From Alistipes sp. (GTDB lineage: Bacteria > Bacteroidota > Bacteroidia > Bacteroidales > Rikenellaceae), in contig JAFZFX010000040.1 of the NCBI GenBank assembly GCA_017555695.1, positions 1 through 41,227 of the forward strand: a DNA stretch of 41,227 nucleotides, given 5' to 3'. The notes below the pieces were generated by a model that was not told the DNA's origin, searched no databases, and saw only the letters and a program-made list of their open reading frames with translations. Positions 1-41,227 of the stretch are shown here, piece after piece (the stretch's first letter is position 1; each line of letters starts with the position of its first letter). The translations under genes and the position numbers were made by a program.

Positions 1-441
1 ATGATATATTCTACCAATTTACAGACTCCTCCGTCACTCACTTTGTTCGTGCCACCTCCTCTAATTTAGAGGAGGAATTTTTGTTAAGTGAGGCTGCTCC
101 TCTTGCTAATTAATGGTGTCCCACAGCCGTAGGTAGGAGATTGCCGCGTCGGGCTTTGCCCTCCTCGCAATGACAAGTAGAGAAAAAAGCTAATAAAAAT
201 GTCATTCCGAAGGAGCTGAGCGACTGTGGGAATCTCCTTGCTAACGGAATGAGATTACCGCGTCGGAGTAAACTCCTCCTCGTAATGACAGATACAACAA
301 CTATTCTCCCACTCACAGCGGTGGGACACTTTCCATTAGCGCGAAGAGGATACTCACTTAATGAAAATCTTGAATTAACAAAAAAGGGCTGGCGACGATG
401 TCGTGCCAGCCCTCTATGTTCACCCCAAAAAAGGGAAGAGA
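1..441. repeat. Repeat-mosaic spacer at left end
   Basis: No gene is supported in this stretch. It consists of dispersed modules that recur elsewhere in the window. A CCTCCTCTA..TTAGAGGAGG hairpin lies at about 55-77. A TTAAGTGAGG..CCCACAGCCGTA module lies at about 80-132. Two copies of the CATTGCGAGGAGG-type hairpin lie at 139-174 and 253-289. A further GGTGGGACA..TCACTTAAT module lies at about 316-366. Positions about 60-225 recur inverted at about 41060-41227. The short open frames here (for example the minus-strand one at 110-316) are just translations of these repeats. Confidence 0.8.
376..413 (-). terminator. Rho-independent terminator of the S46 peptidase operon
   Basis: AGGGCTGGC (385-393) pairs perfectly with GCCAGCCCT (405-413). 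On the minus strand the hairpin is followed by a T-run, the complement of AACAAAAAA at 376-384. It lies about 30 nt beyond the stop codon at 442. Confidence 0.85.
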
Positions 442-2541
442 TTACTTGCGCTTTGACTTACCAGCCTTGCTCTGTACGATGTCGAGCTCGCTCATAATGT
501 GGTCGCAACCAGCGAACTTGTCCACAACGAAGAGTACATAGCGGATATCCACTGCGATGCAACGCTGCAACTCGGGCTCGAAAGCCACATCACCCGACAT
601 AGCCTCCCAGTTGCCGTCGAAGGCAAGACCAATCAGGCGGCCGTTGCCGTCCAATACGGGCGAACCAGAGTTACCGCCAGTGATGTCGAGGTTGCAGAGG
701 AAGCCTACTCTCAGACGACCGTTCTTGTCGGCGTAGCGACCGTAGTCCTTCTTGGCGTAGAGCTCCTTGAGTTTGGGCTCAACGGTGAACTCCAACGGGT
801 TAGATGTATCCTCCTTGGCGATTACACCCTCCAGCGTTGTGTAGTAGTTGTAGGTGATAGCATCGGCGGGATCGTAGGGCAACACATTACCGTAAGTGCA
901 ACGGATGGTGAAGTTGGCATCAGAGTACCAAGCCTTCTCGGGCTGCATCTTCATCAATCCAGCGATGTAGAGGCGGTGAGCCTCGTTGTACTGCGGAGTG
1001 AACTCTGCGTTCTTGGGCGCAATGGCGCGGTAAGAGTCCATCACAGAGTTTGCCAACTCCACTGCGGGGTCAGCCTTCTTCTGCTCGTCGGTTGCGGCCT
1101 GCGCCTTCTCCAGCGATGTGAAAACAGAGTTGTCGTAGATGTAATCAACATAGGCCTCGATGCTGCCGCCGAACTTCTTGTCCACAACCTCTGCATAGAA
1201 CGAGGGCAGAGCCTCGGGACGCATATTCTCCTTGGCGATGGTGAGCATACGCTTTGCCACCTTGCGGTCCAACTCGGCGTCATAATCCTTGTAGAAGCCA
1301 GCCGAAGCGCCACCGCGTGCGGGAGAGATGATCTCTACGCCACGCAGGAAAGCCTCCTGCAGGTACTGCATATCGCCCTGTACGGGGGTCATAGCCTCCA
1401 CTACCTTCTGCATCTGGGGCAGTGCGTCCATATATTTCTCCTCGGGCAGAGTGTTCTCGTTGGCCCACTTCTGGAAGGCGGCCTCCTGAGCCTGCTTCTG
1501 TGCCTTCACGCCCAACTTCTGGATGCCGCGTGACATACCGATTGAGTTCTTCCAGTAGTTAGACGAACCAGCATACTTCGAAGCGTACTTGATGCGAATC
1601 TCGTCGCTGGCCTCCATAGCCTCCCACAGAATCTGCTGACGCTCGCCACGAATGTAGATGCGCTGGGGGTTCGACACCTCCAACATCTGGTCGATCTCGT
1701 ATGATGTCATATAGCGTGTTGTCGAGCCGGGGAAGCCCATAATCATCGAGAAGTCACCCTCCTCAACGCCGTCGAGTGATATCTCGAGGTGGCGTGCGGG
1801 CTTGTAGGGTACATTATCCTTTGAGTATGCTGCGGGCTTGTTGTCCTTGTCGGCATATACGCGGAAGATTGAGAAGTCGCCAGTGTGACGGGGCCACATC
1901 CAGTTGTCGGTGTCGCCGCCGAACTTACCGATAGACGAGGGAGGAGTACCCACCAAGCGAACATCGGTATATACCTCATAAACAAATGCAAAGTACTGGT
2001 TGCCACCGAAGAAGGCAACAATCTGTGCCTGCTGACCCTTGGGCAGCGATGCGTTCATCTCCTTTGTCAGGCCGCTGATGTTCTGGCTTACAATCTGCTG
2101 ACGCTCCTGCTCACCCGAGATTGAGGGCACATTGCCCAGAATCTGTGCGGTCACATCCTCAATCGAGCGTACGAAACGCACCGACAGACCAGGACAGGGC
2201 AACTCCTCGGCGTGAGACTTTGCCCAGAAGCCGTTTTTCAGGTAGTCGTGCTCAACAGACGACAAAGCCTGGATAGAGCCGTAGCCGCAGTGGTGGTTGG
2301 TGAAAACCAAACCCTTGTCTGATACAATCTCGCCTGTGCAGCCGCCGCCGAAGATTACAATGGCGTCCTTGAGCGAAGTGTTGTTAATCGAGTAAACATC
2401 CTCGGCAGAGAGGCGCAAACCTTTGGCCTTCATATCCTTGATGTTCATTTTCTGAAGGTAGGGCAACAGCCACATACCCTCGTCGGCCATAGCCGAAAAT
2501 GCGATAACGGCCGCCGAAAGAGTCATAAGTAGTTTTTTCAT
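442..2541 (-). CDS. S46 family dipeptidyl-peptidase (DPP7-type)
   Basis: Exported serine dipeptidyl-peptidase of family S46 (699 aa, about the usual 700), which removes N-terminal dipeptides from oligopeptides in the periplasm. A signal peptide ends near AMA-DEG (residues 17-22). The chymotrypsin-like triad is visible: His84 in TNHHCGYG, probable Asp222 in RHTGDFS, and Ser625 in GGNSGSP. In this family the residue 18 positions after the nucleophile sets P1 preference. Here it is Gly643 (FDGNWE), as in DPP7 and DAP BII, rather than the Arg of DPP11, so hydrophobic P1 residues are expected; that specificity is inferred from this one residue. The gene starts 14 nt after the upstream channel gene, so the two form an operon ending at the terminator near 376-413. 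The long plus-strand open frame opposite it (499-1533) is a composition artefact. Confidence 0.95.
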   Translation of the reverse strand: MKKLLMTLSAAVIAFSAMADEGMWLLPYLQKMNIKDMKAKGLRLSAEDVYSINNTSLKDAIVIFGGGCTGEIVSDKGLVFTNHHCGYGSIQALSSVEHDYLKNGFWAKSHAEELPCPGLSVRFVRSIEDVTAQILGNVPSISGEQERQQIVSQNISGLTKEMNASLPKGQQAQIVAFFGGNQYFAFVYEVYTDVRLVGTPPSSIGKFGGDTDNWMWPRHTGDFSIFRVYADKDNKPAAYSKDNVPYKPARHLEISLDGVEEGDFSMIMGFPGSTTRYMTSYEIDQMLEVSNPQRIYIRGERQQILWEAMEASDEIRIKYASKYAGSSNYWKNSIGMSRGIQKLGVKAQKQAQEAAFQKWANENTLPEEKYMDALPQMQKVVEAMTPVQGDMQYLQEAFLRGVEIISPARGGASAGFYKDYDAELDRKVAKRMLTIAKENMRPEALPSFYAEVVDKKFGGSIEAYVDYIYDNSVFTSLEKAQAATDEQKKADPAVELANSVMDSYRAIAPKNAEFTPQYNEAHRLYIAGLMKMQPEKAWYSDANFTIRCTYGNVLPYDPADAITYNYYTTLEGVIAKEDTSNPLEFTVEPKLKELYAKKDYGRYADKNGRLRVGFLCNLDITGGNSGSPVLDGNGRLIGLAFDGNWEAMSGDVAFEPELQRCIAVDIRYVLFVVDKFAGCDHIMSELDIVQSKAGKSKRK

Positions 2542-2555
2542 TTTTTTATTAGTTT

Positions 2556-3158
2556 TTATTTGTCTTCCGAAAGAGTAAAATTCGATGCATTTATAATCCA
2601 GCTACCTACGCCGTTGCCCACAATCGCGATGAGTGTGATGCGTACAGCATCCCAACCCCACGCGTTGGCCAGCGAGATGTAGAACATATTGGCTATCGAG
2701 TGCTCGAAGCCGCAGACGATGAAGATTACGATGGGCATAATGATGAAGAGCCACGACTTGGCCTTGCGATAAGAGTCCACCGCCAGGTACATCATCACAC
2801 CACAACCTATCGAGAGCAGAAAGACGCTCAGTGCCGAGTCGTTCAGCTTAGGCTCGACGATGGTGGCGATGTCCACCGTGTGGCGAACCAGCTGCAGCGC
2901 CTTACCCATAATGAAAGTACCAACGAAGTTACCCGCAATGGTCGTAAGCAGGCTCACGGTGCCATAGGTGCGGTAGTAACCGATGCGGCCCGTATAGAGC
3001 GCAAAGCCCTGGCATACGATGGTCAGCAGTCCGAAGGAGAAGAGCAATGCTCCGACCAGTCGGTTGGTACACATCAGGTAGGTGAAACCACCAAAACCAA
3101 TCATTATACCCGACATTATAGACAACAGGAAAGTGTTGTACAAAGACTTGAAATTCAT
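2556..3158 (-). CDS. Formate/nitrite transporter (FNT) family channel
   Basis: Polytopic inner-membrane protein of 200 aa with about six hydrophobic segments. It carries the FNT signature CGFEHSIANMFY at residues 149-160. The His in this motif (His153) corresponds to the central pore histidine of FocA/NirC. The family conducts small monovalent anions such as formate, nitrite or hydrosulfide; the substrate here cannot be read from the sequence. At 200 aa it is shorter than FocA or NirC (about 270-285), with minimal N- and C-terminal tails. It is the first gene of a minus-strand operon with the S46 peptidase. A TAccTTTG -7 motif on the minus strand lies at 3225-3232, about 65 nt upstream of the ATG. 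Formate export would suit an anaerobic fermenter of peptides. Confidence 0.88.
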   Translation of the reverse strand: MNFKSLYNTFLLSIMSGIMIGFGGFTYLMCTNRLVGALLFSFGLLTIVCQGFALYTGRIGYYRTYGTVSLLTTIAGNFVGTFIMGKALQLVRHTVDIATIVEPKLNDSALSVFLLSIGCGVMMYLAVDSYRKAKSWLFIIMPIVIFIVCGFEHSIANMFYISLANAWGWDAVRITLIAIVGNGVGSWIINASNFTLSEDK

Positions 3159-3224
3159 AATGTTAATGTTTTTTTATTCCTCGTGCGCCCGCGCCCGTAG
3201 GCTGCAGGGTCGCTCTAACCCGAG

Positions 3225-3232
3225 CAAAGGTA
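3225..3232 (-). promoter_or_regulatory. Bacteroidetes -7 element for FNT/S46 operon
   Basis: The minus strand reads TACCTTTG, matching the TAnnTTTG consensus of the primary Bacteroidetes sigma factor. It leaves a leader of about 60 nt. No clear -33 TTG is seen. Confidence 0.55.
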
Positions 3233-3287
3233 AACATAAAACATCAAAAAAATGCCGATAAAGAACATTAATTCAATATTATTTGCT

Positions 3288-3295
3288 TATATTTG
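3288..3295 (+). promoter_or_regulatory. Bacteroidetes -7 element for first GH123-like gene
   Basis: TATATTTG matches TAnnTTTG. Transcription would begin near 3300, downstream of the in-frame start at 3293. This is why the ATG at 3347, which opens a lipoprotein signal, is taken as the real start. Confidence 0.6.
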
Positions 3296-3346
3296 TCTGC
3301 ATTATATATTTTGGCAAAAAGTATTAACTATAAAAACTATTATCAG

Positions 3347-5077
3347 ATGAAAAGATTTTTCTTTGCAGCAATGGCCGCTGCCGCTATGGTGGGTTGCGTA
3401 AGCAAGAGCGAGCCTGTTGTTACTTTTGTTGAGGCTGACGACCCCGTTGCCATCTCTGCCGAGGCCGAGGCTAAGTGGGGTGAGGTTAAGAAGGCGCTGA
3501 ACGGCGCGTGGGGCTGTGCCGATGTGCACTATTCTCGTAGCGAGGTACCCGCCGTAGGCGAGGTTAAGACTATGCCCATCGTGGCGTGGAAGGGCGAGCG
3601 TGCCAACGCACAGCTTGTTCTCTGGACTGCCGAGGGCGCATCGGGCGTAAAGTGCGAGGTTAAGGATTTCACCTCTGCCGCAGCTACTCTGCCCGCATCT
3701 ATCGCCAAGGCTCACTTCGTGCGTTACACTCTCGCCGACAAGAGCTGTGAGGACCACAATGGTACAGTGTTGAAGCCCGATATGCTCGACTCACTTGACC
3801 GCTTCGATATGGCTGCCAAGACAGTGCGTCCCGTATGGCTCTCAATCGAGGTGCCCGCAGACGCTGCCGAGGGTATCTACAACTCTGAGGTTGTAGTATC
3901 ATACGACGGTATGGGTAAGATTAAGTTGCCCCTCACACTCGAGGTACAGAAGCACACTTTGGCTACTCCCGACAAGTGGTCATACCACCTCGACTTGTGG
4001 CAGCACCCCACAGCCGTTGCACGCGCTTACGGCTTGGAGCTCTGGAGCGATGCTCACTTCGAGGCTTTGAAGCCTATTATGACTCGTTTGGCTAATGCTG
4101 GTCAGAAGGTTATCACCACTACTTTGAACAAGGATCCCTGGAACCACCAGTGCTACGACGCTTACGAGGATATGATTAAGTGGACACTCAAGAAGGACGG
4201 CACTTGGTCATACGACTACGCTATCTTCGACCGCGTTGTTGAGACTATGATGGGCGTTGGCATCAATAAGATGATCAACTGCTACTCTATGGTTCCCTGG
4301 AACTGCGAGTTGCACTACTTCGACGAGGCTAAGGGCGAGCAGGTGACTGTTAAGGCTGAGCCTGGCACACCCATCTTCCCCAAAATCTGGAAGCCTTTCT
4401 TGACCGACTTCAAGAAGCACCTCGAGGCTAAGGGTTGGTTGAATATCACTAATATCGCTATGGACGAGCGTGGCCCCGAGGCTATGGAGGCTACTATCAA
4501 GGTGCTGACAGAGTGCGCTCCCGAGATGGGCTTTGCGTTGGCCGATATGCACAAGTCTTACAGACTTTTCAAGGATAATATGCGCGATGTATGTGTATTG
4601 ATGACACAGCGTGCCGACCACGAGGATATCGTGGCTCGTCGTGAGCGTGGCTTCAACACTACATTCTATGTATGTTGTGGTCCGGGCTACCCCAACACCT
4701 TTACTAACTCAAACCCCTACGAGGCCGAGTTGCTCGGTTTGTTCAATGTAGCTTGCGACTACGACGGTATGTTGCGTTGGGCTTACAACTCTTGGCCTGA
4801 GAATCCCGCTATGGATTCACGCTTCGGTGGCTGGACATCGGGTGACACATACTTGGTTTACCCCCACAACCGCTCTTCTATCCGCTTCGAGCGTCTGATC
4901 GACGGTATCGAGGATGCCGAGAAGGTTCGCCAGTTGCGCCGCGAGGGTGTCGATACCAAGGAGATTGACGCCGTGTTGGAGAAGATTAGCACAGGCGATG
5001 TAAACAACTCTAAGGGCCCCTGGAAGGAGGTTACTGCTGAGGCTCGTGAGGCTATCAACAGCGCATCACGCAAGTAA
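3347..5077 (+). CDS. GH123-like (DUF4091) surface lipoprotein, copy 1
   Basis: 576-aa lipoprotein: MKRFFFAAMAAAAMVGC is a type II signal with Cys17 as the lipidated residue. An N-terminal beta-sandwich (about 30-200) precedes the GH123/DUF4091 catalytic domain (about 210-540), which includes LDLWQHPxAVARA (215-227). The adjacent acidic pair used by GH123 enzymes is present as Asp373-Glu374 (NIAMDERGPE). Characterised GH123 members are exo-beta-N-acetylgalactosaminidases acting by substrate-assisted catalysis, so a role in host or glycolipid glycan use is likely, but the substrate is inferred. The start was chosen at the lipoprotein signal: an in-frame start 18 codons upstream overlaps the -7 promoter motif. 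It is followed by an 11-bp hairpin and a second paralogous gene. Confidence 0.85.
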   Translation: MKRFFFAAMAAAAMVGCVSKSEPVVTFVEADDPVAISAEAEAKWGEVKKALNGAWGCADVHYSRSEVPAVGEVKTMPIVAWKGERANAQLVLWTAEGASGVKCEVKDFTSAAATLPASIAKAHFVRYTLADKSCEDHNGTVLKPDMLDSLDRFDMAAKTVRPVWLSIEVPADAAEGIYNSEVVVSYDGMGKIKLPLTLEVQKHTLATPDKWSYHLDLWQHPTAVARAYGLELWSDAHFEALKPIMTRLANAGQKVITTTLNKDPWNHQCYDAYEDMIKWTLKKDGTWSYDYAIFDRVVETMMGVGINKMINCYSMVPWNCELHYFDEAKGEQVTVKAEPGTPIFPKIWKPFLTDFKKHLEAKGWLNITNIAMDERGPEAMEATIKVLTECAPEMGFALADMHKSYRLFKDNMRDVCVLMTQRADHEDIVARRERGFNTTFYVCCGPGYPNTFTNSNPYEAELLGLFNVACDYDGMLRWAYNSWPENPAMDSRFGGWTSGDTYLVYPHNRSSIRFERLIDGIEDAEKVRQLRREGVDTKEIDAVLEKISTGDVNNSKGPWKEVTAEAREAINSASRK

Positions 5078-5094
5078 TTCACTAAGCTACTCAC

Positions 5095-5135
5095 TTCGAG
5101 GCGCAACCTCTCTATGGCTGCGCCTCGAATGGTTT
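5095..5135 (+). terminator. Hairpin after GH123-like copy 1
   Basis: TTCGAGGCGCA (5095-5105) pairs perfectly with TGCGCCTCGAA (5119-5129). Only a short T-tract (TGGTTTTCG) follows, so it may attenuate rather than fully terminate transcription into the next gene. Confidence 0.55.
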
Positions 5136-5151
5136 TCGTTAAGGGGAAAAT

Positions 5152-5267
5152 GTGGTGGCTAAGGTAAATTAAGTGGCCGCTAAGGTAATTTATGTGACGG
5201 CTAAGATAATTTATTAAGTGGAAGACAAGGTAATTAATAAAAGTGGTAGATAAGGTAATTAATAAAA
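5152..5267 (+). repeat. Five imperfect direct repeats before GH123-like copy 2
   Basis: Five tandem units start with GTG at 5152, 5173, 5194, 5218 and 5243 (21, 21, 24, 25 and 25 nt). Each carries a core like CTAAGGTAATTTA. The last unit runs directly into the ATG at 5268, so its AAGGTAATTAATAAAA serves as the ribosome-binding region. Units 4 and 5 are the most similar and the units grow towards the gene, which looks like stepwise duplication. Confidence 0.8.
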
Positions 5268-7055
5268 ATGTTGAGAAGATTATCAGTAGTATTGTTGGCG
5301 GCTCTTTTCGCTGGATGCGTTGAGCAGTTGCCGCCTGTTGAGACCTTCACCGAGGCTGAGGACCCCGTGCCTTTGACCGAGGAGCAGAAGGCAGAGTGGG
5401 ATGGTGTGAAGAAGGGCCTCAATGGCGCTTGGGCCACCATCGATTCAGTCTATTCGCGCAGCATCGTGCCGCAGGTCAAGCCCGTCGAGACTATGCGTCT
5501 GTCGGGATGGCGTGGCGAGCGTGTGTCGGCGCAGATTCTCTTGTGGACCAAGGGCGCAGCCGATGGCGTGCGTGTCGAGGTTAAGCCTATGAAGGGCGAT
5601 AAGGCGACTATCCCCGCCAGCACGAACTATGTCAAGGCTCACTTCGTGCGCTATACCCTGGCCGATAAGAGCGACCCCAGCTGTATGTGTAACCGTAAGG
5701 AGGGTCACCCCGCCGTTTTGGTTGCCGATATGTTGGATACGCTCACTCACTTCGATATGGACGAGCGCACTGTACGCCCCGTATGGCTCAGATTCAAGTT
5801 GCCCAACTATGTCGAGCCGGGTATCTATAAGTCGAAGGTCGTAATCACCGACAATAGCGGCAGCAAGGTTGTCCTGCCCTTTGAGTTGGACATCAACGCC
5901 GAGTCACTGCACGAGCCCGAGCTGTGGAACTTCCACCTCGACTTGTGGCAGCACCCCGCAGCTGTTGCGCGTGCCGAGGGTCTGGAACTCTGGAGCGATG
6001 CTCACTTCGAGGCTATCACTCGCAACTATAAGATGTTGCAGAAGGCTGGCCAGAAGGTCATCACCCTCACGCTGAACAAAGACCCCTGGAACCACCAGTG
6101 CTACGACGCCTACGAGGATATGATTAAGTGGACGCTGAAGAAGGATGGCCAGTGGGAGTACGACTACACTGTGTTTGATAAGGTCATCAAGGCCGCTATG
6201 GATGCTGGCATCTACCGCTACATCAACTGCTACTCGATGCTGCCTTGGAACTACGAGTTGGACTACTTCGACGAGGCCAAGGGCGAGAAGGTTACCGTCA
6301 AGGCCAAGCCTGGCACACCCATTTTCGAGAAGATGTGGGGCCCCTTCCTTACTGACTTCTATCGCCACATCGACAAGGACTTGATGATTGCATCGGGTGT
6401 GAACATCGCCGCCGACGAGCGCGAGCCCGAGGATATGGATGAGGCTATCAGAGTGCTTAATAAGTACGCCCCCAAGCTCCACTTCGCTATGGCCGATAAC
6501 AAGTATTCGTTCCGCAAGTACACCAATGTACGCGATGTCTGCATCGCACAGCGCCAGCCTATGACCGCCGAGGATTTGACTATGCGCCGCGCCAACAACT
6601 ACATCACTACATTCTATGTATGTTGCAGCACGCACTTCCCCAATACGCTCACATACTCACAGCCCTTCGAGGCTGAGTTGCTCGGCTGGCACGCGCTGGC
6701 TCACGACTTCGACGGTATGTTGCGTTGGGCTTATAACTCTTGGCCCGAGAATCCTCAGTATGACTCACGCTTCGACCGCTTTGCGTCGGGCGATACCTAC
6801 TTGATCTACCCCTTCTGCCGCTCGTCTATCCGTTTCGAGCGCTTGGTTGATGGTATCGAGTCTTATGAGAAGGCCAAGACACTGCGTTACGACTTCACCG
6901 TGTCTAACCGCACAGAGCGCCTCGAGCCGCTGGATAAGGCCCTCGACCGCATCCGCGCAACAAAGGTGCAGGATCCTACCCAGCCCTGGAACGACATTAT
7001 CCGTGAGGCTGTGTCGGCTCTCGACCAGATTTCTCGCCGCCCCGGTGATGAGTAA
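5268..7055 (+). CDS. GH123-like (DUF4091) surface lipoprotein, copy 2
   Basis: 595-aa paralogue of the preceding gene, clearly a tandem duplicate. Long blocks are shared, such as NKDPWNHQCYDAYEDMIKWT and the tryptophan-rich LRWAYNSWPENP near the C-terminus. The signal MLRRLSVVLLAALFAGC has Cys17 as the lipidation site. The GH123 acidic pair is Asp383-Glu384 in NIAADEREPED. The most visible differences from copy 1 are an insertion with two Cys (SDPSCMCNRKEGH, about 135-147) and a diverged C-terminus (about 555-595). It probably acts on a related but not identical linkage. Translation starts immediately after the five direct repeats, and a strong terminator follows at 7114-7150. Confidence 0.85.
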   Translation: MLRRLSVVLLAALFAGCVEQLPPVETFTEAEDPVPLTEEQKAEWDGVKKGLNGAWATIDSVYSRSIVPQVKPVETMRLSGWRGERVSAQILLWTKGAADGVRVEVKPMKGDKATIPASTNYVKAHFVRYTLADKSDPSCMCNRKEGHPAVLVADMLDTLTHFDMDERTVRPVWLRFKLPNYVEPGIYKSKVVITDNSGSKVVLPFELDINAESLHEPELWNFHLDLWQHPAAVARAEGLELWSDAHFEAITRNYKMLQKAGQKVITLTLNKDPWNHQCYDAYEDMIKWTLKKDGQWEYDYTVFDKVIKAAMDAGIYRYINCYSMLPWNYELDYFDEAKGEKVTVKAKPGTPIFEKMWGPFLTDFYRHIDKDLMIASGVNIAADEREPEDMDEAIRVLNKYAPKLHFAMADNKYSFRKYTNVRDVCIAQRQPMTAEDLTMRRANNYITTFYVCCSTHFPNTLTYSQPFEAELLGWHALAHDFDGMLRWAYNSWPENPQYDSRFDRFASGDTYLIYPFCRSSIRFERLVDGIESYEKAKTLRYDFTVSNRTERLEPLDKALDRIRATKVQDPTQPWNDIIREAVSALDQISRRPGDE

Positions 7056-7113
7056 CCCTCCGCCGAGGCAAGAGATAGAGGCTGCCGCCACGGCGTCGCA
7101 GCCCGCAAAGATG

Positions 7114-7150
7114 AGTACCGACCCCAATGGCTGGAGTCGGTACTTTTTTT
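7114..7150 (+). terminator. Rho-independent terminator of the GH123 pair
   Basis: AGTACCGAC (7114-7122) pairs with GTCGGTACT (7136-7144) and is followed by a run of seven T. Confidence 0.9.
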
Positions 7151-7185
7151 GGCCGCATTTTTGCGTGATTGTTGGTTAAAATATC

Positions 7186-7193
7186 TACCTTTG
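7186..7193 (+). promoter_or_regulatory. Bacteroidetes -7 element for patatin gene
   Basis: TACCTTTG fits TAnnTTTG. A TTG at 7161-7163 lies 22 nt upstream and is a possible -33 element. The motif lies just after the preceding terminator. Confidence 0.6.
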
Positions 7194-7218
7194 GTGTCGA
7201 ATTGTAAACTATGGGCCG

Positions 7219-8070
7219 ATGTATAAGTCGAATTATCAAATGACTCCCCAATCGGGACTTATCCTCGAGGGCGGAGGTATGCGCGGAGTATTCACCTCTG
7301 GCGTGCTGGACAACCTGATGGATAGGGGCATACGCTTCCCCTACACCATTGGCGTGAGCGCGGGCGCCTGCAACGGCCTGTCGTATATGTCGTCACAGCG
7401 CGGTAGGTCGAAGTTCTGCAACATCGACCTGCTGGATAAATATCAATATGTGGGTCTGAAGCACCTCCTGCTGAAGGGTAACATTATGGATTTCGACCTG
7501 CTCTTCGACGATATCCCCAACCGCATCACCCCCTACGACTATCCCGCCTATGCCGCCTGCGAGGGGCGCTTCGAGATGGTCACCACCAGCTGCAAGACGG
7601 GCCGCGCCTGCTACTACGAGGAGAAGCACGACCCCGTCCGCATCATCGACATCGTGCGAGCGTCGAGCAGTATGCCCTTCGTGTCGCCCATCTGCTATGT
7701 CGATGGTGAGCCTATGCTGGATGGCGGTGTCGCCGACTCCATTCCGCTGTTGCGTGCCCGCGAGTTGGGCTACGACAACAATCTTGTGGTGCTGACCCGC
7801 AACCGCGGCTACCGCAAGTCCGAGAAGCCGACCACCGTGCCGCCCTTTATCTATCGTCGCTATCCCCACCTGCGTGAGGCCATCCGCCAGCGCAATGCAC
7901 TCTACAACGAGCGTCTCGACCTTATCGAGCGCCTCGAGGACGAGGGTCGCCTGATAGTTCTGCGCCCCCAGCGCCCCATCGAGGTGAATCGCATCGAACG
8001 CGACACCCGCAAGCTCCTCGCACTCTACGACGAGGGCTACGCCTGCGCCGCCGCCATCGATTTTTGTTAG
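7219..8070 (+). CDS. Patatin-like phospholipase (RssA/YjjU type)
   Basis: 283-aa cytoplasmic patatin-family lipid acyl hydrolase. The glycine-rich oxyanion loop GGGMRG is at 18-23. The nucleophile elbow GVSAG contains Ser47, and the dyad aspartate is Asp168 in LDGGVADS. No signal peptide or beta-barrel is present, so it resembles the soluble YjjU/RssA type rather than the type V autotransporter patatins. A second ATG at 7240 (MTPQSG) would put the glycine loop nearer the N-terminus, as in many homologues; the upstream ATG is kept because it sits about 25 nt after the -7 motif. It is monocistronic between a terminator and a repeat-filled spacer. Substrate unknown; membrane phospholipid turnover is the usual guess. 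Confidence 0.9.
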   Translation: MYKSNYQMTPQSGLILEGGGMRGVFTSGVLDNLMDRGIRFPYTIGVSAGACNGLSYMSSQRGRSKFCNIDLLDKYQYVGLKHLLLKGNIMDFDLLFDDIPNRITPYDYPAYAACEGRFEMVTTSCKTGRACYYEEKHDPVRIIDIVRASSSMPFVSPICYVDGEPMLDGGVADSIPLLRARELGYDNNLVVLTRNRGYRKSEKPTTVPPFIYRRYPHLREAIRQRNALYNERLDLIERLEDEGRLIVLRPQRPIEVNRIERDTRKLLALYDEGYACAAAIDFC

Positions 8071-8205
8071 TTTTTCTTTATCCTATTTGTCATTGCGAAT
8101 GAACGAAGTGAATGTGACATTTATGTTTATACAACAACTTTGATTAGCACTCTACGGCTGTGGGATGAGATTGATTAGCGAGATAAGGTTCTTCAATTAG
8201 TAAAT

Positions 8206-8411
8206 GGCATCTTTTTGATGCCTCCACCTTTTGGCCCACAAAAGGTGGCGCCAAAATGGGCGCGGTGACAAGTTTTCGGGGTCGGTGCTTGCCGTCGGTA
8301 AAACGGACGCCTACGCGCTTTTACTTCGTGAAAAGTTATCCGTTTCTTAACCCTCCGTCTTCGCACCGCCCTTCGTCCGAAAACTTGCCTGCCGCGGATG
8401 GGCTTCGCGAC
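8206..8411 (-). repeat. Structured ~200-bp dispersed repeat, copy 1
   Basis: One of four near-identical copies. Top-strand pairing: end hairpin GGCATC/GATGCC (8206-8222); stem CCACCTTTTG (8224-8233)/CAAAAGGTGG (8239-8248) whose loop GCCCA (8234-8238) is complementary to TGGGC (8257-8261), giving a pseudoknot; long-range CAAGTTTTCGG (8269-8279)/CCGAAAACTTG (8377-8387); CGGTGC (8283-8288)/GCACCG (8363-8368). G-U pairs in other copies indicate that the minus strand is the RNA. An arginine-rich open frame on that strand has only a TTG start and is probably not a gene. Confidence 0.85.
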
Positions 8412-8446
8412 AATGAAATTCAAAATGCAGAATTCAAAATTTGTTT

Positions 8447-8565
8447 GTCATTGCGAGAGCCTTTAGGCTCGTGGCAACACTGCGATTAAGCGAGGGCAGA
8501 ATCAAACTTGTTTGAATTATGCCGAGCAGTAGCAGGGAAAAGACACAAAGTGGATTAATCTCCTG
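8447..8565 (-). repeat. Dispersed repeat module D, copy 1
   Basis: About 115 bp, roughly 95% identical by eye to the inverse complement of 19188-19303. It includes a GAGCC..GGCTC hairpin at the CATTGCGAG end and an inner palindrome around CAAACTTGTTTG. Confidence 0.8.
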
Positions 8566-8578
8566 CATAACAGATACA

Positions 8579-8611
8579 AAAAAGTCTGCCTGTTTCCACA
8601 AGCAGACTTTT
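8579..8611 (-). terminator. Terminator of rhamnosidase/DUF4435 operon
   Basis: AAAAGTCTGC (8580-8589) pairs with GCAGACTTTT (8602-8611). On the minus strand the stem is followed by a T-run. It may act in both directions. Confidence 0.85.
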
Positions 8612-8639
8612 CTATAATTCTGAATTTTGAATTCCCCTT

Positions 8640-10274
8640 CTATCTCTGGAAAGTCTCGGGATACTTATAGATAAAGTATACGGGAGTGCAGCTCCAGGCG
8701 TGGCAGTAGCTGTTGATGGGGAAGAATTGGTAGGGCGACTTCTTGTCGTCGTTGGGGTCATAGACCTCCCAGAATGTGTCGGCGCCCTTCTTAATCATTC
8801 CGCCCCAGTAGTCGAGCAACAGCTCGCGGGCACGCTCCTGCATACCGCACTGCATCATAGCCTCTATCACATAGTGGTAGGCGTAGGGCGAGCCAGGATA
8901 GCAGGTCGAGTTATCCGACAACACATACTCCAGAGCGCGTGCACCCTCCTTTGCCGAGAGTGTACCCGACAGAATCATCCACACCTGCGAGAGGTACGAC
9001 ACCTGTGAGTCGGGACCCGATACCATCACGCCACGCTTCTTGTCGTAGAAGGCCTCGCGCGATGCCTTACGCATATCCTTCAGCAGCTTGGGCCAGTCGG
9101 CCACCTCCTTCTCGCGGCCGAGCAGTGTCGCCAACTCGTAGCTCTTGTCGATGGCGAAGGTCATCAAGCCCTGAATGGGTGTGTGGCGGTTGAGGTCATC
9201 CTTCCAGTCGAATACCAGCCAATACTGCGGCTGCTTCTCCACATCGTAGATGTTATCCTTCAGGTAGGTGCGTGCGTAGTCAATCTGATACTTCACCACG
9301 GGCCACAACTCCTCGGCTGTTGTGCGGTCGCCCGTCTCCTTGAAGTACTCCAGCAGCGCCACACCATAGAGCAGGCTGTAGTCCATCGTGTGCTGGTTAA
9401 TCTGCGGCATCGGCGTGGGCAACTCATATACCGTAGCGTGCAAGAATCCCTCCTCGTCGGCCATACCCGCCAACAGGTAGAGGCAACGCTTCGTCAGCTC
9501 GTGGTTCTTGTAAGAGACGGCGTTGGCCAGAGCCTCCAGGTAGAGGTCGCCAATCCATAGACGCTGGTCGCGCTTGGGGCCGTCCTCATACACGGTCTGC
9601 ATACACTCGGCCAGAGTCTTCAGGCCTATCTCGTTAATCTTCTGAATCATAGGGTCGGTACCCTCGGCAAGTGCGGGGGCCTCGCCGTGAGCCGAAGTGA
9701 TGGCGCGGAAGGTCACATCCTCGATGCGGAAGTCGAAGTATGATGTGGCCAACACCTCAATCTTCACATAGCGGCAAGCCAGTCGGCGCTGCACCTTCAC
9801 CTCCTCGGGCAGACGCATCACCTGCACCACCTCGTCCTGCAACCACGCGCGGCTCAAACCGCCGGGATAGGGGTCGAAGGGGGTGTTCAGCTCGGCGGGC
9901 ACCTCGCCAAAGGTGAGCCTCAGGCGGATGGGCGCATCGGCGGGCATACCCGTGTGGTTGAGCTTCATTGTAAAGTAGCCTGTGTAGTGGTCACCCAGGT
10001 CGAGGATGACGGTGTTACGCTCCTTGAGTGACGATGAGTAGAGCGCCTCGATAGGCTCGGCCTGCTCCATACGCCAACCCTGGAACGCCGCCTCATCGGC
10101 TACGCTGCGGACGATGGCCTTGGGTTTAACGATTGTCTCCTTGAGTTGAGGTTTGCACTCCTCGGCCTTACGCATCCAGCCCTCGCGCTGTGCGCCAAAA
10201 GCAATCTCCTGCGCAGTGGCAGTGAAAGCACCACACGCAATGATGAGCGATGCTACTAAAGTTTTGATTTTCAT
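8640..10274 (-). CDS. GH78-like alpha-L-rhamnosidase (six-hairpin glycosidase)
   Basis: 544-aa exported protein; the signal MKIKTLVASLIIACGAFTATAQ supports the start at 10274, eight nt after the upstream DUF4435 stop, rather than an ATG 36 codons earlier inside that gene. An N-terminal beta-sandwich (about 55-195) is followed by an (alpha/alpha)6 domain. The GH78 catalytic-site motif is visible at 231-243 as DGPKRDQRLWIGD, with the conserved Asp, Arg, Trp and Asp spaced as in characterised rhamnosidases. A second acidic site is probably Glu503 (TFWEVYDP). The C-terminal HAWSCTPVYF is also typical of the family. At 544 residues it is short for GH78, lacking accessory sandwich domains. It is predicted to release terminal L-rhamnose or a similar deoxysugar in the periplasm; exact specificity cannot be told. 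Confidence 0.82.
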   Translation of the reverse strand: MKIKTLVASLIIACGAFTATAQEIAFGAQREGWMRKAEECKPQLKETIVKPKAIVRSVADEAAFQGWRMEQAEPIEALYSSSLKERNTVILDLGDHYTGYFTMKLNHTGMPADAPIRLRLTFGEVPAELNTPFDPYPGGLSRAWLQDEVVQVMRLPEEVKVQRRLACRYVKIEVLATSYFDFRIEDVTFRAITSAHGEAPALAEGTDPMIQKINEIGLKTLAECMQTVYEDGPKRDQRLWIGDLYLEALANAVSYKNHELTKRCLYLLAGMADEEGFLHATVYELPTPMPQINQHTMDYSLLYGVALLEYFKETGDRTTAEELWPVVKYQIDYARTYLKDNIYDVEKQPQYWLVFDWKDDLNRHTPIQGLMTFAIDKSYELATLLGREKEVADWPKLLKDMRKASREAFYDKKRGVMVSGPDSQVSYLSQVWMILSGTLSAKEGARALEYVLSDNSTCYPGSPYAYHYVIEAMMQCGMQERARELLLDYWGGMIKKGADTFWEVYDPNDDKKSPYQFFPINSYCHAWSCTPVYFIYKYPETFQR

Positions 10275-10282
10275 ACTTTTTG

Positions 10283-11338
10283 TTATTTTGTTATCTTTAT
10301 ATTTTTCTTCTGTTTCATACGCTCGACGGTGCGGTCGATGTAGTTCTGTATGTCGGCCTTCAGCAGTGTGTAGAGGGGGCAAGCGGTGTAGTTCTCGTTG
10401 TCGAGCAGCACATCGCGTATCGAGCGCAGCGAGTTCATATAGTTGCTCATCTCGTTCTTCAGCGGTAGCCCCTGCTTGTTCGAGCCTTGAATCTTTGCCA
10501 CCGACATCTGTCGCAGGCGGTCGCAGACGGTGTTGAGCAACACCATCACCACATTGTCCATCAGCGTGTGGCCGTGCATATAGAGGTAGGTGTTATCCTC
10601 GTTCACGCCCTTGGCACGCAACATCTCGCCGAAGGCCTCAATCTGTGTGGCCATCTGCGGATTTTCGTTCTCCAGGCGGATGCGCTTGCGCTCTACATTG
10701 CGGCAGAGCCACGCCAAGGTGTCGGCTCCGTTGCGCTCCAACTCGAGGAATCCAAGTCGCACCGTATTCTTGAAGTCGGCCAAGGTCAGCACCGACTCGC
10801 TGCCCAGCTGTGCCGAGTAGGCGTACCACAAGAAGAGCGGATAGATGGCTCGCGAGTAGTCGCGCATAAAGCTCACAAAGTCGAATATGTGGCAGTCGTT
10901 CTTCGTCGCCTTGACACACACATTGTGCAGCGACGGGGCGTAGCAGAGGTAGTTCTCGGTGGCGTAGGTGTAGGTGTGGAACATATAGGGCGCCGAGTTA
11001 ATCATCTCCGACTGCTCGGTGCGGTTGCCGAACAGATAGTCGAAGTCTGAATCGACGCATAGCAGCATCTCCTCGCTCGACTGCGGAATCATCGACATCA
11101 ATATCTTCTTGCCCTTGGGCAGGTCCTCACGCGTAGGCACCGATATCTCGAAACGCAGATAGGGGTTGTCGAAGTGGTCGAAGATACCTCGCCAGAAGGC
11201 CACATCCTCATAGCCCTCGACGAAGACCCTCACCAGGCGGCGTCCGTCGTCGATGGATTGCGGCACAGAGTAATTTCCCTCGCAACGACACCTTGCCAGG
11301 GACTCATTTCTCAATTTTTCGACCGTTGTGCGTTTCAT
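10283..11338 (-). CDS. DUF4435 (TOPRIM-like) protein
   Basis: 351-aa cytoplasmic protein of the DUF4435 type. The N-terminal half resembles a TOPRIM fold: an acidic residue in VFVEGYED (Glu41) and the cluster VDSDFD (Asp96, Asp98, Asp100), followed by the typical TENYLC (about 127-132). TOPRIM domains bind Mg2+ and act in nucleases, topoisomerases and primases. DUF4435 proteins are often found near ATPases, some in putative defence loci, but no ATPase is adjacent here. The C-terminal half is helical and ends in a lysine-rich tail. The gene precedes the rhamnosidase by 8 nt on the same strand, an odd partnership. Function is not known; nuclease activity is only inferred. Confidence 0.75.
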   Translation of the reverse strand: MKRTTVEKLRNESLARCRCEGNYSVPQSIDDGRRLVRVFVEGYEDVAFWRGIFDHFDNPYLRFEISVPTREDLPKGKKILMSMIPQSSEEMLLCVDSDFDYLFGNRTEQSEMINSAPYMFHTYTYATENYLCYAPSLHNVCVKATKNDCHIFDFVSFMRDYSRAIYPLFLWYAYSAQLGSESVLTLADFKNTVRLGFLELERNGADTLAWLCRNVERKRIRLENENPQMATQIEAFGEMLRAKGVNEDNTYLYMHGHTLMDNVVMVLLNTVCDRLRQMSVAKIQGSNKQGLPLKNEMSNYMNSLRSIRDVLLDNENYTACPLYTLLKADIQNYIDRTVERMKQKKNIKITK

Positions 11339-11364
11339 AATTTGTTGTAAAGATAATAAAATAG

Positions 11365-11372
11365 TAAATTTG
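11365..11372 (+). promoter_or_regulatory. Bacteroidetes promoter for SUI1 gene
   Basis: TAAATTTG (11365-11372) fits TAnnTTTG, and TTTG at 11341-11344 lies 20 nt upstream as a -33 element. The transcript would have a leader of about 90 nt before the ATG at 11472. Confidence 0.65.
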
Positions 11373-11471
11373 CACCAAACATCTGCCGACCTTTTGTTGC
11401 CTTGTGGGTCAAAAGCTTTCAGTTTTTTGCTGTCGGGCGAGAGCGGGTTGGGCAGAACAAAACCATCAGCT

Positions 11472-11813
11472 ATGAACGATTGGAAACAGCGTCTGGGTAT
11501 GGTCTATTCTACCAACCCCGACTTCGAGTATAATCTCAGCGACGAGCCCACGGTGGAGACACTGCCCCCGCAGCAGCAGAACCTGAAGGTGTGGCTCGAC
11601 CGCAAACATCGTGGCGGTAAGACCGTTACGCTTGTCGAAGGCTTTGTCGGCACCGACGACGACCTCACGGAGTTGGGCCGTATGCTCAAGAGCCGTTGTG
11701 GCGTCGGAGGCTCGGCCAAGGATGGCAAGATAATTGTGCAGGGCGACCACCGCGACCGCGTTATGGAGTTGCTGGCGGCCGCTGGCTATAAGTGCAAGAA
11801 GGCGGGCGGTTAA
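11472..11813 (+). CDS. SUI1/YciH family translation initiation factor-like protein
   Basis: 113-aa bacterial homologue of eIF1/SUI1. The C-terminal two thirds carry the family core: RGGKTVTLVEGF, the LGRMLKSRCGVGGSAKDG block and IIVQGDHRDRVMELL. An acidic, proline-containing N-terminal extension (about 1-40) precedes it. eIF1-like proteins bind the small ribosomal subunit near the P site and monitor start-codon selection; the bacterial YciH role is less clear. The start was set at ATG 11472 because the promoter is at 11341-11372 and homology begins after it; an in-frame extension upstream would overlap the promoter. The next gene begins 72 nt downstream with no terminator between, so the two may be cotranscribed. 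Confidence 0.9.
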   Translation: MNDWKQRLGMVYSTNPDFEYNLSDEPTVETLPPQQQNLKVWLDRKHRGGKTVTLVEGFVGTDDDLTELGRMLKSRCGVGGSAKDGKIIVQGDHRDRVMELLAAAGYKCKKAGG

Positions 11814-11885
11814 TCCCCACTGCCAAACTTGCTGTCAAGCCCGAAAAGTCACTACCGTCCCTAAAACAATCAATGTAAGCGACCT

Positions 11886-14858
11886 ATGCATCAGAGAGTC
11901 TGCAAATATATCTTCACCACACTGCTGGCCCTGCTTCTGCAGTTGCCCGCCTCGGCTCAATACTACAGCTGGGGTACGGACCCGCTCGGCCTGAAGTGGA
12001 TGAGGAGCAAGACCCCCCATGCCAAGGTCATCTACCCCCGCTCGGCCGAGAAGATTGGCCACTCGACGCTCTACTATGCCGATGTGCTATATCCCCATAT
12101 ATCATACGGTTATCGTCTTCCCGCGCTGAATATTCCGTTTGTCGTACACCCCGAAAATATGAAGTCCAACGGACTTGTGATGTGGCTGCCCAAGCGTGTG
12201 GAGTTCCTCTCCTCGCCGTCGATTGATGGCTACTCGATGCCGTGGATCAAGCAGCTCGTGGCGCACGAATACCGCCACGCGGCGCAGTACAACAACCTGA
12301 ATGTCGGCTTCGTTAAGTTCCTCTCCTACCTGCTCGGTCAGCAGAGTTCCACCATTGGCCTTATCTTTATGCCGCTGTGGATGATGGAGGGCGACGCCAC
12401 GATGTTCGAGACGCAGGCTTCGTCGTTTGGTCGTGGTCTGCAGCCCCGCTTCACGCTCGAGTATCGTGCTATGGGCAGGGTGGACTACCGCTACAACACC
12501 TACGACAAGTTCTTCTGCGGCTCCTACCGCGACTTCATCCCCGACCATTATCAGCTCGGCTACCAGATGGTGGCGCACGGCAATGAGCTGGCTGGTCGCG
12601 TTATGGCCGACGATATGGCCGCCTATGGACCTCGCCACCCGTGGAGTTTCATCTCCGAGAATAGACGAATGAGGCGTCTGTTTGGCTTCTCGTCACGCGA
12701 GCTGTTCCGCTCCACATTCGACCATCTGAACAACCATTGGGAGAGCCTCGAGCCCGTCGCCAATAGCAGTCAGATGCTCTCCACACCCCGCATAAAGAGT
12801 TATACGACATACAGCCACCCGCAATGGATTGATGGCGAGGGCATCCTGCTGCTCAAGGAGGATATGGATAGCCCCTCGCGCTTTGTTATGCTTGACGAGC
12901 AGACGGGCCACGAGCAGCGCCTCAGCTATACGGGTAACATCGCCACGCGACCCATCTACGACCCCGCTACGCGCCGAGTGTGGTGGACCGAGTATCGTCG
13001 CAGTAAGATGTTCGCTGAGAGGGTGCGCTCGACGCTCTGCTATATGGACATCGACAAGCAACGCCCCCGCTCGATTGACCGTCGCCGCAACATCCTCTAC
13101 CCGACACCCGACGATGAGGGTGGTCTGGCGTGGATAGAGTACGACCCAAGTGGCATATATTCAGTTGTTTACCGCAACGCTGCGGGCGATGAGCGCAAGG
13201 CCGACATCCCCTTCGGGCAGGAGATACACTCTCTGGCCTGGGACTCTGCCACACGACTGCACTACTGCATTGTGACGGGCGACGAAGGTATGTGGATAGC
13301 ATCGATTGATAAGAGCCTCTCGCTCGCTACGGTCACACGCCCCGCCTACATCACCATCAGCAATCTGCGCGCCGCAGGTGGCCGCCTCTACTACGGCTCT
13401 ATCGCTTCGGGTCGTGACGAGATACACTGCTACGACCTCGCCTCGGGCGTGGAGTACCAGCTCACCACTTCGCGCTACGGCTCATTCGATGTGGCGCCCG
13501 CCGACAAGGGACGAATACTGCTCACCTCATACGACTCGTTGGGTTACCACCCCGCAGTGCAGCGCGAGGATAAGTTGATGCGCCGTGTGGAGTATGCCGC
13601 CCTGCCGAAGAGTGTGGTCAATCCGCCACGCGAGAAGTGGGATATCATCAACCTCGACACCATCCCCCTGATGCAGGCCGATACCGCCACTATCGCCTCG
13701 CCGACCAAGACGCGCCGCTATCGCAAGGGTTTGACACTCTTCAACTTCCATAGTTGGGCTCCGCTGTCGTACGACCCCTTTGAACTCAGCGAGGAGAGTG
13801 CCATCAGTATGAATCTCGGTGCTACGGTGATGACACAGAACCTGCTCTCGTCGATGCAGGGATTTTTCACCTATGGCTACAACGCTCAGGAGGGTAATAT
13901 CTGGAAGGGTACGCTTCGCTACTACGGCCTCGGCCCCACCATCAGCGTCAATGCCACCTACGGAGGCCGCCAGAATATCTATCCCATCTATGTCTATAAC
14001 AGCGAGACTCACCGCTTCGACTTCCCGCTCCCGCCAAAGAGGGGTAAATACTACTCGGTGGGTGTCGATTTCACCGTGCCGCTGATGTTCCAGAACGGCT
14101 ACCACACCCAGCGTCTGGTGGCTGCCGCATCGTGGAACTACTCCAACGGCTTGGTGGCCAATACGGGCACGCTCTCATTCGATGAGGGTGGCATCAGCAA
14201 TGTGGCTACGATAGGCTATCAGGAGGGTCTGCACCTCACCTCGTTCTCGTTAGGATTCCAGGATATGGTGCGTATGGCTCACCGCGACTTCACTCCGCCG
14301 TGGGGTGTGGCTCTGCAGGGTGCCTACGCCATCAACCCCACAAATAAGGGCTTCAGCGACCTGCTGGCTCTCTACGGCAAGGTGCTGACTCCAGGTTTCT
14401 TCAAGCACAACAGCCTCTCGCTGGCGATGGCCTACCAGACCTCTATCGGTGGCTTCAAGAGTAGCGATGCGCTGTCGGCCTTGTCGTTCAAATCTACCAA
14501 CCTGCTGGTGCGTGGATTCAGCTCGTCACAGATTGAGAATCATAACTATATGGCTCTCTCGCTCAACTATCAGTTGCCCATTTGCTACCCCGACGGCGGT
14601 ATCCGCGGCATCGTCTATTTCAAGCGCATACGCCTCAATGTGGGTGGTGATGTGGCGCGCTTCCAGCGTACCGTCCTCGACCCAGATGCGGGTCTGAAGT
14701 ACCGTTGGCACAACATCCACGCTTACGGTGGCGACATCATCGTCGATGTCAATATCTTCTCTTCGCCTGCGGCCGCCACTTCGGCCTTCAAGCTCTCGCT
14801 CTACCGTCCCAGCGAGGGTAATTTCTACATCGGCGCGGGCGTGGAATTGCCCTTCTAA
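11886..14858 (+). CDS. Outer-membrane beta-barrel with propeller and peptidase-MA-like domain
   Basis: 990-aa secreted protein with a signal ending near ASAQ (residues 22-25). The N-terminal domain carries HEYRH (127-131), an HExxH zinc motif, and WMMEGDA with Glu168 as probable third ligand 37 residues later. The preceding pattern of strands and PWIKQLVAHE resembles Peptidase_MA gluzincins. Residues about 290-560 look like a TolB/PD40 beta-propeller with short repeated blades. Residues about 630-990 alternate polar and aromatic residues and end in GAGVELPF, a C-terminal aromatic beta-signal for BAM insertion. I therefore read it as a surface metallopeptidase-like protein anchored by a barrel. 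Homologues are usually called hypothetical or Tol-like. The zinc-binding call rests on motif inspection only. Confidence 0.72.
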   Translation: MHQRVCKYIFTTLLALLLQLPASAQYYSWGTDPLGLKWMRSKTPHAKVIYPRSAEKIGHSTLYYADVLYPHISYGYRLPALNIPFVVHPENMKSNGLVMWLPKRVEFLSSPSIDGYSMPWIKQLVAHEYRHAAQYNNLNVGFVKFLSYLLGQQSSTIGLIFMPLWMMEGDATMFETQASSFGRGLQPRFTLEYRAMGRVDYRYNTYDKFFCGSYRDFIPDHYQLGYQMVAHGNELAGRVMADDMAAYGPRHPWSFISENRRMRRLFGFSSRELFRSTFDHLNNHWESLEPVANSSQMLSTPRIKSYTTYSHPQWIDGEGILLLKEDMDSPSRFVMLDEQTGHEQRLSYTGNIATRPIYDPATRRVWWTEYRRSKMFAERVRSTLCYMDIDKQRPRSIDRRRNILYPTPDDEGGLAWIEYDPSGIYSVVYRNAAGDERKADIPFGQEIHSLAWDSATRLHYCIVTGDEGMWIASIDKSLSLATVTRPAYITISNLRAAGGRLYYGSIASGRDEIHCYDLASGVEYQLTTSRYGSFDVAPADKGRILLTSYDSLGYHPAVQREDKLMRRVEYAALPKSVVNPPREKWDIINLDTIPLMQADTATIASPTKTRRYRKGLTLFNFHSWAPLSYDPFELSEESAISMNLGATVMTQNLLSSMQGFFTYGYNAQEGNIWKGTLRYYGLGPTISVNATYGGRQNIYPIYVYNSETHRFDFPLPPKRGKYYSVGVDFTVPLMFQNGYHTQRLVAAASWNYSNGLVANTGTLSFDEGGISNVATIGYQEGLHLTSFSLGFQDMVRMAHRDFTPPWGVALQGAYAINPTNKGFSDLLALYGKVLTPGFFKHNSLSLAMAYQTSIGGFKSSDALSALSFKSTNLLVRGFSSSQIENHNYMALSLNYQLPICYPDGGIRGIVYFKRIRLNVGGDVARFQRTVLDPDAGLKYRWHNIHAYGGDIIVDVNIFSSPAAATSAFKLSLYRPSEGNFYIGAGVELPF

Positions 14859-14936
14859 AGTGGCTCGCAGTGAGCCCATTTATCTCCTATGGAGATATTG
14901 TGGCCGAGAAAATCGCATTTTTCCCAAAATAAATCT

Positions 14937-14944
14937 TACCTTTG
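14937..14944 (+). promoter_or_regulatory. Bacteroidetes -7 element for pbp1A-asd
   Basis: TACCTTTG fits TAnnTTTG, 55 nt before the ATG at 14999. Confidence 0.6.
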
Positions 14945-14998
14945 TGCGTTGGATGTGGGCGTTTGCGTTGGCAGAGCCCGTAATGCACTGTGAAGATT

Positions 14999-17410
14999 AT
15001 GAGCATAAATGATTTCTTGAAGGATAAGCAGAGAGTCGTAAAGACAATGTGGGTGGTGGCTATCGCCCCCGTGGTATTCCTGTTCCTGATGCTGGTGTTG
15101 GCGGCATTGGGCGTATTCGGTCGCATACCCTCATTCGAGGAGTTGGAGAACCCCAAGAGCAACCTCGCAACCGAGATTTATGGCGACAATGGCCATGTCA
15201 TCGGTACATTCTTCATCGAGAACCGCTCCTATGTGCAGTACGAGGATCTCTTCCCCGCCGACTCTACACGCCATCTGAAGTTGGACGGCCACATCGTGCC
15301 TCCCATCGTGGCGGCGCTCATCTCTACCGAGGACGCCCGCTTCCGTAGCCACTCGGGTATCGACATCCCGTCGCTGTTCCGTGTGGGTATCCGCACCATC
15401 GTGTTGCGCGACCAGTCGCAGGGTGGTGGCTCTACAATCACACAGCAGTTGGCCAAAAACCTCTTCCCGCGTGACACCGTACGCAACCGTAGCAAGGTGG
15501 GTCGCTCGGTGAAGCTCGTGCAGTCGAAGTTCAAGGAGTGGATTACAGCCCTCAAACTCGAGCATAACTACACCAAGGAGGAGATTGCCGCAATGTACCT
15601 CAATACGGTGGGCTACGGCTCTAACGCCTACGGCATCAAGTCGGCCGCAAGCACCTTCTTCGGCAAGTCGCCCGAGGAGCTCAACATTCAGGAGGCCGCC
15701 GTGCTGGTGGGTGTGGTGAATGCCCCCACACGCTACTCGCCCGTATTGAACTACGACAACGCCCTCTCGCGCCGTAACACAGTGTTGAGCCGTATGCGTA
15801 GCGCTGGCGCCATCTCGCGCCATCTGTGCGACTCGCTCTCGGCACTCCCCATCACACTCAACTACAAGCCCATCACCCACAACAGCGGTGAGGCTACCTA
15901 CTTCCGTGAGATGTTGCGCCAGGTGATGAACGCCAAGCGTCCTACACGCCGCCAATATCTGACCGATTGGGACTACGAGCAGGCTGTCAAGGAGTACGAC
16001 GAGAATCCGCTCTATGGCTGGTGCTTGAAGAATACGAAGGCTGACGGCACACCCTACAACATCTACCGCGATGGTTTGCGTATCTATACCACCATCAACC
16101 CCGCGATGCAGAAGTATGCCGAGGAGGCTATCCAGAAGCAGATGGAGAGCGTCATTCAGCCCCGTATGGACCGCCAGGTGAAGGCTACGAAGGTGCTCTT
16201 CCAAGATACCACTCCCGAGGAGCGTGAGGCTATCATCAAGCGCGCAATGAAGAACTCCGACCGCTACCGCGAGATGCGTAAGGATGGCGCCGATGAGGCT
16301 GAGATATTCGCTTCATTCGAGAAGGAGTGCAAGATGAAGGTCTTTACATTCAAGGGCGAGCGCGACACCGTGATGACGCCCCGCGACTCAATCCTCCATC
16401 ACAAGCGTATTATGCGTGCCTCGTTCGTTGCGATGGACCCCCGCTCGGGTCAGGTGAAGGCCTATGTCGGTGGCCCCAACTTCCGCTACTTTAAGTACGA
16501 TATGGCTAAGCAAGGCAAGCGCCAGATTGGTTCTACGGTCAAGCCCTTCATCTATACTTTCGCCATCGACCAGCTGGGTCTTACGCCCTGCACGATGGCT
16601 CCCAACCTGCCTGTCTCGATTGAGACTCCCGCAGGTATCTGGTCGCCCAAGGAGGCGGGCAAGGTGGAGTACGACGGCGTGCTGCATCCGCTCTATTGGG
16701 GTCTGGCCAACTCGCGTAACAACTACTCGGCGTGGATTATGAAGCAGGCCAAGCAGCCCGAGACCGTGGCCGACTTCCTGCACAATATGGGTATCGCAAG
16801 CTACATCTATCCCGCCTACGCGCTGTGTCTGGGTGCCTTCGAGTCGAATGTCTTTGAGTTGGTGAGCGCCTACTCGACCTTCGTCAATGAGGGCGTACAC
16901 ATCGACCCGATTTTCGTCACACGCATCGAGGATAGACAGGGTAACCTCATCTCGAGCTTCATCCCCAAGTCGCAGGATGCCGTGAACAAGCATACAGCCT
17001 ACACTATGCTGACAATGTTGCAGAGGGTAATCACAATGGGTACGGGTGGCCGTCTGACTTGGCAGTTCGGTATGAAGGATATGGAGATTGGCGGTAAGAC
17101 AGGTACATCAAACGAGAACCGTGACGCCTGGTTTATGTGCGTTACGCCTACGCTGGTGGCAGGTTCGTGGGTTGGTGGCGAGGACCAGTCGGTACACCTC
17201 AGCGTCAGCGCCGAGGGTAGCGTTATGGCTCTGCCCATCGTGGGTGAGTTCCTCGTCAAGGCATACGCCGACCCGAGCCTCGGCTTGAGCCGCAATGCCA
17301 AGTTCTCACGCCCCGAGGGCTGGGAGTCGTATGACTGCCCCAAGGAGTTGGCTCCGGGTGAGGGCGCCGTGCAGCACCAGACCCATACGGCTGATGAGTT
17401 TTTTGATTAG
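14999..17410 (+). CDS. Penicillin-binding protein 1A (bifunctional glycosyltransferase/transpeptidase)
   Basis: 803-aa class A PBP that polymerises lipid II and cross-links peptidoglycan. One transmembrane helix (about 17-40) anchors it in the inner membrane. The GT51 domain shows the catalytic Glu111 in STEDARFRSHSG and GGSTITQQLAKN (about 143-154). The transpeptidase domain has Ser512 in the SxxK motif STVK, SRN at 572-574 and KTG at 700-702. All motifs are intact. An acidic, Lys/Arg-rich insert (about 395-460) lies before the transpeptidase. A GTG three codons upstream at 14990 is possible, but ATG 14999 is preferred. It follows its own promoter and is 34 nt from asd with no terminator between, so both are probably cotranscribed. 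Confidence 0.95.
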   Translation: MSINDFLKDKQRVVKTMWVVAIAPVVFLFLMLVLAALGVFGRIPSFEELENPKSNLATEIYGDNGHVIGTFFIENRSYVQYEDLFPADSTRHLKLDGHIVPPIVAALISTEDARFRSHSGIDIPSLFRVGIRTIVLRDQSQGGGSTITQQLAKNLFPRDTVRNRSKVGRSVKLVQSKFKEWITALKLEHNYTKEEIAAMYLNTVGYGSNAYGIKSAASTFFGKSPEELNIQEAAVLVGVVNAPTRYSPVLNYDNALSRRNTVLSRMRSAGAISRHLCDSLSALPITLNYKPITHNSGEATYFREMLRQVMNAKRPTRRQYLTDWDYEQAVKEYDENPLYGWCLKNTKADGTPYNIYRDGLRIYTTINPAMQKYAEEAIQKQMESVIQPRMDRQVKATKVLFQDTTPEEREAIIKRAMKNSDRYREMRKDGADEAEIFASFEKECKMKVFTFKGERDTVMTPRDSILHHKRIMRASFVAMDPRSGQVKAYVGGPNFRYFKYDMAKQGKRQIGSTVKPFIYTFAIDQLGLTPCTMAPNLPVSIETPAGIWSPKEAGKVEYDGVLHPLYWGLANSRNNYSAWIMKQAKQPETVADFLHNMGIASYIYPAYALCLGAFESNVFELVSAYSTFVNEGVHIDPIFVTRIEDRQGNLISSFIPKSQDAVNKHTAYTMLTMLQRVITMGTGGRLTWQFGMKDMEIGGKTGTSNENRDAWFMCVTPTLVAGSWVGGEDQSVHLSVSAEGSVMALPIVGEFLVKAYADPSLGLSRNAKFSRPEGWESYDCPKELAPGEGAVQHQTHTADEFFD

Positions 17411-17444
17411 AAATTAAAGTTAGGAATTAGGTTATTATATAGTT

Positions 17445-18449
17445 ATGAAGATTGCTATTGTTGGCGCCAGCGGCGCCGTAGGTCAGGAGTTTCTGACCAT
17501 CTTGAACGAAAGAGTAGATTTTCACATCGACGAGCTGTTGCTCTTCGGCTCGGAGCGTAGCGCGGGCACGAAGTACAACTTCCGTGGTCAGGAGGTTGAG
17601 GTTAAGCTCCTGCAGCACAACGACGATTTCAAGGGCGTAGATATCGCCCTCACTTCGGCAGGTGCCTCTACATCGAAGGAGTATGCCGAGACCATCACCA
17701 AGCACGGCACACTGATGATTGACAACTCGTCAGCCTTCCGTATGGACGCCGATGTGCCCCTGGTGGTACCCGAGGTGAATGCTACCGATGCGCTGAACGC
17801 ACCCCGTCGCATCATCGCTAACCCCAACTGCACAACTATCCAGATGGTGGTGGCGCTGAACGCTATCGAGAAGCTCTCACACATCAAGCGTGTGAAGGTT
17901 GCTACCTACCAGTCAGCAAGTGGTGGTGGCGCACAGGCTATGGCCGAGTTGAAGCACCAGTACGAGGAGATTGTAGCGGGCGAGGAGCCTACGGTAAACA
18001 AGTTCGCCTACCAGCTGGCCTACAATGTCATCCCCCACATCGATGTATTCACCGATAACGACTACACCAAGGAGGAGATGAAGATGTACCACGAGACACG
18101 CAAGATTATGCACTCTGATATCGCTGTATCGGCTACCTGCGTGCGCGTGCCCGTGATGCGCGCTCACTCTGAGAGCATCTGGGTTGAGACCGAGCAGCCT
18201 ATCACTACCGAGCAGGCTCGTGAGGCTTTCGCTACAAGCGAGGGTATCGTGCTGATGGACGAGCCCCAGAATAAGGTATATCCTATGCCTCTGTTCATCG
18301 CTGGTAAGGATCCCGTATATGTTGGTCGTATCCGCCAGGATATCAGCCAGGAGAACGGCCTCACATTCTGGTGCGTTGCCGACCAGATTAAGAAGGGCGC
18401 AGCACTCAACGCCGTTCAGATTGCCGAGTGGATTATCCGAAACAGATAA
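17445..18449 (+). CDS. asd: Aspartate-semialdehyde dehydrogenase
   Basis: 334-aa enzyme converting aspartyl-4-phosphate to aspartate semialdehyde with NADPH, the branch point to lysine/diaminopimelate, threonine and methionine. The Rossmann motif GASGAVG is at 7-13. The catalytic Cys129 lies in ANPNCTTIQ and the proton-transfer His241 in MRAHSES. Length is standard. The neighbouring PBP1A links it to wall synthesis, since diaminopimelate comes from its product. A strong terminator follows at 18480-18517. Confidence 0.96.
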
Positions 18450-18479
18450 GATATTTTCTACCAAACTAACGAAAGCAGC

Positions 18480-18517
18480 AGGCTGCCCGACATTACTCGG
18501 CAGCCTCTGTTTTTTTA
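18480..18517 (+). terminator. Terminator of pbp1A-asd
   Basis: AGGCTGCC (18480-18487) pairs with GGCAGCCT (18499-18506), followed by a seven-T run within CTGTTTTTTTA. Confidence 0.9.
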
Positions 18518-18646
18518 TGTGTGTATGTCTAATGGTAACGAGGAGATTAATCCACAGTCGCTACACTCCTTCGCAATGACAAAAAAAATCTCTCACGGCG
18601 GTGGGATGAGATTGCGGAGCGAGATAAGGTTCTTCACTTAATAAAT

Positions 18647-18852
18647 GGCATCTTTTTGATGCCTCCACCTTTTGGCCCACAAAAGGTGGCGCCAAAATGG
18701 GCGCGGTGACAAGTTTTCGGGGTCGGCGCTTGCCGTCGGTAAAACGGACGCCTACGCGCTTTTACTTCGTGAAAAGTTATCCGTTTCTTAACCCTCCGTC
18801 TGCGCACCGCCCTTCGTCCGAAAACTTGCCTGCCGCGGTTGGGCTTCGCACC
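18647..18852 (-). repeat. Structured ~200-bp dispersed repeat, copy 2
   Basis: Differs from copy 1 at about five positions over 206 bp. It keeps the end hairpin (18647-18663), the stem 18665-18674/18680-18689 and the pseudoknot GCCCA (18675-18679) with TGGGC (18698-18702). The internal helix reads CGGCGC (18724-18729) against GCACCG (18804-18809): a C-A clash on the top strand but a U-G pair on the bottom strand. Confidence 0.85.
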
Positions 18853-19187
18853 AATGAAATTCAAAATTGGATTTGTCATTACGAGGAGGGCAAAGCCCGA
18901 CGCGGTAATCTCATTTGGGTAGGAAGGAAATTGCCACGAGCCTGACGGCTCTCGCAATGACAGATACAACAACAATTCTCCCTCTAAGCTAGAGGGAGTA
19001 CCCTTTAGGGGGAGGGAGTGTGTTAATTTTGGGAGTGTGTTCTTTGAATGATATATTCGACCAATTTACAGACTCCTCCGTCACTACCTCTGGTAGTGCC
19101 ACCTCCTCTAGCTTAGAGGAGGAATTTTTATTAAGTGAGGATGCTCCTCTTGCTAATTAATGGTGTCCCACAGCCGTAGGTAGGAGA

Positions 19188-19303
19188 TTAATCCACTTCG
19201 TGTCTTTTCCCTGCTCCTGCTCGGCATAATTCAAACAAGTTTGATTCTGCCCTCGCTTACTCGCAGTGTTGCCACGAGCCTAACGGCTCTCGCAATGACA
19301 AAA
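19188..19303 (+). repeat. Dispersed repeat module D, copy 2
   Basis: Inverse-complement counterpart of 8447-8565 with few differences (for example CTCCTGCTC versus CTACTGCTC). It ends in a GAGCCtaacGGCTC hairpin where copy 1 has GAGCCtttaGGCTC, so the apical loop varies while the stem is kept. Confidence 0.8.
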
Positions 19304-19435
19304 AACAATTTTGAAATCTTATTATCCCACCGCCGTAAAAAAATCTCATTTTTTCTTTCGCATCACACAATAAACCTCAAGACCGTTGCGTTATTGGAGT
19401 AACAAACAACAAAAAACAAACAAAACAAGGAGCCT

Positions 19436-19579
19436 ATGGTAGAAATTGACTGTATGAACAAAGAGAATTCAACTCTCGACGAGCGGATGCTGTTAGAGGA
19501 AGTGATATGTGACGATGCAGAACTCTACTATCTCGACTGCTTCCTTTCAGACATATTCGCCCCGAGAGCCGAAGAGTAA
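19436..19579 (+). CDS. Small acidic 47-aa protein, unknown function
   Basis: A 48-codon open frame starting MVEIDCMNKENSTLDERMLL and ending DIFAPRAEE. It is strongly acidic (about 15 Asp/Glu) with three Cys and no membrane segment. Support for a real gene: AAGGAG (19427-19432) just before the ATG, an A-rich leader (19401-19430) and a perfect 10-bp terminator 23 nt after the stop (19603-19638), within a spacer otherwise made of repeats. The Shine-Dalgarno to ATG gap is only 3 nt. No promoter matching TAnnTTTG is seen. I do not recognise the family. Confidence 0.65.
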   Translation: MVEIDCMNKENSTLDERMLLEEVICDDAELYYLDCFLSDIFAPRAEE

Positions 19580-19602
19580 AATGGGGTTAATTAATTTTTG
19601 TG

Positions 19603-19638
19603 TCCGACTATCGCCATCCGCGTGATAGTCGGATTTTT
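19603..19638 (+). terminator. Terminator of the 47-aa gene
   Basis: TCCGACTATC (19603-19612) pairs perfectly with GATAGTCGGA (19624-19633), followed by TTTTTATT. Confidence 0.9.
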
Positions 19639-19686
19639 ATTAAGTGAGGATCCTCTTCGCGCTAATGGAGAGTGTCCCACCAAAAC

Positions 19687-19806
19687 CAACATCCCCAACA
19701 CCAACATCCTCTAAATCAACACCCCCAAAACCGCACCCATCAAACACAACATCCCCAACACCAACACCTACCAAATCAACACCCAACCGCCACCCACCAA
19801 AAAAAA
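19687..19806 (+). repeat. Two 60-bp CA-rich tandem repeats
   Basis: Unit 1 (19687-19746) and unit 2 (19747-19806) have exactly 60-nt periodicity. Both begin CAACATCCCCAACACCAACA and share TAAATCAACACCC or CAAATCAACACCC further on. The top strand is almost free of G. In one frame it encodes a Pro/Thr/Ser-rich string, but without gene signals. Confidence 0.85.
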
Positions 19807-19834
19807 CAACGGCCGCGTTTCACAACGCAGCCGT
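19794..19834 (-). terminator. Minus-strand terminator in the porin downstream region
   Basis: The top strand has CGGCCGCGTT against AACGCAGCCG, one C-A mismatch that becomes a G-U pair on the minus strand. There it is followed by TTGTTTTTTTTTGG. It could end read-through transcription from the porin gene. Confidence 0.65.
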
Positions 19835-20095
19835 CCAGCAATCAAAAACCATATTCTACAAAAAGAGTATTTATCTGATTTAGTATTAAGAAAGAGGGCG
19901 AGTAAAACCAATCAAAACCACTCGCCCCTCTCTCAATTCTCTACCGCTCGTCGCGTGGGGGTTACTCACGCTTGGCATCTCGAATATCCTGCGGCTTCGT
20001 GTCAATCTGAATTGTCGCGTTATTCGGATTGTCGCGTTGTCGCCGAAATAAGGCGCCGTGCCTTGCATCAGGCCCTCATTCGATTTGCGGTAGTG

Positions 20096-20140
20096 AAAGG
20101 GCCGAAGCCCTTTTTATCTGCCGCCTCCAAAAAGTGGAGG
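20096..20140 (-). terminator. Hairpins just after the FadL stop
   Basis: AAAGGGC CGAA GCCCTTT (20096-20113) reads on the minus strand as GGGC-UUCG-GCCC, a stable UUCG tetraloop. CCTCC/GGAGG around 20127-20143 forms a second hairpin. The T-run is better on the plus strand (TTTTT at 20111-20115), so direction is uncertain. Confidence 0.5.
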
Positions 20141-20150
20141 ATGTGTCTAA

Positions 20151-21698
20151 TTACTTACCGAACTTGAAGTCCAAACCGATACCCCAAGCCATTGAAGTAC
20201 GCTTGTAAACATCCTTGAAGTCGATACCGTTGTTGTCCTTACCAACAGCTACAGCCTCATCGTAGATTGTGGGCATCAAACCGAGGTTAAGACGGATGTT
20301 GTCTGTGCAGAGGAATGCCAAACCAGCACCTACTGACCAAGACGAGATAGCGAAGTTCATATCTGAGTACAAGTTCTCGTTCATATTGAGCTGAGTGCGC
20401 TGTGCACCTGCTGATACCAACCAACGGTCGCTGATTGACCACTCGGCACCCAACATATACTCGTTAGTGTTGCCTACGATAACGGGTGAGAATGAGTTCT
20501 CGGCGTTCTTATCGAAGAAGTGGTGCCACTCTGCAGTAACCTTAACGGGACCGAAGTGACGGCTAACAGCGGCTGCCAACAGGGCGGGAGTCTCTGACTT
20601 TACAGTCGAGCCATCAGCGAAGATAGCGTTGATTACGGGGTCCTTAGCTGAAACCTCTGCTGAAGTAATCTCCAACTCGGTAGCCATCTTGAACTCATAC
20701 TTCAACGATGCATCCCACTTACCCTTGTGGAAAGCCAACGCTACAACGGGGCTGATTGAAGAACCCTTCTGCTTAACATCGAGTGTGTGGTCAGCAGTCT
20801 TAACAGCGTTCTCACCTACAGTCTGCATACCAGCCTGCAACTGAGCCATACCTGCCTCCATCTGAGCCAAACCAGCTGCCAACTGCTGTGCCTGGTCGCT
20901 CTCGCCCATACCTGCAGCTACCAACTGCTGGTACATTGCGCTGTACTCCTGGTACTGAGCGTTTACAGTATTGTACTGATTCTGCAAGTTTGCCAAAGCG
21001 CCCTTGAATACATCAGTTGCGAGAGTCATCTTGCCACCAACATTTACGCCGATGTTCTTCATATAACCCTCGTATGAGTTAGAAGTTGTGCTGTAGCGAA
21101 CCATAGCAGCGATTGACAACCAATCTGTGATGCGGTAAGCAGCACCTGCGTTGAAAGCCAAAGTCATTGACTTACCCTTCAGGTACATATCCATGTCGTA
21201 CTGTGTAGCCTCTACACCCAACGCCTTCATACCTGTGGGGAGGATAGAGAACTGACGCTCGAATGAGCCCAAGCCCTTGTCGAACTCGAGTGAGCCACCA
21301 CCACCGTTAACACCTACGCCGGCCATTACAGCCAAACGGTTGTGCTTCCAAGCGAAGTGTACGCTGGGTACCAGGGGTGAGAATACTGAACCCTCGAAAT
21401 CCTTTGTCATCTGACCACCGTTCTGTGCGCCCATAGCGAAGGGTGCGAATGTAGAAGAGATGGTACGAGTCTGGTAAGCCATCTGGTCGCTCAAACCGAG
21501 GTGGAAACCATCAGCCATAAATACAACACCTGCGGGGTTGTTGTAAACAGCATCGGGGTCGAGTGATGTACCGCGAGCAACGCTACGCAAGAACGATGCA
21601 CTCTGGTTTGTGTTAGTCATAGGACCGCCCGCAAGAGCCTGTCCAGCTACTGCTACTGTGGCTACGAGAGCCAAAACTGTCTTTGTAAAAATTTTCAT
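20151..21698 (-). CDS. OmpP1/FadL-family outer-membrane porin
   Basis: 515-aa outer-membrane beta-barrel of the FadL/OmpP1/TodX family, which transports long-chain fatty acids and other hydrophobic compounds. Signal peptide MKIFTKTVLALVATVAVAGQALA is cleaved near residue 23, which fixes the start at 21698 rather than an upstream ATG 56 codons earlier. The FadL hallmark NPAG is at 54-57. Most of the chain is amphipathic strands ending in GIGLDFKFGK. An unusual Gln/Ala-rich insertion of about 75 residues (about 229-303, with QQLAAGLAQMEAGMAQLQAG) is predicted to be coiled coil. Codon choice (many GCT, GTT, TTG) resembles that of pgk and tpiA, suggesting high expression. Confidence 0.88.
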   Translation of the reverse strand: MKIFTKTVLALVATVAVAGQALAGGPMTNTNQSASFLRSVARGTSLDPDAVYNNPAGVVFMADGFHLGLSDQMAYQTRTISSTFAPFAMGAQNGGQMTKDFEGSVFSPLVPSVHFAWKHNRLAVMAGVGVNGGGGSLEFDKGLGSFERQFSILPTGMKALGVEATQYDMDMYLKGKSMTLAFNAGAAYRITDWLSIAAMVRYSTTSNSYEGYMKNIGVNVGGKMTLATDVFKGALANLQNQYNTVNAQYQEYSAMYQQLVAAGMGESDQAQQLAAGLAQMEAGMAQLQAGMQTVGENAVKTADHTLDVKQKGSSISPVVALAFHKGKWDASLKYEFKMATELEITSAEVSAKDPVINAIFADGSTVKSETPALLAAAVSRHFGPVKVTAEWHHFFDKNAENSFSPVIVGNTNEYMLGAEWSISDRWLVSAGAQRTQLNMNENLYSDMNFAISSWSVGAGLAFLCTDNIRLNLGLMPTIYDEAVAVGKDNNGIDFKDVYKRTSMAWGIGLDFKFGK

Positions 21699-22264
21699 CT
21701 TATTTGTTAATTTTCTACGCGCTCGGCCTTGTGGGCTGTCGGCTACCACGGGGGTGATAGCTCGGAGCGGCGTATTGTTTTTAATATGGTTAATTGTGCT
21801 TGCTTGCTTTTTCTGTGTGCCGTAAACTCTCTCCCGGCCGAGGCTCTTCAGCCCGAAATGGCTCAACCTCTCGAATGCAAAAGTCAGTTAAATTTCTCAA
21901 ACCGCAAAAAATATGTGGTTAAGCCACCCTTGTTGTTGCGAATCTTGGCTTTGATGTGACGAAATGCCCTATTTTGTGGCGAAAAGCACCCCAAAAATGC
22001 GCTTTTTTGGCTCGGAAGTAGTCATCGAGGCCCGATTTTGGTTTGCGAATATAGAGCCCGCAACACCCCAAAAATGGGCAGACGCGGCAAAACGCAAGAA
22101 AATGTTTGCTGGCGGCCGATTTCATTGTCAAATTAGCGCCGCAATAGTGTGAGATTTTGAAATTTTTTACTACATTTGCCACAAGTGTGGCATTGCCACT
22201 CGTCTTGGACAGAAAAATTGAGATAAACAATCAAATAAAGGTTAAACAAAAACATTTTTAGACT
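21699..22264. other. Divergent spacer between porin and pgk
   Basis: No gene is supported; short open frames at 21964-22152 and 21919-22230 lack recognisable domains or start signals. The region must contain the promoters of both flanking genes. Only the pgk -7 motif is recognisable; no TAnnTTTG was found for the porin. Confidence 0.6.
22171..22191 (+). promoter_or_regulatory. pgk -7 element and 5'-end hairpin
   Basis: TACATTTG (22171-22178) fits TAnnTTTG. It is directly followed by GCCAC-AAGT-GTGGC (22178-22191), so the mRNA may begin in or next to a small hairpin, about 75 nt before the ATG. Confidence 0.55.
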
Positions 22265-23527
22265 ATGTTTGCAATCGACAATTACGATTTCACTGGCAAG
22301 CGTGCAATCATTCGCGTAGATTTCAATGTGCCTCTCAATGGCGAAGGTCAGGTAACTGACGATACTCGTATCCGCGCTGCTATCCCCACTATCAAGAAGG
22401 TATTGGAGAAGGGTGGTGCCGTTATCCTTATGTCACACCTCGGTCGTCCCAAGAAGAACCCCGATCCCAAGTTCTCTTTGGAGCAGATTATCCCCGCTAT
22501 CGAGGCTCGTTTGGGCGTAACAGTTCAGTTCGCTGGTGACTGCATGGGCGAGAAAGCTGCCGAGATGGCTGCTGCATTGAAGCCCGGTGAGGTTATGCTG
22601 TTGGAGAACCTCCGTTTCTATGCTGAGGAGGAGGGTAAGCCCCGTGGCTTGGCTGAGGATGCTACCGACGAGGAGAAGAAGGCTGCAAAGAAGGCTCTCA
22701 AGGAGGGTCCCCAGAAGGAGTTTGTTAAGAAGCTCGCTTCATACGCAGACTGCTACATCAACGACGCATTCGGTACAGCTCACCGCGCTCACTCATCTAC
22801 AGCTCTTATCGCTGACTACTTCCCCGGCGACAAGATGTTCGGCTATGTAATGGAGAACGAGTTGAAGGCTATCGACGGCGTTATGTCTAACCCCCAGCGT
22901 CCCTTCGTTGCTATCGTAGGTGGTTCAAAGGTATCTACAAAGATTACTATCATCGAGAAGTTGATGGAGAAGTGCGACAAGATCATCATCGGTGGTGGTA
23001 TGACATATACATTCGCTGCTGCTCAGGGTGGCAAGGTTGGTAAGTCTATCTGCGAGCCCGATATGTTCCCCGTAGCTTTGGATATCTTGAAGAAGGCTGA
23101 GGAGAAGGGTATCAAGATCGTTACTTCACCCGACGCTCTTATCGCTGACGATTTCTCACAGAACGCCAACACCGAGGAGGCAAGCGTAAGCTGCATTCCC
23201 GATGCTTGGGAGGGTGTTGATATCGCATCTCTGGGTAAGGCTCTCTTCGCTGAGGAGATCAAGGAGTGCAAGACTATCCTCTGGAACGGCCCCGTTGGTG
23301 TATTCGAGATCGACAAGTTCGCTACAGGTTCAAAGGCTGTTGCTGACGCTATCGCCGAGGCTACTGCAAACGGTGCATTCTCACTCATCGGTGGTGGTGA
23401 CTCAGTAGCTTGCATCAACAAGTTCGGCTTGGCTGACAAGGTATCGTATGTTTCAACAGGTGGTGGTGCTCTCCTCGAGTATATGGAGGGTAAGGAGTTG
23501 CCTGGTGTAGCTGCAATCCGCAAGTAA
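22265..23527 (+). CDS. pgk: Phosphoglycerate kinase
   Basis: 420-aa glycolytic enzyme transferring phosphate from 1,3-bisphosphoglycerate to ADP. Conserved blocks are intact: VDFNVPL (18-24), SHLGRPK, the hinge GGSKVSTKI, and the C-terminal nucleotide-binding GGGDSVA followed by [18 protein letters not shown]. Length is slightly above the usual 390-400 because of a charged Lys/Glu-rich insert near 125-150. Codon use is that of a highly expressed gene. A 118-bp palindrome begins inside its stop codon and a terminator lies at 23702-23730. Confidence 0.97.
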
Positions 23528-23643
23528 ATTGTCAAACAATGCTCTTTTGGCATCCTGCTGGTCCTTGAAATCCTCATTTACATCTGTAAACTGCGGTTTC
23601 TCGAACTTCGTCAGGCTTCAAAATAGCTATTGTTATACAATTT
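23526..23643 (+). repeat. 118-bp palindromic element, copy 1 (after pgk)
   Basis: Outer arms AAATTGTCAAACAATGCT and AGCTATTGTTATACAATTT are inverse complements with few mismatches. The centre is TTTAC-ATCT-GTAAA (near 23577-23591), flanked by GAAATCCTCA and CTGCGGTTTC. The left end overlaps the pgk TAA. A relative with the same plan lies at 40882-41000. Confidence 0.8.
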
Positions 23644-23701
23644 ATCGTTAGGGTAGTTTCCCTCACGATAAATGAATTTTCGAGATACATTATAAAATTC
23701 C

Positions 23702-23730
23702 AAAGGGTCGAGTCGCTCGGCCCTTTATTT
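23702..23730 (+). terminator. pgk terminator
   Basis: AAAGGGTCGAG (23702-23712) pairs with CTCGGCCCTTT (23716-23726), one G-U pair, then TTTATTT. Confidence 0.75.
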
Positions 23731-23750
23731 GATTAGAATGGTAAAGTGAT

Positions 23751-25781
23751 ATGAAAAAGATTTTATTAACCATTTCAACTATTGCGTTTATGGCAAGTTG
23801 CAATACTGCGGTCAAGGAGCAGACTCCTGCTATCGACCCCGCCAACTTCGACGAGAGCGTGGCTCTCGCAGACGACTTCTATCAGCACGCTACAGGTGGC
23901 TGGCAGAAGAACAACCCCCTGAAGCCCGAGTTTGCCCGCTACGGCACATTCGATGTGTTGCGTGAGAACAACGAGATTCGCTTGAACGACCTCTTCGCCG
24001 CGATGACCAAGTCTCAGGCCGAGCGTGGCAGCGTCGAGCAGAAGATCTCTGACCTCTACACTATGGGTCTTGACTCTGTACGCCTCAATCAGGAGGGCAT
24101 CACTCCCGTCAAGAACGATGTAAACCAGATTATGGCTCTCAATAACCTCACCGAGGTGGCTGTGGCTGTGGCTCGCATCCACACCGCTGCGGGTAACCCC
24201 CTCTTCAGTATGGGCGTGAGCGCCGACCTGATGAACAGCACCATCAACGCCCTCTACGCCGAGCAGGCTGGTTTGGGTATGGGTAACCGCGACTACTACT
24301 TCGGCGACGAGAACGAGGCCAAGCGCAAGGGCTACACCGAGTGGCTCACCAAGTCTTTCGAGATTTACGGTGCCGCCGATGCTGCCGCTTTGGCCGAGGA
24401 TGTGATGGCCTTCGAGAGCAAGATGGCCGAGAAGTTCCGCAACAATGTACAGTTGCGCGATGTTGAGGCTAACTACAACCCTATGGCTATGGCCGACTTC
24501 ATCAAGCGCTATGGCGCCTTCGATTGGGATATCTACTTCAGCGAGATGGGCATCGCCAAGCCCGAGACCATCATCGTGGGTCAGCCCGAGGTGTTGGATG
24601 CTGTCAATTCGCTGCTCAAGAGCGAGAAACTCTCTACCATCAAGAACTATTTGGCTGCCAGCGTACTGCGTAGCGCCGCAGGCTTCGTGGGTGACGACCT
24701 CTATGCCGCACACTTCGAGTTCTTTGGTCGCTTGATGTCGGGTCAGCAGGAGATGCGTCCCCGCTGGAAGCGCGCTATGGCTGTGCCCAACGGCATCTTG
24801 AGCGAGGCTGTGGGTGAGATTTATGTGCAGAAGTACTTCCCCGAGAGCGACAAGCAGCGTATGACCGATATGGTCAAGAACCTGCAGGTGGCTTTGGGTC
24901 AGCATATCGACGCTCTGGAGTGGATGTCTGACGCCACAAAGGCCAAGGCTCACGAGAAGCTCGCTTCGTTCACCGTGAAGATTGGCTACCCCGACAAGTG
25001 GAAGGACTACTCTACACTCTCAATCGACCCCAAGCAGTCATATTGGGAGAATATGAAGCGTGCCAACAGCTGGTACACACGCGACAACATCTCGAAGTTG
25101 GGCAAGGAGGTAGATCGTGACGAGTGGTTTATGTCACCCCAGACCGTGAACGCCTACTACAACCCCACAACAAACGAGATTTGCTTCCCCGCGGCTATCC
25201 TTCAGCCCCCGTTCTACAACTCTGCGGCTGACGATGCTGTGAACTATGGTGCTATCGGCGTTGTTATCGGCCACGAGATGACTCACGGCTTCGACGACCA
25301 GGGTCGCCAGTTCGATAAGGATGGCAATATGAACAACTGGTGGACAGACGAGGATGCCGTAGCCTTCCAGAGCCGCACCGATGTGTTGGTTGAGCAGTTC
25401 AACAAGGTGGAGATTCTCCCCGCCAAGGATGACCAGCCCGCGCTTATGGCCGATGGTAAGCTCTCACTCGGTGAGAACATCGCCGACCAGGGTGGTCTGC
25501 GCGTTGCCTACACAGCTCTGCAGAACTCGTTTGGTGGCAACAAGCCCGAGCCTATCGATGGCTTCACTGCCGAGCAGCGTTTCTACCTCTCGTATGCCAC
25601 AATCTGGGGTCAGAACATCCGCGACGAGGAGGCTGCACGCCTCACCAAGGTAGATGTTCACTCGTTGGGTAAGAACCGTGTGAATGTGACTCTTCGCAAC
25701 ATCGCCGAGTTCTACGAGGCATTCGGCGTTACCGAGGGAAAGATGTATCTGCCCGAGCAGGAGCGCATTATCATTTGGTAG
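23751..25781 (+). CDS. M13 (neprilysin/PepO) family metallopeptidase lipoprotein
   Basis: 676-aa zinc endopeptidase of family M13, which cleaves oligopeptides of limited size. The lipoprotein signal MKKILLTISTIAFMASC gives lipidated Cys17. The zinc motif HEMTH is at 508-512 (GVVIGHEMTHGFDDQG), with third ligand Glu575 in GENIADQGG. The substrate-binding NAYYNPTTNEICFPAAIL (about 467-484) is typical of the family. Full length for M13. It stands alone after the pgk terminator and ends at a 15-bp terminator stem. Together with the S46 enzyme it indicates peptide use in the periplasm or at the surface. Confidence 0.95.
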   Translation: MKKILLTISTIAFMASCNTAVKEQTPAIDPANFDESVALADDFYQHATGGWQKNNPLKPEFARYGTFDVLRENNEIRLNDLFAAMTKSQAERGSVEQKISDLYTMGLDSVRLNQEGITPVKNDVNQIMALNNLTEVAVAVARIHTAAGNPLFSMGVSADLMNSTINALYAEQAGLGMGNRDYYFGDENEAKRKGYTEWLTKSFEIYGAADAAALAEDVMAFESKMAEKFRNNVQLRDVEANYNPMAMADFIKRYGAFDWDIYFSEMGIAKPETIIVGQPEVLDAVNSLLKSEKLSTIKNYLAASVLRSAAGFVGDDLYAAHFEFFGRLMSGQQEMRPRWKRAMAVPNGILSEAVGEIYVQKYFPESDKQRMTDMVKNLQVALGQHIDALEWMSDATKAKAHEKLASFTVKIGYPDKWKDYSTLSIDPKQSYWENMKRANSWYTRDNISKLGKEVDRDEWFMSPQTVNAYYNPTTNEICFPAAILQPPFYNSAADDAVNYGAIGVVIGHEMTHGFDDQGRQFDKDGNMNNWWTDEDAVAFQSRTDVLVEQFNKVEILPAKDDQPALMADGKLSLGENIADQGGLRVAYTALQNSFGGNKPEPIDGFTAEQRFYLSYATIWGQNIRDEEAARLTKVDVHSLGKNRVNVTLRNIAEFYEAFGVTEGKMYLPEQERIIIW

Positions 25782-25804
25782 CGATTGCTATATAATTAAA
25801 GGTA

Positions 25805-25845
25805 AAAGTTAGCGTAATTTCGCAAAATTACGCTAACTTTGTTTA
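25805..25845 (+). terminator. Terminator of M13 peptidase gene
   Basis: AAAGTTAGCGTAATT (25805-25819) pairs perfectly with AATTACGCTAACTTT (25826-25840), followed by GTTTATG. Confidence 0.8.
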
Positions 25846-25861
25846 TGAAATACCCATTTCG

Positions 25862-25982
25862 GGCTTGCTCCCAACTGAGGGGTGAGATTCCCACGCATTT
25901 TTTTTGCTTGTCATTACGAGGAGGGTCGAGCCCTACGCGGTAATCTCAAAAAAAAATGCTCGGAATGACATTCGTGCAAGCC
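25862..25982. repeat. Nested palindrome containing a hairpin module
   Basis: Three inverted-repeat layers share one centre: GGCTTGC (25862-25868)/GCAAGCC (25976-25982); an arm with ATTCCCACGCATTTTTTTT against AAAAAAAAATGCTCGGAAT; and the inner module GTCATTACGAGGAGGGTCGAGCCCTACGCGGTAATCTC (25910-25947), split here only for reading. Confidence 0.7.
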
Positions 25983-26019
25983 TAAAGTGTTTATGAAAAC
26001 CTAATAAAAATCTTCGTTT

Positions 26020-26856
26020 ATGACACAGAAAAAGACCGTAGCACTCATTTACGACTTCGACGGCACTCTCTCGCCAGGCAATATGCAGGAGTACGACTTC
26101 ATCCCCGCCGTGGGCAAGAGCAACCGCGAGTTCTGGACCGACGCCAATGTGCTGGCCGAGACCCAGGATGCCGACCCCGTGCTGGCCTATATGGCCCGTA
26201 TGATTCAGGAGGCGCAGAGCAAAGGTCTTTCGCTGCGTCGCGAGGCGTTCCAGGAGTCGGGCCGCAATGTCCGCTACTACAAGGGCGTCGAGGAGTGGTT
26301 TGCCCGTATGAACCGCTACGCCGATGAGCGTGGCCTACGACTGTTGCACTATGTCAATTCGTCGGGTATGAAGGAGATTATCGAGGGCACAACCATCGCC
26401 CACGAGTTCAAGCACATCTACGCCTGCTCGTTCCTCTACAATGTCGATGGCATAGCCTACTGGCCCGCCGTGGCGGTCAATTATACCAACAAGACGCAGT
26501 TCATCTTCAAGATTAACAAGGGCGTCGAGTCGGTCTATGATACTCACCTCGTGAATACATATATGGAGGAGGAGAGTCGTCCCGTGCCCTTCAAGCGTAT
26601 GATTTATGTGGGCGACGGAACCACCGACATCCCCTGTATGCGTCTGGTGAAGAACTACGGAGGTCACTCCATAGCCGTCTATAACCCCGAGGACGAGGGC
26701 AAGCGCAAGGATATGAACACGCTGATTCGTGACAACCGCGTGAACTATGTCTGCGCCGCCGACTACACCTTAGACTCCGAGATTGACCGAGTTGTCAAGC
26801 GCATCATCGACAAGATTGCCGCCGATGTCGTACTCGAAGAGCTCAAGACTTTTTAA
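26020..26856 (+). CDS. HAD-superfamily phosphatase
   Basis: 278-aa haloacid dehalogenase-fold hydrolase. Motif I is DFDGTL with the nucleophile Asp12 and the acid/base Asp14; a VNSSG motif II lies near residue 113; motif IV is YVGDGTTDIPCM at about 196-207. A helical cap lies between motifs I and II, as in phosphoserine-phosphatase-like members. Substrate unknown, a small phosphorylated metabolite being likely. It is the first of three closely spaced plus-strand genes (gaps of 10 and 37 nt). Confidence 0.88.
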   Translation: MTQKKTVALIYDFDGTLSPGNMQEYDFIPAVGKSNREFWTDANVLAETQDADPVLAYMARMIQEAQSKGLSLRREAFQESGRNVRYYKGVEEWFARMNRYADERGLRLLHYVNSSGMKEIIEGTTIAHEFKHIYACSFLYNVDGIAYWPAVAVNYTNKTQFIFKINKGVESVYDTHLVNTYMEEESRPVPFKRMIYVGDGTTDIPCMRLVKNYGGHSIAVYNPEDEGKRKDMNTLIRDNRVNYVCAADYTLDSEIDRVVKRIIDKIAADVVLEELKTF

Positions 26857-26866
26857 TTCATAGATA

Positions 26867-27235
26867 ATGAAAGCATTATACACCGTTCTGCTGCTGGTCA
26901 TCTCCAATGTTTTTATGACCTTTGCGTGGTATGGCCACCTGAAACTGCAGCAGATGAAACTCATATCATCGTGGCCTCTGTGGCTGGTGATAATCTTTTC
27001 GTGGGGTATCGCTCTGGCCGAGTATGCGTGTCAGATTCCCGCTAACCGCATAGGCTTCCTCGGCAACGGAGGTCCCTTCACGCTGATGCAGCTGAAGGTT
27101 ATGCAGGAGGTTATCACGCTGATAATCTTCACACTCTTCACCACCATCTTCTTCCGTGGCGAGAGTCTGCAGTGGAACCACTTTGCCGCCTTTGCCTGCC
27201 TGATTATGGCCGTTTACTTTGTCTTTATGAAGTAG
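26867..27235 (+). CDS. DUF486 (DMT-superfamily) membrane protein
   Basis: 122-aa inner-membrane protein with four predicted helices (about 3-22, 34-52, 74-95, 103-121). The pattern AWYGHLK, ALAEYACQIPANRIG and FTLMQLKVMQEVITL identifies the DUF486 family, small relatives of EmrE/DMT transporters. Transport function is inferred from the superfamily; no substrate is known. It follows the HAD gene by 10 nt, so the two are translated from one transcript. Confidence 0.88.
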   Translation: MKALYTVLLLVISNVFMTFAWYGHLKLQQMKLISSWPLWLVIIFSWGIALAEYACQIPANRIGFLGNGGPFTLMQLKVMQEVITLIIFTLFTTIFFRGESLQWNHFAAFACLIMAVYFVFMK

Positions 27236-27272
27236 CCGCCCGATCATAAGAACCCTTTTTGCTTTGCCGAGA

Positions 27273-28430
27273 ATGACTGCCGAAGAGCGTGATATACTTC
27301 TGCGCGAGGATGTCCTTGCCGCCATCGATGCCGCCATCGAGCGAGATGCCGTACGCATTGCGCTGGATAGCCGTATCCCCCACGCCCGTGAGGTAGCCAC
27401 ACAGGTGAAGTATCTGCAACGAGCCAAGAGCAAACTGCCGCGTATGTATGCGGCACGCTGCATCATCCCGCCCCGAGCCTTCGAGCAGTCGTCGAGCGAG
27501 CAGTGTGCAGCCGCCAAGCAACTCAAGGGTCGCTCACTGCTGGATTTGACCTGCGGATTGGGTGTCGATGCCGCCTCGCTGGCGCAGTCGTTTGAGAGGG
27601 TGGTGGCGTTGGAGCGTGACGAGGTGCTGGCATCCATCACGCGCGAGAATCTGCGCCGTCAGGGTATTAAGAATGTCGAGGTGGTGAACGCCTCGGCCGA
27701 GGAGTACCTGGCCACCTGCACCGACCATTTTGACTGGCTCTATGCTGACCCCGACCGCCGTACGGCCGATGGGCGCCGAGTGGTAAGGTTGGAGGATTGC
27801 TCACCCAATATGCTGGCCATATGGAGCGATGTGAAGCGCGTGGCCGAGTGCGTGGCGATAAAGAATTCGCCCCTGTTTGATGTCGATGAGGCCTTCCGCC
27901 TCTTTGGTGACTGCCGCGTGGAGGTGGTGTCGATGGGTGGCGAGTGCAAGGAGGTGATGATATATGTCGATGGTAGCAGCCCCACTTTGGCTGCCGAGAG
28001 CGTTGGCGGAGAACGATACGAGGTGAGCCGTGCCGAGGCGCTGGCCGCCGAGCCTATGGTGGGCGACTTTGCGGAGCGAATGGGTGATTATAACTACCTG
28101 ATTATCCCCGATGTAGCGCTTCAGAAGGCGCGCCTTGTAGTGTCGGCGCTGCGTGGTAAGGCCGATGTCTGGAGCAATAACTCCTTCGGATTTGCTGTCG
28201 AGCCCGTCGAGGGTCTGCTTGGCCGCACCGAGCGCATCAGCCGCATCGAGGAGTACGACCCCAAGCAACTCAAGCGCCAACTCAAAGGGCAGGGCGTCGA
28301 GATTATTATGCGCGACTTCCCCATCTCGCTCGACGATGTGCGCCGCAAATGCTCACTCCGCAGTGGCAACTCCCACCGCATAGCCCTCACCCGCATAGGT
28401 GGCAAGAACTATGTTGTGTGGTTAGGATAG
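27273..28430 (+). CDS. THUMP-like class I SAM-dependent methyltransferase
   Basis: 385-aa cytoplasmic protein with an N-terminal helical part, a Rossmann methyltransferase core and a C-terminal THUMP-like domain. The SAM-binding motif I is DLTCGLGVDAASLA (about 91-104), VVALERDE follows as motif II, and ADPDRR (about 158-163) takes the place of the catalytic motif IV. This arrangement is a Bacteroidetes family annotated as class I SAM methyltransferase with THUMP_like domain; an RNA substrate is plausible but unproven. The first ATG (27273) is used; a TTG three codons earlier is possible. It is the third gene of the HAD-DUF486 operon. Confidence 0.82.
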   Translation: MTAEERDILLREDVLAAIDAAIERDAVRIALDSRIPHAREVATQVKYLQRAKSKLPRMYAARCIIPPRAFEQSSSEQCAAAKQLKGRSLLDLTCGLGVDAASLAQSFERVVALERDEVLASITRENLRRQGIKNVEVVNASAEEYLATCTDHFDWLYADPDRRTADGRRVVRLEDCSPNMLAIWSDVKRVAECVAIKNSPLFDVDEAFRLFGDCRVEVVSMGGECKEVMIYVDGSSPTLAAESVGGERYEVSRAEALAAEPMVGDFAERMGDYNYLIIPDVALQKARLVVSALRGKADVWSNNSFGFAVEPVEGLLGRTERISRIEEYDPKQLKRQLKGQGVEIIMRDFPISLDDVRRKCSLRSGNSHRIALTRIGGKNYVVWLG

Positions 28431-28570
28431 GGTGATATTCCTAAATTCAAGATTCGAGATTCAAAATTCAAAATTGACACACTCCCTCCCCCCTAAAGGG
28501 TACTCCCTCTAGCTTAGAGGGAGAATTTTTTATTAATTCTAAAATCCAATTTTGAATTTTGAATTTCTTT

Positions 28571-28771
28571 GGTGCGAAGCCCATCCGCGGCAGGCAAGTT
28601 TTCGGGCAAAGGGCGGTGCGCAGACGGAGGGTTAAGAAACGGATAACTTTTCACGCAGTAAAAGCGCGTAGGCGTCCGTTTTACCGACGGCAAGCGCCGA
28701 CCCCGAAAACTTGTCACCGCGCAGGTTTTGGCTACCTTTTGCCTGCCAAAAGGTAGGACATCTAAGGTGTC
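28571..28771 (+). repeat. Structured ~200-bp dispersed repeat, copy 3 (divergent head)
   Basis: The core matches the other copies on the opposite strand, but the pseudoknot end has diverged with pairing kept. The upstream strand is GCAGG (28721-28725), the stem is CTACCTTTTG (28732-28741)/CAAAAGGTAG (28747-28756) and the loop is CCTGC (28742-28746), complementary to GCAGG. The end hairpin GACATC-TAA-GGTGTC (28757-28771) contains a T-G pair and is followed by TTTTATAG. This orientation is the one in which all pairs are canonical or G-U. Confidence 0.88.
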
Positions 28772-28923
28772 TTTTATAGAGAGGAACCATATCTCGCTAA
28801 TCAAACCTATCCCACAGCCGTAAAGGATTAATAAAAATTCCTCCTCTAAGCTAGAGGAGGTGGCACGAACAAAGTGAGTGACGGAGGAGTCTGTAAAATC
28901 AATTTTGAATTTTGCATTAAACA

Positions 28924-28954
28924 AAAAAGGTGTCCCGTCAAAGGACACCTTTTT
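28924..28954 (-). terminator. tpiA terminator
   Basis: AAAAAGGTGTCC (28924-28935) pairs perfectly with GGACACCTTTTT (28943-28954). A/T-runs on both sides make it potentially bidirectional. Confidence 0.88.
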
Positions 28955-28977
28955 CTATATATGCTAACCTCTATTGA

Positions 28978-29730
28978 TTAGAAGCCCTTGCCGATAGCGA
29001 GGAAGTCCTCAGCCTTCAAAGCAGCACCACCAATCAAACCACCGTCAACATCCTCCTTTGCGAAGATCTCGGCAGCGTTTGAGGGCTTGCAAGAACCACC
29101 ATAGAGGATGGGGCACTCAGCAGCAGCCTCACCAAACTTAGAAGCCAATACCTCACGGATGTAAGCGTGAATCTCCTGTGCCTGCTCGGCAGTAGCAGTC
29201 TCGCCAGTACCGATAGCCCAAACGGGCTCGTAAGCGATTACGAGGCTCTTGAACTGCTCCTCTGTGAGGTTGAATACTACCTCCTCGATCTGAGCCTTGC
29301 AAACATCGAAGTGCTTGCCAGCCTTGCGCTCGTCGAGGCTCTCACCTACACAGTAGATGGGCTTCAAACCGTTAGCGTAAGCCTGTGCCATCTTCTTGTT
29401 CAAAGTCTCTGAAGTCTCGCCGTAGTACTGACGACGCTCAGAGTGACCCAAGATAACATACTCGCAACCCAAAGCTGCAATCATTGAAGCTGCGATCTCG
29501 CCAGTGTAAGCACCCTTAGCCTCAGTAGCGCAGTCCTGTGCACCTACAGCGATGTCAGAACCCTTAACAGCCTCGATAACCTGTGAGAGGTGTGTGAAAG
29601 GAGGGCATACGATGAAGTTCACGCAAGAGCAAACCTCGCCACGACCAGCCACAACATTCTTTGCCAACTCAACGCCCTCAGCGGGGAGAGTGTTCATCTT
29701 CCAGTTACCTGCTACAATCTTCTTTCTCAT
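28978..29730 (-). CDS. tpiA: Triosephosphate isomerase
   Basis: 250-aa TIM-barrel enzyme interconverting dihydroxyacetone phosphate and glyceraldehyde 3-phosphate. Catalytic residues are all present: Lys11 in GNWKMN, His96 in LGHSERR and Glu168 in AYEPVWAIGTG. The phosphate-binding GGSCKP and GGAALK are near the C-terminus. Codon use is that of a highly expressed gene. It lies 35 nt downstream of the RhuM-Fic gene on the same strand. Confidence 0.97.
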   Translation of the reverse strand: MRKKIVAGNWKMNTLPAEGVELAKNVVAGRGEVCSCVNFIVCPPFTHLSQVIEAVKGSDIAVGAQDCATEAKGAYTGEIAASMIAALGCEYVILGHSERRQYYGETSETLNKKMAQAYANGLKPIYCVGESLDERKAGKHFDVCKAQIEEVVFNLTEEQFKSLVIAYEPVWAIGTGETATAEQAQEIHAYIREVLASKFGEAAAECPILYGGSCKPSNAAEIFAKEDVDGGLIGGAALKAEDFLAIGKGF

Positions 29731-29765
29731 TTTTCTTTAAGTTTTTATTATTTGTGTTTGTTATG

Positions 29766-30749
29766 TTAGTTTCGTTTGTTAATGAGATTAACAACCACCT
29801 TTGTCATTATATCCTTCTCCTCGGTACGGCTCTCTGCAATCATCAGCGTGAGAGCTACAAGGGTATTATTATCCAGAAGTCGTGAGCCATCTTCTCGGTA
29901 AAGAATTCCGTTCTGCTCCATAAACCACAAGAATAGGAATGCTGCTATGCGCTTATTGCCATCGCTGAACGAGTGGTTTTTCACCGTCAGATAGAGCAAG
30001 TTAGCTGCTTTCTCCTCGACACTTGGGTACAAGTCGCGACCTCCAAATGTTTGGTATATCGCACCCATTGTACTTCTGAACGAGGCATCTTTTTCGCGGG
30101 CAAACAAGTCGTTTGCACCAAATTTACTTTTCAGCATCTGCAATGCCTCCATCGCGTTCTCATAGGTTGCTTTGAAAGGCTCCTCGCAAGTGGTATCGCT
30201 AATCTCCAACTGCTGATAATCGTATCGATCGAGCGTATCAAGACCATAGGCGAAGTCGCTGATTACTCTTAACAGTCCAATTGCCTCATCGTGCGTGATA
30301 GTTTTGGCCGCCAAGACGCTACTCATTACAGAGATTGTCCGTTTGAGCTCTTCCAATTGCTCCTGTTTGGCATTGCGGTTTACGGCATAACCTTTTATTA
30401 AATACTCCTTGAGAACTCTGTTGGCCCAAATTCTAAATTGGGTACCTCGCAACGACTTTACTCGATAACCAACCGAGATGATAACATCGAGGTTGTAAAA
30501 TTTTATTTTTCGAGTAATAACTCTGCTTCCTTCGTTTTGAACTTGTAAGAAATCCTTACAAGTTGCCGACCGCTCCAATTCCCCCTCATTATATACATTG
30601 CGAATGTGCATAGTTATATTTTGAGGTCGTACCTGCAATAGATGCGCCATCTGCGCTTGCGATAACCACACAGTATCATTCTCTAAACGGACATCCAACT
30701 CCGTCTGTCCGTCAGAGGTCTGATATATGATTATTTCGCCTTTGTCCAT
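29766..30749 (-). CDS. RhuM-domain Fic/DOC family protein
   Basis: 327-aa protein combining an N-terminal RhuM (virulence-associated) domain, with the core YNLDVIISVGYRV (85-97) and GTQFRIWANRVLKEYLIKGY (102-121), and a C-terminal Fic fold with HSFSDGNKR at 259-267. Fic proteins usually transfer AMP using HxFxDGNGR. The Lys in place of the second Gly resembles Doc (HxFxxANKR), which phosphorylates EF-Tu, so the group transferred is uncertain. No adjacent antitoxin and no clear S/TxxxE(G/N) inhibitory motif were seen. Base composition and codon use look more AT-rich than lysS and tpiA on either side, which suggests acquisition by transfer into a housekeeping operon. Gaps are 37 nt to lysS and 35 nt to tpiA. 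Confidence 0.85.
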   Translation of the reverse strand: MDKGEIIIYQTSDGQTELDVRLENDTVWLSQAQMAHLLQVRPQNITMHIRNVYNEGELERSATCKDFLQVQNEGSRVITRKIKFYNLDVIISVGYRVKSLRGTQFRIWANRVLKEYLIKGYAVNRNAKQEQLEELKRTISVMSSVLAAKTITHDEAIGLLRVISDFAYGLDTLDRYDYQQLEISDTTCEEPFKATYENAMEALQMLKSKFGANDLFAREKDASFRSTMGAIYQTFGGRDLYPSVEEKAANLLYLTVKNHSFSDGNKRIAAFLFLWFMEQNGILYREDGSRLLDNNTLVALTLMIAESRTEEKDIMTKVVVNLINKRN

Positions 30750-30786
30750 AGCATATCTGTTTTTTGGACAGCCGATATAGGACTCC

Positions 30787-32523
30787 TTACTCTGCCTTCT
30801 GGGCGTCGATCCAAGCCTTCACCTCGCCAGTGGCCAGACCCAGCTTGTTCTTCTTGTTGAAGCCGCAGAGGTCGTTGAAGAGCTTGCCGCCACCGTTAGC
30901 CGCAGTGTTGCGGAACGACTCAACGGTGATGTAACCCATCTTCTGGATAGGCTCAACCCACTCGGCGGGGATGCCAGCCTCGGTGTAGAGTGCAGCATCG
31001 TCGGCCACAACCTTCTTCTCGGGGCGCATTGTCGGGAAGAACAATACATCCTGAATCGAGGGCTGGTTGAGCATAAACATCGTAAGACGGTCGATACCGA
31101 TACCCATACCCGAGCAAGAGGGCATACCATACTCCAGCGCACGCACGAAGTCCATATCGATGAACATCGCCTCGTCGTCGCCCTTCTCCGAGAGCTTCAA
31201 CTGCTCCTGGAAGCGCTCCAGCTGGTCGATGGGGTCGTTCAACTCTGAGTAGGCGTTACACAACTCCTTACCGTTCACGAACAACTCGAAACGCTCTGTC
31301 AAATCCTGGTTGTCGCGATGACGCTTACACAAGGGTGACATCTCGCGGGGGTAGTCGCAGATGAATGTGGGCTGAATCAAATCCTCCTCGCAGTACTGAC
31401 CGAAGATGGCGTCGATAAGCTTGCCCTTACCCATAGTGTCGTCAATCTCGACATTCAGGCGCTGGCACGCCTCACGCAACTGCTCCTCTGACTGACCTGT
31501 GATGTCGTAGCCTGTCTTCTCCAGGATGGCATCGGTCATTGTGAGGCGGCGGAAGGGAGCCTTGAACGAGATCTGCTTGCCGTCAATCTCCAACTCTGTG
31601 GTGCCGTTTGTAGCCATTGCTACGCGCTCCAACATCTTCTCGGTGAACGACATCATCCACTTGTAGTCCTTGTATGCTACATAAATCTCCATACAAGTGA
31701 ACTCGGGGTTGTGAGTGCGGTCCATACCCTCGTTGCGGAAGTTCTTGCCGAACTCATATACACCGTCGAAGCCACCCACGATCAGGCGCTTGAGGTAGAG
31801 CTCGGTAGCGATTCGCATATAGAAATCGGTGTCGAGTGCGTTGTGGTGAGTGATGAAGGGACGAGCCGATGCACCACCGGGGATGGGCTGCAGAATGGGT
31901 GTCTCCACCTCCACATAACCATGCTCGTTGAAGAACTCGCGCATAGTGGCCATAATCTTGGCACGCTTAACGAATACCTCGCGCACATGGGGGTTAACCA
32001 CCAAATCAACATAACGCTGACGGTAGCGTACCTCGGGGTCAGTCAAGACATCAAACTGCTTGCCGTCCTTCTCCTTCACGATGGGCAGGGGACGGATTGA
32101 CTTCGAGATTACGGTGAACTTCTGGCAGTGTACTGACTTCTCGCCACTGTTTGTGATGAAGGCAAAACCCTCTACGCCGATGAAGTCGCCGATGTCGAGC
32201 AACTTCTTGAATACGGTGTTGTAGAGCGTGGGGTCGCCCTCGGGGCATATATCGTCACGACGGATATACACCTGTATACGGCCCGTATGGTCCTGCAACT
32301 CGAAGAACGAGGCGCTACCCATAATACGGCGGCTCATAATTCGGCCCGCGATGCGTACCGAAGCATATTGTTCTTTGTTCTCCTCCGTCAGATTGTTGGC
32401 AATCTCGGCTGCTGTAGCCGTTACATCAAACATCTCGGCAGGGTAGGGCTCGATGCCCATCTCGCGCAGTGCCGCGAGTGACTTTCGTCGCAAAACTTCT
32501 TGTTCGCTGAGTTCCATACTCAT
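30787..32523 (-). CDS. lysS: Lysyl-tRNA synthetase (class II)
   Basis: 578-aa cytoplasmic enzyme charging tRNA-Lys. An N-terminal OB-fold anticodon-binding domain (about 55-150, IAGRIMSRRIMGSASFFELQ) precedes the class II catalytic core. Motif 2 is visible as FRNEGMDRTHNPEFTCMEIY and motif 3 as GMGIGIDRLTM. A C-terminal extension of about 80 residues after motif 3 is typical of Bacteroidetes LysRS. An alternative start two codons later (MELSEQE, 32517) is equally good. A TAttTTTG -7 motif lies 32 nt upstream. No riboswitch is seen in the leader. Confidence 0.96.
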   Translation of the reverse strand: MSMELSEQEVLRRKSLAALREMGIEPYPAEMFDVTATAAEIANNLTEENKEQYASVRIAGRIMSRRIMGSASFFELQDHTGRIQVYIRRDDICPEGDPTLYNTVFKKLLDIGDFIGVEGFAFITNSGEKSVHCQKFTVISKSIRPLPIVKEKDGKQFDVLTDPEVRYRQRYVDLVVNPHVREVFVKRAKIMATMREFFNEHGYVEVETPILQPIPGGASARPFITHHNALDTDFYMRIATELYLKRLIVGGFDGVYEFGKNFRNEGMDRTHNPEFTCMEIYVAYKDYKWMMSFTEKMLERVAMATNGTTELEIDGKQISFKAPFRRLTMTDAILEKTGYDITGQSEEQLREACQRLNVEIDDTMGKGKLIDAIFGQYCEEDLIQPTFICDYPREMSPLCKRHRDNQDLTERFELFVNGKELCNAYSELNDPIDQLERFQEQLKLSEKGDDEAMFIDMDFVRALEYGMPSCSGMGIGIDRLTMFMLNQPSIQDVLFFPTMRPEKKVVADDAALYTEAGIPAEWVEPIQKMGYITVESFRNTAANGGGKLFNDLCGFNKKNKLGLATGEVKAWIDAQKAE

Positions 32524-32554
32524 AAATAGTCTGTTTTTTGAATTTTATTTGGTG

Positions 32555-32562
32555 CAAAAATA
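32555..32562 (-). promoter_or_regulatory. Bacteroidetes -7 element for lysS
   Basis: The minus strand reads TATTTTTG, matching TAnnTTTG, 32 nt upstream of the lysS start. Confidence 0.55.
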
Positions 32563-33002
32563 CAATAAAGCCCGTGAAATTCAAAATTACCAATTCAAAA
32601 TTCAAGATTATTTAAGGTATAGACTGCCCTTTTTGGCCAGTTTGGACCAAAAAGTAATTCAAAATCAAGAATTAAAAATTCAAAATGGGATTAATCTCCT
32701 ACTTACGGCGGTGGGATGAGATTGATTAGCGAGATAAGTCACCTCACTATAAAAGACACCTTAGGTGTCCACCTTTTGGCCCACAAAAGGTGGCGCCAAA
32801 ATGGGCGCGGTGACAAGTTTTCGGGGTCGGTGCTTGCCGTCGGTAAAACGGACGCCTACGCGCTTTTACTGCGTGAAAAGTTATCCGTTTCTTAACCCTC
32901 CGTCTGCGCACCGCCCTCCGTCCGAAAACTTGCCTGCCGCGGTTGGGCTGCGCACCACTAAATTTGTCATTGCGAGAGCCTTCGTTCCACTCTTCGCAAT
33001 GA
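32563..33002. repeat. Repeat-mosaic spacer upstream of lysS
   Basis: No gene is supported. AATTCAAAATT linkers are at about 32577-32605 and 32650-32685. A CGGCGGTGGGATGAGATTGATTAGCGAG module is at 32704-32754, the structured repeat copy 4 at 32755-32956, and a GTCATTGCGA/TCGCAATGAC hairpin at 32965-33003. The plus-strand open frame 32765-33049 is a repeat translation. Confidence 0.8.
32755..32956 (-). repeat. Structured ~200-bp dispersed repeat, copy 4
   Basis: The end hairpin is GACACC-TTA-GGTGTC (32755-32769), not the GGCATC/GATGCC of copies 1 and 2: two base pairs changed in both arms. Stem 32769-32778/32784-32793 and pseudoknot GCCCA (32779-32783)/TGGGC (32802-32806) match copies 1 and 2. 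On the minus strand the end hairpin is followed by TTTTATAG. Confidence 0.85.
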
Positions 33003-33039
33003 CAAAAAAAACTGCTGGCCGTTGGAGCGGTCAGCAGTT
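33003..33039 (-). terminator. Terminator of the hexuronate operon
   Basis: AACTGCTG (33010-33017) pairs with CAGCAGTT (33032-33039). On the minus strand the stem is followed by a run of eight T. Confidence 0.8.
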
Positions 33040-33079
33040 GAATGGTTAATCAGCAGTGTGAAATGCTAAATCGTATTCT

Positions 33080-34279
33080 CTAATAGAAAACCGAGTTAAA
33101 AAACTCCTTCATTTGCTTTGCGTAGGGAACGCCATACTTCGCAAATGTATCCTTTGTCTGCTGGTCGGGCTTCCAGTCGAAGAAGGCGTGACCACCACCC
33201 TCAACCATCACCAATACAGCCTTGTGACCCTTAGCCTCGAGTGCCTTCACATAGGCCTGGCAGGGCTCGGGCTTGATGAGGTTATCCTTTGTGCCGAGTA
33301 CTTGGAACTGCGCCACGGGGCGTGATGAAGCAGCCTGCACATTCTCGATGGGGGCAACTGCCTTCTTGGCATCGTCAGCGAGGTCGCGCACGAAGTAACC
33401 GAGTGTCGCCACATCGAACACACCATAGCTGGGAGCCGCCGCCTTGATAGCCTTCAGGCTCTCGCGTGCCTGCGCTGTAGTCATACCTGCGGGCATATAT
33501 GTGGGCTTGAATTCGTAAACGCCATCCTTCACGCCGAAGCCGCCGTCACCGATGCGCTCAACGAGTGTAGCCATCGAAGCCGAGAGGTGGCCACCTGCGC
33601 TGTCGCCTGTCACGGCCAGACGAGTGCCGTCCATACCGTACTCTGCGGCGTGCTCCTGGATGTGGAGAATCGCACCGTAGCAATCCTCAATCAGGTTGGC
33701 CATCGTTACGGGAGTCTCGTCGCCGTCGCCCTTGTTAATCCAGCGGTAGTCGATGCTGCAAACGACATACTTGCCATCGTTGATAAGCTCGCGTGCCAGA
33801 CCACGCATAATATCCTCAGTATTAGACGACCAGCCACCGCCGTGGATGATAATCACACCGGGCAGATTCTTCGCTCCGTTGGGGATGAATACATCATATT
33901 TCAGGGGCTTCACGCCAGGCTTTGCATATACCACATCCTGAATTGTGCGGTAGCCCTCCAGACGCCACGGCTCAACGAACGATGCACCGATTGACATATC
34001 TTTGTCGGCTGTCACCTCGAAGATGGGGTACATACGCTCGTCGTAGGGCATCCAGCCTGAACGGGTGTATGCGCTGTCGAATACCCAACCCGCATCGGGA
34101 GTGGCTACGACCTTCAATGTTGTGCCCTTTGCCACCACGCCATCAGCGGGCAGTTCGGGGGTTACTATCACCTTGCCGTGGGGCGAATCCTGCAGTTTTA
34201 CTTTTACGGTCTCCTGTGCCGAAGCCGTTGCGCCAATGCCGAGAGTTGCGGCCAGCGCGAGTAGATTAAAAAGTTTCAT
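33080..34279 (-). CDS. Secreted alpha/beta-hydrolase (esterase-like)
   Basis: 399-aa exported protein with signal peptide MKLFNLLALAATLGIGATASAQ. Residues about 24-102 form a small beta domain resembling bacterial InlB B-type repeats (GTTLKVVATPDAGWVFDS). The hydrolase domain has the oxyanion HGGGW (146-150), Ser227 in GDSAGG, and probable triad partners Asp332 (GTKDNLI) and His364 (GGGHAFFDW). This is the hormone-sensitive-lipase/BD-FAE type; many such proteins deacylate plant polysaccharides. It lies 30 nt after mannonate dehydratase, so a role in removing acyl or feruloyl groups from uronate-containing glycans is reasonable but inferred. Confidence 0.85.
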   Translation of the reverse strand: MKLFNLLALAATLGIGATASAQETVKVKLQDSPHGKVIVTPELPADGVVAKGTTLKVVATPDAGWVFDSAYTRSGWMPYDERMYPIFEVTADKDMSIGASFVEPWRLEGYRTIQDVVYAKPGVKPLKYDVFIPNGAKNLPGVIIIHGGGWSSNTEDIMRGLARELINDGKYVVCSIDYRWINKGDGDETPVTMANLIEDCYGAILHIQEHAAEYGMDGTRLAVTGDSAGGHLSASMATLVERIGDGGFGVKDGVYEFKPTYMPAGMTTAQARESLKAIKAAAPSYGVFDVATLGYFVRDLADDAKKAVAPIENVQAASSRPVAQFQVLGTKDNLIKPEPCQAYVKALEAKGHKAVLVMVEGGGHAFFDWKPDQQTKDTFAKYGVPYAKQMKEFFNSVFY

Positions 34280-34309
34280 AGTGTTCCTATTTTTTTTAGT
34301 TAGTTTTCT

Positions 34310-35491
34310 CTATTTGTTGTCGCCGTAGAGTGACATTGCGATACCCATCTCCAGACCTCGCAACTCGGCCAGTCCGCGCATACGGCCGTAGCACGAATAG
34401 CCAGGGTTTGAGTGGCGATTCAGGTCATCGCACATCTGGTGTCCGTGGTCGGGACGCATAGGTATGCTTCGGCCCTGACGCTGCTGAATCTCCAAAAAGG
34501 CCTTCATCACTTCGTACATCGGTACATCGCCCTCCAAGTGGTTATCCTCCTGGAAGTTACCCTCTGCGTCACGGCGTGTTGAGCGCAGGTGAACAAAGCC
34601 CACTCTGTCGCCAAATTCGCGCATCATCGCGGGCAGGTCATTGTCACCGCGCACACCAAACGAACCCGTGCAGAGGCAGAGGCCGTTCGAACGGTTGGGC
34701 ACCGTCTCGATGAGTCGGCGGAAGTCCTCGGCAGTCGATAGAATTCGGGGCAGACCCAATATCGGATAGGGCGGGTCGTCGGGGTGGATAACCATCTCCA
34801 CACCGCACTCGTCAGCCACGGGGCAAATCTCGCTCAAGAAGTAGATTAGGTTCTCGCGCAGACGCTCGGCGTCAATATCCTTGTAGCGGTCGAGCGCCTC
34901 CTGGAACTGCTCCACCGTGAAGCTCTCCTCCGAGCCAGGCAAGCCCGCTATCATATTGCGTGTCAGGCGTTCACGCTCCTCTGCGGTCATCTGCTCATAG
35001 CGCGCCAGAGCCTTCGCCTTCTCCTCGGCTGTGTACTCCTGCTCGGCGGCGGGGCGCCTCAAGATGTAGAGGTCGAAAGCCATAAAGGCCGCACGCTCAA
35101 AGCGCAGCGCACGCGAGCCATCCTCCACCTCGTAGGCCAGGTCGGTGCGAGTCCAATCCAGCACGGGCATAAAGTTGTAGGTCACGCACTTAATGCCGCA
35201 CTCGGCAAGGTTGCGCAGCGAGAGCTTGTAGTTGTCGATATATTTCTGAAAGTCACCCGTTTGGGTCTTGATGTGTTCGTGTACGGGGACGCTCTCCACA
35301 ACGCTCCATACCAAGCCCTTCTCGGCGATAATCTGCTGGCGCTTGCTTATCTCCTCTACGCTCCACACCTCGCCGTTGGGGATGTGGTGCAGGGCGTGAA
35401 CGATGTCGGTAGCTCCCGCCTGGCGGATGTTGTCGAGCGACACGGGGTCGTTGGGGCCATACCAGCGCCACGATTGTTTGCACAGATACAT
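34310..35491 (-). CDS. uxuA: Mannonate dehydratase
   Basis: 393-aa cytoplasmic TIM-barrel enzyme dehydrating D-mannonate to 2-keto-3-deoxygluconate in the glucuronate pathway (EC 4.2.1.8). The start is the ATG at 35491 ([19 protein letters not shown]), where family similarity begins; the open frame extends upstream into the SDR gene. Metal-site candidates are visible in order: [17 protein letters not shown] (His), [15 protein letters not shown] (Cys), VGFVHLRST (His) and MRPDHGHQM (Asp, His). Length matches E. coli UxuA. It is preceded by the SDR gene at 13 nt and followed by the hydrolase at 30 nt. Confidence 0.93.
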
Positions 35492-35504
35492 AACTGCTCG
35501 ATTT

Positions 35505-36317
35505 TTAGATTGAAAAAGCATCAAAACCACCATCCACTACGGTCAGCGTGCCTGTCACGAACTTCGAGGCGTCGGATGCCAGCCACTGCAGTGTGCCGAG
35601 CAGCTCCTCGGGCTCGCCGAATCGCTTGAACGGAGTGTGTGCAATGATGGTCTCGGCACGGGGTGTGAGTGAGCCGTCGGGGTTGGTCAAAAGGTCGCGG
35701 TTCTGGTTGGTCAAGAGGAAGCCAGGGGCAACCGCATTCACGCGCAGTCCCTCACCAAACTTCAGCGCCAACTCGCCGCACATATACTTGGTCCAATTTA
35801 TCACCGCAGCCTTCGCCACGCCGTAGCCAGCCACGCGTGTCAGTGGGCGCAGTGCCGCCTCCGAGGCGATGTTGATTATCGAGCCCGACTTCTGCTCGGC
35901 CATAGCCTTGACGAATACCATCGTGGGGAGAATCGTGCCAAAAAGGTTGAGCTCCACCACCTGCTTCACGGCGTCGATATCGAGGTCGAAGATGGTCTTA
36001 TCGGGCGGAACGGTTGCGGCAGCCTGGTTGCCTCCCGCGCCGTTAATCAGCACATCGATGCGGCCATAAGTTGTCATTACAGTCTGGTAAACCTGCTCCA
36101 GCTGCTCCTTGTCTAATACATTGCACTCCAAGAAAATAGCCTCACCGCCTGCGGCGCGTGCCTCGGCCTCCTGACGGCGACCTACCTCGGCGTTGCGACC
36201 CAGAATTACTACCTTGGCACCCTGCTCGGCAAAGTGCTCGACCATCGATTGTCCCAAGATGCCCGTAGCACCCGTGATGACAATGACCTTGTTCTCGACC
36301 GTAAAGAGATTTTTCAT
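35505..36317 (-). CDS. SDR oxidoreductase, probable fructuronate/mannonate reductase
   Basis: 270-aa short-chain dehydrogenase: NAD(P) motif TGATGILG (15-22), NNAG equivalent INGAGG (91-96), and catalytic Ser152, Tyr165 and Lys169 in YGVAK. Bacteroides-type hexuronate loci use an SDR in place of the long-chain UxuB to convert D-fructuronate to D-mannonate. Placement directly before uxuA strongly supports that role. A gluconate-5-dehydrogenase-like activity is the main alternative. First gene of a three-gene minus-strand operon with a promoter at 36444-36474. Confidence 0.85.
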
Positions 36318-36443
36318 ACTTTTATTAAGTTTTTCGTTTTTTTTGTTCTAATTTAGGCTTTGTTAGGCGGGGTGTTCTTCGCTGTGAATCAGCTCGCTCC
36401 CAGCGTGTGGGTGCCTAGCGAAGGACGCAAGTCGCACCGATAA

Positions 36444-36474
36444 CAAAATTAAGAATTTTCTATCATTTTACCAA
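36444..36474 (-). promoter_or_regulatory. Promoter of the SDR-uxuA-hydrolase operon
   Basis: The minus strand reads TAATTTTG (36444-36451), a TAnnTTTG match, with TTG (36472-36474) 20 nt upstream as -33. Leader of about 125 nt. Confidence 0.6.
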
Positions 36475-36642
36475 GCCTCGCAGGCTAAAATTTCAGGCCT
36501 CGGGCAAAATGGTTTTTCCGACGGAGCGTGACGAAAATATGGGTTACGAGTTTTGGACGCTGTAGAATGGCGCAGATGTGTAATCTTTATTCCCCACGAA
36601 ATGCAATATCATACCTCTTTTATTTTGTAGAACAAAAATAAA

Positions 36643-36696
36643 GTCGTAATTTTATACCGAATTTTGAGAAAATGGCTACGAACATTTTTTTACGAC
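36643..36696 (+). promoter_or_regulatory. Inverted repeat upstream of the 3-keto module
   Basis: GTCGTAA (36643-36649) and TTACGAC (36690-36696) are exact inverse complements 40 nt apart, ending 30 nt before the ATG at 36727. It could be a leader hairpin or a regulator site. Confidence 0.35.
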
Positions 36697-36726
36697 AATT
36701 TATTTAACCGTTAAAATAATAAATTT

Positions 36727-38007
36727 ATGGCTATTAACAGAAAAGATTTCCTTAAATCTCTGGGAGGATTAGCAGCGCTGACTATTGTTCCGCGTCACGT
36801 CCTCGGAGGCCCCGGTCACATTGCTCCTAACGACCAGTTGACCAAGGGTATCATCGGTATGGGTGGTATCGGTTTCAGTGCAAACCACTTCTCAAGCAAC
36901 GAGCAGTGCCGCTTGGTTGCAATGTGTGATGTGGACAGCAACCACCTCAACAACGGTATCACTCGCGCCAAGAGCGAGTTGGGTGAGACCGTAAAGGGCT
37001 ATCACCTCTATCGTGACCTTATCAACGACCCCAATGTGGATGTTGTACACATCGCTACACCTCCCCACTGGCACGGTATTATGGCCGTTGAGGCTGCCAA
37101 GGCTGGTAAGGATATCTGGTGCGAGAAGCCTATGACTCGTACTATCGGCGAGGGTAAGAAGGTAATGGAGGCAGTTCGCCAGAATGGCCGTATCTTCCGT
37201 CTGAACACTTGGTTCCGTTTCAAGGATACATTCTACGGTTTGGGTACTACAGTAGCTCCCCTGAAGAAGTTGGTTGATAGCGGTCTGCTGGGTTGGCCTT
37301 TGAAGGTTACAATCTCTGGCGGTACTGGTTTCGCTTGGAAGTTCTTCTGGGTAGGTAAGGAGAACTTGGTAGAGCAGCCCGTTCCCAAGAACCTCGACTA
37401 CGATTTGTGGTTGGGTCCGGCTCCCTACAAGCCCTACAACGAGCACCGTACACACCAGACATTCCGTGGTTACTGGGATTACGATGGTGGTGGTCTGGGC
37501 GATATGGGTCAGCACTACATCGACCCTGTACAGTACATCTTGGGTAAGGACAACACATCTCCCGTTAAGGTTGAGGTTGATGCTCCCCAGCAGCACCCCG
37601 ATGCAATCGGTACATGGCGTAAGGTTGTTTACACTTACGACGACGGTTGCCAGATTATCCTCGAGGGTGAGGGTCACGAGACTCCCAATGGTCCCTACAT
37701 CGAGGGTCCCAACGGTTGCGTTTACAAGAGCTTCGAGTGTACTATCCCCAACATCATGAACAAGCTCAACGAGTTCCCCGATCCCGAGCCTCAGAACACC
37801 GACTTCATCAAGTGTATCCACACTCGTGAGAAGTTCGCGTTGAACGAGATCAACGGTTTCCGTTCATCTACAATCGTGAATATGGGTCTTTGCGCTTTGC
37901 GCTTGAACCGTACATTGGAGTTCGACCCCGTGAAACTGCAGTTTGTTAATGACGACGCCGCAAATGCGCTTATCGACCAGCCTATGCGTGCTCCGTGGAA
38001 AATCTAA
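36727..38007 (+). CDS. Gfo/Idh/MocA family oxidoreductase (exported type)
   Basis: 426-aa NAD(P)-dependent oxidoreductase. The N-terminus MAINRKDFLKSLGGLAALTIVPRHVLGG is Tat-like, with Arg-Lys in place of the usual Arg-Arg. The Rossmann motif GIIGMGGIGF is at 41-50, the family signature EKP at 133-135, and GGGLGDMGQHYID (about 254-266) supplies the catalytic histidine region. The next gene, 16 nt on, encodes a DUF1080 domain. This pairing matches 3-keto-glycoside systems, where the dehydrogenase oxidises a glycoside at C3 before eliminative cleavage. Substrate is not determinable. GH109 activity was considered but is not supported by motif. Confidence 0.87.
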   Translation: MAINRKDFLKSLGGLAALTIVPRHVLGGPGHIAPNDQLTKGIIGMGGIGFSANHFSSNEQCRLVAMCDVDSNHLNNGITRAKSELGETVKGYHLYRDLINDPNVDVVHIATPPHWHGIMAVEAAKAGKDIWCEKPMTRTIGEGKKVMEAVRQNGRIFRLNTWFRFKDTFYGLGTTVAPLKKLVDSGLLGWPLKVTISGGTGFAWKFFWVGKENLVEQPVPKNLDYDLWLGPAPYKPYNEHRTHQTFRGYWDYDGGGLGDMGQHYIDPVQYILGKDNTSPVKVEVDAPQQHPDAIGTWRKVVYTYDDGCQIILEGEGHETPNGPYIEGPNGCVYKSFECTIPNIMNKLNEFPDPEPQNTDFIKCIHTREKFALNEINGFRSSTIVNMGLCALRLNRTLEFDPVKLQFVNDDAANALIDQPMRAPWKI

Positions 38008-38023
38008 TTAACCAAAAAACGAG

Positions 38024-40813
38024 ATGACAATGAAGAAAATAATTATTTTATTGGCTCTGATGTTGATGCCCCTGGCGGCTATCAACGCACAGGATGCTCG
38101 CAACCGTACCGCTTCGACCGTTGTGGCCGATGCGTTGGCACAGTTGCCTGCCGAGCAGCCCGCTACATACAATCAGGTTATGGCCGAGTTGGCCGCTACT
38201 GGCGCACAGGGTATCGAGATGATGGCTTTGATGCTCCAGCCCGCTGCCGAGGGTGTTAAGAACTCACCCATCGAGTACGCTTTGAATGGCGTTGCTTCTT
38301 ATGTAACCAAGGAGGGTGCTGCTCACCGTGCAGCTGTTCGCTCTGGCTTGAAGTCAGTGTTCCCCAAGGTTAAGGATGAGACTAACCAGGCTTTCATCAT
38401 GACAGTGTTGCAGATCTGCGCCACTGCCGAGGATGCTGAGTTCTACGCAGCTCAGTTGGGCCACAAGTATTTCGGTAACTTCGCAGCTCGCGCTTTGGCT
38501 ACTATCGCTGGCACCGAGCCCACTGTGTTGGCTTTGATGCAGAACCAGGCCGAGAACGGCATCAGCCGCGCTCTGTTGGCACAGATTGCATCTTACAAGG
38601 CACATATGCACGACGCTGAGCCTATCCTTTTGGCTTGGGCTAAGGAGGCTACTGAGGAGGACGCTGTACACATCAACAACGCACTCGCATTGTGTGGTGG
38701 TGAGGCTTCTGCCAAGTACCTTGCTAAGGAGGCTAAGGAGGTTGGTTACACATTCGAGACAACTGACGCCTATGGTGCTTACCTCGGTCTGTTGAACGGC
38801 CACTTGATGAAGCACGCTCCCAAGGCTGTTGAGAAGGCTGCTAAGCAGCTTATGAAGTTCTCGAAGCCCAATGTTCGTCTTGCAGGTCTTGACCTGTTGG
38901 TACAGATGAAGGGCGCAGAGACTACTCCTCTGGTTGTTAAGGCTGTTGCTGACCCCTGCCACGAGTACCGTTACGGCGCTATGCGTTTGAGCGAGGCTTA
39001 TGCTGACGACGCTACTTACGCTGCTGTAGCTGCTGCTATGGCAAAGGCTGACAACGCTGCTAAGATTGATGTTATCAACTGGTTGGGTGCTAACCACGCT
39101 GCTTCACAGGTATCGGCTGTTTGCGCTCAGATCTCTAACCCCAGCGTTGAGGTTGCAGTTGAGGCTATGGAGGCTGCAAGCCGCATCGGTGGTGACGAGG
39201 CTCTGGAGGCTATCTTGGCAAAGGTTGCATCTATCGAGGATTTGAACGCCGAGGATTCAAAGACTATCATCGACGCTGCTCGTCGCGTATTGCTCTCATT
39301 CAATGGCAAGGTTAATGGCGGCATCGTTAAGGCTTTGGAGGGCAACGAGGCAAGCAAGGCTTTGGCTTATGGTGTACTCGGTACACGCGCTATTCCCGAG
39401 GCTGCTGCTAAGATCGTAGCCGAGGCTAAGGGTGGCAACCAGCAGGCTACTGCTGTATTGCCCAATGTTGTTAGCGAGAAGGATTTTGACGCATTGTGCG
39501 AGATGCTCGAGGCTGGCAAGCCCACATCTGCTGCTATCACACGCGCTATCGAGAATAAGTCTACTGACGAGAAGGTTGCTATGTTGGAGGCTCGTCTTGC
39601 AAAGGCAAGCAACAAGTCTATCTACTACCCCTTGTTGGGTGCAACAGGCTCTGCAAAGGTTGTTCCTACTTTGGTAGCTGCACAGAAGGGTGGCGACAAG
39701 GCTGCTTTCAACGGTTTGATGTCTATCAACGACAAGGCTGTTTTGGAGCCCTTGTTCGACATCGCTACAACTGACGCTTCTGTTAAGGAGGCTGCTTTGG
39801 CTCGTTACATCCAGGTAACAGGTGCTTCTGACCTCAATGCCGAGCGCAAGTACAAGAACTACGGCAATGTATTGGCTGCTAACCCCAGCGATAAGGTTAA
39901 GAACCAGGCTCTGTCTGCGTTGTCATCAACTCAGCTCTTCCAGGCTATGATGCTTGCTGCCGAGTATATGGACAACGAGGCTACAGCTCAGGCTTCAGCT
40001 AACACTGTTCTCCAGATTGCTACAAAGCACCCCGAGTTCTACTCTGCAGAGGTTAAGGCTTTGTTGGAGAAGGTTTCTGCTACACTCAACGACGGTGACG
40101 CTGTTTACAAGCGCAAGGATATCGAGAAGTTCATCTCTGAGAATACAGCTCGCGAGAACCACTCTATCAAGATGGAGCTCTCTGACAAGGAGAAGGCCGA
40201 GGGTTTCGTAATGTTGTTCGACGGTGTTAATATGGACTCTTGGACTGGTAACCTCGACGCTTACCAGCCTATCGACGGTTCAATGTATGTTACAGCCGCT
40301 TTCGGTGGTACAGGTAACCTCTACACAAAGAACGAGTACTCTGACTTCGTTCTCCGCTTCGAGTTCTGCTTCGACCGCTTGGGCGTAAACAACGGTATCG
40401 GTATCCGTACACCCCAGGGTGTTGATGCTGCTTACCACGGTATGGAGATTCAGGTGTTGCACCACGACGCTCCCTACTACGCTAACTTGAACGAGTATCA
40501 GGTACACGGCTCTGTATATGGTATCATTCCCGCTAAGCGTATCAAGTGGGGTCCCCTCGGTGAGTGGCACTCAGAGGAGATTCGCGTTAAGGGCGACCGC
40601 ATCACTGTAACAGTTGATGGCGTAGTTATCCTCGACGGTAACATCCGTACTGCTTGCAAGGGTCACAATGTAGATCCCAAGGGCGGCAACGAGAACAAGT
40701 ACACTGCTGACCACAAGAACCATCCCGGTTTGTTCAACAAGAAGGGTTACATCGCATTGTGCGGTCACGGTGAGGGCTTGAAGTATCGCAACATCCGCAT
40801 CAAGGAGTTGTAA
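38024..40813 (+). CDS. HEAT-repeat protein with C-terminal DUF1080 (3-keto-disaccharide hydrolase) domain
   Basis: 929-aa exported protein with signal MTMKKIIILLALMLMPLAAINAQ; a start two codons later is equally possible. Residues about 30-715 are Ala-rich helical HEAT-like repeats. Residues about 722-929 are a DUF1080/PF06439 jelly-roll: GFVMLFDGVNMDSWTG at the start, GNLYTKNEYSDFVLRFEF, GNNGIGIRTP-like VNNGIGIRTP, EIQVLHHD and EWHSEEI. PF06439 is now linked to hydrolysis of 3-keto disaccharides, which fits the Gfo/Idh/MocA gene 16 nt upstream. The long HEAT scaffold may bind partners or glycan. Codon use is that of a highly expressed gene. A strong terminator follows. Confidence 0.88.
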   Translation: MTMKKIIILLALMLMPLAAINAQDARNRTASTVVADALAQLPAEQPATYNQVMAELAATGAQGIEMMALMLQPAAEGVKNSPIEYALNGVASYVTKEGAAHRAAVRSGLKSVFPKVKDETNQAFIMTVLQICATAEDAEFYAAQLGHKYFGNFAARALATIAGTEPTVLALMQNQAENGISRALLAQIASYKAHMHDAEPILLAWAKEATEEDAVHINNALALCGGEASAKYLAKEAKEVGYTFETTDAYGAYLGLLNGHLMKHAPKAVEKAAKQLMKFSKPNVRLAGLDLLVQMKGAETTPLVVKAVADPCHEYRYGAMRLSEAYADDATYAAVAAAMAKADNAAKIDVINWLGANHAASQVSAVCAQISNPSVEVAVEAMEAASRIGGDEALEAILAKVASIEDLNAEDSKTIIDAARRVLLSFNGKVNGGIVKALEGNEASKALAYGVLGTRAIPEAAAKIVAEAKGGNQQATAVLPNVVSEKDFDALCEMLEAGKPTSAAITRAIENKSTDEKVAMLEARLAKASNKSIYYPLLGATGSAKVVPTLVAAQKGGDKAAFNGLMSINDKAVLEPLFDIATTDASVKEAALARYIQVTGASDLNAERKYKNYGNVLAANPSDKVKNQALSALSSTQLFQAMMLAAEYMDNEATAQASANTVLQIATKHPEFYSAEVKALLEKVSATLNDGDAVYKRKDIEKFISENTARENHSIKMELSDKEKAEGFVMLFDGVNMDSWTGNLDAYQPIDGSMYVTAAFGGTGNLYTKNEYSDFVLRFEFCFDRLGVNNGIGIRTPQGVDAAYHGMEIQVLHHDAPYYANLNEYQVHGSVYGIIPAKRIKWGPLGEWHSEEIRVKGDRITVTVDGVVILDGNIRTACKGHNVDPKGGNENKYTADHKNHPGLFNKKGYIALCGHGEGLKYRNIRIKEL

Positions 40814-40835
40814 TATCCCACACCTTATATATATA

Positions 40836-40868
40836 ACAGCCCGACCCACCCGGTCGGGCTGTTTTTTT
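40836..40868 (+). terminator. Terminator of the 3-keto module
   Basis: ACAGCCCGACC (40836-40846) pairs perfectly with GGTCGGGCTGT (40852-40862), followed by seven T. Confidence 0.93.
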
Positions 40869-41227
40869 AATTCAATTTGCGAAGTTGCCTAACAAGGCTC
40901 TTTTGTCGTTTCTCTCGCCCTCGAAATCCTCACATACGCTTAAGTATGCTGCGGTTTCTCGGGCTTCGAGAGCCTAAAAATAGCTCTTGTTATACAACTT
41001 CTAAAGAGATGAGGTTGTCCTTCGGCGGGACAATCTAATCTTGAATTTTGAATTCTGAATTTCATTGTCGCGTAGCTCCTTCGGAATGACATTTTTATTA
41101 GCTTTTTTCTCTACCTGTCATTGCGAGGAGGAGTTTACTCCGACGCGGCAATCTCCTACCTACGGCTGTGGGACACCATTAATTAGCAAGAGGAGCATCC
41201 TCACTTAATAAAAATTCCTCCTCTAAG
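40869..41227. repeat. Repeat-mosaic spacer at right end
   Basis: No gene. It contains the 119-bp palindrome (40882-41000), an AATTTTGAATTC linker (about 41039-41064), a CATTGCGAGGAGG hairpin module (41117-41153) and a CCCACAGCCGTA..TTAAGTGAGG-type module to the end. From about 41060 it is the inverse complement of about 60-225. Confidence 0.8.
40882..41000 (+). repeat. 119-bp palindromic element, copy 2
   Basis: Outer arms AAGTTGCCTAACAAGGCTC and AGCTCTTGTTATACAACTT are near inverse complements. The centre is CATAC..GTATG, flanked by GAAATCCTCA and CTGCGGTTTC as in copy 1. It follows the terminator of the DUF1080 gene. Confidence 0.8.

What the first reader, a model, noticed from the sequence alone, without database searches (positions are those of the whole stretch)
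28571..28771. Dispersed ~200-nt element with a covarying H-type pseudoknot
Four copies (8206-8411, 18647-18852, 28571-28771, 32755-32956) are nearly identical over most of their length. Copy 3 differs at the head, and the differences preserve pairing. In RNA orientation copies 1, 2 and 4 have upstream GCCCA and loop TGGGC; copy 3 has GCAGG and CCTGC, so three adjacent pairs changed on both sides. The stem enclosing the loop also changes C-G to T-A (CCACC/GGTGG to CTACC/GGTAG). The end hairpin exists as GGCATC/GATGCC or GACACC/GGTGTC, two more double changes. Six compensatory changes in so few sequences is strong evidence of selection for structure. I do not recognise the motif as a known RNA class. 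It may be a structured RNA, or a single-stranded-DNA element recognised by a transposase acting in trans.
Basis: seen in the sequence. Interest (0 to 1): 0.88.

Follow-up and report, generated by a model that had tools for sequence, protein, structure and literature searches.

The report
Mobile intergenic repeat with triplex-type tail
The four repeats are copies of a small gene-less element, probably mobile DNA, in a gut Alistipes bacterium, and its tail folds by a recipe (a pseudoknot plus a probable triple helix) that also appears in element families of unrelated bacteria, which points to an undescribed way of recognising mobile DNA.

Summary
Observation confirmed. Four copies lie in the window, about 17 copies or remnants in the genome. 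The compensatory changes are real, but in this genome they form two tail haplotypes, not six independent events. Wider sampling keeps the structure: 49 double-change cells against 14.2 shuffled. No Rfam family matches.

The tail is the main find. Bases before a T-run pair with the loop of the next hairpin: 25 of 95 distinct combinations against 4.3 by chance. T-run length tracks the stem's A-run length (73/0/9/25, Fisher 3e-17, uncorrected for relatedness), suggesting a T(U)-A-T(U) triplex. The tail occurs in Bacteroidota, Bacillota and a Parcubacteria bin, often as inverted pairs, tails outward. In Chakrabartyella such pairs sit in roughly 700-bp elements with shared ends.

Wobble pairs are rare compared with tmRNA of the same genus, so I lean to a non-autonomous mobile DNA element read as folded DNA; RNA is not excluded. 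Y1 transposase was found in 1 of 25 element-bearing genomes, so the enzyme is unknown.

The parts
28571..28771 (+). Copy 3 of the element, plus-strand orientation (tail at the 3' end)
28570..28583 (+). 5' block TGGTGCGAAGCCCA; a related block lies upstream of P1 in other species (by eye)
28586..28590 (+). P1a 5' strand CGCGG (pairs with 28717-28721)
28595..28605 (+). P1b 5' strand CAAGTTTTCGG (pairs with 28703-28713)
28612..28619 (+). P2 5' strand GGCGGTGC (pairs with 28694-28702, one bulged A)
28629..28636 (+). GGGTTAAG beside a tandem G.A step; GTTAA at this place is frequent in Alistipes copies (by eye)
28637..28681 (+). P3 (28637-28643 with 28675-28681) closing a fork of two hairpins, P4 28647-28664 and P5 28665-28674
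28703..28721 (+). 3' strands of P1b (28703-28713) and P1a (28717-28721)
28721..28725 (+). S1a GCAGG, pairs with loop 28742-28746 (its first G also closes P1a)
28726..28731 (+). L1 TTTTGG, predicted third strand over the A-run of S2
28732..28756 (+). S2 hairpin CTACCTTTTG-CCTGC-CAAAAGGTAG; the loop is S1b
28757..28776 (+). End hairpin GACATC/GGTGTC plus T-run, terminator-like
8206..8411 (-). Copy 1 (GCCCA/TGGGC tail)
18647..18852 (-). Copy 2 (GCCCA/TGGGC tail)
32755..32956 (-). Copy 4 (GCCCA/TGGGC tail, GACACC/GGTGTC end hairpin)

Best explanation
A non-coding, non-autonomous mobile intergenic element, similar in lifestyle to a MITE or REPIN. Each copy in the window is a solitary half. When the + strand is single-stranded, it is proposed to fold into a long rod with a forked tip (P1-P2-P3, P4/P5) and a tail: a 3-5 bp stem S1 formed with the loop of a 9-10 bp hairpin S2, and the T-run of L1 lying in the groove of S2 against its A-run. 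A trans-acting recombinase or transposase, not yet identified, is proposed to read this fold as an end. Elsewhere two such halves lie inverted with tails outward, which would be the two ends of one unit. Shown: complementarity and its covariation, dispersal, patchiness, decay, inverted pairs, and shared outer ends in Chakrabartyella. Inferred: that the fold forms in DNA, that a triplex forms, that a trans enzyme reads it, and that it moves the unit.
For: About 17 copies or remnants in one genome; 38 of 161 genomes of the genus with a model hit. Helix covariation. S1 complementarity in 25 of 95 distinct combinations, 0 of 2000 shuffles as high, also when the Alistipes group and the rest are taken apart. 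T-run and A-run lengths go together, 73/0/9/25; exactly equal (4/4 or 5/5) in 82 of 107. Inverted pairs, tails outward: 14 of 25 neighbouring tail pairs. 101 full or partial matches in the complete Chakrabartyella piscis genome; of 25 loci examined, four carry both end motifs, which match inverted at 19 of 24 bases by my count. No recurrent neighbour protein among the 14 largest ORF clusters printed for 50 loci. Intergenic content replaced between flanks of 94-96% identity, one pair. Internal deletions between short direct repeats, by eye. Wobble pairs: 5-7% of departures in the CM-aligned set and 16-17% in the small MAFFT set, against 35% in tmRNA.
Against: Y1 transposase: 0 of the 20 genomes chosen as carriers, 1 of 25 when the five others shown by model R1 to carry elements are added (G076), which speaks against the best-known enzyme of this kind, though several of these genomes are only 71-90% complete. 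IS91-type Y2: 0 of 20, but that search rang in no control genome, so it is uninformative. No target-site duplication in the four Chakrabartyella units with both ends. No strand bias relative to replication in a hand count: G548 11 + and 11 - on one half, 2 + and 4 - on the other (28 of 101 places used); G182 3 leading, 5 lagging (strands). G.T still exceeds A.C 2- to 6-fold depending on the structure used, which RNA would also give. A terminator-like hairpin follows 17 of 52 copies against 10.7% of random 60-mers, which suits an RNA. The window copies show no inverted partner. No clean empty site was found.
Confidence: 0.5

Rival explanations
1. A structured RNA: each copy makes a ~200-nt transcript with a triplex-stabilised 3' end, closed by a terminator in some lineages, spread as a selfish or regulatory RNA gene.
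For: Better fold and more wobble on the + strand; terminator-like hairpin after 17 of 52 copies; H-type pseudoknots with major-groove U.A-U triples are known RNA folds (SAM-V, PMC6061858, passages seen).
Against: Wobble scarce compared with tmRNA of the same genus; 7 of the 13 terminator-like hits printed (17 found) are the window genome's own copies; several copies are broken; no Rfam match.
Confidence: 0.33
2. The palindromes are kept by mutation rather than selection: hairpin-templated repair and strand switching copy one arm onto the other, making double changes in one step.
For: Mostly Watson-Crick departures; loops that look inverted, such as L023 and L070; the own-genome changes come as haplotypes.
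Against: It does not easily explain pairing of S1, whose strands do not face each other in a simple hairpin, nor T-run/A-run length matching, nor a shared design across phyla.
Confidence: 0.1
3. A REP/REPIN moved by a RAYT-type Y1 transposase that lies outside these genomes, was lost, is missed by PF01797, or falls in assembly gaps.
For: Intergenic, hairpin-ended, inverted pairs, non-autonomous; one carrier, G076, has a Y1 gene. The HuH survey describes inverted REP doublets and a Bacteroidetes subclass with atypical structures (PMC6006769, passages seen); CGTC-tagged repeats are reported in Bacteroidetes (PMC3733652, passages seen).
Against: PF01797 found in 1 of 25 element-bearing genomes but in 5 of 14 control genomes; no model match (E up to 1) and no tail-like hairpin in the 3.4 kb round the G076 gene; halves of about 170-200 nt against 21-65 nt for REPs (PMC6006769).
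Confidence: 0.07

Closest known systems
REP/REPIN elements with RAYT (TnpA-REP)
   Same: Intergenic, non-coding, hairpin-based, inverted doublets, presumed mobilised in trans (PMC6006769 passages; PMC8266576 abstract)
   Different: Much longer halves, a pseudoknot/triplex-type tail, Y1 transposase in only 1 of 25 element-bearing genomes tested
MITEs (for example that of Porphyromonas gingivalis, PMC4596501, listing and abstract start seen)
   Same: Non-autonomous, dispersed; Chakrabartyella units have inverted ends matching at 19 of 24 bases
   Different: No target-site duplication seen; structured halves inside the ends; parent transposon unknown
Integron attC sites (PMC2727003, listing and abstract start seen)
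   Same: Little sequence conservation, structure-based recognition of a folded single strand; bulged rod (partly recalled)
   Different: No cassette arrays noticed; inverted pairs instead; no integrase search done
SAM-V, SAM-II, preQ1-II and telomerase triplex pseudoknots
   Same: [quoted passage not shown] the others recalled)
   Different: Those are riboswitches or telomerase RNA; here the motif ends a dispersed repeat
TnpB/IscB guide RNAs, HEARO, IS110 bridge RNA
   Same: Structured non-coding parts of mobile elements (recalled)
   Different: TnpB zinc-ribbon domain over cut-off in 1 of 20, IS110 Transposase_20 in 4 of 21 element-bearing genomes; no HEARO hit

Membership tests
REP/REPIN-RAYT | Y1 (HUH) transposase in the genome | tested here: not met
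   PF01797 in 1 of 40 genomes searched: 0 of 20 chosen carriers; the hit, G076, is a carrier by model R1 (1 of 25 carriers); 5 of 14 controls positive
REP/REPIN-RAYT | Inverted doublets | tested here: met
   Head-to-head pairs in Alistipes, Chakrabartyella, Lewinella, a Clostridia bin and a Parcubacteria bin; not at the window copies
REP/REPIN-RAYT | GTAG or CGTC tag at one end | not tested
   Feature from PMC3733652 (passages); not searched as such
MITE | Terminal inverted repeats | tested here: inconclusive
   Present in Chakrabartyella, 19 of 24 bases; none seen by eye round the window genome's copies
MITE | Target-site duplication | tested here: not met
   None in the four Chakrabartyella units with both ends; not tested in Alistipes
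Known Rfam RNA | Match to a covariance model | tested here: not met
   0 hits at gathering score in the window; in 18 related loci only two tRNAs; no match over the element that comes near a gathering score at E up to 10
Functional structured RNA | Wobble tolerated as in RNA of the same genus | tested here: inconclusive
   G.U share of departures 5-17% against 35% in tmRNA, but G.U still above A.C
Functional structured RNA | Expression | not testable with these tools
   No RNA-seq
Triplex pseudoknot fold | L1 T(U)-run matched to the A-run of S2 | tested here: met
   73/0/9/25, Fisher 3e-17, not corrected for relatedness or for the 4-run search pattern; sequence evidence only
TnpB/IS605 non-autonomous element | Y1 or TnpB source in the genome | tested here: not met
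   Y1 in 1 of 25 carriers; TnpB domain over cut-off in 1 of 20
Retroelement with RT in trans | Reverse transcriptase in the genome | tested here: not met
   PF00078 not found in G000 (88% complete) nor in 10 more of the 20 chosen carriers; 19 of 40 genomes positive overall
Integron attC | Integrase and GTTRRRY/RYYYAAC core pair | not tested
   GTTAA is frequent by eye only

The most novel reading that the evidence does not exclude
A class of mobile DNA, found in isolates of two phyla and in a metagenome bin of a third, whose two ends are recognised by a folded pseudoknot-plus-triplex tail, one end often with a 4-base and the other with a 5-base triplex run, mobilised by an enzyme of a type not yet linked to such ends.
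Probability: 0.3. Interest if true: 0.88.

Novelty: new variant of a known kind. Interest (0 to 1): 0.66.

Why it matters
Bacterial hairpin repeats such as REPs are usually explained by Y1 transposases. Here a complex, covarying tail is shared by element families in unrelated bacteria, while that enzyme was found in only 1 of 25 Alistipes-group carriers tested. If the triplex is real, it gives a simple, searchable signature (matched T- and A-runs plus a short S1) for finding the elements and then their enzyme. It also warns that covariation alone does not prove an RNA: the wobble share against a same-genus RNA control is a further test of folded DNA against folded RNA.

Tried and rejected
Promoters were not scanned.

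Rejected as a general source: RAYT/IS200, TnpB, IS110, RT. Rejected: cis-regulatory leader (gene context mixed: 16 convergent, 13 codirectional on the same strand, 9 divergent, 6 codirectional opposite, of 44 contexts; 4 matches lie inside an ORF of at least 150 aa by simple ORF calling).

Weak points. Shuffles ignore relatedness. The structure for one search was drawn from copy 4, which favours Watson-Crick cells, so repeats the wobble test with a reference filter and with RNAalifold structures. The tRNA control had only 9 genes (G.U 8.3%, A.C 0.9% of 108 cells). The tail columns of A4 are misaligned for the 5-run sequences, which lowers the tail counts. A5 is fitted to the model, which could favour pairs. 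include chance hits of the pattern in coding DNA. Most loci were fetched with a 4-run pattern or by similarity, which favours 4/4 tails; 13 of its 73 low-low cases are not exactly equal, and several off-diagonal rows look like the wrong reading direction. In one search the group called Alistipes holds a few loci of other genera of its family, and loci L156-L186 were placed by me from sequence because the listing stopped at L155. The Parcubacteria and Clostridia records are metagenome bins, so contamination is not excluded.

Dropped rows: one search left out L012; one search was given 100 of 212 loci held then; merge identical rows (94 distinct of 106); one search merges identical contexts; one search used 25 of the 30 loci; one search used 60 of the 106 matches, picked by hand, and merged or dropped to 52 downstream stretches; one search used the 30 tmRNA loci returned of 34 over the cut-off.

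Paper searches behind any statement that this is undescribed: open-licence papers only. PMC8266576 was seen as outline and abstract.

Full report
OBSERVATION. The four copies exist as described. The own genome holds 19 BLAST matches that I read as 16 places, plus one remnant found by its tail. Eight are full length; four stop at contig ends; five are truncated or internally deleted. L014, L015, L017 and L063 lost their middle between short direct repeats (by eye), as slippage at a palindrome would do. So several copies are decaying, which suits a selfish repeat better than a gene family.

HOST. In the genus, DNA similarity finds the element in 16 of 101 genomes and covariance model R1 in 38 of 161 (18 of 65 good ones). 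The tail pattern is in 13 of 150 genomes of the family, in 3 of 22 genera, with no hit to the reversed pattern.

STRUCTURE. From 17 copies of six genomes (A4) I drew a rod: P1a, P1b, P2, a tandem G.A step, P3, and a fork of P4 and P5, followed by the tail. Of 948 cells 93.6% pair; 18 of 56 pairs have a double change; 49 double-change cells against 14.2 shuffled; sliding the partners gives 2-10; the count of further pair types (29 against 27.1) does not exceed the shuffles. P2 in particular is rebuilt in distant copies such as L023, L024 and L025 (by eye).

TAIL. The general form is NNN-TTTTGG-n-ACCTTTTG-N'N'N'-CAAAAGGT. In one search, 27 of 113 distinct cases had at least 4 complementary bases against 9.4 in shuffles. 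In one search, restricted to pairs abutting the T-run, 25 of 95 distinct combinations had at least 3 bp against a mean of 4.3 (maximum 12); the Alistipes group alone 14 of 43 against 5.4; the others 11 of 52 against 1.3. Eleven different 3-bp stems occur. So 70 of 95 do not meet this strict test: chance hits in coding DNA, An66-like copies that keep only part of S1, and offset variants are among them. This counts against a universal requirement. Some loops look like the reverse complement of what would pair (L023, L070, L082, L163), as if the hairpin had flipped.

TRIPLEX. Among 107 distinct tails, T-runs of at most 4 go with A-runs of at most 4 (73), and T-runs of 5 or more only with A-runs of 5 (25); 9 have a T-run of at most 4 with an A-run of 5, none the reverse. 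Exact equality holds in 82 (60 of 4/4, 22 of 5/5). Both 4/4 and 5/5 tails occur in Alistipes, in Chakrabartyella (Bacillota) and in a Parcubacteria bin. In the H-type arrangement L1 runs along the major groove of S2, as the third strand does in SAM-V (PMC6061858, passages seen). I infer a T(U)-A-T(U) triplex; nothing here proves it.

INVERTED PAIRS. Pairs with tails outward and about 30-140 nt between model matches occur in Alistipes. A general tail finder gave 14 head-to-head, 7 head-to-tail and 4 tail-to-tail neighbours within 800 nt, the head-to-head ones also in Chakrabartyella, Lewinella (Bacteroidota) and a Clostridia bin; a Parcubacteria contig has a 4/4 and a 5/5 tail in the same arrangement. 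Several of these are copies of one family, so they are not independent. In Chakrabartyella piscis the pair sits in a unit with constant outer ends: 101 full or partial matches in the 3.4-Mb genome; left end motif in 11 and right end motif in 12 of 25 loci checked, both in four, of 575-758 bp. The two ends match inverted at 19 of 24 bases. No target duplication was visible in those four.

RNA OR DNA. In RNA of the same genus (tmRNA, 30 sequences), G.U makes 21% of paired cells and 28% of departures; with a reference filter 35% of departures and G.U:A.C 10 to 1. In the element G.U makes about 2% of cells; 5-7% of departures in the CM-aligned set and 16-17% in the less diverged MAFFT set; G.U:A.C 2.0-6.3 to 1. 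I read this as a lean towards DNA. It could also reflect neutral decay of copies, or a need for very stable RNA helices.

MECHANISM. Y1 transposase was found in none of 20 genomes chosen as carriers and in 1 of 25 when the five further carriers seen by model R1 are counted (G076); no element match or tail-like hairpin lies in the 3.4 kb round that gene. TnpB over cut-off in 1 of 20; RT patchy; IS110 in 4 of 21; Y2 uninformative. No shared neighbour gene among the clusters printed. Intergenic content differs between L081 and L164 although flanks are 94-96% identical. So copies turn over, by means unknown. A terminator-like hairpin after 17 of 52 copies (10.7% in random 60-mers, 5.0% in shuffled stretches) and the better + strand fold keep the RNA reading alive.

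VERDICT. A non-autonomous mobile intergenic element with a tail of a kind I could not find described. Its lifestyle (hairpin repeats, MITE/REPIN-like) is known; for the tail and its spread, the seven paper searches (open-licence papers only) showed nothing in the titles and abstract starts listed, nor in the passages read. Checking the calls changed one fact that bears on the reading, the Y1 count (1 of 25 carriers, not 0 of 20 alone); I left the odds as they were because that one gene has no element beside it.

Noticed in passing
window 77-124, 19124-19171, 19633-19680, and next to element copies (e.g. 8152-8204, 18593-18645): A second dispersed repeat (TTATTAAGTGAG...CCCACAGCCGTA) follows the end hairpin of element copies and, elsewhere, other terminator-like hairpins with T-runs.
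   Followed up: partly
window 8441-8569 and 19177-19305; L024, L043: A third repeat (ending AAAAGACACGAAGTGGATTAAT); its end also follows the tail of the element in G055, and a relative of it lies inside the tail of L024 and L043.
   Followed up: partly
window 137-176, 18873-18913, 25908-25948: Common repeat TTGTCATTACGAGGAGGGC...GACGCGGTAATCTC; the intergenic regions look like mosaics of several such repeats.
   Followed up: no
window 19676-19784: Imperfect 15-bp tandem repeat (CCAACACCAACATCC-like).
   Followed up: no
window 66-152 and 41140-41226: Both contig ends carry the same repeat in inverted form, probably why the assembly breaks there.
   Followed up: no
L070, L023, L082, L163: Tail loops that read as the reverse complement of the expected S1 partner, as if the S2 hairpin had inverted.
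   Followed up: partly
G548 (Chakrabartyella piscis, CP092441): 22 of the 28 units placed (of 101 matches) lie on one half of the chromosome (negative GC skew).
   Followed up: partly
L087, L157, L177, L184: Repeats with the same TTTTGG-CTCC-ACCTTTTG hairpin but no S1 complementarity (L087 is titled Flavobacteriales; titles of the others not shown).
   Followed up: no
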